Assembly: GCF_022201045.2 (NCBI RefSeq)
Contig: NC_068563.1
Location: 4,898,001 to 4,962,000 of the forward strand
DNA: 64,000 bases
Direction of reading: 5' to 3'
DNA from: Citrus sinensis
Lineage: Eukaryota; Streptophyta; Magnoliopsida; Sapindales; Rutaceae
Shown here: positions 1-64,000 of the stretch, one piece after another
Layout: each line of letters begins with the position of its first letter
Position numbering within the stretch: the first letter of the stretch is position 1
Made by a program: the position numbers and the translations under genes
Notes under the pieces: model-generated
Seen by the model: only the letters and a program-made list of their open reading frames with translations
Databases searched by the model: none
Told to the model about the DNA's origin: nothing

Positions 1-1794
1 AATTTTTAGGCCTAATTAACTAATTAAAATCCTAAATTTTTATTTAGGACATTAAAAAAACTGGATAAATTCTATTAACCCAAAAATTTTGTTTTAATTT
101 TAATATTCATTAAATGTTTTAAACTTAAATCTATTTTTTATTTATTTTTATATATTATAATTACCTACAGCGAATCACAATTTTAGTATTTAATTTAATT
201 TAATCTAATCTAATCTAATCTAATATTTACTCTTGATTTGCTCCGACTTAACTATTGTGTTGTAAAGGGAATAGTTTACATTTATAAAGTGTCCACGCCA
301 CCATTGAAAAAGTTAATTTTGAATCTAAATTCGATTTTATTTGTAACAATTTTGTATTAAACTATTAATTTATTCACGATAGTTTGTAAAAGAAGTTTGT
401 ATCTCTTACATGTTGCGTTGCTTACTAATTTAATGTATGTGACTTTTGTAATAGATATTAATGTAAAATATATTTTAAACTTTATTTTTATTTGAATTTT
501 TTTATTTTAATATGATTAACTGAAAATCGAAAATAAAAAATATATTAGTTATTTGAGGATCAGGGACCTTTGAAGATCCCTTGTTATTATTCAGAGAGGA
601 GATATTGATTCTCTCAAATAATTCTGACGGAGACAAAGAAGGGACAAGAACATACACAAAATATCAGAGATGCGTATGGAGAGATTGGTCCCCTTCCCTC
701 CCTTTCCCTCCCCATTACCATCCCTATAACGTAACAAACATGGCCCCACCGCAGGGACAATTAATGATTACGTGGAAATTTCGTGAGGTTTAATTACCGA
801 GGCTGAGAATTAATTTTAATTCAATTTTAAAAAAGGAGCGCCATAGGCCCCTTCGCCCATGTTGGCCTGTTGGGCGTTGGCTGCTGCCCCGTTCTTTTGC
901 TTCACACACGCGCACGCACAAAATTCAAGATCTTGCTTGCATTGATAAATTTTTGAGTTTGTTATTTATATGATATTTGAAATTTAAAAAAATAATTTAA
1001 AATATAGAATTCATTAGTTTTTTTACATTTTTTTAAATATAAAATATAAATTCTATTTTATTTATTGGATTTTAATTAAAATACATAGTTGTGCATGTTA
1101 TAGTGCACGATAAGATACATATTTTCATTTTATTGGTAAAATTATGAGGCTGAGATGCACAACGAAATAAATTACATCAATCCTTGAATACGTAAATATA
1201 ACAACGAAAATAATTACATCAATCATTGAATACATAAATATAACGATACAAATCAATATATAACCAACACTTCAATCAAATTAAAATTGATATATTATAG
1301 TAAATAATATCATTAAAATCCAATACAAAAAATTGACTTAAAAACCATTGAATTGGAAATGAATTGTTTTAGTGCAACAAAGAGATTGGAGTGAGGGGAA
1401 AGCTCTCAAAAGACCCTACCACAAATTTATTATATTATCAACAATTAGTTATAAAAAAATATACTTCAAAATTATTAAAATTCATATGATGACATCGTTA
1501 AATAACATCTACTTTGAGGGAAAAAAAAGACGAAAGAAATGTTATTCAAATATAATTGTTTATAAAAAAAAAATTGTTCACTCTGCCGAGTTTTATTTTG
1601 TGCATTAGCTCAAGAGAAATTCATAATTAAAGTTAAACATAGAAGTTCGTAATTAAGATGTAACACAGAAAATTAATTAAATAAGCTCAAATAACTTTGT
1701 TTAAGAAATGTAAAAAGTGAAACTGTGAAAAAGAGGATGATGCTCTTGAATTGGTGCAAGAAAAAAAACAAAAGCCTTGGAAAGAGGGGTTTGG

Positions 1795-2275
1795 TCCAAC
1801 TGCTAGGGGCCTCAAATAGGTTAAGTCTAGTTACTTGAGAGCTTCATAGCTGGAAACTTTAGTAAGATAAATAGGTCTAATTGGTTAGGTGCTCGGTAGC
1901 TGAAAGTTTAAATAAGTCCAACTCCTTGACAATTCGGCAGTTGGAAGCTTAAATATGTCAAAATATGGTTACTGAAGAGCTCAGTAACTAAAAGTTTAGA
2001 TAAGACTTACAAATTTGGCTATTGAGAGCTTAGTAATGGAAGTTTAGATAAAACAAATTAGTCCAGTTGTTGGAAAGTACAGTAGCTAGAGGCTTAAATA
2101 AGTGAGTGAGCCATCTACTATAGAGCATGGCAGCTGAAAGCTTAGATAAGATAAATAAGTTCAGTTGTTGAAGAGAATGGCGGTTTGGAAACTTGAATAA
2201 ATCAAGTAAGCTTAGTTGCCGGAGAACATAGTTGTTGAAAGATTAAATAAATCAAATAAGTTCAACAGTTGAAGC
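1795..2275. repeat. Diverged tandem array of about 60-bp units
   Basis: About eight consecutive units share a common pattern: a CAGTTGTTGGAGAGC-like block, then an AGTAGCTGAAAGCTTA-like block, then ATAAGATAAATAAG-like sequence, before the next TCCAGTTG. Unit spacing is roughly 55-62 bases and the copies are substantially diverged. No ORF runs through the array, so it looks like an old minisatellite, not a protein repeat. Unit boundaries were judged by eye. Confidence 0.6.
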
Positions 2276-2580
2276 TCAATTGCTTGAGCCCTTATCTACG
2301 TGTAGGAAGATTTTATTTACATCTACTAAAATAAGAAGAAACCAAAACTCAAATTGAGTTTGAGAATGAGATAAGTGCGGAATACTAACAATTTTTTTTT
2401 AATTAGGTTATAAAAGATTATTACAAGAAGTTGTTATTTATGATTTGGGTTATCTAAATTGTATTACAAATAAAGTGTTCTTCATGCACAAAAGGACATG
2501 TAGTAGTAGTGAATAATTAATAAAAAAAGAGAGAGTTCGATTGTTATCATTATTCAATAATGAAATTATTTTCTTTGTTC

Positions 2581-2582
<2 letters not shown>

Positions 2583-2628
<46 letters not shown>
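2583..2628. repeat. (AT)n microsatellite
   Basis: An uninterrupted run of about 23 AT dinucleotides, followed by unique sequence. Likely length-polymorphic. Confidence 0.9.
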
Positions 2629-2632
<4 letters not shown>

Positions 2633-4999
2633 AGTGTTAAATTACGTTAATTTTTCAATCTCTCATTTCTTACGTCATCCTATTTTTTTGACTAAATTTA
2701 CGTGTCAATAAACTTTATCTTAAAGATAAAAAGAGGAGGAATATCAACTTAAATGAAGAGTCGTTGATGTCCTACCGAGTTTTATTAAATCATAAAGAGA
2801 GAGAGAGAAAAGAAATTAAAGAGAAAAGACAACACAAATGTAACGGTTAAAACAATAATCCTCTTTCGTTATCATATAACGGATATAAACAATATTGGAA
2901 CTATATAATAAAATGTCGATTAAAATCTTTCTAAAGGATCGGATACCTTAACTTTTAATATGATAAGATTGTTGAATAAGAAAAATGATATTGTTTGTTG
3001 ACAACTTTTTGTTGGGACCCAATTAATCAATCGTTTTTGGGGCCAATAATACTCGATGGGTTTCCAATGGGGGAGACTCTGTAAAGTACCTTGAGGCCAC
3101 ACCATATGCTTACTAATGGTAATTTCAAAATTGATACGTCCGAGGTCTTTGTGGTTTTCTACACTTCATTTTTCTCACATGTTAAAATCATTATTCGTGG
3201 ACTGCAACAAAATATATTCATCATTATTCCAAATTGATTCTGTCTGTTGCTCAGCTGGCTTTTGAAACGCTGCGTGCGGATGCTATTGATTTATTAATCA
3301 AACTGCAGATGATTTTGTTATTGAGATGCGAATATGCGATTGATTGTTTTAAGACAAGATTAAAAAGAACGTATTTGGTGAAAAAAGATAAAAGAAATTC
3401 AAGAAATGGTTTGTCGAATATAAATATTCAAGATAATTTTCATTGTTTTATTTGTTTTGTTTTCATAAAAACTTATAAAATAATTGATTTTAAATTTACA
3501 CTTTCTCATTTTCATTGAGAGTTGAAGTTTTTTCATGTGCGTTGGAAAACTTTAATTTTAATGGATCAAGATAGGTTCCGATAGATTTAATCTGAATTAT
3601 AAGTTCTAAAGACTTTTTTTTTTATGTATATATTAATCAATTTATATTTTTACTTTGTAATTTTTTTAAAATATAAATAAACTTTTTTTTTTTTAATTTT
3701 ATTATCTAATTCAAAATAATAATTTTGAATCAAAAGTGAACTTGTTTAAGTGTTGCCTATTTTTCTTAATCTCATTTACTAATATCAAACAATGATTCAT
3801 TCTAATTGTCCCTTATTTAGGGGTATGGACAAAAAAATCGGTGTTTATAAAAAATTTGAAGATTGAAAAAATTAATAAAAACCAATCGGTTCATATAATA
3901 AAAAATCGAAAATCAAAAGAATCTCAAAATACAAAGAAATTACGTAATAGGGAAAAGAAAAAGAAACACTAAACTGAAAACATCGAACCAACGTAAAAGG
4001 AAGAAGTAAAAGAAAAACGAAACTGGAAACGGAATCGAACCAATTACGGTTCAGCTCGATAAATATATCGGATAAAAACCAATGGAGCCAACTCCACCCT
4101 CATTTAGAGGAGGTGTGTTATCAGTTAATAATGGGGTTGATTTAGTATTACTTATAGCGCAGAAGTTGGATCGAAAAAAGATGGGCTAATTCTGGATGGA
4201 CAAGCCCAACCCATCACCGACGTGCAATCTGCACAAGAAGATATCAATGGCAACGCCTCGGTAACTTTACTCACGGGGCGTACATCTTACGCGCGCCTCC
4301 GAAATTGTGTACCCAAATTGAGATCTTGGGTGTCCCAGTCAGCACCGTCCAGATAGATCCGATATCAAAATCTTCAGTCTTATCCTCTTCTAAAATAAAC
4401 AATAATTTATAGGACAGGATGAGCAATCCGGAGCGTTACTGCCTTGTTGCCCTTCGCGAGATCCATCTTTCTCTTTTCATCGAAACCAAAAAAAAAAAAA
4501 AAAAAATCAACTATTTTGACGATAATGCCCTTTACTTTTAGGATTAGGAAACTTAGGCCCCGTTTGGTACCGTTTTGCAAGCCATGTTTTCGTTTTCATT
4601 TTTATAATACACACGTAAAACATGTTTGGTGGTTTTGTTTCACAAAACAAATTACAGAACACAAAATCCGAATTTATTATTATAACTGTACAACTGAAAA
4701 CAAGTTAAACATGTTCTCCAAATTTTACAAACTAAACCTAAAAATAAATTAAAAAACAACAAAAAAATCGTGACCCTCTGCAGCCCTCACTCAAAATCCA
4801 GTTCACTACAGCTCCCTCTTTCCCCTCAATTTTCTCAATCCAGTTGCAGCAAATCTCTCTCTTGGTCGCTCTTGGTGTGCTAGCCACTGCCGCTGCTCTT
4901 TCTCCGCCGTAACCGCTGCTGCTCCGACTCCGTCCAACTGCTGCTACTCCGACTCCGTCCAGCCGCTGCTACTTCGTCTTTGCTCTCTCGGATCTGCAC

Positions 5000-5494
5000 T
5001 TGCTCTCTCGGATCTTTGCTCTCTCGCTACTTCGTTGTTGCTCACTCGGATCTGCATTTGTCCAACCATTTCGAGACAGTTTTGACGCATATGAAGATGA
5101 TGCAGGACACGAATTGGGTGGTCCGATAAGTCCATCTCTGCTTCAGTTGAAAGATTTGAAATACTTAGACTTAAGCATGAATAATTTTAAAGGCTTCAAA
5201 GTTCCAGAATTCATTGGATCACTAAAGGAATTGAGATACCTCAATCTGTCAGGCTCATTTTTCAGTGGGACTATTCCACAAAGTCTTGGAAACCTCACGA
5301 ATTTGCTTTATCTTGATCTCAATAATTTTCTTGATCAATCCAATCAAATAGGCCTTGGATGGCTTTCTGGTCTTCCTTCCTTGAAATATCTTAACTTGGG
5401 AGGGGCAGATCTTAGCAAGGATGCAGCATATTGGCTTGAAAGTATTAGTATGCTTCGTTCTCTTGTTCAGTTGCGCTTGCCCAATTGTAATTGA
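5000..5494 (+). pseudogene. LRR receptor-like protein (RLP) N-terminal fragment inside the Harbinger element
   Basis: The reading frame encodes the start of an extracellular LRR domain: DAGHELGGPISPSLLQLKDL, then successive repeats with LKYLDLSMNNF, LRYLNLSGSFFSGTIP, LLYLDLNNF and LKYLNLGGADLS, ending at YWLESISMLRSLVQLRLPNCN. This is the order seen in EIX2/Cf-type RLPs, which carry many more repeats, a transmembrane segment and a short tail, all absent here. No in-frame ATG precedes the LRR part; the first in-frame Met is within the second repeat. The frame stops at TGA 5492-5494, exactly where the transposase frame (N-V-I-E-R-C-F) takes over. Upstream, 4860-5060 is CT-rich with short tandem repeats and resembles a transposon leader. 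I see it as a captured, non-functional gene fragment. Confidence 0.8.
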
Positions 5495-5748
5495 GCGATG
5501 CTTTGGTGTTTTAAAAGCGCGATTTTTAACTTTAAGGGACATGTATAATTATAGTTTACGAAAGCAACGTCTAATTTTAATTGTTATTTGGAGACTTTGA
5601 TGTGTAAGATTTGGTTAACAACGATGAATGAGACATTAGTAGGCCACTTCCTAATATTGATTTATCTCCAGCAAGTGTCACAGAGATGAATGCTATGAGA
5701 GATGAAATTGCAGTTTTTATGTGGCATGATTACATACGTAATGCATAA
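5491..5748 (+). pseudogene. Harbinger transposase C-terminal remnant
   Basis: Translating from about 5485 gives NVIERCFGVLKARF, then LTLRDMYNYSLRKQR. This matches the conserved block of plant Harbinger (HARBI1-like) nucleases around the last catalytic glutamate (the E of IER). After a stop at 5629-5631, a 35-codon frame (5641-5748) ends with MRDEIAVFMWHDYIRNA, the family's usual C-terminus. The N-terminal helix and the first two catalytic aspartates are missing, so no active enzyme can be made. Family assignment is by memory of conserved motifs. Confidence 0.75.
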
Positions 5749-6202
5749 TGTGTATCATGTAATTTTTTTATAATTATTTTGTTTAAATCATGTGTTGTAA
5801 TATATATCTTAATTATATGGTGTAAAAATAATGACAATGTCAAAAAATTTTTAATTAATGTTAATTCTTAAACTTTATTATCATGTAATTTTTTTATATT
5901 AAATTTGGTTAAATTATTTTGTTGTATTTGTGTGTATTAGCTAAATAATTATTTTATGACTATAAATATAATGTAAATGATTAGTAAAAACTGTTTTTGA
6001 AAACGCATATTTTCTGTTTTTATCATTTTCAACTGTGTCTACCAAACGCATATTACTGTTTTCAATTTTAAAATATAGGATACAGAAAATGATACCAAAC
6101 GCATATTTAAATTCAAAATACAGCAACTGCAAAACACCATTTTCATTTTCGTTTTTATTCTCCAAAAATACAGATTCAAAAACAATACCAAACAGGCCCT
6201 TA

Positions 6203-6900
6203 CTTTTTCTTAATTCCCTCTATGGCCATAATTTTATCTTCTTTTTATTATTTAAAAGGATCGGACACATAGCCACTAGGCTTTGGTTAGCCCGCACAAC
6301 ATATTATGGAGATTAATTTTCTTTCTTAATTTGAATAAGAGTAATATTATTTTTTTCAAAATGTAAATGAGGTAAATGTTTCTCGAATATTAAATTGAGT
6401 TAAAATTTGAGATGTAGTATAAAAGATTTATAAATTGATTGTAAATATCAATATATTAATCTCATTAAATATGAGTTGTAATATAAACATTAATCTCGTT
6501 TAATTAAAAAAAATTGGACACATAACACAATAAAAAATAAATATATAGTTTATATTCATATGTACCAAATGTTAAACAACAGAAATAGAAAACTTAATAT
6601 TACAGAAAAATATCATTATCCATCGGTCAACATTAGACGATCAGAAAAAGAGGCATGATAATAACTATGTTTATTACATTAAACTACTAGAAAATAATTA
6701 GAATTTGTATTTTACAAAGTATAATGAGTATGATTAAAAAATAAATAAAAACAGCGTTTTTATTTTAAGGGATTAAAATTGCCTGAAATAGGATTTTGTG
6801 CCCTACGTACATCATTTTGAGTGAAACTAATTTTTAAACTAGAACCAAAACTTTGTTCAAATGCTAATCTGATACCTCTAATACTCGCTCCACTATATCA
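6203..6900. other. AT-rich intergenic stretch
   Basis: No supported gene, RNA or clear repeat. It separates the Harbinger element from the BTB gene promoter. Confidence 0.5.
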
Positions 6901-6940
6901 CCACGTGTCCATACCCATCCCAAACTGTTCGACTATAAAA
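6901..6940 (+). promoter_or_regulatory. G-box/ABRE-like element and TATA box of the BTB gene
   Basis: CCACGTGTCC at 6901-6910 contains a G-box core (CACGTG) and an ABRE-like ACGTGTC. A TATAAAA motif at about 6934-6940 lies about 75 bases upstream of the start codon at 7014. Spacing and order fit a plant core promoter; abscisic-acid or light response is inference only. Confidence 0.5.
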
Positions 6941-7013
6941 CCCATACGATTTCCCTCGCCAATGTCTCTCGTTTAACGGCTTTCACCAAAATATCAAATC
7001 TCCCTAACCAAAG

Positions 7014-10000
7014 ATGATCCCTACAAGCTCAAAGAAACGCCAGCGCGTGCCCTACCACACTTCCGCCATGCGCAACTCCTCCGCCGAATCATCCCAAAAA
7101 ATCCGCCGCTCAGCATCCGCCACCTCCTTCAGCGAAGCTTCTGCCGCCTCGGCCGCCGCCGCCGCCTCCGCCATCCCCCGTTGCTCCACTTCCTTCAACG
7201 AATCCTCCACTGCTGACGTCATTCTCCGTCTCTACGTCGACATCGACGCTCCTTACACTGTCAACTCCACTGCCGGAGACGACGTCCAGATTTACCTCCA
7301 CTCCAACGTCCTCCGCCGCTCGAAATACTTCGCCGCTCTCCTCTCCGATCGCTGGCTAAACCCTAACCCTGACACCAACAATGCCTTTGATACCGATAAC
7401 GAACACAAAATCCTCCGTCTCAATTTCGGCGTATCTTCGAACAAACCGAACTCAATCGCCGATCACTTAGCGGTCCTTCAACTTCTCTACACCGACGATT
7501 TCTCTTCCGTAATCAATTCCGTCTCTGTCGCGCTCGATTTGCTTCCTGTAGCTTTAGAATTCCTCTTCGAAGATTGCGTCAAAGCCTGCGTTAAATTCAT
7601 CGAAGCCGTGCCGTGGACCGAAGAAGAAGAAACAAGAGTTATTGAAGTAATTCCATTACTACGTGAAGAAGAATCTAAAGAGCTTCTATCTAGGTTTTCG
7701 CCGAACGAAAATTGCGGAGAAGATATGCTTCATGGATTGATTTTATCAGCGATTCATAACCATCCAAACATGGCCTTCGTGAAAGCGTTCGTCGCCAAAT
7801 TATTAAGGGACTTCGCGTCGAGAGATTCTGCGAGGCGCGTGTTAGAGAGGGCGTTTGAGGAGAGTTTGAAGGTGGTGAAGGAGAGCTTGGAAGAGTATTC
7901 TAGTCCTGATTTTAGAGGGGACCATAACGAGACTGAGGCAATACAGCGGTTGAATTTGCATACTGCGATGACGAATGGGCGGCATTTGTTGTGGTTGGTG
8001 GAGAGAATGATTGAGTTGAGGGTTGCGGATTCCGCTGTGAAGGAGTGGAGCGAGCAGGCTGCTTTTACGGCTGATTTGCAGCGTGCTTTTCGGGATGATG
8101 CTTGGAGGAATATTGTGCCGGGGCTTCCTGCTGTTATAATGAGGTGCACTTGTAAGCTTGCCAATGCTGTGGCTGGTGGGACTACTTTGGCTGCTAGACA
8201 GGTATTTGTTTTAGACTTTCTTCTTGCTCTTATGTGTAGATTATGCATAATTTATGTATGTTGACTGCTCTGGTTGGGAATTTACACTTGTTTATATTCT
8301 TGCTGGTTTGGTTCTTAGGATTAGTTTTTACTTTCTTTGTGAAGTGCAACTATTAATGATCAATTAATTGACTAGTCCTAATGCCATGTTATAATAGTTC
8401 TAAATGAATTCTTTAGGGTTTTGTCTCATTAGGTTGAGTTTCTTCTTGGAGCTTCTAGTTCTTGACAAGGGACTTCAGTTGTGATGTAGGGAGCATATAG
8501 GGTGGAATAAATTGGGAATTTTCGATTTTGAGTCAATTTAGTATTTAGTATTTTATAAGGATTTATCTTATTTTATTAAGTTTAGTTTAGTCATATTTGT
8601 AATTCGAGTCTAATTATGGTTTTAGATTATTTCTCGTATTTGAGACGGATTAGGATTAAGTTAGCTACCAGTATAAATAAATAGGTAGCTCTAGTACTCC
8701 ACCCCTGCAAGTGCACATGACTCAGATGAAGAGGAAATAGAAGGTGAATGACGAGAAAAGCATCTTGAACGATCATCAAAGGCACTACAATCAATGCAAC
8801 GCTCAATTGAGGCAATGGAGAGTTCAATGAGAGAATCTCGAGAATCATTATTAGAATGTCAACTCTCAAAGATATACCTGTAAGCATCATAAATAATTGA
8901 ATTCGTGGCCAAAATTACTCAAGATGATGCTGATCGTAATTTGAGCGTTGAGTTGAATAGTACAATTGAAGTTCAAGAAACTCAAGTTGAATAGGTATCA
9001 ATTGTTAGAAAGAATGATATGATTAATATGACTTCATCAAATCAAGTTGATGACAAGAGCATTATGCTTCAAAAAAGATCATGTAGAGGTAATTGTTTCT
9101 GAAGTTGAAATCAATTATCTCTAATACCACTTGATGCAGTGCGGAAGCGATATTAGATATCGTTCTAGCATGCATTCTAAAACTCTAGAAAGAATAGCGT
9201 TCAAAAAGAGAAAATGTCGAATTAACGACAAAGTTAAAACCTAAAGGGAATAATCTAAAATATTATAAATCTAGAATTCTTAATTTATTCTACCGTATAT
9301 GCTTCCTACATTAAGTTGCACGGTCAACAAATATGGGCTACTATCCATATATTGTTGACATGGTTAGAAGATTATGATGGTTGATGCTTAATGCCTTCCT
9401 CCCCTTTCCCCAAATTATCTTCTTTATGTCTTTTCTGCTCTCCATAATGCCTCTTTGTCTTGATCTTATTGTGGATGAATCCCCCCGTTGAGTCAATGTC
9501 AAAGTCCTTTCTTTGAATATTTTGGCTATTTGCTTAGATAGGAAAGCTATCATTTATCAGCATAGTTGGAAGAGTTTGTTGATGGCAAATGCTTGAGTCT
9601 GATAAATTAGGGAATTGATTCTCTGTCTGTCAAGAGGTGTGGCCTTTATCAGAGATTGATCATCTTAGTGGTTGCTTTGATGGCTACAAAATGTGCCTGT
9701 AGATGGCTCATGTCTCTGAGCATTTCAGAAAGTGACCTTCGTTGGACTCCATTGCAATGATTTACTTTACGGGATATTTACTAAACAATGTGAAAAATGA
9801 GAGGACTCAACTTGATAAAGTGATGTTTTATTTGCCAATATGTAGAGTATATATGTACATGTGTTTGATTGCAAGTTGTTTTTCCTTCTATGACTTTGGT
9901 GTTTCTGTTGATTTTGGGTTTCAAAGTTTCAAAGGTTAAACGCATATTCAATACAATGAAAAAGACCTTGCAGATGCAGGTTTACAAAATATATGGAACC

Positions 10001-10495
10001 ATATCCCTTTATCTTTGGAGCTTGCTAGGCCAACTCAATGTTTTCCCATTGCTGTTGTGGTTGATAATTGTCACCTAAGTTGGGGTTATGATTTCAATTA
10101 ATATCAAAAATTTCAGTAATTTGAAAAATAATGAGGTCTTTCTTGTTTATTTTTCTTGTTTGTCGGCAGTTTAGTGGCTTAAATAAAGTAAGAAACTTAT
10201 ATTTTTCTGAATTATTTTCCAGGTTAGAATGAAGCTTGTTAAAGACTGGCTTCCTGTTCTGATTGTTTGCAAAGACAATGTCTCCCCTTTGCTGCCCAGC
10301 CATAAATCACTATATCTGGAGCTTGAAGATACATTCCTTAGAATCATCTCCACGCTACCCATGTCAGATTCACAAGAGTTGCTGCAACAGTGCCTCAGCT
10401 TCTCCACCAAAAATGTTGAAGATTGTCCTCACTTGGTTACAGCATTCAACACCTGGTTCCGCCGTGCAACTCGACCCGCACGAGTGGATGGATGA
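7014..10495 (+). CDS. BTB/POZ domain-containing protein (At1g63850/At3g05675-like)
   Basis: Two exons, 7014-8201 and 10223-10495, give 486 residues (donor CAG|GTATTT, acceptor TTTTCCAG, phase 0). The first about 60 residues are basic, then Ser/Ala-rich. A BTB/POZ fold follows at about 65-170: STADVILRLYVD, VQIYLHSNVLRRSKYFAALL, then a DHLAVLQLLYTDDF-type segment. The remaining about 300 residues are the helical C-terminal region usual in this plant subfamily, ending WFRRATRPARVDG. Members are thought to act as substrate adaptors for CUL3 ubiquitin ligases; that role is family knowledge, not shown here. Exon 1 is GC-richer than its surroundings. The single 2.0-kb intron carries repeat-derived sequence. 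The start is the first ATG after the TATA box and gives the expected basic N-terminus. Confidence 0.85.
8690..9290 (-). mobile_element. Possible degraded LTR-retrotransposon piece in the BTB intron
   Basis: Read on the minus strand, CAAGTGGTATTAGAG near 9121-9133 resembles the initiator-Met tRNA primer site (TGGTATCAGAG) that follows a 5' LTR. The adjoining sequence beginning TGATGCAGTGCGG would then be the LTR end. To the left (8700-8990) lies a broken, Glu/Ser-rich reading frame with several stops. No second LTR or pol motif was found, so this is tentative. Confidence 0.3.
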
Positions 10496-11700
10496 TCAAA
10501 GTTAGAATGCAGCGGCTGGCTTCCTTCAGACTCTGTTTTAGAGGTCTAGACTTCTCTGTCATATATTGTCCATAAAAATGACTCCTGACTCTGTATATAA
10601 AACATGAAGCCGGATCTTTCCATCTTGCAGCCAAAGCAAACCTAAATGCTTTTGATGTTGTTCCTTGTAAAAATTTTATTTCGTATCATCCTTCTGTAAT
10701 CCAACCGGACTGAATAAGGAAAAACAACCGGACTGAATAAGGAAAAACAGTCTTCGATATAATGCACTAGGCTTTGTGTATTAGATTGTTATGAATTAGC
10801 CATGTTGAGTGTTACTTATGAAATGCGAATTGTGCATGGAGCTTCTGAACACTAGATGCCCCAAGAAAGAATATTTAGCTACAGAATATTAACTGAAATA
10901 ACACAGTAGATCTCAGTTAACTCAATGATAACAAAATAGATATTATGGAAAACCTTTCATCTATTTAAGAAAATCACAGTAGCCAAGTGTAGGTTTAGCC
11001 AACACATCTGCTGCATGATCACAATTCCTTGAGATATGACAAAGGAGACAGAGCTCTATCCCTTTGCTTGTCTTTTTGTTCGAATGAACCGTAGGGAGAT
11101 AAACAACTCAATCCCTTGTCTGTCTTCTTTACCGAATGGACCACGTTCTAAAAGGGAGTGAATGCTTCCTTATCCGTTATGGGCCAGCTCCCATGCAATA
11201 TATAATTGCTGTTGTTAAGCCTGTGTTACATGATAGGAACAATTCTTTTCATTTCTCTTGCTTAGTCGGGAACGTTGAGGGACAGCGCTAACAAATATAA
11301 CAGAGGTGACTGCCCTCGTCCCTCGACCCTTGTAATGGCCTCTGGAAGGGCATCAAGATCTCTTCAATTTAGCATGCTCAACATACTGCTGAATACATAA
11401 TGATGGCACATACACATATATAGTTAACTGAAAGCATCAATGTAAGCTTGATCAATAACTGAGAAACAACTCCTTCAAAAGCATTATGGAATCTCTTTCT
11501 ATTAACAAAACTTCAGTTACAAACCAAAACAACATGATGCAAACTTACTGAACTAACTACCTGATGAGGCTTTAAAGTTTAAACTTAGTGATGCTCTTAT
11601 CTTCTGTAAAATTATAGGCAGGAAATATAGGAAGGAAATATAGGCAAGATCACTGTTAAGTGGTATGGTACAAGAAAACACAGGTACCCTATTATTGCAT
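10496..11700. other. 3' flank of the BTB gene and convergent intergenic space
   Basis: It contains the likely 3' UTR and a tandem 23-bp duplication (AACCGGACTGAATAAGGAAA plus AAC, twice, 10703-10748). Further on there is no supported gene; the region up to about 11890 is probably 3' UTR of the convergent minus-strand gene. Confidence 0.4.
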
Positions 11701-11897
11701 ATGAAGGGCTCAATAACTCCCAAATAGGCCAACAGAAGCTGGAGTTAATACATCAACTGCAATTAAATTGCAAAGTGTGCAAGCTCCTAGTCCCGCAGCA
11801 TGATATATCAGAACCGCCATTACATTAGCTTTCTCTGGGTCAGAATCAGAGTAGCACATGGTCTCATAAAAAAGATGACAACAGGGATAAGTTTGGA

Positions 11898-13760
11898 CTA
11901 CAATAGTCGCCTTCTAAAGTTCCGAGCGGTGCCTTGGTAAGTTCTAACCAGCATACCCACTCCTATTCCAATCCCTAGACAGATGCTCAGGCCAATGCCA
12001 ACCCCCACCCTGACACCAGCATTGAACCATGAGAGTTCTTCATCTTCGCCTTCCAAAAAATCAGTCCCCGAGTATAGATGGTTGTAGTATTCACTTTCCG
12101 GTTTGTGATCTGAAAAATCTGATACCTGCAAAGTTGTGAAAAATATGAAAAGCAGAACTATTGGAGCAAAACAAGAATGCAAATTGAGTATCAACACAAA
12201 CAGATTACTCAACTGGAAAGTAAAACAGATTCTTGACCATTGGCAGTTCTATAAGATATACCAAACATAAAGTATTAAGAAAACCAGAATAAAGTCTAAA
12301 TTACATGCATGATTTGGAAAGTCGACAATTCTCCAAAGTTCAAAATTTACACGTATGAATAGAAATATACATTGCAACAATTCAGTTCATGAACAGTAAG
12401 AGGATGGGTTCAACAAGATAGAAAGTTTAAAAAAGAAGAGAAGAGGATCAATTGGATCCTCCACATACATACAGAAACTTGCTACAACGATGCAAGTCGG
12501 TCATGTGTTTGATATATGAATCTAGAATTCTCTAGCAGCATACAATCATGAGGTCTTAGAAGGCACCCATAAGAAACTAGATAACACATTAGAGCAGAAT
12601 ATATCCAATCCAAAAGAAAGCTCAACAACCCTTGAAAAAAGATTAAACTCAAGGAAGTATTTGTGTGTTTTCCAACTCATTTAATGAGTAGATACTTATC
12701 TACCACATAAGTAAACAGCTGTGCATAAAGTTCACACAATTGATCATCAGTACATACTAAAATAAGAAGTCACTCAAACATTGTCAAAGAAAACTAGACG
12801 GCAGTCTTGCATTATTTCATGGTCTAAAAACACGTGACTGAACCAACTTTCTTTATGGAACCCGTGACAAGATCAGTTTAGCTGGTTGAAAATCTCATAC
12901 TTGCTAAAAGTGTCACAAGCCAGGAAAGAGTTTGGGATATAACAAACATCAGTGCGATTAAGCAAGGGTGAAACTAATGTTTGAACAGAGAGAAATCAGA
13001 CATCTATGCATAAAAGAGTTTCCATTAAATTTCAAGATAAACTAACAAGTACCTGCAAAGGCAGCTCAGAAGGAGTATCTTTTTGGGACTCTTCACTAGC
13101 CTCATACTCTGGTATAGAATCCAACACCCCCCTCCTCGTTTGCTTTTTCCGAGAACTAAGCTGCAGGGTCTTGGTTAAGATGATTGGAGTGCCTGAGAAG
13201 GTCCCTGCAACATAGACCTCAATTGTAGGCGAAGCAGAGTCTGAACTCACAAATTGTTTTGCCTTAAGGAAGCCAGGTCCTGCAGTAATATCTGATTTAC
13301 AGTTCATGCACCATCTCTGATCATGGTTTCTTGACTCTGTTGTAAAACCATTACTGTTACACGATTCTATAACCCCAGAGAGAACAAGGACATCCTTATC
13401 AAAAACCTCAAACTTCACACTTCCTGTCGTCCTTATACTATCAGTGCTCACGAATGTAACTTCTTCAGATTTTTTATCCAATCGATCTCTTCTTAGAAGT
13501 GTTGAAGCCCCATCAGCATAAATACTAGTTCTAAAACCATTTACTTCAAGCAGGGTGTGGGGGTGCAATGGAATATGGTTTAGTGTGAGGCACTCAGGTG
13601 TAGAATCATCACTCTCGAATTTGCTTACTCTAACATAGAAAACTCTTAAATCAAGCCAAGATAGCAATCCCTTGACGCATTGCTGATAAGGAGAGTGCAT
13701 CATGACTTGGCCATTACTGGTTGGCACATTACTGTTAGATGTTGCATAAGAATTCTCCAT
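11898..13760 (-). CDS. Plant-specific membrane-anchored protein, At1g01500-like
   Basis: Two coding exons, 13760-13053 and 12125-11898, join in phase 0 (donor TTTGCAG|GTACTTG, acceptor TTTGCAG) to give 311 residues. The body (1-236) is soluble, with predicted beta-rich segments such as VKFEVFDKDVLVLSGVIES and PTIEVYVAGTFSGTPIIL, and a CMNCKS pair of cysteines. Exon 2 begins acidic and ends with a glycine-rich hydrophobic helix (VGVGIGLSICLGIGIGVGM), then a conserved basic tail RTYQGTARNFRRRLL. This suggests a C-terminal membrane anchor. Public databases often call this family 'erythronate-4-phosphate dehydrogenase family'; I see no dehydrogenase motif, so I treat that name as a probable misannotation. 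Function unknown. A non-coding 5' exon may precede the ATG: an acceptor-like GGCTGCAG lies about 80 bases upstream on the minus strand. Confidence 0.8.
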
Positions 13761-13839
13761 TTCCCTCGACGGTTCAACCTCTCCTCAGGGAAATCTTTCA
13801 ACCTCAATAAAGTTGACGAGGAAAACTCATGCGAGCATA

Positions 13840-15470
13840 GAGACCCTGCAGCCGTGTTAACAAAGTGAGTTCATGCCAATTCATACAATATGATTTGAAC
13901 ATTTGAAAACCAAAAAAAAAGAAAAAAAAAACAAAGACCGGGGAAGTCCAATTGATCAACACGTAAGAGAACTGGTGTGTCAATTTCTATTGAAAGTTAT
14001 GCAATCCAGATAGTCTACTGATATGAAGAGAGGAATAGATATTAAAAATAGAAACAGTAGAAATAAAATTCAGGCCAAATAAATCCCCAGCAAGAGTGAA
14101 TAAAGAAAAGAAGATGAAGACCAAAAAGTCTCGAGCAGAAGAATAGGAACTATAGAGGAAATAATGAATCCGATTGCAATTGAAATAAGAAACAAGTAGT
14201 GATTACGTAACCTAAAAAAGGGAAGAAACAAACGATAAAGGGAGGATAAGAAGATGGCCAACTGTAGAAAATTCCAAAAATCCAACTGTTCAAGCCCACA
14301 AAAGAAAAAAATGTAAAAATAAAAACAAGTAACACATTAATACTGCCAAAGCTGAACAAATGGTCACTGCCCAAACAACAACTTTACATACCCATTCGAA
14401 AAATCAATTAAAACCAAAAATAAAAAGATCAACAGCGCAACAGTTTGATAAACATGTGAGATAACTAATTCAATTTATACAGAAGCATACCAGCAACAAT
14501 GCAGAAATAAGCAAAAAGACCTTATTTCTGAATATGACTATGGCAGAGTTAAAAATCAATATGAGAGGTTTAAATAATAATCTCCACAAACTCCAACAGC
14601 CGGCATTAGATGACAAATCAAGATGTCATATTCCATGCCAAGCACTAACTCCTCCATCATTTTCTGTACAAAATAGGTAATTATGTATACGTGTATGCAA
14701 AAATGAATTTTTTCTGATTAATTCCGGAAAAAAAAATTACCACAAAAAGATATCTTCAAGAATCAATCATCACCGCAAAAACAGATCTTCAAGAATCAAT
14801 CATCACCGCTGTAATCCAAACAGATTCCAATTTTAAGCCTCTAGTGAGTGGTGTCTCCTTCCCTCCAACAAAACCATAACACAGCTTTCCATTTGACAAT
14901 CTTGGCCACACAGAGTTTTCACAAACAAAAATTTGGGTTGCAAAATTACTGAAATACAAAACAGAGAACAACCCAGATCATGAAATTGTACAAAGAATTA
15001 TGGGTAATTTTAAAACTTTCATTTTTTTTTTTAAATTCAATGTTTTTTAAAGCTGAAAGTTTTAATATTACAATTCACAGTTGAATTAATAAAAAAGTAA
15101 TAATAAGAAGAAGTGGGGTCACAGGTTGATCAGATATTCTTCAGATGATCAGATCTTATCCTAGAAATTATAAAGAGAAAAGACAGGTTTTGAAAGGGAT
15201 GTGCGAACATTTTTAATATTTGAAGACGAACAGTTTTAGTATTTGAAGATTGACGAATTATATACAAACACACTTAGAGTTTCGTTGTCTCTAGAAGAGA
15301 AACGTGGTACAGAAAGACAACTAACAATTCTACAAATTATACAGTGGGCTTTCGCCATTTTTCTTCTTCGTTTTATTTTTTAAATATACGGGCGAATAAG
15401 AAAATTTACGAATTTATAGCTCACCCACCATTATTATTATTGTTATTGTGGCTCGGTCCCTTTGAATAAG
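13840..15470. other. 5' region of the At1g01500-like gene, probably a 5'-UTR intron and promoter
   Basis: Only short spurious ORFs. Pyrimidine-rich stretches on the minus strand before an acceptor-like site at about 13839 suggest an intron in the 5' UTR. The first exon is not identifiable by eye. Confidence 0.35.
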
Positions 15471-16235
15471 ACTATAAGACTATGTTTTAGGGTAAGGATT
15501 AAGCATACGATTGGATTAATTTTGGGATTAATTATATTTTCTTTATTTTTGACAAGCTTCATTTTATATTAAATTAGGGAACTAAACTCCCAAATCATGG
15601 GATTAGCCATTCCAATTTACATATGGGTTTTAGTTAGGATTAATTTTAATAACCGTTGTCAATTTAATTAACCATAACTAATGTAATATTTAATCTAATA
15701 ATCACTATATTAAAATTAATCATGAAAATTAATAATACCAGTAATTAGTTGTTTTTATATATATTATTTGCTAATATTTTGATAAAATAAAAATATTTAA
15801 AATATGTAATAAACAATTAAATTAATATTTAAATAGTTGTTAAATTTAATCTAATTTATATTGTGTTTATTATAATGATGATGGCATTATTACTTATTTA
15901 TTTTTAAATTTCAACTTCAACTTTTTTAATATAATTTAATATAGTCGAATCTAAAATAGTACCAAATATAAGATAAATTGTATAGTCCAATTAATCTAAT
16001 TAAATCTAATTTAGTATAATTCTAATAATTAGTTCAATTTAATCATGCATGCCAAACGTAACATAAGAGTAGATTTCTCTCAATGTTGAGCGAATAAAAT
16101 CAAGTTTCAATAAGGCTAAAATTTCAAGTTTCTAAATCTTTCTAGACTTTATTTAGAGTCCTAATAAAAATCAGATTATATACATTTGTGCAGATTATAA
16201 TAATTTATAATAAAATATTTTAAAAAAAGTATTAT

Positions 16236-16407
16236 TAGAGTGGGCAAATCCAATCCAACCCAATAGATTTGATCCAACTTAATCTAATTTTGATAGATTG
16301 AGTAAATTATTGTGGGTTAATTGGGTCAATTTTTTAAACCCAATTAGTAATTAGATTCGGTTCGATTAATTATAATGAATCCATTTAACCTAACTGAATC
16401 CACATAA

Positions 16408-16440
<33 letters not shown>

Positions 16441-17070
16441 TGTTAATCCTCAATTGTAAAATCCTAAAAACCTAAACAATTAACCTAATTTTTAAATCTT
16501 CTTTTTTTAGAAGAGATTATTTTATTCTCATACTTGTTCCTCTAGACTCCAATTCCAAAATTAAAATAACTCTTTTATATAAGTAATTTTATTATGTGAT
16601 AAGTTAATTTTGAAAGTAAACAATTAATACTACATAATTATATATCATTTTTGTGCATTTTGTTATTGGATATGATACTAGTTAATTATCTAGAAGGTTT
16701 GAATTTGAAATTCGAAAAAGAGATGCAAAGGCCGGGATTAAAGTTTAGAAGCTCATTATTGAAATTTTCTTAATTTTAAAATAGTTTTACTTTTTAGCTT
16801 TCTTTTACAGAAAAAGAATAAATTTTATTAGTTATTTATATTTGATTTTAATAAGTTTCATTTTTTTTCTTTATTTAATTTTTAATTTTAATTTAACCTT
16901 CAATCCGATCAATTTAACTCAACCTAACCCGATGATTTATGAGTGGGATTAAATTGGGTTAAACATATTTATTTAATTAGATTAAATGAATTTTACATTT
17001 TAACATGTTCAATAGTGGGTCGGGTTAAATTTTTACAAATCATATCCAAACCAACCCATATACACCCCTA
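16236..17070. mobile_element. Possible hAT-like MITE
   Basis: The left end reads TAGAGTGGGCAAATCCAATC. The right end, reverse-complemented, reads TAGGGGTGTATATGGGTTGG. Both resemble the TAGGGGTGGGC-type ends of plant hAT MITEs rich in GGGTT/AACCC, and GGGTTAATTGGGTC-like sequence lies inside. I could not find a matching 8-bp target duplication, and an A run follows the right end. Confidence 0.35.
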
Positions 17071-17653
17071 TCTTCAAAAAAAAAAAAAAAAAAAAAAAAC
17101 CTTATACACCCGTAATCGTGAATTATGATACTCTTATAGGTACCATACCTTATGATTTTAGCACCATAAAATAGTCAAAATATCAACAATATTTAATAAT
17201 TATGATTATTTGACTCAGACGGCATCTAGTTAAACTCTAAAGTACAGTACTCTAAAAAGATATCGTATTCACAGTCGCTGTCGAAATTTGTAAGGTTGAA
17301 GATTTTTCAATGAACCTACAACGTATAAACTCAAACTCTCGTTATTTCTCCACAAGAGATGTGTGATCTCAGACTAGAAAGAGATTGACAAGTCTATATT
17401 ATGGTGCCATTTTTATTTTTAAAATTAGCAAAAACTAAAATAAAGTAAACAATAATGTGCCCCTTTGAGTAAAACGATGTCCATTGATATTGCCGACTAT
17501 GGTAGACATTACAATTGCGAATAACCCCATCATACTCACGTGTATTAATTATTCTTGGTCTTGGGCTTCGCTATCAGATTTGGCCAAGGATTTCAATTTT
17601 ATTTAGCTTTGATCGGGAGAAATTATCGTTTACGTTTCAGATCCAAAGACTTA

Positions 17654-18273
17654 GGTGGCGTTTATTTTTTTATCTGAAATATGAATAGACCTGAATTAGT
17701 CTGAATTCTGAATAGATCTGAATGTTTGAATCCGAATAATATGTTTGTTTTTTCGTCTGAATCTCAGAAAATAAGTATTAAGTTGTTTGTTTTTTTCAAC
17801 TTAAAAAGTTGAAAATATGTACTTTTACATTTGTATCCTTATTAAATTTAAATATCAAATAAATAATATATTAAATATCACAATATTTTAATATTTATAA
17901 GTAAAATTATATTCAAGTGAATACATAATTATTTTAGAATTTTAATATATAAAATACCATAAGTTTTAAATTTTATCGTATATAATATAAGAAAGAAAAA
18001 ATAAGGATATTTTTATGTGGGGTAAATGTCTATGGGTGAGTTTTGGGATAGACATGAAAAATAAATTATAAAATAGGGATATTTTTGACATTAGCAAGTA
18101 ATTGACTTAATTCAGATTTCTCCATTAAGTAAAAAGTCAAAAAAATTAACTAATTTTATTAAGTCAAAATTATCTAAAAAGTCTCATTAAGTTATAAAAA
18201 CAAACACCTCTAATTAACTTAATTAATTAAGTTAAGTCACTTTAAGTCATTAAGTTAAAAAACAAACGCCACC
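17654..18273. mobile_element. PIF/Harbinger-like MITE, 620 bp
   Basis: The left end GGTGGCGTTTATTTTTTTA matches the reverse complement of the right end, GGTGGCGTTTGTTTTTTAAC. TTA flanks both sides (17651-17653 and 18274-18276) as target duplication. No ORF inside; it is AT-rich with TTAAGT-type subterminal repeats. This is a non-autonomous element whose inverted-repeat family differs from the one at 4556. Confidence 0.8.
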
Positions 18274-18279
18274 TTAATG

Positions 18280-20100
18280 TATGTTTTCAGAAATTGCAAA
18301 ATATGATAATCATCAAATCATTAATTTTACTAAAAATTATTTCATACAACCTAACGATGACCTAAATGAAAACGAATAGAAACTTTGTCTTTACTGTGAT
18401 TTTGATAAAAATTTTGGTCCAAAAGTGTTGGTACCAAGTATCCCATTTAGTATTAGTCTTAGGTTGGTAGATGACCTTTTCCTGTTTAATCTTTTTATTT
18501 TATTTCAAACCAAGGATATTTAATTGGCCCACTTGTGATTATCTATTTGCCTAATTTGTTTAAGTCAGATTTGTCGCGTAATTGCGTAAAGATTAATTAT
18601 TGGTGTCTGTGACTCTGTACTGTACGTTGAGCTTAATGAAATTTTTGCGCGAGCATCAATCATAGAATCTTTTGAACGCATGCCAGAATCCATATTCAAA
18701 TTTTAAAAATGAAAGCCCACAGTCAACAAACCACTCCTTCCACAACTTTTTTATTTTCCATTTTTAACATGTGTAATTTACAATATCTTCGCATGAGGCT
18801 CTAAAGATTGATTGACGGTGTTTAGAGTTTTCATTTTGAACTTCCATCTCAGATTGTTTGGTAAATACGAAGAGTTGCTTGCTCACCGTGTATTGAGTCC
18901 CATTCAACATGATTCTTTTCTTTCTTATTCTTTTTAATGAATTTCGTATTAAGTGGAATGACTATTGCTCATGATATTTACAATCATACAATTACTAAGA
19001 TCGATTTACATCAAATTTTATATGACACTGCTCAAATTTTAACTCTCTTAAATATTCGAGGAACGTTAACTCTACTTTTAAAAGAAAAAACTATCTTCGC
19101 TTAAATTTTTTTTTAAAAAATTTAAATTAAATTCCTACAGTATATTTATAAGGGCTCGAAATAGGTCTAACCACTTAACCAAGTCCTAGTGATTATCTTT
19201 CACCTCTTTAGTGGTCATCTCTAGTGGTTAACAAAACGTCTCGATATTTCTAGTAAAGAGTTTGACAAGAGACGGATGATAATGATGGGGCGAATCACCC
19301 TTCAGCCGAAATAGTGGGTATCATCATCAGAATCATACTCCATCGCCCATGTCAAAAATCATACCATCTTTTCAAATTGGTCGTTATCTTATCTGTCACA
19401 TAGAGTATCAACTTATTACTCTTCTACTTTACATTGGACGATTGCTAGCATTTCACGTGGAAAGCACATGCGGGAACAATTATTACTCGTCACTACAACC
19501 ATATTTTTTTACATTATCGACCGCGCCGTCAAGACCAGCTTTAGTCTCAACCCTCAAACCATTTTGTTTGTCCGTGAAGGCGCTGTTCCAATAACAATTA
19601 TCCAAAATAATGAGGAAACTTGTGGTGCAACTGTGGTACCGTACTACAATTACATCTAATCGTTGGATACCAATAAACCTCACCAATTCAAGTGCATCCA
19701 ACGACTGGATGCAACTGTGGCACGGTACCACAATTACACCGTAGCCTGATCCCAAAATAATAAATTTTTTTCTTTAAATTGACACGACAAATCAATATTT
19801 TTGTAGGTTAGGGATTATTATATTATATGCCACAAGGGTTATGAAAGATGGACCAACTGTAAATGTAATATCTGTTTTAATCACTATGGTACATAAAATA
19901 TTTATGTACTGAGATTTTAATAATAGGTAGTTCATGCGTACCCCCGTATGTATTTGCTCTATTTATGTTCATCTTGTCTGCTACGGGTTTGGCATCTCAA
20001 ACACAGATGATACGACATCAAAGACTGAGGCACGAACACGATGGCTCTCGCAATCTCTCAACAAAAGATCTAGGGATATTCTTCAAACCTGGCTTAACCA
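18280..20100. other. Gene-free intergenic stretch
   Basis: No supported gene. Within it, 19628-19654 and 19712-19738 are near-identical 27-bp direct repeats (GTGGTACCG.. and GTGGCACGG.. versions). Between them are a TCTAATCGTTGGAT motif and a similar inverted ATCCAACGACTGGAT motif, suggesting a fragment of an unidentified repeat. Confidence 0.4.
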
Positions 20101-22700
20101 TTTAGCGCTGCCTGAGGCCTCATAGGTATGATCATGAACACCTAGACTATTTCCGAATTTTTGAGTAGCAACTGGTCATTCTCAGAAATACGAACAAGGA
20201 GAACTCAAAACAAGAACTGCTTAGTCTAAGCTAATAATGATCATGCCTTTCAAAGTGTAGACAACAATCAGTGCCCTAACGGTTCGTAACAATCAGTGCC
20301 CTAACAGTTCATAACAATCTCACATCATGGCTATAACAGAGCTGCAAATAAGGCATGCAACTTCAGGAAAAGATACACAACAAGAGGCCACAAGAAGCTT
20401 AACTTCCTTTAACCAAATGCAAATTGCAGGTGACATCAAAGAAACAACTATTACAGAATAATACCTTATAGATCTATTCATCAAAATTGTGGGAAACTTA
20501 TCAGGCTTTGAGCAGTTAAATACCACTTCCAACTGCACAGTATATAGACTCTCCTTTGATTTTCTACTAGACCTGTTAAAATACATATTCTAATGTCTCT
20601 AAATCTACAAATTTTAACAGAACAAATGCCCCTTCATTCCTAAATCATTAAACTTAGTCTTTTCAGAAGTAAATGAGAGAAAGAGAAAGCTGGTTTCAGC
20701 ACAAATTAACTGAGAAAGTTAACACATGCACACCAGAAAAATGAAAAGGTTTGCTATCTAATAGAACCAAAGGAAGAACTGCGGTATCATATGGTCTGGA
20801 TGCAAATAGTGAGTTGCAAAGCAATATCCATAATTGAAAGGAGATGATGGACCACTAAAGCAACCGCCGCCGGTAGAAGAAACAATTGCCCAAATGTAAG
20901 CCAATTAGTTTTGAAATGACTGAAGCCTTTAGTCTGTCACCGAGGAACTGCAAAGTCTAGGAAATGGCAGTAAAGGGATATGGGAAACAATCAGTAGCCA
21001 CACAAACACAGCTCAAAAGGAAAGAAAAATTTGTTTAGTACACAAAATGTAACAAGTCCAGGAATAAAGGGGAATCATGGAATTTTTGCCAGAATAAATA
21101 CAAGGGGTAAAGACAAGATAACAGATGGTTAACTTGGACAAAATCCAGACTTAATCTAAAAGCTTGACTAAGTTCTGAGATTCATAAGATAAATTAAATA
21201 GAGAATATCAAACACTGGGGGTTACCAATACTTCTTCAGGTAAGAAAGTCTAACTAAAAGTCAGTCCCCACAAAACGAACACAAAGTACTCACATGACAT
21301 AACCTAACCTGGGAAAGAGGCTAATCACCCCTCAATTTGCAATTCCGTGAAGCAGCTTGGATATATCTTTTCTTGTCTCATTATAGGGAAATCTCACGGT
21401 GGAACGTAAGGTGGGGATTCTGGGGAACCCATGAGCAACAAAACAGAGCAAACAGACGTGTTTTTTCATTCAATCATTATGATTTAAGAGGCCAATTTGA
21501 AAAACCATCTTATAAACATGTCTTAAAAGGATTTTATCCAAATTCTAACACTTTTACAAGCAGTGCAGCCAGACAATCAATATTTCAATTTCTTTTTATC
21601 TTTTTTTCTGTGGTCAATGTATCATTTACTGATATATACCTTATTCATTTTTCTCCTCCTCAGAGAAAACATCACTACAAAGTGTCCAACAATGTATTAA
21701 GTATTCCTGAAGAAAATGTATAAGGGATCAATTAAAATGTTCTAAATCACATCTCAACTTTACTCCTTGCTCACTTTCTTCAAGTACCCAAGAAACTCTA
21801 ACTTGTATACCACATTCTAATCCTAGAAGCTAAGACTCAAAATCTTCTAGTGATTTGATACAGTTTATTTGATAACTATTCAATAATCTGTTTTCACGAA
21901 TTGCTGTCATAAATCTTGAACGACAACTGAATCAGAAAACATACTCAACCGTTGAATCTGAATGACAGCTTACATTATTAGTGCATCTTAGGCTACTATG
22001 AGAAAAATCCTTAGGAATTTTTTTTTAATAAAAGGAAAAGAAAAAAAACAATATTAGCGCCCTAAAATAGATTATTGTGCTAAGTCCATTCTTGTTACAT
22101 TACATATGAAACATTCAAAGATTCTAGAACTTCAAAAACCAAGAGAACAGTCAAATATCAGCAGATATTACCCAATCCAATTTCAAAAGCAAATATTTGG
22201 AAAAAAAAAAGTACTTATTAACTTGGTTAAAAATGTTTTCATACATTGCTGGGGGGGGAAAAATTCAACAACAGATGCACCAGTTTTTGTGTCAAAAACA
22301 GACAGTGAAAGTAAACCCTATGCATTTAAAGTCTGACAAAGATCCAGCAAGCCTTGTCACAATGGTGTTGCAAGTCCTATTAAACAAAGTACAAGAACAA
22401 AGTCAGATTAACCGTTCAACAAGCATCAGGAATCAACCATCATCAGAGACAACTAATACCAAAACCAACTACGTGCTACTAACGTTGTTCTGAGAAGCCA
22501 TGAACTCATCTCAGCAATAAATGTAAATACAAATAAACTAAATATTTCTGCTGAACGAAATCTAAATCACAACCAACCATCATTTTGGCTCCCGTAAAAA
22601 GACACAAGAAGCTAATATTCCAAGCAATTTTCCTTTTAAGTTTTCACACAAAAATGAGCCTCAATGATGAAAAAGAATTGGGAATAAGGTTAATTTGTTT
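20100..22700 (-). other. Less AT-rich non-coding stretch 3' of the NFD6-like gene
   Basis: No convincing coding frame on either strand. It may hold introns and alternative 3'-UTR exons of the minus-strand NFD6-like gene, whose last visible coding exon is followed by another donor-like CAG|GTAAAC at about 22700. This is inference. Confidence 0.3.
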
Positions 22701-22719
22701 ACCTGTGCAGTTACAAAAG

Positions 22720-23225
22720 TCATAAACCTTTAGAAACCCACTTCCAGTATAAGATTAATGTGCTTATTCGTGCCCAAGAAAACGATAACTTATAACAAAC
22801 GGATAATTAGAAAAAAAAAATTTCCAAGAAAGGCAAATAGAGATTAAAAATGTTACCCTGAGAAAGCCAGCTCCAGCAAGTTGAATCAACAGCGATGCTC
22901 GACTTAAGCCTAGCAGAGGCAATGGCGCTGTGAAGCGGCATCAGTGACTCAACACTTCCCAAAGCCGAAACAACCCTTTAATAATAATTATAAAAAACAA
23001 TTTAATCCAAATAAAAATTATTATTAAATTCAATGCATGAGCATATTTAATTAGACTAATTTTATGAAAATATATTAACCTTGAAGCGCGAGGGAGGGGT
23101 CCGGCGGATGAAGAGAAAGAGGAAAAGATTGATTTTGCGCTTAGAGTTGACTGGGATGTCGTTTTGGAACGAGCAGCGAGGGACCTTGAGCCCGCTGCTA
23201 TTGCTGATCTACAGAACGAAGCCAT
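22720..23225 (-). CDS. NFD6: NFD6-like small organellar protein (NUCLEAR FUSION DEFECTIVE 6 family)
   Basis: The ATG at 23225 opens an exon to 23080, encoding a Ser/Arg/Ala-rich presequence: [20 protein letters not shown], ending in [11 protein letters not shown]. The second exon, 22975-22857 (acceptor TTAAAG), encodes [20 protein letters not shown] and [10 protein letters not shown], the signature of the NFD6 family. A third short exon beginning at 22727 would add Gly-Leu-stop (90 residues). Retaining the intron gives a slightly longer tail instead, and such alternative ends are usual in this family. NFD6 in Arabidopsis is an organelle-targeted protein needed for polar nuclei fusion; its biochemical role is unknown. 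The gene is divergent from NDUFS8, 622 bases between start codons. The last exon is the least certain part. Confidence 0.75.
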
Positions 23226-23345
23226 TTCTGATCCTGATGAGTGTGCTGTTAAGAGAGTTGGGGAGGGAGCGCCTAAACCCTACGAGGGAGCGAGGAGAGA
23301 TTTTTGAACGTCGAAACGGTGTCGTTTTAGTGCAATGAGCTCAAA

Positions 23346-23392
23346 CACGTGTGCGTGCAACAATCGTGGGCTCAGTTGATATAAAAAGCCCA
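23346..23392. promoter_or_regulatory. G-box and paired site II elements in the shared NFD6/NDUFS8 promoter
   Basis: CACGTG lies at 23346-23351, TGGGCT at 23367-23372 and its reverse complement AGCCCA at 23387-23392. TGGGCY site II motifs are enriched in plant promoters of nuclear genes for respiratory and ribosomal proteins. They lie between two divergent genes for organellar proteins. An AAACCCTA telo-box is at 23275-23282 in the NFD6 leader. Functional use is inferred. Confidence 0.5.
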
Positions 23393-23847
23393 TTTGAATT
23401 CACTTGAGAAAGGCTCGTCAAATTATATAATACTTGGGTCAGCCTTTCCTGTTGGGTCGAGCTTGAATTGATGGACTTTTCGCAAATTAACCACAAAGTG
23501 GACGACACGCCGTTAAACTTTGTGATCGGCATAAATAACCGCACAAATGAAGGTCCAAGGCCAGCGCAATGTTTCCTAAAAACGTGGCGTTTTGAGATTC
23601 CCAGAAACTGTCAAATATAAAACATTGAAACGCATCGTATTGGAACCGACTCCATTTAGGCATTTGCTACGATTTCATATTTTTTGACACAAACAAAGTT
23701 GAAATAATTTCATTCTCACTGTTAAATCAAATCACCCACTTATTGACAAGCTGCTCTCCCAGTTTTTTGTTTCTCAAAATCACAGTGAAAGATCACGAAC
23801 GCAGAAGAGCTCCATCGTCTTCAGCTCTATCATCCATCCCATTGCCT

Positions 23848-26328
<2,481 letters not shown>

Positions 26329-26399
26329 TGCTTGCTGATTAATCCTTCCAAGTTAATACTTTGGGTTTCATGAGCTTTTGAGTTCGTGAAAATAAAAAA

Positions 26400-27200
26400 G
26401 ATCTGTGCACGGTCTTTTCAGATACTTTGTATCCTAGATTTTGTGGTTATGTACTGTTGCTTCTTTAATTTACTTTTGGCTGCAACAACTTTTAGCAATG
26501 CTACAAAATTTCCGTTTGTAAAAAGTTTTAGAAATGGTCAAATGGACACATTTCTTACTATTCTTTTTTAGACTGCGAATGTCTATCCCGTTCAAATGAT
26601 CTTGATCATAATTTTCCATTATTATTATTGATGTTGCTATTGTTTTTAATCATCAAATTGAACGATATGGGATTAGCAATCATAAATGTATAAAAAAAAT
26701 TTTGTTGTGAACTTCTTCGGTACCTAAGAGGTAATCTTTGATAAAATCCTAGTGTCATTTTATCTTTGTTAAATTCAATTTGTGATCTTTGATAAAATTG
26801 AGATAAGATTGAATTGTTTGATAAATAAATTACAATTAAAATCTAATGCCCAACTTATAAAAGCTCAACAAAAGTAATACAAAAAAAAAAAAAAACACAG
26901 CAAATTCTTATAGTTATTGGACTGGGTTTCAAACCTCCACCGTAAAATTAAGGGAAGGAGTTCCTGACTGATGAGAAGGACATACGGGTCACATCTTGTA
27001 CATTTTGGGGGAACACAGAAAAAACAGGGGATGATATAGCGCTAGCCCAATTGTGAGCCCGGCCTACTGCACGAGTTTGACTACCAAACTCACATATGGT
27101 GACTCAGTGGCTGGGACGCTAGGTAAAGCCTAACAAATTTGAGTAAGTTAAAGAAATCTGTAAACACTAATCAGAGAGTCACAGAGCGCAACAGCTGAGT
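26400..27200. other. NDUFS8 3' flank and PheRS promoter region
   Basis: The likely NDUFS8 3' UTR runs to about 26560. The remainder is AT-rich with a poly-A run at about 26881, and no gene is seen. The last about 100 bases before 27226 should contain the leader of the synthetase gene. Confidence 0.4.
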
Positions 27201-27225
27201 CTCCCATTAGAGCGGCGGCAGCGCC

Positions 27226-27449
27226 ATGGCCGAAGAGGCGATTCTAGGGTACTTAGAGAAGAATGAGCAAATCTCGGATTCTGGTAACTTCGCCGCCGAA
27301 CGCGGGTTTGATCATAACGACGTCGTTAATGTCATCAAAAGCCTCCACGGTTTCCGTTACATCGATGCACAGGCACTGCTTTTTCATTTCCACTAAAACA
27401 CGCACACTTGTTGTACTCTGTTTGTTAGCTAAAGGAACTGACTTATTTC

Positions 27450-27484
<35 letters not shown>

Positions 27485-30400
27485 TTTTGGTGTTCGTGTG
27501 CGTAAATTTATTACCTTTAAATCGAAGTAGCAACTCTAATTTTATTGATTTTTTTCCTGCTACTTGGGTCAGGCAACTAGCATAGTTGTTGATTTCATTG
27601 ATTTCGATTTTGGATTGTGTCAATGTAGCTTGGTTAACTGTGATTTAATTTAGTGAAAAGAAGCTACTTAAATTTTGAATTATTTATTTTATGGGATTGT
27701 ACAGGACATTAAGAGGGAGACGTGGGTGCTTACCGGTGAGGGTAAGAAGTATGCTGCTGAAGGGTCACCCGAGGTTCAATTGTTCTTGGCAGTGCCAGCG
27801 GAGGGTAGTATCTCGAAAGACGAATTGCAGAAAAAGCTTGATCCTGCAGTTTTCAAAATAGGTTGCTCCCAGGCTGGTAAAAATAAGTGGGTGGAGATGG
27901 GGAAGCAAGTTTCGAGGAAGGTTCAAAATGTGGAAGACAAAGTCAAAGATTTGCTTCTACAAGTACAAAATGGACATGCACTTAGCAAAGAGGAGATTGG
28001 CAGTCTCAAAGCACGGAAGCTTATTGTTCCCCAGACATGGAAGGGGTACTCAGTGAGAAAAGGTCCTAATTATGCTCCCAAAAGGAAGAAAGTTGCTACA
28101 GATTTGACTCGAGAGAACCTTCAGAAGGGTGATTGGAAGGAATTGGAGTTCAAAGAGTACAACTTCAATGCTAAAGGACAGCCTGCGGAAGGTGGCCATC
28201 TTCACCCACTGCTCAAGGTAAGGGATAAAATGTACATCCATTCAATTTTCAAAAAGTGTCGAACTGTTTCTAGCCTATATTTTCTGAGAAGCAAGAATCT
28301 GAAAGTGTATATACTTTGATGAGTGGGGCTACCGTGACTGATTGACATGTTACATATCTGAATAGATATTATTTTGAGTATGCTTGTGTATATGCTGTAG
28401 ATGATGATGGCTCACAGAGGAAGTTGCATTTAGTATTTGGCTTTGTATGAAACTTTCCAATGCCTGAAAATCTTTATGATATCTCGAGCATCACATTCCA
28501 ATGTTGCAAAACTTCGGATGATTTGTGCTTCTAAGCATTTTCTAATTGCAGGTGCGGAAGCAATTGAAGGACATATTTCTCCAGATGGGGTGAGTTCTGT
28601 TCTTTAGTTTGTAATGTTCCAGCATACTTGTGTGTTTGGTAGCACTATTTTTATTTTAAATGCCGGCATTTTTATATTTGGTGCTATGTTTGGTTTGCAG
28701 TTTTGAGGAGATGCCGACAAACAATTTTGTTGAAAGCAGGTAGATCTTCTTAGCAGCTCGTTTTGAACATGTGAACATGATTTTTTTCCCATTGCTGTGT
28801 AACTGCCAATGAAGCGTCATCATATTGTACTTCAGCAGTTTTGGTTTATCTAGGAAGTCCCAAATAACCATATAGTTAACGCAATGATGAGTAAGGTTGT
28901 TTTTGGTTGTTTATTCTAACTGAATGCATATTTTCCTGCCTTCATTTATTGAAAGAGTGCAAGAAAAATAAAATAACTTGTTAATATCTGTGCATACCTT
29001 CAAAATATTTTCACAACCCCTCTTGTGGGGTGTTTTCCTCGGAAGTAGAAATTATGTAGACCTTCTCCCAGGAATGTGGTGGCTATTTACAACCTCAATG
29101 TTTGACTTGTATTTTATTTCTCATATTGGTTTGACATCATTGTATTGGAATGAGGCAGCAAGTTTCAAGGTCAATGTTTTGTGAAAGAAAACAATAATGC
29201 ATTCATTCAGTTATGATTTATGAAGCAGGCTGCCTTTTGAAGCTTCATAGCGGATTTTAACAAAATTATAGTTATTGAAAGGAAAGAATTTAAGATAGCT
29301 AATTTCGCGTGCTTGTTTACCACCAATTATTGTAAGACTGGCAGACTAAAGCTGTATTGCTAATGTGTTGTATTAGTTATTTCAAAATATGTTCCAATCT
29401 TTTCTTGTTCAAGTATTTGAATGTTTGAACATTGTAAATGATAGCAAGCACTTGAATACTAACTTGTGTGTTTGTCAACTGATAGCTTCTGGAACTTTGA
29501 TGCATTGTTCCAGCCACAACAACACCCTGCCCGTGATTCTCATGATACCTTCTTTCTGGAAGGTTTGTATGAATTCATTGCTTGATTGTGGTGATCCTGC
29601 TTCTTATGGTTTCCTTTTGATGGTCATTTGGCTTGAACATGCAGAACCTTCCACTACAAGGGAACTACCAGAAGATTATGTTGAGCGGGTGAAGCGTGTG
29701 CACGAGTCTGGTGGTTATGGGTCCAGAGGGTATGTGATTTTCTTGAATCTTACTTATCCACATTAAGGTTGCTTTCTAACTTGATTTTGTACTATTTTTC
29801 GTAGATATGGATATGAGTGGAAAAGAGAGGAAGCAAACAAAAACCTTCTGCGAACTCATACAACTGCTGTCTCTTCCAGGATGCTTAAGGCGCTAGCTGA
29901 GGTTTGATATTCTTGATGGTGTTCCTGAATTTTCAATGTTTCTTCATTTTCAGACCTAAAAACCTTTTTCTTTTGCCCTTTTTGATGCAAAAGCCCACTC
30001 TATGCTAGTCAATGTATTTTTGTGAAAACAAACTTCCAAGACACTGCACTGGCACTTTGCTTGCACCAATAAATTAGATGGGACCAAATAAAATGTTGTT
30101 CTCAGAGCCTTGGTCCTTTAGTCTATGCTAGTTTACCTCGACAATTTTTCTCAAGATTTTAACACTGAAGTATGACAATCATGTCCTTTTCTTTAATATT
30201 ATTCGGGCCTTCGAGTCTGATTTTAAGAAAATATTTGGCATTTTTTAAAGTTTAACGCCTATTTTTAATTTTTTTTTCTTTAAAGTATTTTGTGGATGGG
30301 TTTTGGTTTCATAGTCATTTCATTAAGTGACTGAGTGGTTGTTTCTATTCGTTGATGTTATTTGCAGAAACCTTTTGCCCCAAAAAAGTATTTCTCCATA

Positions 30401-31834
30401 GATCGTGTTTTCAGAAATGAAGCTGTTGATCGAACTCATCTTGCAGAATTCCACCAAATAGAAGGTGTTGATGTCATTTTAGTCTTCATAACTTTGTGTG
30501 TTTGTATATTCACAATGAGGTGTCAACAATCTGTATTGTACAAATTACTTGACCCATCTTCTGGACCCAGGGAGCTAAAATTTTTCTTGTCAACTTGAGT
30601 TGGTGTTTGAAGTAGCTTGATATCTCCAGTTGGATTGTTCCTTTGTTCTTGTGCAGACCAGACACAGTCAACTTCTATGTTGATTGAAAATTGGTAGTAG
30701 AAAATATGTAAAAATCAGCCAGGATTTTTATGGACTGACTCTTTGGTGCACCTAGCAGTGATTGTAATTATAGTCTGGATGATATATTGATTTGTGTGCC
30801 TTTTTTAATTAATAATCTGAGTTTCTGATTTTTGTTTCAGGCCTGGTATGTGATAGGGGACTCACTCTTGGTGACTTGATTGGAGTCCTACATGACTTCT
30901 TCTCACGATTGGGTAATGCAATAGGACTCTTTGAAAAATCCAGTTGTTTCTGTCCATTGGTGTTGAACAAATTGGCTTTGAAGGTTTATAATGTATCGAA
31001 GTCGAATGAAGTGATGTTTAATATTTTACAACTATATTACAGCTATTTTCTGTTTACCGTATCTGATTATGGCAAGGTTCAAAATCCCATTTCTTGACCA
31101 ATCACAGAAAGATGATGTTTATACTCTCCTTAACCACGATCTACAGCAGTTGATTTTTGTTCTCTTTTCTCTTCCTGCTGGCTTAGATGAAATGTACAAC
31201 TTTAAGTAGAAACATGACATTTTGATTCCCCTCTATTCATAGGCATGTCGAAGCTGCGTTTTAAGCCTGCTTACAATCCATACACTGAACCTAGCATGGA
31301 GATTTTCAGGTATGTAATTTTGATCTTATTTATTTTGGTTTGTTTCTTTTGGTAGTTGACAATTTGGCATTGAATCCTGTTATTTACCAGTTATCATGAA
31401 GGCTTTGGGAAATGGGTGGAAGTTGGGAACTCTGGCATGTTCAGACCTGAAATGTTGCTTCCTATGGGATTGCCGGAAGATGTCCGTGTTATTGCATGGG
31501 GCCTTTCTCTTGAAAGGTAAGAAGATCTTTATGGTTATACAAAGAACTAAATTAATTGGAGCATCTTTGTCACGTCGATCTGTACATGTTTCTGATGGAA
31601 GATATTTCTATTTTCATTTTCCTTTTTTGAACTAGACCGACTATGATACTGTATGGTATTGACAACATTCGAGATCTGTTTGGTCACAAGGTATGCGCAC
31701 TTTCATTTTGCCAGCAGCTATGATGTTACATTGGCTTAAAAGTATGAAACGATGTTGCATATGTCCCTTGTTATTTACAGGTGGATCTTGGTCTCATCAA
31801 GCGGAACCCCATATGCCGCCTTGGAATTAGTTAG
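27226..31834 (+). CDS. Phenylalanine--tRNA ligase alpha subunit, cytoplasmic
   Basis: Thirteen exons: 27226-27372, 27705-28217, 28552-28589, 28701-28739, 29486-29562, 29645-29729, 29805-29901, 30368-30464, 30841-30912, 31243-31309, 31391-31516, 31636-31690 and 31781-31834, totalling 488 residues. The N-terminal part holds the winged-helix tRNA/DNA-binding modules of eukaryotic alpha subunits ([17 protein letters not shown]..., [14 protein letters not shown]). The class II catalytic core follows: motif 2 around [20 protein letters not shown] (about residues 340-360), [17 protein letters not shown] before it, and motif 3 at WGLSLERPTMI (about 446-456). It pairs with the beta subunit to charge tRNA-Phe. 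Intron 1 can only be removed with a GC donor (CAG|GCACTG), because all later GT sites lie after an in-frame stop; it also contains a (CT)n run at 27452-27481. Homologous to human FARSA. Confidence 0.93.
27452..27481. repeat. (CT)n microsatellite in intron 1 of the synthetase gene
   Basis: About 15 CT dinucleotides in a row inside the first intron. Confidence 0.9.
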
Positions 31835-31839
31835 ATCAT

Positions 31840-32725
31840 GGTCTGTTGGATTACTTTGTGCCAGCATGCACCAGGGTCTCAGCAAATGTACCGCAGCTTA
31901 TGGTTCAGAATTACATCAGATTTTTTGGTTTTTGATAGATAACTTTTAAGAGTAATTTTACAAAAGAGGTTTTGAAATTCTTGATTGTATTAAATCAATC
32001 AGTCAATATACTGGTTGCTTGTTTGGCGCTTCTGTTACACACTGATACAGCCAAATGAAAGTTTATTCTTCCTCTTGGTATATTTTTCTTCAGTTTTTGA
32101 TTTACTTTACTGCAATTTCCTATTAAAAGAAGGTTGGAATTTTTTTCACTACCTGGACTGCTCTGTTTATTGGCATTTGTAAAGATAGTCAAGGATGAAG
32201 GTCTATGCTGAGTTGAGTTTTTGCAGATAAATATACATAATATTTAAAATAAAAATAAAAATATGGTTTTAGATGATGATATGAAAAAAGTAAAAATTTG
32301 AAATTATTCTGACTATTAATTTAATATTCAGTAAAAATATAGTTCAATATTAAATTTTGATCTCCCAAATTCTTGATTGGTCAAGCGGTCTCCCTCCCTC
32401 TCTGTGTTTTTCTTTTTTGGTGGTTGCATTCATACATTAGTGTTCAAATTATATAAGGAAATAAGGGTTAAAAAATTAATTTATGCTTTATGTAACATTA
32501 AAATAACAAAATAATTTTTATTTGTGCTGTACATTACTAATAAACTTTTTATTAGTAAATATATTTGTTTATATATATATATATGTTTTTTTTTTTCAAT
32601 TCATTGGTCAGTGTTGCGTTGGATGACACATCATTTTTTTCTTATTTTATGTTCGTTTGGTTCAGTAATGAAACTTATTCCACGTGGCTTATGGCCCTGT
32701 AAGTAGCGAGTAAATTCATTCATTC
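31840..32725. other. PheRS 3' flank, no gene seen
   Basis: The probable 3' UTR of the synthetase gene, then AT-rich sequence up to the SINE target duplication. Confidence 0.4.
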
Positions 32726-32742
32726 AAATACTAAGGTCGGTC

Positions 32743-33211
32743 CTTCCAATAGGCATTTGGTACAATGGGAGAACCTTTGCACTTAAAATATTGAGTTTAA
32801 GGATTCGAGTCTCCATAAAAATATTTATAGGAGTTATTTACAATACTCCCTCAATTATTAAATAATTAAGTGGAGTCAGTCTGTCCTCACGAAATGTGAG
32901 TGGAGTGAACAATCCTCGAATATTTGAAAATATTTAAAGAATTTGGACAGCGCTTTAAAGGAGTACATGCAGTGAACAACCCTTGAATATTTGAAAATAT
33001 TTAAAGAATTTAGACAGCGCTTTAAAGGAGTACATGCCACAAAGAAAGAGTGGACAACCCTCGAATATTTGAAAGGGTTTAAAGAATTTGGACAGCGCTT
33101 CAGGGGAGTACATGCCACAAAGAAAATCTCAATTGTAGAATTTATTTGTAAATATTAATTGTAATATCTGATGTAATATCAATAACAATCTTGTATAACA
33201 ATATTAAAAAA
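32743..33211 (+). mobile_element. tRNA-derived SINE with internal tandem repeats
   Basis: The insert is flanked by an identical 17-bp target duplication, AAATACTAAGGTCGGTC, at 32726-32742 and 33212-33228. Near its 5' end are RNA polymerase III promoter boxes: A box TGGTACAATGGG (32758-32769) and B box GGATTCGAGTCTCC (32801-32814). The 3' end is an A-rich tail. The body carries three tandem copies of a 67-78 bp unit. At 469 bp it is long for a plant SINE, mainly because of these repeats. Confidence 0.85.
32904..33116 (+). repeat. Three tandem 67-78 bp units inside the SINE
   Basis: Copies start at 32904, 32971 and 33049. Each contains GAATATTTGAAA, TTTAAAGAATTTGGACAGCG and GGAGTACATGC. Copies 2 and 3 carry an extra CACAAAGAAAG. 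The repeats create a repetitive minus-strand ORF that is not a gene. Confidence 0.85.
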
Positions 33212-33575
33212 AAATACTAAGGTCGGTCTGAAGCCAATAAAACATTTTTAGTTTATATTTATTTATAACAAATCTTTTTTGTAAAATTGACCGATCGGAT
33301 CGGGTTCAATTATTGACGGATCACCATTTCGGGTCGACAAAACAAATCCAAGTTTTATCTGCTCTAGTTTTCTTTTTTTATCACAAGATTAGGGTTTATA
33401 CTGACTATGTAGATAGATCCAAAACCAAAAGCACTAAAGAATTGTTGCCTTGCTCTTGCTGAACCAGGTACTCTGCGTTATAGCATACCGAGTTATAAAT
33501 TTGGCGTTAACTTTTTTTTTTTTAGAATTAATTAATTGTCGTGGGAGTTAGTAGTTTAGGGTTTTTGAATTGGTG

Positions 33576-36500
33576 ATGGCTAGACGAGACAGTAGTGAGT
33601 CTAGCGACGATGACAGAGAGAGACGATGTCGTTATAGTGATAGAAAAAAGGAAACCAGATCCGTCGGTCGTCGGGATCGCGGAGACGAGTCGGATAATTC
33701 GTCTGATTCTGACCCGAAACAGCATCGACACGAGAGGCGCAATGAGCGAGGCAATGGTAACAGTAATAGACCTGACGAGGAGAGAGATGTAAGTGACAGG
33801 CGTGAAGGTGAGAGAGACAAGGATAAGCGTGACCTGCGGCAGGATGTAAGAGAGGAGAGTAAGAATGATGGGGAGGAGGAGGAGGGGAAGGATGGCAAGC
33901 GTGTGAAAAGAGACCGAAGAGATAGGGAAAGGGAGCGGGGGAGAGAGAGAGGGCGGCGAGATGAGAATGGAGAGGATGGTTTTTTAAGAAAGGAGGACTG
34001 TCATAGACGTAGGGATTTAGGAGAGGACAATGAGAGGGAAGAACGTAGGAAATCAGATAGAGGAAGGGATAGGAGGCGTAATGCTCGTGATAGGAGACGC
34101 AATGATGATGATGATGATCGAAAAAATAGGGATAGGAGAGAGATAAAGAAAGATGAGGATGGTGATACAAAATACAGGAGAGACAAGGAGAAGGATAGAA
34201 GACGGGAAGAAAGTCGGAATAAGGATGATAGTAAGGCAGTGGATGATTCGAAAGTTAAAAGCACGAGGCAAGAGGGTAATGTGAATGGTGGTGATGCAGC
34301 ATTGACCTTGGGTAGGAGTGGAGGGGTTTATATTCCGCCTTTTAAGTTGGCACGGATGATGAAAGATGTGGAAGATAAAAGCAGTGCTGAGTATCAGCGT
34401 TTGACATGGGATGCCCTTCGTAAGAGTATTAATGGGCTTGTTAACAAGGTCAATGCAACTAATATTAAGAATATTATTCCTGAGCTTTTTGCGGAGAATC
34501 TCATTCGAGGAAGGGGTCTTTTCTGCCGATCTTGTATGAAATCGCAAATGGCATCGCCGGGTTTCACAGATGTGTTTGCGGCTTTGGTAGCTGTTGTCAA
34601 CACCAAGTTTACGGCAGTGGGTGAACTCTTACTGAAAAGAATAGTTTTGCAGCTTAAAAGAGCTTATAAGCGGAATGACAAGGTATGCATCTTGTTGTGA
34701 TTTATTATTGACTGATAGGGATTGTCTCCTCTTCTGGATTTAGTTCTGATTTTCTTGGCTATTCATTTGCAGCCACAATTGCTAGCAGCTGTTAAATTTA
34801 TAGCGCATTTAGTAAACCAACAAGTGGCTCATGAGATTATCGCTTTAGAGCTGCTCACGATTTTGCTGGAGAATCCTACTGATGATAGTGTTGAAGTAGC
34901 TGTTGGCTTTGTTAAAGAGTGTGGATCGATACTACAGGATCTTTCACCAAAGGGACTTCATGGTTCGTATGCTGTTTGAATTACTTTTCTTTATGAATTC
35001 GTTTTATCTGTGAAGTTTCAGAGGATTGTGCCATGTGTATTATCTGGTTTATCAATGTTCTTTTATTTGTGTAGGTATTTTTGAGCGGTTTCGTGGAATT
35101 CTACATGAAGGAGAGATAGACAAACGAGTTCAATTTTTGATTGAAGGCCTGTTTGCCATAAGGAAAGCAAAATTTCAGGTGATTTTTTTTTTTAATTTTT
35201 TACCTTTGTTAAGTTTTAGCATGTAAAATTGACTTGTATGAATTTAGAGCTCAATAACTCAAAAACTTAAATCCTAGTGCTTTTGTTGTGCATTCATTAA
35301 TTTTCAGGGTTACCCCGCTGTTCGTCCAGAGCTGGATCTTGTTGATATTGAGGATCAATTGACTCATGAGATATCGCTTCAAGATGAAATTGATCCGGAG
35401 ATTACCCTTGGTGTGTCTTAGACAATCAACTTGTTTCAGCTGCTTCATTGGTTATTTCTGTTTGTTTATGGTTGTTAATGTTTTTCCCCAATGTACAGAT
35501 ATCTTCAAACCGGATCCTAACTTCTTGGACAATGAAAAACGCTATGAAGATATGAAGAAAGACCTCCTTGGTGAGACATCTGAGGATGAAGAAGGATCTG
35601 ATGCAGGTTCAGGGGATGAGGATGATTCCGAAGAAGAAGAAGAAGAAGAAGATGAGGAACAGATGAAGATAAAAGATGAAACAGAAACAAACCTTGTAAA
35701 TCTTCGAAGGACAATTTATCTAACAATTATGTCTAGTGTAGATTTTGAAGAGGCCGGCCACAAACTACTGAAAATTAAACTGGAGCCAGGTCAAGAGGTA
35801 AGCATTATAAACAATGCATGAATTTTACAAAAGCATTCTGAAACAGCATGGTTCTTTATCTGTTTTCTGTTGTCTGATAAGTAGGAGTCTAATCTCCCTT
35901 AAAGCTACCACATGGAAGAAGAGGTGGATCAAGAGTATTGTTAAGAATTTAAAAGCTTATGAATTTTATGCCAATCCATCGTAATCTAGGTAAATTAGGA
36001 AACCAACTGGATGCCCAGAATCTCTTTTTTCAGAATTGGAGAGAAATTCAGTGCAATTGTTTGCTCAAATTAATTGCATTTATGTGATGCTAAGGATGGG
36101 ACCAGTTGTCGGGTTCTTATAGTGGTTTTAGGTTTATAGAATACTGGAAACTCTGCTGTTTGGCCCATCTTCACTTGTGCAATGAATCTGCTGGGAAGGG
36201 ATAGTGATAGATATATGGACTTCTCTTTGTCTTATGGGTTAATGCTATAGCAAGAGCTTATTTGTATTGATCAATGGTGAATTGTCCGAGCATTCTTGTT
36301 ATTTTCTTTACAATCAGCCTTTTCTTTTTCCTGACTAATGCTAGACCAACGGCTTATTTGTATTGATCAATAGTGAAAATGTCCAAGCTTTCTTGTAACT
36401 TTCTTTACAGTCAGCTTTTTCCTTTCCCTGACTATTTCACACTAATGGTTTATATAGCATTCTGGCATATCATTTTCAGATATACAGTTTCCTTTACTTT

Positions 36501-38486
36501 GGCATGTATTCTTCTCTAAGAAGTTTTTGTTGTCTTGATTTTTCTTGTGTAGATGGAGTTGTGTATTATGCTTTTGGAGTGTTGCAGTCAGGAGAGAACT
36601 TATCTTCGGTATTATGGATTATTGGGGCAACGGTTCTGCATGATAAACAAAGTCCATCAAGAAAATTTTGAGAAATGCTTCGTCCAGCAATATTCTATGA
36701 TTCATCGACTTGAAACCAATAAATTACGTAATGTGGCCAAATTTTTTGCTCATTTACTTGGAACCCATGCTCTGCCTTGGCATGTTTTAGCTTACATACG
36801 GTTAACAGAGGAGGACACCACTTCATCTTCCCGTATTTTCATAAAGATTCTCTTCCAGGTATGTAAAAAGATTTTGCATTCTATTAAATTCTGTCTGTTT
36901 CATTTTTTGCATTCCCTTTGTTTGTTGTGATTTTGTCAATCTTTAATTCTTCATTGACTAGGTGGTGTGAAAAGTTATGTTATGAATGAGATGAAGATGA
37001 TTGACTTTGTAGATTGTAATGTAAAAATTATTTAAATAATTTATGAAATCAAAAAATATTGCAATGGTGACATTTTGCTTTCATCACATCCTTAAGTTCA
37101 CAATTACTAAATAAAGGTGTTTTCTTTGTGGTCGAATAATAGGAAATCTTTGGATAAGCAAATCTAATTGATATATGTAGTTAAGGATAATTGTGATGCA
37201 TTATTGGGTGGCTCACTACGTTTGCAAGTGCATAGCCTCCCTTTGTCTCTGAGGTGAGGGTTTGAGTTCCTGTTTGATCCCATGTACCAAGAGTATGTGA
37301 TTTCTGCTCGATATACCAAATTATCGTTGCAAACCATGAGATATTATTACAGTAAGGGATGATCAAAGTTATCTTGATTCATCCCGCCATGAGGAATCCT
37401 CTTAAATTATTAAATTAAATAAATTAAAGGAAAGAAGTGCCTCGGAGTTCATTAGGGATTTTTTTGTCTATGTATCGTTCGTTTCAATCATTTAGGTCTT
37501 GCTTCACTCGATGGTTATGCCACGTCATACTTAAAGCCTTTATGCTATGTATAGACCAGTCATTTTTTGATGTTTTGCAATGAATTCATCAAAATCTTTT
37601 TTATCAACATAGCCCCATTCTTGGTATCTTATTAGTAGTTTTGCATATTCTTATTAACCAATGCAATACCTACGGTTTTGATATACAAAAAATTGCCTGT
37701 CATTTTTTACATACATCCGTTCGACAATAAGCATTCCCCTTTTCATCAATTCTGTAAGAGTGAAATTCTTCTCAGTGATCAAAATAGGCAGACCTATTTT
37801 TGTTTAACCATTCTGAAAATTTTGATTGCTTCGAATATTTGAAGGCATGATACCCTTGATTATGCAGGTTTCTGGCTTTCTGCACTTGGTTTGTTTCTTT
37901 CTTTTATCCTGCTTTATCTTGAGTTCTAATATTCTTGCTCTTTTCTTGACCTTAATGGGATGATCTATTTGAAGTATTAACTCTATGGCTCTATCCCTAA
38001 GCAAATTGTTCTTATATCCTATGTTAATGTCACAACCTTGGCCAGTTATTAATGATATTGTATCTTTGTTTTTCAAGTCCTTATTCCAATTGTTACCTTT
38101 TCTTGCAGGAACTGTCGGAGCATCTTGGTATCCGTTTGCTCAATGAGCGGCTCACAGATCCAACAATGCAAGACTCATTTGAATCCATTTTTCCGAGGGA
38201 CAATCCCAAGAACACTCGATTTGCCATCAATTTTTTCACATCAATTGGACTTGGTGGTATCACTGAGAATTTACGTGAATACCTGAAGAACATGCCACGG
38301 CTTATCATGCAACAACAAAAACAAGTATCTGAGTCAGAGCCGGATTCAGAATCAGATGATGAATCTGAGAGCTCTGATTCATCCGACTCAGACACATCTA
38401 GCTCACAGTCTAAGTCGGAGGATTCATCAAGTTCTGATGAAAGCGACCGAGACAAAAGACGCAGTAAGCGAAGGAGAAGACACTGA
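33576..38486 (+). CDS. CWC22: Pre-mRNA-splicing factor CWC22 homologue
   Basis: Seven exons: 33576-34682, 34773-34962, 35075-35178, 35308-35410, 35499-35797, 36553-36858 and 38109-38486, giving 828 residues. Residues 1-230 are an extremely charged Arg/Asp/Glu-rich tail. [17 protein letters not shown] introduces the MIF4G domain (about 275-460, [16 protein letters not shown]...). An acidic linker ([13 protein letters not shown], about 540) leads to the MA3 domain (about 570-685, [20 protein letters not shown]). The core ends in NMPRLI, followed by a Ser/Asp-rich and Arg-rich tail ([11 protein letters not shown]). CWC22 is a spliceosomal protein that recruits eIF4A3 to start exon-junction-complex assembly. 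Telo-box motifs (TAGGGTTT) lie at 33390-33397 and 33557-33564, as in many plant RNA-processing genes. The chosen start is the first ATG. Intron 6 is 1.25 kb. Confidence 0.93.
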
Positions 38487-39034
38487 ATCATTATCTTGCT
38501 GCTGCTGTCGTGAAAGGTCTCTCAAGTCTTTGAATTTGTGAAGCGAAACAGTTAAAATGTAATGTTCCAATCTGTAAAATATCACATAGCTTCAACCCTT
38601 CTATTTTATGTCTCTCTTGCTTCTCTTAGCATTAAGTTTTTGACTTGTATGATCATTTGTAGCTGCATCCTTGTACTATGTTTAAATCAGCCTTATCTTG
38701 CAGAAAACTTGTAAGGAATTTTACCGTTCTCATTTTTTTCAGTTGTTGGCATGATTACGTTGAGAATACATACGTTTTTAACCATAACCCCCTCCCCCCC
38801 CCCCCCCCCCCCCAAAAAAAAGTACGTTGTACAAATTCGAATAGGCTGATCACAATCTTCTTATCAATTCTTCGTATGGGTATGGTCAATTTACAGCTCA
38901 ATAACAACCTTTTAGTTTCCTTTTTAAACATGGAAGAGCAAAAGACAAATGCCCTTAACAAATTAGTGGCTAAACTGATGTAAACAGTGAATAACAAACT
39001 TCAAATTTACTGTGCTAAGCTGCCTTTGAGAATT
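38487..39034. other. Convergent 3' flanks with a poly-C tract
   Basis: 3' UTR of CWC22 and, from the other side, of the mTERF gene. At about 38788-38820 a homopolymeric run of about 25 C, interrupted once near its start, is followed by seven A. Confidence 0.6.
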
Positions 39035-42000
39035 CTAGTTACTTGAACGATCGAATTCTGTCCTCTCTATTGAACTATCGATTGCCTGAGGTTCAGAACC
39101 TTTACTTCCAATGTCAGTATAATCGACAGCATCCTGCTGTCGTAAGGAGTCATCAACTGTTTGAGAATGAGGAGCTTCATTTATGAGACCTAGTTCATAT
39201 AATCGACGACCTTCCACCTTATCCGCCACCTTCTGATTGAACTCTTCATTGGAACAAGCCAACATGTAACGCAACTTAAAATTAACCCGATTTTCCACCA
39301 TCATCTTGTGCCTTGGAATTATTCGTTCGTCAAGAGAATAGCTGAAAAACCTGCAAAATATTTCACCTGCATCAGTATCCAAGATGATGAAAATGTAAAA
39401 GGGTGAAAAAGACTAGGATAATGAACATTAGTAAGTAAATTTCATAAAAATATGCCACCAATTAGGGATTTCTTTAAGAGGCCCAATAATGGAGCTACAT
39501 GAATATGATTAAGCTTAATCATCAAACTGATTTTGTGTTGTAAAATAATCAAGCCCAAAAGAATAACAAGAGCCCAACAAAATTCTTAATGATGCCATCA
39601 CCTTGGAAACTCAATGAGATCCTGCAACGGGCGAACCATGGTTCTTCGCAAATACCGATACTTTGGACGGAATATATCAATATTGTAACGTAGTAGCATG
39701 GGAAAATCTGCAATCATTGCACCAAGTTGATGAAGCTTTATGCCAAGTGACAGAAAATATTTCACATTAACTTCAAGCTTATTTCCTATGCTGCACCCCA
39801 AGAGCTCTGGCCCCAGAGCCAAACACTTCCCAATATCCCTCTCGCTGACTCCAGCTTTAGTCATCAGGAATATAACCTGTATGATATTCCAATTTCTGGA
39901 GGTTACTGCAAGGTGATTTTACCAGCACAAAAAATTTATATATATATATTAAAAAAAAAACAAAAAGGCCCTAAATTTATCAATTTTTGCTATAGGAAAA
40001 TGACTAATGAGATTTTGGAAGAGCCATTAAACAAAATAGGCAAAGATTTAACGGAACATTTCTAGCATCACTCTTCATAACATTTTATGTTTAAAACTTT
40101 AAATTGTCGCTCTATATTCAGATCTTAGAAATAATGAGGAAGAAAAAGAAATATATATATATATATATATATTCCAGTCTTGCAATTTTCTAACAAACAG
40201 GTTCCAGTCGTATTTTTTACAATTTAAAAGTTCTTCCCATGCACCTGACTCAGAAAATAATAGAAAATCATCATGGATTGTTTCAATGATGTTCAGTGGT
40301 GTGGCAAGATACAAGCAAAATAACACTGTAAATTAAGAAAAGGAAGGAAACAAACCACTGGCCGAATTTTCTTGTAAAGGCTGTATGTTAGTAAAGAAGG
40401 AAATTTTACAAGCATGTTCGCGATCCCCTCATCTCGAACACCTATATCCTGGAAAAATCTCACCTTACAAAAATGAAAAAAGTATCATAGTGTCAGTATT
40501 CACAATATAAAGCATGAGAGCAATAAATGCATGATTCAATAACAGACATTTTTGTTTGATGCCAGATGAATAGTTAAACTAAACACATCTATAAATCATT
40601 CAGGGAGTAGAGCAGAGAGAGAGAATCTAAGATTACAGGTGGGAATTCCAGTTGAAAAGGTGGGAATATGAATTAGATCATACACATTGCTTTTCCAAAA
40701 CCTGATATTCTGAACAACATTGAGTAAAAATAGTGTAGTCGAACTATCAATCTACCTTGGGAACAATAGTTGTCTCCAAATCAAAACAGAAAACCATGGG
40801 TTTAATAACAAGCATCCTCCTCATGCCATCTCGTGAAACTCCGAGATAGTACAAATACTTAACAAGAGGCTTCCATCTTTCTCCAATGCCACAGCCCATC
40901 AAATGTGGCCTAAATGCCAGCAATCTCCCAACATCCTCAGTAGAAAGGCCAAACTCCTTCAAGTAAGTAACCTGTACAAACACAAACATCATCTCAACTT
41001 ATTATCAAACAAATTTTTGAATAAATTATCCTAGCAACACATCTCCCTAAGCATTTTCCACCCAAAAGAAGTTGTACAACTGCTAAAAAGAGTCCAGAGT
41101 CAGGTACCTTTTGGTGCATCTCTTCCAGAGTTAAAAAGCCAAGTATCTTAGGATAATCAAAGACCATTGTACCAAAATCATTTTTGTTCATTCCCATATC
41201 CAAGTAAAAGTGTACACGCGTTTTCACTTCTTCAATACTCTGTGACAATAACTGAGGACATCGGCTCATGACATAACCCATCCAATCCCTTCTCACTCCA
41301 TTGGTCTCCAAATACTCAACAATCTCATTCAACTCTTCAATGCTGCGTTCCAAAATGTTCCCTCCCGTTTTGAGTAACGCAACCCCAAGAAATTCACCCT
41401 TCACATGAACCGACTTCAGCCACTCTGCTAGATGTCTTATGGATTCAAGATTGCCTCCAGACATGCATATTAACTTTGCAATTTTCGGATATGAAAGTCC
41501 ATTGTGTTTCAACCACCTATATATAACTCAGTTATCAAATATCAATGGAATAAAGAACCCCTTTTCTCAATTTAAGAAGCAAACAATGTAAATGACTTCT
41601 ATCTAGAAATGTTCCATTAAACATTTCATCATCCCGTATTTCTTGTTCTTCAAAAGCTAAGGGCATGTTTGTAATTGCATTGATTCTGCTTAATCTTAAA
41701 AGTACTTTTGCTTAAATGTTTACCGATGCTATAGCCCAAAACCCAATAAGCAAATCCAAAATTAACTCAAAAGGAAAAACAAAAACAAACCTTATAAGCG
41801 GCACAACATTAGAATCCTCAATAACCCACTTAGCACGGACATCAAACGAAGAGTCAGCAAACTCAGGCAGCTTCTTCAGAGCAGCAGCCTTGATCATAAC
41901 ATGATCAATAAAATCAGGCAACCTATCGGCCACATTAGTCGAATAGGTAATTCCAAACTTGCCCTTCCTCCACATTGCCTCCTTAAATATCTCAGCCGTC

Positions 42001-42425
42001 ACCTTTCTCCTTATATCCAACGCCTTCATAATCAACTCCTCGTCCACGTCACCACCATCATCGTCATTGCTGCTGGGTGGCTGTTGCTTGAAGAGGGTTC
42101 GAAGATGGGGCGGGTGAGATAATGAGTCAGACGACATGTCGTAGATTGAGCCGGGGAATTGAGGGGGCCGTTTTCTGACAAGGGACAATTCGAGCAGTTT
42201 AACTTTTTCTTCGGGTGGGATGACGACATCGACAACGGCGTCGTCTTGCTTTTGTTGTTGTTGCTGTTGGGTATTGGTGAAGTGGTAACGGAGGAGGGAG
42301 GCGGACTTGGCGTTGTGCTGGCGGTCTTGTGGGTGGTGGTGAATGACGGCGGAGATAGTGGTGGTACGGCGGAGAGAGAAGAGTGGGGAGTGTGGACATG
42401 GTGACGGTGATGGTGCTGTCAGCAT
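39035..42425 (-). CDS. MTERF2: mTERF family protein, EMB2219/mTERF2-like, organelle-targeted
   Basis: Six exons on the minus strand: 42425-41791, 41516-41108, 40971-40756, 40463-40356, 39876-39602 and 39350-39035, giving 652 residues (Arabidopsis EMB2219 is of similar length). The N-terminus is Ser/Pro/His-rich with a poly-Gln run (residues about 53-60), consistent with a plastid transit peptide. From about residue 210 a series of mTERF repeats follows, each with an L..P.L-type helix pair: MSRCPQLLSQSIEEVKTRV, FDYPKILGFL, LAFRPHLMGCGIGERWKPLV, LVKFPSLLTYSL, LALGPELLGCSIGNKLEVNV and ADFPMLLRYNIDIFRPKYRY. mTERFs are helical nucleic-acid-binding proteins that act in organelle transcription and RNA processing. 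EMB2219 is embryo-lethal when lost in Arabidopsis. The C-terminus is an acidic tail. Introns include a (TA)n tract at about 40151-40172. Confidence 0.9.
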
Positions 42426-42559
42426 GCTTCTGTTTGCTGGTTTAATTAGTGGATAGGGGAGGAAGTGCCACTGGAAGTGCGCAACCGTCTCGGTTTTAGA
42501 TTTTTATCTAATTTAACATTTAGTTTATATAAAATAATAAAGGACTGCTATGCAACAAC

Positions 42560-42631
42560 GGTCTCATGGTCTAGTGGTCAGGACATTGGACTCTGAATCC
42601 AGTAACCCGAGTTCAAATCTCGGTGGGACCT
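42560..42631 (+). tRNA. tRNA-Gln(CTG)
   Basis: A complete 71-base cloverleaf plus discriminator. The acceptor stem GGTCTCA pairs with TGGGACC. The anticodon stem-loop TGGACTCTGAATCCA has anticodon CTG, and the T arm contains GTTCAAATC. A TTTTTT pol III terminator follows directly. The gene is transcribed away from the mTERF gene, whose start codon is 134 bases to the left. Confidence 0.95.
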
Positions 42632-42639
42632 TTTTTGTT

Positions 42640-43440
42640 TTTTTTAATCCATATAAATTCCTCTTAGCTTGTGCTATTGTACACGGTGATGATGACATAC
42701 GATTAGGTACAGATATAATCTAGTGCACGCAGTCGCACCATCGTATATTTAACCAATAACTATTTGAGAGCTCTTATGATCAAATCTTGCTCCCACAGAA
42801 AATATAGTTTAATGATCTGTATTTAACAAGAGATGAGAAACCACCATGCAAGAATAGCAAGATGTTGAAGTTTGGTTTCATCTATGTACAGCAAGCCCAT
42901 GACTGGGACTGATTTCCAGCAAAGCGTTGATAGCTAGTGGCGACTATGAGAATTCAAAATGGAAATTCAGTATAATTCTTTTGGTGTTTCTTTTATTTCT
43001 TTTCTTTTTTCTCTTTTGAATTGAAATTAGAATCTCATTTGAATGAAGAAATCCTGAACAATTACAATATACAAAACCACCACCAATTACAGATTAAAAT
43101 TTTGTAGCTTGTTTTCACCCAAAACAAACAAGCTGTCAAACAAATAAGAAAATAAATCACATGGCATCAATTTCTCTTCCCAAGTTGCACTCTAATTTTG
43201 CACACACTGTACCAGCTCCCCCCTTGTCTCAATGGAGACAATCTTCACATAAACTTCTGTAACGTTTCCTTTCATTGAAGATCTGTGCCTCCAGGAACAA
43301 CCCTCCGCTAAATAGAAAAAAAATGGATTGACGTTTCTATTAGCCACCCGAAGAAGAGCTTGCCCAGGTACCAACGAGCAGGCACTTAAAACGGGAAGCC
43401 TGCTGTATTATTAACAAAGAATCAAGAACAATCATCAGCC
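42640..43440. other. Intergenic and 3' UTR of the LRR kinase-like gene
   Basis: No ORF of interest. The part from about 43080 is probably 3' UTR of the minus-strand gene. Confidence 0.4.
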
Positions 43441-43444
43441 TCTA

Positions 43445-46400
43445 TTAGTCCTGAACTTGTGTCTCTACATCTTGTGTGTCAGATGGTTCCGGGAATATAT
43501 CTCTAGACTGCCGTCTTTGAGAAGATGAATGTTCGCCTCCACCAATCTGGCCACTTCCCTGGGAGCCCGTGGTTCCCGATTGTTTTAAACTACTAGTGCC
43601 TTCTGCTTTAGTATTGGGGGGTACTGGAATGGCCGCTACATCAGATGAGCTCTGACGCCAACTACCAAAGAGAGCAGCATTCCAGGACCCTCTAGAAGAT
43701 GTAGTTCTAAGCCTTGCAGAGCCAGAATTCTCTTCCCTTACTACCTTCAAAGGATTTTCTAAAGCCTTCAGGATGTATCTCATGAGGGGCCTCCTCGTAG
43801 GCTTGGGATTAAGGCAAGACCTGGCAACAATGGCCATGGCCCAAACTTCCTCTAAAAGATCCTCATCTATGATCAGTGATGGATCCACAATCTTCGTTAC
43901 AAGTTCCTTGTCGTATATACTGATATATGGTAGTGTCTGTTCCAGTATTTCCTTCACTTGGGCATCACTAGATGCACTAATGCCCATCTTACCAGTTACC
44001 AGTTCAAGTAATACCTTTCCAAAGCAGTATACATCATAGGGACATGTTGCTGTCAGTGAACCTGGCCATTTGTCAAATGAAAAACAAATTTCAGATGCAA
44101 CATAAGAATTAAATGATAACATTAAATTCTGAATAATGAAGAGCCCTCTGGCAAGTGTGCAGCCAACACAACTTTAAGATCTCAAGCATTTGCTTAAAAA
44201 AGTCTGAAGTAAGAAATTAAATGCAATTAGAGTAGGTGCTTCATGAGGGAGGTAAAAGACAGTGATGCTTCATTTAGAGTGAACGAAGAAGGCTTTAAGA
44301 GAACACATAATTTTATGATAGTAGTTTGCTGCTTTACTCCAAATCTTGAACTCAAATTTAAGTGGTTATTAAATATAGCCGAGAAAAGAGGATTTCCATG
44401 AAAATAAATGTGAAATATTGTAAAAATAATAAACAAATAAATAACCATACCAGAGGAACCTTGTTCAGATGACCTGCACATGGCAACAAGAGAACTATGT
44501 TATAATCTTGATGACCAAAACAGTGTAACTTTAAATAGCCGGCAATTACTGAAACTGACGAAAATTAGAAACAACAAAATACACGAATATATAAGTTATA
44601 CGGCAAAATTTTGATCACCACAATAACAGAGCATACCCTTTAAGCATTATCAACTATTAGAAAGTTAAAATAAAATCAACACATAACAACAAGATACAAA
44701 TTCAAAGTTTGCTACAAAAACAGTTACAGATAATGGTTGAAAACCAAAATACATGGTGATTTTAGATAGGACAACAAATAATGTAAAATGTCAAAGCAAC
44801 ACCAGAAATATTTCCAAGCAACAAAATCAATGCAATACTAAAGCCAGATGTATTAATTCAGATAAGTCAAACTTCTAACAAAATACTTACTGTGGCAGAC
44901 GCAGCAACCTCGTAATCCTGCTTTGATGCGCATCACCTCCTTGAGCACAGACCTCACTCAGGCTCCCTAGCCGTACTTCAAATTTATCATCAAGAAGTAT
45001 ACTGCTTGCTTGAACATCTCTTCAAGAATACAAGAAAACTACGTCATTAATTGGACAAGACATAATTATAGCAGGATTAATGCAGTGCATATTCAAAATA
45101 TTTAAAAGGAAGACATACTGAAGACTCTACTTAACTAGCAAAAGATTTATGCAATCCACAACTGCTAATTTTTTTTTTTTTTTTTGACTTCCACTATTTT
45201 CATAATAGTACTGTGGGTCACATGAAGATCACATTCTTTCAGTACACAATTACCACCATAATCATATGACCACATACTAGTCTACAACTGATTATTAAAA
45301 GCTGATTATATCTAGAATGACATACAAACATATGATGTTAAAAGCTCAGAATGACTCAACAGAATAGCATTTACAACGTAACAACTGCACCATTTGCAAT
45401 ATCATGGCCACAGACTCTTCCAAATTACTAGTAGATGGTCTAGATAGCCTTAAAATACAACATTTAACATTGCATCTAAACAATTATTAGACTCTCTATG
45501 GTAAGTTGAAAGAAATTGACCATCACAAGAAGGTCTTGAATGTACCTGTGCACAAAAGGTAGCGTACATTCATGATGCAGATAAGATAGGCCCTCTGCAG
45601 CTCCTATTGCAATTTTCAATCTTGTTATCCAATCCAATGACTGTAAGTCGTCTTCTGTGTTGGTTTTCCTATACAAGGAACTTGACAAGTCCCCATTTGG
45701 CATATATTTATAAACAAGGAACTTCTCATTTTCTCTCTCCATGCAATGTCCCAAGAGGGGAACCAGCCTGGCATGTGAAACCTTGCTAAAGAAATCCAAT
45801 TCCAATAGGTATGCTTCCGTTTTTACTGACTGCAAATCAATTCTTTTGATGACCACAGGGATGCCACCTTCCAAGATACCCCGGAAGAGATCACCTGAGT
45901 GGCCATTCTTTATTAGGTTTGCATCACTAAAGTCACCAGTGGCTGCAAGCAGTTGCTGATAAGTAAATGATTCTCCTAGGTTAGTAAAGTTAATCGATGC
46001 TCCAGGAGGTGGCAGGCTGGATCCTGCAGGAACTGGCCCCACGCCAACCCCTCTTTGATTGGGAGTGCGCTTCTTACAGAAGCATAAGGCTAGCAATGCA
46101 AGCAACACCAAAAGTACAATGAGCCCAAAGCCCCCCAGAACTGCTGACAGTACAATTATCTTTCTGTTACTATCCCCAGAGGTTTCTGGTGGAGGAGGTT
46201 GTGTGGCATTTGGGCGTCCAAAATTATCAAAACTCAGGCCCCTTGCAGCATAGAATGATGAACAGTCTACCAGAGTCCTCTGGTTTGGCACATTTTGAAG
46301 GCAATTGCTATCAAGGGAAGATGCATTACTGTGCACATATTCTGGAACCCTGCCTTCAAAATAGTTTCCTGAGAGATCAACGAGTCTGAACCTTCCAAGC

Positions 46401-47488
46401 ACTGGTGTGAGACCTCCATAAAACATGTTCTGAGAAATATTGAGTTCTACAGTAGAGGTGTTTACATTAGATCTAGAGTTCGGCAATGGACCCGTGAAAT
46501 TATTCCGCGAAATGTCAAGCAGACGCAATTGAGGCATTGACCATAAAACATCAGGAGGAGGTCCAGTGAAACCATTCTGTCTCAACACAATAATCTGCAA
46601 CTGACTAACAGTTGGAAACAAATTAACTGACAAATTCCCACTCAGAAAATTGCTGCCAATCACAAACTTCTGCAAACTCCTTAACCCTCTTAATTCGGAC
46701 GGCACTGATCCAGATAAAGAATTCATGCTGAGATCAAGATCAACCAAGCTATCAAGATCCCCAAGCTGAGCAGGAATTGAAGAAGCTAAACTATTGTTCG
46801 AAACATTTAAATACTGTAGCTTAGAAAGTGTCCCAAGGCCAGGAGGTATCGAACCTGTTAAGTAGTTCGAAGAAATGTCAAGGCTTGAAAGATTCTTAAG
46901 CAACCCAAATGAAGTAGGAATGTTTTCAGTCAGCGAATTCCTCGAAAGATCAAGAACAGAAAGGACTGACAATTGACCCAAACTTGAAGGGATTGTCCCA
47001 GTCAGGCCATTATCAGACAAATATAGACTAGTTAAATTAGTCAAATTACCAAGACTAAAAGGAATCACACCACTTATAGAACAAGAACGGAGATCCAGTG
47101 CTTGCAAAGTTGGCAACTGCTGCCCCAGCCAATCAGGGATCGAGCCAGGAAGCAGGAATCTTGAGGCATTAAAAGAGGCCAAATGTGTTAAGTTCACAAG
47201 AGCATCTGCAGCAAATCGCGGGTTTTGGCTTCCAAGTCTTGTCCTTCTAAACCCCGAAATGTTAATTCCAACAACGCTACCATTTTGACATCTGACACCA
47301 TTCCAAACTAAACAAGGATCAACCTTTCTTGGCCAATCCCTTCTTCTTAGCCCTAATGAGGATCTGAGTTCAAACAGAGCTGCCAACTCAGTTCTTGAAC
47401 TCAGTCTCTCCAGTTGCTGCTCAAATGTAGGTTCAAATAATAATAAGAACATAACAAAAAACATCACTACACTTCTCTGATCCACCAT
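43445..47488 (-). CDS. LRR receptor-like protein kinase (probable pseudokinase), At2g16250-like
   Basis: Four exons: 47488-45546, 45019-44891, 44473-44451 and 44061-43445, giving 903 residues. I use the ATG at 47488 (context GCCATGG, MVDQR...) because it puts a signal peptide (VVMFFVMFLLLF) at the N-terminus; an in-frame ATG 16 codons upstream would bury it. Then an LRR cap (DPCLVWNGVRC, about 60), about ten LRRs (about 125-370), a Pro-rich linker, a transmembrane helix (about 441-470, IIVLSAVLGGFGLIVLLVLL) and a kinase-like domain. The VVIK lysine is present. The catalytic loop reads HRDVQASS instead of HRDLKxxN, and the DFG position reads LGS, so Mg-binding residues are lost. The Gly-rich loop is also atypical (NGHSGDLF). 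The Ser/Gly-rich tail follows SSRGSWNAALFGSWRQSSSD. It probably signals by scaffolding at the plasma membrane. Exon 3 is only 23 bases. Confidence 0.92.
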
Positions 47489-48030
47489 GGCTTTCACACA
47501 CTCACAATCATCCAACAATAACATAGACCACCTCATGTTCTTTCTCTCCTACTGTGCACATTATCAGAAGTGTATTTCACTGTAAATAAACTGAAATCCA
47601 ACAGAATAAAAGATACCCAGATGCCAAAAACTCATTCTTTTTCCGTTCTCTTAATAACATAACATTAAAGCTCTTACCTCAATTACAACATTAAAACAAC
47701 TTTTTCCCTTCTTCTTAAAGAACTTTTGCTCACCAATCTGCTTTGCTTCCTTATGCTTCTCCTCTCTTCTTTTTCTTCTCTCTCTCTACCTGCTCTTGTC
47801 TCTCTCTAAATCCTTCTGTTTCTTTAGTTGACAAAATAAAAATAAAAATAAAAATGGCCAGTGATCTATTAATTAAAATAATAATATCACTGAAATAAAG
47901 AGAGAGAGAGAGAGAGAGAGTCCCCAAAAAAAAAAAGGAAAAGAAGAGAAGAGAAAAGAACAAGCAAAAAAAAAAAAAAAAGTGGTGGGCAAGCAAGCAA
48001 AGAACAACTGGGAAGTGGAGACTATTCACT
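47489..48030 (-). other. 5' leader/promoter region of the LRR pseudokinase gene
   Basis: It contains a (GA)n run at about 47899-47921 and several A-rich tracts. On the gene's own strand these read as CT-rich leader sequence, common in plant 5' UTRs. No TATA box was fixed with confidence. Confidence 0.4.
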
Positions 48031-48099
48031 CTCTCTTTCTATATAACACAGCAACAGCAGCAGCAACAACAACCCTTTTATTAAAACTAAATGAAGTTT

Positions 48100-49490
48100 T
48101 GATTTTTAAGCGCTGACAAATTTAAAAAAGGCCAACTTTTTTGAGCTGCAGGCAAAACAAAACTCAAAAAGCCTTTTTATATTAATGTTATTAATAATAA
48201 TAATAATAACAACTACTAAAATGGGCAAGGGCAAGACTGAACCGGTGGACTGAGATTGGTCCCGTGGTCCGGTGCCGTTTTTGGTTTTGACTTCCGGTGA
48301 TCCCGCCTTTAGCCAGCGAAGCCTCTTTCTTACATAACACTTCAAAAAAAAAAAAAAAACTCACTCACTTATCAACTTTCCCACACTTTTAATAATTATT
48401 TTATTTTTATTTTTTAAATTCTTTTATTTCTTTTTTGAGTTTTAGCGAGTAATCAAAAGGGTCAAGTGAATTTATTTCACTCCACTGTTTTAAGAAATGA
48501 AAATATATTTTACAGTTGTTCGATTGAAAGCAATGGAAATTTGTAAGCATTTAACAGCTTGCTCTTTACTTTTCTCAAACCGCCATGCTTTTTTTTTTTT
48601 AAATTGATATCAACAATTTTATGATAATATAATTTGAATATATTAGTCTAATAAATTTACTTTCAAATACTTAGCGGCTGTGAATACTGAATTGTGATCA
48701 AGATTCATGAACATAAAATGAGATTTAAATTCGAAACGTTTTAAATTTGATATATAACATAAAATTATTTTTTTAATTGAAATGATATGTATGATTTACG
48801 CATATTATTAATAATGATTATGTTTATCATGTGATCCTTTGTTCAGGAAAAAAAGAGAGAGAAAAAAAAAAGGGGAAAGTAGAATTCTTAGTTTGCATTT
48901 AATTTTTTTTTTATCATTATCATATTTCAAGAGATGATAGATATGGTTTGATTGAGGAAACAATTATGCTCATAAGTTATCTGTAAAATTACCTCAATAA
49001 TTACAATTGAGCTGGCTTAATTTTATTTTTTAATTTAACGTAATATTCCATGTAAATGCATTAATTTGAGATTTTGTTTCTTAATTTTATTTTAGTAAGT
49101 GAATAATATTAGTGTGCCCTTAGATATAATTTCTCTTTATTCTCTCAAGGCATTAAAAGCCAAAGCTAAGTTAAAGCTGTCAACAACTCTTTTGCAGGAG
49201 GGTTAAAATTTGCTTGAAAAAATCATACGGGCTTTTTATTTTTTCCTAAATTAGAAGATTACAAGTGTCAAACTTTGCTGTTAAATTGGGTATATATGGC
49301 AGTACATTTATGTAATCAATGAATTTTATTCAATGTAAAATACAAAAAATTAATTTCTGCAAAGTGGAAAACACAATTTTTTTTTGAAAAAAAATCGTTA
49401 ATGTGCATTAATGGGTATGGTGAAAATTTGTCTCTAATCAATTGAATTTGGATAGGCTTACTCTAAAATGAGCAACGTGAGTCATTTAAA
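48100..49490. other. AT-rich intergenic stretch
   Basis: No supported gene, RNA or clear repeat beyond short homopolymers and an ATT run near 48190. Confidence 0.4.
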
Positions 49491-49493
49491 AAA

Positions 49494-49695
49494 GAGTAAT
49501 GATATAGCCACAAACTCTTATACAAATTTATTTTGTACAAACTGATGTGGCATGATAAGATTTGTTGAATTAAATATCACTTGGCCCACATGATTTGTTT
49601 TTATTATTTTATATTTTCATTCAACCAATGAATTAATGCCACGTCAGTTTGTACAAAATAAGTTTATACAAGAGTTTGTGGCTGTATCATTACTC
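49494..49695. mobile_element. Palindromic MITE, 202 bp
   Basis: The 58-bp arms at 49494-49551 and 49638-49695 are near-perfect inverted repeats, starting GAGTAATGATAYAGCCACAA and ending at GAYGTGGC. Both copies share CAAACTCTT and TTTTGTACAAACTGA. The 86-bp loop is unique. The flanks are A/T-rich, so the target duplication is not clear. No coding capacity. Superfamily unassigned. Confidence 0.75.
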
Positions 49696-49942
49696 TTTAA
49701 AAAATAATCAGAGAATTTTCGTTACTGAGTAATGTGATAAGTGATATGACATAATCAACTAAATGATAAAGTTTTAAAATTTGTAAAATCATTTATCATA
49801 AAAATTAATGTGTACCATTTGAAAAAGAAATGATGATAAGGCTTAGTAAATAATTATTATAATATTCTATCAGGTAATGCCTATCATGTATCACATTAGT
49901 TGGTATCTCAATTTTATAAACCTATTGTTGTTGTTTTTTAAA

Positions 49943-50705
49943 GGGAGATTGTCAATTTCCCCCTTACAGTAATCAGCATATACCATTTTTCCCCCTACTG
50001 TTCCCTCCACTCTTGTTGCTTTCTTTGCTATTGCTTCTGTTGAATGTAAGAGGGATAAAGGGCGAGTACAGTCTCTTTATAATGGCCAAAAACCCCATTG
50101 ACAGCATAAATTTACAATACTACCTTTATTTTCAACTACTCTTTTATTTACATTTATTATAAATTAAATAAATTACATGAATAGAAACTAAATAAAAAAA
50201 ATTAAGTATTAACAATAAGAAATATATGTTTTGATATGAGAAAAAATTAATAATATTTTTTTTTGTAATTATTTATTTTGTGAACATTTTCTTATAATAA
50301 AATTTTGTAATATTTTAAAATTAAATGTAAAAAATATAGGCAAAATATTTTATTATTTATCTTATAATAAATTTTTATTTGTCATTCAAGTTTTCTTATA
50401 ACAATTTTCTTATATATTTATTATAAGAAAATTTTCACAAAATAAATTAGTACAAGAAAAAAAATTTATTATTAATTTTTTTGTTCATATCAAAACATAT
50501 ATTTCTTATTTTTAATACTTAATTTTTTATTTAATTTCTATTCATGTGATTTATTTAATTTATAATAAATATAAATAAAAGAGTAGTTAAAAATAAGGGT
50601 AATATTGTAAACTTATGCTGTCAGGAGGGATTTTGACCATTATAAAAACAGCAAAGGGGGAAATGGTATATGTTGATTACTGTAGGGGGAAATTGGCAAT
50701 CTCCT
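49943..50705. mobile_element. MULE-like long-inverted-repeat element, 763 bp
   Basis: The terminal inverted repeats start GGGAGATTGTCAATTTCCCC (left) and AGGAGATTGCCAATTTCCCC (right, reverse complement) and remain recognisable for about 320 bases, through shared CAGCATAA, TTAACTACTCTTTTATTTA-like and ATATATGTTTTGATATGA motifs. A 9-bp duplication TTTTTTAAA flanks it (49934-49942 and 50706-50714), which fits Mutator-like elements. The left arm carries about 70 extra bases (about 50003-50072) not present in the right arm. No ORF. Confidence 0.75.
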
Positions 50706-50714
50706 TTTTTTAAA

Positions 50715-52590
50715 TTATTTTTTAAAACTGTTTTTAAATTATTTTTTTTAATGAAATAATATGAACGTATCAAAATTTGAATTTAGAGAGGCTTGGATGA
50801 GATGAAAATAGTGCAAGAAAATTAGGCGACAGAAAAGTCTATCAAAATTTAATTCAATGCCGTATCTCCACTCACAACTCTCGAGTCTCAATCGCTCTCC
50901 CTCGTTTTCAGTCCCAAAATATGAAATTTTCTTTCATTGGTAACCTAAAAACAAATTTTTAGCCGCAGGGGTAGCCTGTTTTTTCTGACCCTGTTCTTTA
51001 CTCCATGAAGATATGCATTAAGCCATTAATTTTGCAATTAAGAAGTGATTACCGTGCCTCAATTGAGTTAAAAAGAGTCCATAAATTTTACAATTAAGAT
51101 GTGATTACCATGTCTCAATTGGAGAAATTCTAAAATACGTTTAATACAATTAATTAATACATATATGACATATGTTGTTAGATTTTATATAACCACTAAT
51201 TGCATGTTAATTCTTCAAGATACATGCACATATGTCATACTATCATTTACATGTTGTACAATTAACGTTGTGCATAATATTTAGCTTTTATTTAGATTTT
51301 TTTTCATTTATATAAAAGTTACAAAAGTTCACTTTTTTATTCCGATATAAATGTATGTAAATCAAGCATAGTTAAAAAAAACAAAAAAAAAATTAAAAAA
51401 TATTTGAAATTCATAAAATTTTAGACATAAAAAATTTAACAAATAAATTTTAAGATAAGATTTTTTTTCATACCCTTCTTGGTGATGGTCCTATCTAAAA
51501 CTTCTTTTAGTAGTTCATCGTTATTAAATAAATGAAGAGTAATGCTAGCCATTTCAAAACTTATTACAACAACGCGTATTCTTAAATGATGTGATATAAA
51601 TATATTCATTATATGGCCGAGAGTAAAAGAATTAAACAAATAAATTAAATTTTATGCACTATTTAATCAATGAATGTCTTATCACATAATCCCTTATTAG
51701 TTTTGGGACGACTTGCACTATTGATAAATAGATAACCTGTAAAAAAAAAATTCACGAATAATCATCTTTGCTTTCTTCTTCATATTAATCGTAGTTTTTA
51801 CTTTATTTATTTTTACACTCATCTATTATAGCACAGCTCGAATATCCGTTGACATTATAACTTAGTTAATCTTCATTATCAATACCTGAGTTAATAATAG
51901 TTATGGTTGCAGAAGAGATACAGCTGATAGAGGCAAATTAAAGCTAGCCAGCACAGGTTGTGTAGTTGTAGTATTTGGGTTTTATTGCCATTGAAATCTA
52001 TTTGTTGGATAATAACCAACAAGGATAAAAAACATCAACGTTAAGTAGATCCCAAATCTTTTAATGTGGACAATGAAATTTTTGCATTAATGTAGTTTAG
52101 GCAAAATTTAATCTGAAAACATATCTTTATCAGAAATTTAAAAAAAAATAAAAAAATAAAAGATTCCCAAGAGCATAATAGCATCTTTTGCCATTGAATA
52201 GGGGATATGAAAAAGAAATTTTGGACCTCATTATGAGAGAGATACCCACATTAAAAGAACCTAGCTAGTAAGTGAAAATGCATGTACCAAAAATATCATT
52301 GATTTTAATTAATATACCATTAGAGAGTAACCTAAACTTTATCCTACACGACACTAAAAGTCAACACGTTAGATTGTGATTTATGAGTTTATGTCGGCTT
52401 CAGTTAGTGTCTAAACTAACAAGACTATCAAAAAAGTTGAAATATTTTCCTCACGTAACCCAATCAACCTCCTTAATTTTCAGCTGCCTAATTTTGAACC
52501 AGCATATGTGCCCTACTTCTTTAACATGCAATGCATGTGTGGATGCGCTTATTGTTGATCATCCCATTTTCAACAACAGCGTATAATTAA
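50715..52590. other. AT-rich intergenic stretch
   Basis: No supported gene. It has one short duplicated phrase (TTAAGAAGTGATTACCGTGCC and a similar copy near 51040-51115) and many homopolymers. Confidence 0.4.
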
Positions 52591-52607
52591 GAAAGATTAT
52601 TAGAGTT

Positions 52608-52797
52608 TTTTTTTTTTTGAAAGGAAGCAAATTCATTCAAACAGCTAAGGAATCACATAATCAGGAAGAAGGAACAAAACTCCAATCTCCCGAACCTGAC
52701 ATAGAACTCTCCACCCAAACAACAGTGTGGGCAGTGGAATTCGTAGATCTACGAACAAAAGAGAACGCCACTTCTCTTAAGGACTGAGCCAAAGCTC
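52608..52797 (-). mobile_element. 5'-truncated LINE with target-site duplication
   Basis: The insert reads on the minus strand and ends in a poly-A tail (T run at 52608-52618 on plus). It is flanked by a 17-bp duplication AAAGATTATTAGAGTTT. Translation of the minus strand gives VAFSFVRRSTNSTAH, then SGDWSFVPS, which is the C-terminal RNase H-like tail commonly found in plant L1-type LINEs. Only about 190 bases were inserted. Confidence 0.75.
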
Positions 52798-52814
52798 TAA
52801 AAGATTATTAGAGT

Positions 52815-55660
52815 TTATTGAATTCTATTTTAGAAAGATTATTAGAGCTATTGAATTCTATTTTATCTTTTCTTGGATTCGACTTAATTACATGCCGTTA
52901 CAAAAAAAAAAAATTAAATTTTTTTAAAAAAATACAAAAGTGGGATATATAGGACAGGACTGGAGGGTCAAACACTCATAATGGTGGTCAACGCACTTTA
53001 GTTTCCCCTTTTTGTCAGGGAGAGTGGATCTCCTTTTCATTTCGTGTCACGTAAATTCATTTTGTATCATCAATAGTAGGGGGGACACATGCACCCTCCA
53101 TTGTCCTACTTGTTAGCTTTTAATAATAATAATAATAATAATTAAAAAAAGGAAATAAAGAATTAAATGGTAGAAATTATAAGGGTCTGTGATTGCCGTA
53201 TTTTAAAAGTATCATATCTTAAAATTTGAGCGTCTTAAATAGTTAAATCTTTTTTTTTATTGACTATTAACTATCAGTAATTCAAAAATGCCACATTTAT
53301 ATATGTATAAAATATTGTATAAACATACGCATTTTAAAATATGGGTTTGACATATTACAATGGTAGTATTCATAAATTCATGAAAAAAAAAAGAGATTAT
53401 GAGAGTATATATATAAATATTATTTATTTAGTTAGATTATACAGTCAACTTTTTTTTTTTTTCTTCCTTCTTCGATGTATGTGGACTGAGTCAGCTCCAG
53501 GCTCCAATTGGGCATCAAAATTGCGCGTAAAATAATAAGAAAAAAATAAAGTCAGTCAACCACCACTTGGATGCTTAGGTGTGCCGCTTGCCTTCTCCCT
53601 CAAATTGTCGGCTGCCGCTCCACTTCTCCCTGCCATCATCTACACGACTTTAATTTGTGGATATTTTCAGTTGCTGGGTCAGAATACTTTTCATATTATC
53701 GTTCCTCTTTTTTTTTTTTTTAAAAAAAACTTTTATAGGTTAGGATTAAGATCGATATTGAACTTTTATAGGTTAGGATTAAAATCTTCTTGTTATGTGA
53801 CTTTCTCCTAATTAAAATTCACTCAAGAGATTGATTGATAGTTAATAAATTACTAAATAAAAAATAATTAAATTATAATAATACACTAACACTATAAAAC
53901 ACGTGACACGAAATTTACGCCCCCAATATTTGGCGATATTTGCTCCCACATAGGACGATTATTATGTGCTCCAATGAGTTCGTTTGTATGTCCTTTCAAA
54001 ATGATTTTCAATCCAAATCTTGGTAAATGCTACCACTTCAAGTGTTTTTATTTCAGGAATTTCTCTTGATTTTTGTATTTTTGCCTATGTATTTTCCTTT
54101 CTTGAAAGAAAGAAAATATATATATTGCCAAATTGTATCTTACATTGTCAGTTAAGTAATCTAAGAAATCTAAAGATGCCAAAGAAACTAAGTATGGTCC
54201 CAACTATCTAAAAAATCTAAAGAAGAGAAAGAAACTAAGTATGGTCCCAGCTGTCTCCACTCAATATCACCAATATCCTAAATATGCTAAAAGTCTCCAA
54301 AGAAATTTGAAGTCCCGTTTAGTATTAAAATTGAGAAATTGTAACTTAATAGTTTTAGGATTAAAGTATTTAGTAAATATAAGTTGTTATGGATTGAAAA
54401 TTAATCTAATTTGATTCACCGCTTATATGATAAAAAAAAAAAAACTTTTATTGTTTTTATAAAATTATTATTTAAAAATTATATTTATTACCCTCTATTA
54501 ATTTTTATTTTATAATTATAGCTTATTTTTACATCAGCCTCAAATTATGTGTTTGCAGCTAAACAAAACGTAAAACACATAAGACAATCAGTTAATGGGC
54601 TCCGTTTGGTGTCATAGATTAAAAGCTAATCCTTCAAAAAAAAAAAAAAGTACCGAATCACAAATGAACACACTGATCTATGATAGTATGATGAATAAAA
54701 GAGATTATATTATAAGACTATGATTATGATTAATCAGTCTCTATACATCCAACATTTGGTACTATCATTGACCCAAGTGACTAAATTAATTATTTGCTTC
54801 TTTCTTTAGTCCTTACAGATCAAATTAACACTTAATTGTTTTTAACAATAATTTTAAGAATCTCAACGATTGAATTTGAAAATCCTTTAATCCAGTTCAG
54901 ACTCAATTATTACGAACCAAATTCATTATTTGCTTTGCCTGTCGGCCCTGACGGGTAAGGTTGGATTCAAGCATTGTTAGTTTCCATGATTATGATGATA
55001 TTATAGTATAATTGAAGCGTGGCCACAAATGATTGGCACCTGGTTAATTAATCATTGGCATCAAACTAATAAACTCCCTCTACTGTATAGTCTATATAAG
55101 GGAGAAAATTTATGGTACATTAGATGTAATTCAATTAAAATTTGTCTGTGTAACATGTGTAGTTAAATTTAATATAACTATTACTTATATGTTAATTTTT
55201 TCAAAATAAATCAACGTACGACATAATATTATTTATTTATGTATGACTTACGTGATACTTCTGATATATTTTAAAATTTCTCCTATGTAAATACCTTTAC
55301 TTTAAACTCTAGACTATGTACGTAAAAAAAAAAAATTGATCGTGTAATTAATTAATTAATTAGCTTCTATCTTTGAAGAAAAATCCAAATTTCTTTACAT
55401 TTTAGAACAACCGTTTCACTTTATTATTGCTTTAAACTTTTTGGTGATTGCATTTACATACAACAAAAATTGATAATAAAAAATTAGAAAAAAGAAAAAA
55501 GAAAGTTATTGAGAAGAATAATTAGGTACAAAATCTAAGTTGTCAAGGCAATGTTTCAATTGTTAAAATACTGCTTGAAGTGGTGGCTTGCACGCAGGCA
55601 ACATGCATGCACGAGATTGTGTGCTCGTGTGTTGGGTGGGAGGTTGAATTTTATTTATTT
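52815..55660. other. AT-rich intergenic stretch
   Basis: No supported gene. A 31-bp tandem duplication containing ACTTTTATAGGTTAGGATTA lies at about 53728-53790. Short homopolymer runs are frequent. Confidence 0.4.
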
Positions 55661-55673
55661 ATTTATTTATTTA

Positions 55674-55738
<65 letters not shown>

Positions 55739-55742
55739 TATT
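55650..55742. repeat. (TTTA)n and (TTA)n compound microsatellite
   Basis: Several TTTA units are followed by about 20 ATT trinucleotides. The apparent poly-Leu ORF across it is an artefact of the repeat. Confidence 0.9.
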
Positions 55743-56085
55743 TGGGAATCTAGGTGGGAGGCTGATTAATTCTTTATAATTTAGACACCTTTTCAAGTAC
55801 TCACCTAAAGTTCAAATAATTCATGATGTTTTTGCTTTAAATTGGTGCGGCCCAATAATAAACATATTGAATGTCTAACCGGATACATTTTCCCTAAATA
55901 TTATTTCGATGGATAGTTATTATTTAATGCCACGTTCACACGTTTTAAAATAAAAATTTAAAATCAATTAAATAATATTATGTAATTATAATACTATGAT
56001 TAGAAGTACTTTTTTAGCTTCAAATTCGTATTCTAAAGGGTACATAAAGATTAGACATGTTTAAATGTCTATTGTAAAAATTGAT

Positions 56086-56337
56086 GGTGTGTTTACTAAA
56101 TGATAATCGAAATGAGTTAAAATCTGAGTGAACTGAAATAAGAATAGGGAATGAGATCAAAATAAATTATTTACTTTAGCTATATGAATCGGAAGTGGAA
56201 TGAATTATATTGTCATTGATGTGTTTACTTTATTTTAGAATCGGAAAGAATTGTTGCAAGCTACTAAAATGACCTTAGTTGATCATTTGTATTATTTATT
56301 ATAATAATTGTGATTAATATTATTCAAAATAATTATT

Positions 56338-56416
<79 letters not shown>

Positions 56417-56841
56417 GTAATGATGATCATAATAGTCGTGTAGCAGTAGCAACAACAGTAGTAGTAATAGTAATAAAATTTTATAATAATAATATTATTA
56501 TTACTATTATAATTATTAATTTAATTATCATTAATTAATACTATTATTATTGTTAAAATTATTATCGTCATCGTCGTCATCATCATTAATTATTATTATT
56601 AATAAAAATAATAATTACATAAATAAGAATAGTGATAACAATAATACAATAACATAATATAATTATATGACAAAAGTGAAATTATAAAATTTGAGTGGGG
56701 TAAAATGGGAAGTTAAAGGAATGGGAACTTGATTTCCTATCCCTCTGATGAAAATCAAGTTATTATTCATTGATTCCGAAAATATGTGGGTCTCATTTAT
56801 TTCATTCTTATTTTTACTTCTATTTTAGCAAAATAAACACC
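56086..56841. mobile_element. Possible MITE containing an (AAT)n expansion
   Basis: The left end GGTGTGTTTACTAAATGA resembles the reverse complement of the right end, GGTGTTTATTTTGCTAAA. GGGAATGAGATCA-type motifs near the left end have partners near the right end. A clear target duplication was not found, so the borders are tentative. Confidence 0.35.
56339..56414. repeat. (AAT)n microsatellite
   Basis: About 25 consecutive AAT units, followed by imperfect AAT/ATC-type repeats up to about 56640. Confidence 0.9.
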
Positions 56842-58837
56842 ATTAACTGTTCCTATTCCGAATTTTGAAGTAAACATAACATAAATAAAATGATATCAAC
56901 CATCCAATTCAAAAGATGCCCAAAAGTGCATACATGTTGTCTAGAAACATCAATAATATGAATGCTTCCACTATCAAATCTTGAGTGGTGAGGAGACACT
57001 TAATGTATATAGCAAGCATTACATCTGCAGCGTCAAGCAATAACTTTATAAAAGGAAAAATTATCAAGGTAGGCCTACAAGTTACACTAAATTATTGCTT
57101 AAGATTCTTTTTACTTGAAGCATAAATAACCCAACATCTAATGATGAAATCGAAAGGGTAGAACTAGAAATGATGGGTGTTAAGTTCGAGCAAGTAGAAT
57201 GAAACTACAAATCATTTCACACGTTTGTATATGTGTTTGTTGGATGCCACTTTTAATGACTTTATAAGGAAGGTCATTTTCTTGATTGTTGGTGATTATT
57301 CTCATGCTAGTGAAAATAAATTTTGATATAACTTGTTTCCCAATCATTGGTTCTTTTTATTTGTTTGTTCTTTAATGGTATTGGGACTAAGTCATCAAAT
57401 TAATCATATCTCAAAGTTAGTTACTGAGTTAACAATTAGAGTAATATTAGATTTGTCAAAATTTTATCCCAAATAATTTAGTATTTATCAATTGGAGGGT
57501 GAGATAATGTAATTAATTCACATGCAACTAACTAGTGAAAAATTATCAATCATTTGATGAGTGTATATATCACACGTCTTAGATGAAATTAGGAATAAAA
57601 TTTTGAGATGATGTTTATTATTAATCTAAAAATTATGACCTTGTGTAATTATAAAATATTTTCTTATGTCTATCAAAATATTTTGATATATATAGCTTAA
57701 TATGTTTGCTGGACCTACTTCGATGCGCCAAAGAAAAGAATGAATAAAATATGCCCTAATATATATAAAGAAACTCAAATCCTTTACTTAAAGAATGCAG
57801 TGAGGAAGCGCCCGTCTACTCAACTAAAGAGTTATTGACAAGAATCCTATGATGACATTCTCAATGAATGATTCAAAATTAGCACAAAATTAATTAATTT
57901 GATGTCATAAAAGATGTACAAAATTGGAAGACCGTGGATAGTAACAAATCATTGAATTATTAAACTAATTTGTACCCTAAACTTATTCGATCTAACAGAG
58001 AAAATGGTACATTATTTATTCATGGTCAAGCCACACAGCATAAAAATTTCAAAATTTCCTTCAATATTTATGTAAACTGAGGATTCCTTGCAAGGCAAAA
58101 CTTCATCATGTTTGAATGGTCCAAATTGATTTATTAAAAATCATGATGTTGAAGGGTTGATAACTCGATATTCTGATATCTTGAAAAGAGTTGCTTTAGT
58201 TTGCATTTATTTGACAATATTGTTAGAAGTTTGTAGTGACATGCCACCACTTCTTTGAACCAAAATAAATAATCTAGTTGACAATTGTTGTTTGACTCAG
58301 TAAACAATTTAGTTATAATCATATTATAGGATAGAATCATTTTGAATTTGAACATATATATATATATATATATATATATAGTATTGTGAAACATGCCATA
58401 GCATAGTAATAATTTTATAATGCTTAGCTAATTTGTACAATTATAATCTATCTATGGAAAGATAAATAGCATTAATCTCGACTCAAAAGTGTTTGATATG
58501 CTTTTCTTGTCAAAGAAGCACTTTTATTTTTAATTATTTTAATAAAATGCTAAAAAAATAAGTAAAATTATCAATTCAATTATTCGATAGCATTGAGATA
58601 CATATCCCTTATCCGTAAATCCAGTTTCAGTGTGGGCCAAAGAGCTCTGTTGGTTTGAGAAAAAAGGCCATGAAAGATTTTTGGGCCCATGAGTGTAACC
58701 AAAAATTCATCTGATTGCAAATTAAGTAGCTCTCACTTCAGCACCCTACAAAGCAAAAAAATCACGAAGAAATGTTTATTACATGATGATGATTCCACAA
58801 AGGTTCTAGATCTTGTTTCGATGAACAAATTTCTCCC
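56842..58837. other. AT-rich intergenic stretch
   Basis: No supported gene. A (TA)n microsatellite lies at about 58356-58381. Confidence 0.4.
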
Positions 58838-59681
58838 TAGAGATGGCCAATGGGCGCCGGCATCAAAACGAGGCCTATTCATGCTCGTATCCGTACCGTG
58901 TCGGGCCTAATTTTTTTTTTTTTGGCTTAGGTTCGGCCCGGCACACGTGCCGTGGGTCGTGCCACGCCTAAGAAAAAAAATCTAATAAATTTTTTTATTT
59001 TTTAAGAGTGCATGTCAAGCTATTGGCGTGCTTTTTTTTTTTTCAAGTTTATGTACTTTTTTTAAATTTATGTCTTTATTCAAATTTAATAGAATCAAAA
59101 TTTTAAAACTAATAATAGTAAGAAAATGTAATATTAATTACTAAGTTTGACCTTATAGTATTAGAATATGTTTTAATACTTAACAACAACAACAACAATA
59201 ATAATAATAATAAATTTTTCTTAAGGATTAATTTAATTGTTAACTTGGACTTACATAGAGTCATAGATCAGAGTTCACAATAATATTAATGCTTATTAAT
59301 AAAATCATGATATTTATAATTTTTTATTCATTAAAATCATGATATCAATTATTTATTTAATAAATTATAAATATAAATCAATTATAGTATTTTTTAAACT
59401 AAGAATTAAATGAATTTAAAAAATTCAATTTCAAGTTGTTTGTAAAATCATAAAATTTTAAGTTTACTTCATTAAAAAATAAAACGTGCTTATTGTGGGC
59501 CTTGTTATCGTGTCGTGCTTAGCCCATCTCTAATCGTGCCGTGCTTTTAAGGCCCACGTGCCTAAAAGTCTAAGCCCGGCCCGGTCTAGCCCACATGGAC
59601 GTCATGTCGTGCCGCGTGCCTCACCGAAACGTGCTCGTGTCGTCCTGTGCCACGTGCCGTTCGGCCCATTGGCCATCTCTA
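58838..59681. mobile_element. hAT-type MITE, 844 bp (copy 1)
   Basis: Perfect terminal inverted repeats TAGAGATGGCCAATGGGC are flanked by an 8-bp duplication TTTCTCCC (58830-58837 and 59682-59689), diagnostic of hAT elements. Subterminal regions are GC-rich with repeated CGTGCC and GGCCC motifs; the middle is AT-rich and non-coding. A second copy of the same family starts at 60934. Confidence 0.9.
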
Positions 59682-59764
59682 TTTCTCCCCTACAAGTTTC
59701 TCTAAATCTCACTCACCAAAGAGAAAATCACTCACAAATGTACCAGCTATCCACACACAACTCA

Positions 59765-61670
59765 TCAAGTTGAAGCACTAGAGTGAAGTGCTACTAGGTA
59801 GGCATAAAACTCATCTGGGATGTCAATTAAAATCTCATGATTTCCTTTCTCCACTGCAATTGCAAAACAATAGGCCACCACAATTATTGCTTGGTTCTTT
59901 ATTACGCTTTCTAATACATCTTGAACTACAGGTTCCGATTCAGCATCAAGTGCACTGGTAGCTTCGTCTGAAAGTAATATCTTTGGATTTGTAACTATTG
60001 CACGTGCAATGGCTACCTGTTGCTTTTGACCACCTGACAATTAAAGTCCTTGCTCTCCAACCATTGTCTCGTACCCCCACACTCCACATTACATTATATT
60101 GAAGTGACATATTTACTTGTACAATGAAAGTATATAGGATCGTGACTTATGTAATAATCTAACATGTTGTAGACTACTAATGAACTTGTGAAGTTGGCAG
60201 CTCAGCTCTGATGTGGATAGAATTTGAGGTTCAGCTGCATTCCCTCACATTCCATAAGCAATGTTGCTGCGGACTGTGTCATTGAACATAACAAGTTCTT
60301 GACTCGCTAGCCTATCTACTGCCTTAACCATTTTAGTAGGAGCTTTTGAATTTCCACTCCATCCACCGTAATGCATCCTAAATCAGGAACATAGAATCTT
60401 TGCAACAATGATATTATTGTTGATTTCCCACTCCCACTTTCTCCAATTAGATTAACGGTCTAAAAGGAGAAAAGGAAAAAAATAACTAACAGAAGGATAA
60501 TATAATTTAGACCCTAATCATGTGGTGTGATTTTTGTTTGTCTTAACTGTTTCAAAAAATGGAGCTTAGTAGTAGTCACATTGGCAGTAAGAATTTTCAG
60601 GCTATATCTTGGAAAATGTGAATATCTAACCTTCATGAATATTTAAAACTTACATGATGAAGCTCTATTTCTCCTTTGACATTGTCTAACTTTGTCCCGA
60701 ATTCATCATCGGCGCCTATCTTCGACTTGCAGTCTAGATTGCGAAACTTGAAGCAACAACATTCTTCTCTTTGGTCGAATTAGAACCAAATGAGCTGAAT
60801 TGAGATATGCCAATGGTTGTTATCATTAAAGCATAAAAAACCTGCAAAACAAACACAAGGCATTGTTTTTGTCATTGGAACTTTTTAGTGTTTATAAAGA
60901 TGTGAACTTAAGCCCAAGATATCATGTCCAAAGTAGAGATGACCAATGGGTCGTGCCGTGCTGACTCGACTCATCAAAGGAAGGCTCATGTGTGCTCGTG
61001 GTCGTGCCATGCTGTCCTGTATCGTGTCTTTTTTTTTTTTTTTTTATTGAGGCCCAACCTAGCACACGTGCTGTGCTGTGGGCCATGCCATGCCATGCCT
61101 GAGAAAAAAAGCATGATAAATCCTTTTTTAAGAGAGCATGCCATGTTGTTAGCCTACTTATTTCAAGTTTATGTACTTTTTCAAGTTTATCTGCTTTTAA
61201 TCAAATTCAATAAAATAAAAAATTCAAAATTCAAGTCCATATTCAATAACAATAAACTAATAATATTAAGAAAATGTAATACTAATTACTAACTTAAACC
61301 CTACTTTACTAAAATTTCTTTTTAATACTTAACAATAACAACAATAATAATAATAAAATTTTCTTAACGGTTAACTTAATTGTTAACTTGGACTTACATA
61401 GAGTCATAGAAAATTACTTATATTCAATACAAAGGATATTACTTAAATTCAACTAAATGATAAAACTCAAAATTATTCCTTTAAGTTGAAACTTCAGCAG
61501 CATTCATAATTACCTTAGAAGCTGCATTAGTCGTTGCTAATATGGTTTTGGCCAAAAGAGTTAGTCATCTCACATAGTAGCAGTGTCAATACATCATAGA
61601 ATCTACTAATGCAAATAGCTTGTAGAATGGAGTCAAGTTAGTTTTGTTATTTCATTTCCTTTATCTTCTC
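59765..61670 (-). pseudogene. ABCB (MDR/P-glycoprotein-type) transporter pseudogene, broken
   Basis: On the minus strand, pieces of a full-length ABCB exporter occur in the right order. At 61670-61570 is an N-terminal stretch with TPFYKLFALVDSM, ended by a stop. At about 60841-60745 is the end of the second membrane domain (VFYALMITTIGISQFSS). At about 60735-60660 is the linker before NBD2 ([20 protein letters not shown]). At about 60460-60180 is the Walker A region ([20 protein letters not shown]) followed by a stop. At 60070-59765 are the signature and Walker B ([13 protein letters not shown], then [11 protein letters not shown]). A normal protein is about 1,250 residues. Here NBD1, most membrane helices and the switch-histidine segment are missing, and there are several stops and frame breaks. 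A truncated hAT MITE sits between the N-terminal piece and the rest. Not functional. Confidence 0.85.
60934..61410. mobile_element. hAT-type MITE, truncated copy 2
   Basis: It begins TAGAGATGACCAATGGG, one mismatch from copy 1. It keeps that copy's order of motifs (GTGCCGTGCTG, GCACACGTGC, the CAAGTTTATGTACTTTTT segment, AACAACAATAATAATAATAA, then TTAACTTGGACTTACATAGA). After the shared GAGTCATAGA it loses homology, so the right half and its inverted repeat are missing. It lies inside the ABCB pseudogene. Confidence 0.8.
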
Positions 61671-61914
61671 CAAATCTTGCTAGTTCCTAGTCACACTCGA
61701 ACCTTTTGGATTTGGATGACTATTCAAGCTCCTCAACACCAATACATTGTCCTAAAGACGTTAATCCAACAACAAATTAGTGTTTGAAACTGTTTGGGGT
61801 GAAAAGCATCGTGACCAAGCACACATGAGCATAACATGCTCCCCTCGGCTTAAAATGACTCCTCGAGGAAAATTATCCCCGACGAGTTGTGTGGTTGGTC
61901 GCGTGAGTAAAGTT

Positions 61915-63885
61915 GACTTGAGGACGCGCGAGGAGAGACCAGGGAGAGACTATAATCAAGACAGATCAAATAACTTTGTCAAAGGTCAACCCATGGGTTT
62001 TCTTTAAAAAATTCGAATGTGAAGCCTACTCAACAACAAATTACAATGCCCATTCACCAAGGCTATATAACCAACCCAATAACAATTGTGGGGGAGAGGA
62101 GACCGATAATTCTGGTCAGATATAAAAGCTCTAGGGAATGGAATTAAAAAGGGTTAGACAACTTTTCACTAGATTCTCATATCTTTTCTCTATAGATAAT
62201 TCTCTCTCTTTTATCTTTCTTTATTTCTAAAATTAAGCTTTCTATTTAAAGTAGTTGTAATCAAGCCACCTGAATTGTGGCATAAGTTTTTCCAAAATAG
62301 GCATGATTACTGACTTGACCATTAGAGGATTTTCATTGGAAAAACATTCGAGACCTCTCTAACTGAATATTGTGAGCTCAGGTGATTTGGTATAGCAAGT
62401 TTGTGGTCGAAGCTAGTTGCTCGAGTAGAAAAGCTGCAGTGCTGAGCTGTTACCTTAACAAACAAATTTAAGTGTTAGTGTGGACATCTAGTTGCAACTC
62501 TACCGATCATATATCTGCATTAACATTTTACCGCCGTCTGTGGTGACGCAACAAAAAGCTATAACTAATGAAACAATTAAGAAAAAGAAAGGATAATGAA
62601 CATGGATACACGAGGAAATGATGCCCAAGGGGCTGAGTTTAGAATCAATGAGTTAATCACCTTGCGGGAAATAGTGAATGAAGTAAGAGAAAGAGCAATG
62701 CATGAACAGATAAGTGAATAGAGACCCTCACAACCGTTTTACATGAGTTGAGGGATGGGCAACGAAGGCTTGATGCCGGAGGTTTGAGGAATAATCAAGA
62801 TGTCCTAACATCCAGTAATAGAGCAGATCTAGGCGAGTGGGATTCATGAATAAGGAGCCAGTTCCACAGTGAGCTAAATCTTGGTGCTGGGAGTCAATTT
62901 TGTGGTGAGTAAAACTATGGGGCTGGAAATCAATTTGAGGCGGTCAAAATATGGGGAATACAATAATAGAAGTGAACATTGAAAAGAGAGAGTTGAGGAA
63001 GCATCTCCATGATATCAAACGAGAACGTGAACAGGTCGCTACCTGCAATCCTGGTCGAGCGGTGGAATTAGAAGGCGAGGTGAGAAGATTGGTTAAGATC
63101 ATTGACGAGATGCAAAGACGAGAAAAGCCTCCCAATTGGAGAATCATGTTGGATAACGAGTCCCCATTTTCTTTAGAAATTATCAACACCACAATACTTA
63201 GGGATTTCTATTTTTCCAATCTCAAATACTCTAGGAAAAGCGACCCTCTGGTACACATTGAGCGTTTCAATAAGGGTACAAGGCTTTACACAGGTGCAAA
63301 GATGTAGAGCATTTTCTCTGTCTTTGGAAGGGCGAGCATGCGACTAGTATCGTCGACTACCTCGTGGGAGTATCATGGGGACACGAGAGGAGAGACTAGA
63401 ATCAAGCCAGATTGAAGACTTGGTCAAAGGTCAAGCCATGGGTTTCCTCCAAAGAATTTGATCATGAAGTCCATTTAATAGCAGTTACACTGCCCAGTCA
63501 CCCACAGTTATGGAACCGACCCAGTAACAATTGTTGGGGAAAGGAGGCCGATAATTCCAGTCGGATATGAAAGCTCTAGGGAATGGAAGTAAAAGGGGTT
63601 AGAGAACTTTTCAGTAGATTCTTATATACTTTTCTTCTCTATCGATAATTCGCTCTCCTCTATCTTTCTTTCGTTTTGAAATTGTGGCACAAGGTTTTTC
63701 AAAAAAATCCCAATGACAGACTTAAGAGTCGGAGGGTTTTCGTCAGAAAAACATCCAGCGGCCCTTTAATTGAATATTTTGAGCACAAGTGATCTGGTGC
63801 AACAAGTTCGTGGTCAAAGCTAACTGTTCAAGTAGAAAAGTTGTAATGTTGAGCCGTCACCCCAACAAACAAATTTAATTGTTGG
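61915..63885 (+). mobile_element. LTR retrotransposon remnant (Ty3/gypsy-type, gag only)
   Basis: Two direct repeats bracket it: about 61915-62490 and about 63370-63885. They share CGAGGAGAGAC, GTCAAAGGTCAA, CCATGGGTTT, AAAGCTCTAGGGAATGGAA and AACAAACAAATTTAA motifs in the same order. Homology limits were judged by eye; the true LTR1 start may be further left. A TTACCGCCGTCTGTGGTGA sequence at about 62530, just inside the left repeat, resembles a gypsy primer-binding region. The internal part (about 62596-63365) encodes only gag pieces, with stops and a frame shift. pol is absent. Confidence 0.7.
62596..63360 (+). pseudogene. Retrotransposon gag remnant
   Basis: A start-like ATG at 62596 opens a short frame (MNMDTRGNDAQGAEFRIN) that ends at a stop. 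A later frame (62951-63307) contains RDFYFSNLKYSRKSDPLVHI, a conserved gag block of plant Ty3/gypsy elements. The continuation QRCRAFSLSLEGRA is in another frame (about 63293-63346). It ends abruptly at the right LTR-like repeat, indicating a deletion of the rest of gag and all of pol. Confidence 0.7.
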
Positions 63886-64000
63886 TGTTTGTTGAGTGTT
63901 AGAAAATGCATATTTATAAAGGAGAAAACCGTCATTTTACATTTCAAGTCTTACTAACAACCCTTACTTTTATGTATTTAACATTCTTGTGATTTAATTA

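Follow-up and report, generated by a model that had tools for sequence, protein, structure and literature searches.

Helitrons are known to capture gene fragments and to spread them, and both Helitrons and Pack-MULEs differ from PIF elements in their transposase, their ends and their target duplications. Capture and spread of gene fragments have likewise been described for Pack-MULEs (PMC8277862, PMC2528002), and there is still debate on how genes are picked up by cut-and-paste transposons, with neighbouring insertions, gap filling and fork switching as the proposed routes (PMC8277862, PMC8903248). For PIF elements, the closest described systems are Pifvine-3 of grapevine, in which elements carry host sequences and some of them are present in several copies (PMC2528002), and the Pack-PIFs of maize and rice, described together with a neighbouring-insertion model (PMC8903248). 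Outside the plants, animal Pack-TIRs show microhomology at their breakpoints, and a model of fork switching (FoSTeST) followed by transposition has been put forward for the multi-copy cases (PMC8277862). That PIF elements capture genes has been published before, and by two of these reports it is better documented than was supposed in the initial annotation of the DNA analysed here, which had called it less often described for Harbinger elements (PMC2528002, PMC8903248); what is new is that joins and donors are resolved within one PIF family. A literature search on PIF capture with template switching found no paper, and one on Harbinger capture with microhomology led to a single review of MITEs.

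The DNA analysed is a stretch of 64,000 nucleotides from Citrus sinensis, referred to here as the window (C8:4898001-4962000, contigs being written as C and a number), which is part of a 300-Mb, 11-contig genome; the whole genome was searched. At positions 4556-6199 the window holds a non-autonomous PIF/Harbinger (Pack-PIF) element with a fragment of a receptor-like protein (RLP) gene inside it. Like Pifvine-3, this is a PIF element; the duplications in grapevine are mostly TTA/TAA as well, and the grapevine exon and intron matches lie 5' of the transposase. There, however, a long 5' region has been added, whereas the RLP copies in Citrus lack ORF1 and most of the transposase, and their joins are compared base by base with the donor (PMC2528002). 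With the maize and rice Pack-PIFs, whose example cluster has gene pieces of 163 and 58 bp, the Citrus elements share a non-autonomous PIF constitution, terminal inverted repeats (TIRs), mostly TTA/TAA duplications and a multi-copy state; re-mobilised neighbouring insertions are favoured in that report, the main text of which does not use the word 'microhomology', while the internal joins with overlap and filler found here favour template switching (PMC8903248). As in animal Pack-TIRs, microhomology is present at the breakpoints, and a multi-copy state may be explained by fork switching followed by transposition; that work concerns animals, however, its main text does not contain 'Harbinger', and few of its cases are multi-copy in reference genomes (PMC8277862).

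On balance, it appears probable that one PIF family is a serial gene capturer, with at least six captures whose donors lie in the same genome and of which the RLP piece (five copies) and a fifth capture described below (six copies) have been amplified, and that its joins are the trace of template switches within the element and not of neighbouring insertions, the route put forward for Pack-PIFs of plants.

The element, its ends and its relatives

The features of the element are listed below by position in the window.

4553-4555, no strand: left target-site duplication TTA; TTA lies on both sides in 5/5 full-length copies
4556-6199, plus strand: PIF/Harbinger (Pack-PIF type) element with the RLP fragment inside, one of five full-length copies found in the genome
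4556-4576, plus strand: left terminal inverted repeat GGCCCCGTTTGGTACCGTTTT, read in the window and in copies
4556-5070, plus strand: 5' part of the element, common to relatives without the RLP piece
5066-5070, no strand: left-join overlap CCATT, 5 nt, between element relatives and donor, from printed alignments
5066-5491, plus strand: captured fragment of an RLP gene, 426 nt that code for LRRs, with 97.4% identity to C2:10033537-10033962
5486-5491, no strand: right-join overlap TGTAAT, 6 nt (5 nt when the comparison is with relatives like C8:15.66), from printed alignments
5486-5600, plus strand: remnant of DDE transposase C-terminal coding, VIERCFGVLKARF..., in a frame within ORF 5421-5600; the relative C4:2.70 matches DDE_Tnp_4
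5486-6199, plus strand: 3' part of the element, common to many relatives
6175-6199, minus strand: right terminal inverted repeat GGGCCTGTTTGGTATTGTTTTTGAA, given as on the minus strand
6200-6202, no strand: right target-site duplication TTA, read in the window

The element ends in GGCCCCGTTTGGTAC on the left and GGGCCTGTTTGGTAT on the right (reverse-complemented), and its TIRs are imperfect (GGCCCCGTTTGGTACCGTTTT versus GGGCCTGTTTGGTATTGTTTT). They begin with GGG/GGC...GTTTGG, a start that is typical for PIF/Harbinger elements and is present in the window copy, in the RLP copies and in other elements. The initial annotation had taken the TTA duplications and the ends as marks of a PIF/Harbinger element, and this is borne out: TTA stands at 4553-4555 and at 6200-6202, TIRs were found, and ends and TTA are present in other copies, where their recurrence had been put forward as a check. 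Among the other elements with both ends printed, TTA/TAA matches by eye in five out of six, C8:15.66 being the one without a match.

Relatives without the RLP piece share element sequence up to position 5070 (7/7 printed) and then continue in other element sequence. On the right side, element sequence is common from 5486 onward in seven of the eight printed relatives, C7:21.35 departing from it, and C8:15.66 and C6:16.13 have differing sequence immediately upstream of the right join. A relative of 4.5 kb (C6:12141499-12145997) can be aligned at the DNA level to the two end parts as well as to the pieces of other relatives that code for Myb/SANT and DDE; its own coding is broken into separate reading frames. 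Pieces of C3:38.08 and C4:2.70 match DDE_Tnp_4 (PF13359) above the curated cut-off, the E value being 1e-9 for the stretch of C4:2.70 that corresponds to the right part, and a Myb/SANT-like ORF of C4:13.58 matches PF12776 (E 1e-15); no intact transposase was seen among the relatives examined. The window copy is without the Myb/SANT ORF1 and without most of the transposase gene, of which the C-terminal remnant is kept. The proposal that about 400 bp of RLP sequence had replaced the N-terminus of the transposase stands as regards the insert, which is 426 nt of RLP LRR sequence, but more than the N-terminus is absent, as is seen from relatives in which these end parts enclose coding regions for Myb/SANT and for DDE.

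As for the surroundings, an ORF of 416 aa on the plus strand (7014-8264) starts 814 bp past the element and has no Pfam match; by eye it is presumably BTB/POZ-like, and its upstream region may be where the element is located. A tRNA-Gln (CTG) gene lies at 42560-42631 on the plus strand.

The receptor fragment, its donor and its copies

The middle of the element, from 5066 to 5491, is LRR sequence (LRR_8, E 6e-13). The captured piece amounts to 142 codons with LRR matches only; no match to the LRRNT_2 domain was returned for it by Pfam, and it falls short of a full LRR array. When the RLP part was searched alone in the genome, all 21 candidates were scored: five lie in elements, four are element-free, meaning that no element sequence occurs within the fetched 1.5-kb flanks, and 12 match at 67-73%. 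The element-free places are C2:10033537 (97%), C8:3759998 (94%), C2:10061775 (89%) and C2:10131303 (86%), three of the four falling within C2:10.03-10.13 Mb. The original reading of an RLP fragment captured by a PIF/Harbinger element is upheld by this combination of one 426-nt RLP piece in the element and element-free donor-like places elsewhere, and the alignment recommended for finding the donor and the age leads to C2:10033537-10033962 at 97.4%. At this place, C2:10.034, an LRRNT_2 domain precedes the stretch that matches the captured piece, which indicates that the piece derives from an early part of an RLP ectodomain, close to its start. C2:10.034, the closest RLP place, itself appears interrupted, and the true donor may therefore be a lost or altered RLP copy. 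Elsewhere in the window, at 45476-47536 on the minus strand, there is an ORF resembling LRR receptor kinases (E 8e-37 for LRR_8 and 2e-14 for the kinase), which is outside the 21 matches to the captured piece.

The genome DNA search, in which the best 40 of 333 candidates were scored, gave five matches over the full 1644 bases. Besides the window copy these are C9:2065311, C5:31767416, C4:10345239 and C1:15399066, at 92-97% identity; the five lie on five contigs, with differing flanks and TTA on both sides of each (contig orientation), and all have the same join boundaries. Since there are several copies with separate duplications, the element has moved as a unit. A multi-copy state had been considered for the element, and a search for copies with and without the LRR insert had been advised: five full-length copies with it occupy five sites, and relatives without RLP sequence share its end parts. 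In a tree of nine close RLP-piece sequences, the five element copies form one clade (99/94) beside C2:10.034 (94/90), with K2P distances of 0.005-0.019 among the copies and of 0.026-0.031 between the copies and C2:10.034. Given identical joins in five TTA-flanked copies and a single clade, the RLP fragment was very probably captured once, the product then spreading by transposition. If plant sequences change at annual rates between 7e-9 and 1.5e-8 per site, the divergence would put the capture at roughly 1-2 million years ago.

Joins and the route of capture

At the left join the relative reads GCACTTGCCCAACCATTGTTGC, the donor CTCAACAACCCATTTCGAG and the element TTGYCCAACCATTTCGAG, with CCATT as the exact overlap. 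At the right join the corresponding readings are GCGTAATGTAATTGAG / GCGTAATGTAATTGAGCG for the relative, CCCAATTGTAATCTTCCC / GCCCAATTGTAATCTTCCC for the donor and CCCAATTGTAATTGAG / GCCCAATTGTAATTGAGCG for the element, and the exact overlap is TGTAAT, or 5 nt instead of 6 when measured against two relatives (C8:15.66 type). The C5 copy has one substitution within the left overlap. The right join had correctly been placed at a short stretch shared by RLP and transposase sequence; the suggested short homology at the capture joins extends to the left one, which the initial annotation had not mentioned, so that there are exact overlaps of 5 nt (left) and 6 nt (right). Their sum of 11 nt is reached by random breakpoints with P ~1e-4. 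The two parts had also been described as fused: they are joined at the DNA level, but there is no in-frame fusion, as the RLP frame (ORF 5000-5494) ends at a TGA on the join and the transposase remnant lies in another frame. Two nested insertions with ends of their own, the arrangement named earlier as a possible alternative, were looked for and rejected, no ends being seen around the RLP piece alone and no internal TIR or duplication at either join.

The sister elements carry pieces from at least five places besides the RLP gene, each with a donor elsewhere in the genome; six of their interiors were searched in the genome, five being counted as captures and one as probable. A piece of a PPR gene is present in C3:14.83, C6:18.66 and C1:6.92 (donor C1:2752728-2753433, 98%). 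C6:2.45 has the single copy of an antisense piece of an AMP-binding ligase gene together with its upstream sequence (5' region), for which the donor is C3:39071877 (96%); PF00501 is matched with an E value of 1e-22 by the element and of 3e-71 by the donor, and we take this piece to be 4-coumarate ligase-like. C6:21.1 and C4:13.89 contain an antisense piece of a probable AP2-type gene (donor C2:2581623, 99%), and C5:24.54 and C8:18.44 each give a shorter match that passes into element-like sequence; the AP2 match of the donor is below the cut-off (E 0.005), none occurs in the captured piece, and the donor is presumably AINTEGUMENTA-like. The fifth capture, of about 830 nt, occurs in six elements, three of them read directly (C5:10.25, C4:29.40, C3:13.30) and three inferred from adjoining match coordinates (C5:13.06, C2:10.64, C2:32.12). 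Its donor, C4:25811216 (98%), has no element matches within the 2-kb stretch fetched, and its longest frame has no Pfam match. The sixth capture is in C1:17.70 (one copy; donor C7:8763100, 96%); part of it is a repeat with many occurrences, and within the donor stretch 19 nt match an element at one point. C7:25.80 with C7:10233324 (93%) is a probable seventh capture, kept out of the count because parts of it recur at several other places. No Pfam match was obtained for three reading frames taken from the interiors of sister elements, C1:17.70 supplying one of the three. The capture count leaves aside the interiors of C1:5.34, C2:30.05/C7:21.35, C2:12.95, C8:15.66/C4:6.28, C9:19.47, C3:48.81 and C3:50.16, as well as a stretch common to C8:21.09, C4:2.70, C2:32.59 and partly C1:6.92 and C6:2.45, and the family counts are lower bounds, the element searches having scored the best 40 of 333 and the best 40 of 248 candidates.

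Ten joins, for which element relative, element and donor were all available, were scored for overlap by eye from printed alignments, with empirical P values from random breakpoints in the same sequences; the left join of the PPR capture (filler) and that of the fifth capture (no element relative) were left out. The overlaps are 5 and 6 nt for RLP, 5 nt for the PPR right join (next to which the C1:6.92 copy has a substitution), 3 and 3 nt for the ligase, 1 and 2 nt for the AP2-type piece, 1 nt for the right join of the fifth capture, and 0 and 3 nt for the sixth, where the 0 becomes 3 when one C/T difference is tolerated. Their sum is 29 nt versus 7.8 expected (P ~5e-6), and 18 nt without RLP (P 0.0013); when each join is taken by itself, P falls below 0.01 for those of RLP and PPR only, overlaps being 0-1 nt at three joins out of ten and 2 nt at one. 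At the PPR left join of C1:6.92 there is a filler of 34 nt, in which 19 nt agree without a difference with a sister element's 3' part; among 191 flank 34-mers used as a control, the longest match to the element was 16 and the mean 9.2.

The combination of donors remaining where they were, overlaps of a few nucleotides and a filler of this kind is best explained by template switching, and such a step is considered likely. A break inside the element would undergo repair or replication, the template would switch at 5-6 nt of homology into the RLP gene and then back into the element, and the chimeric element would be mobilised by the transposase of a fuller relative, sister elements having captured other sequences likewise. 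Overlaps of 0-6 nt would also fit microhomology-mediated end joining, by which a fragment of RLP DNA was trapped while a break in the element was being closed, yet this is rather unlikely: the donor places persist as separate copies, so that a copying step is needed somewhere, and a filler at the PPR left join that matches the element's own 3' part is more typical of synthesis. Very improbable is the mobilisation as one unit of neighbouring or nested RLP and transposon insertions, as for Pack-TYPE elements, a model published for Pack-CACTA and extended in the maize and rice report to superfamilies including PIF (PMC8903248), since neither internal TIRs nor duplications mark the joins, donor and element abut at internal positions of the element with exact overlaps of 5 and 6 nt, and among the matches listed no element lies inside the C2:10.03-10.13 Mb RLP cluster, the nearest (C2:10638046-10639431) carrying another insert.

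Fate and significance of the captured pieces

Codon positions 1 or 2 hold 11 of the 13 sites that vary among the copies, a spread compatible with neutral drift (binomial P 0.24 versus two thirds), and the RLP frame of the C5 copy is interrupted by a TGA. Between copies, dN is of the order of dS (six pairs; the four pairs with C5 were left out, owing to the in-frame stop). The copies differ from C2:10.034 by dN 0.018-0.024 and dS 0.044-0.056, values to which the donor branch contributes as well, and the RLP paralogues have dN 0.03-0.10 and dS 0.17-0.46. Divergence among the copies is 1.4% in the insert versus 2.6% in the left part and 3.8% in the right part; variable columns number 13/426 in the insert, 28/484 in the left part (P 0.05) and 57/706 in the right part (P 5e-4), and with CpG columns removed the insert differs from the right part with P 0.002 and from the left part with P 0.15. 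Simple joint descent gives no account of this lower divergence; it may have come about, for instance, if the copies exchanged their ends with other elements of the family. Selection on the RLP piece was considered and is unsupported at the protein level by the codon positions, by dN/dS among the copies and by the C5 stop. As judged from these sequence comparisons, the lack of protein-level constraint and the in-frame stop speak against a receptor function, and the host sequences picked up are most likely passengers that do nothing as protein.

The captured piece might also work via small RNA, element transcripts giving rise to siRNA that would lower the expression of the RLP cluster. In keeping with this, the RLP sequence is present in five copies that hardly differ and that match a member of the cluster at 97%, and Pack-MULEs are mentioned in the animal Pack-TIR report as possibly encoding small RNAs (PMC8277862); silencing of RLP genes is possible, if improbable. 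That the chimeric element is on its way to becoming a gene, with the RLP piece retained as a decoy or a shuffled ectodomain, is scarcely credible: the insert is less variable than both element parts, the window copy has a 164-codon frame and dN is below dS between the copies and C2:10.034 (donor branch included), but this is set against the prevalence of variable sites at codon positions 1 or 2, the C5 stop, a dN of the order of dS in the six computed copy pairs, and a frame that before the RLP part offers TTG and no ATG.

For the family, several captures, donors in the same genome, sister elements that lack the captured pieces and joins resolved to the base are brought together, which makes the competing models of gene pick-up testable on one set. 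For the host, five near-identical receptor fragments on five contigs could influence the receptor cluster via small RNA or unequal exchange.
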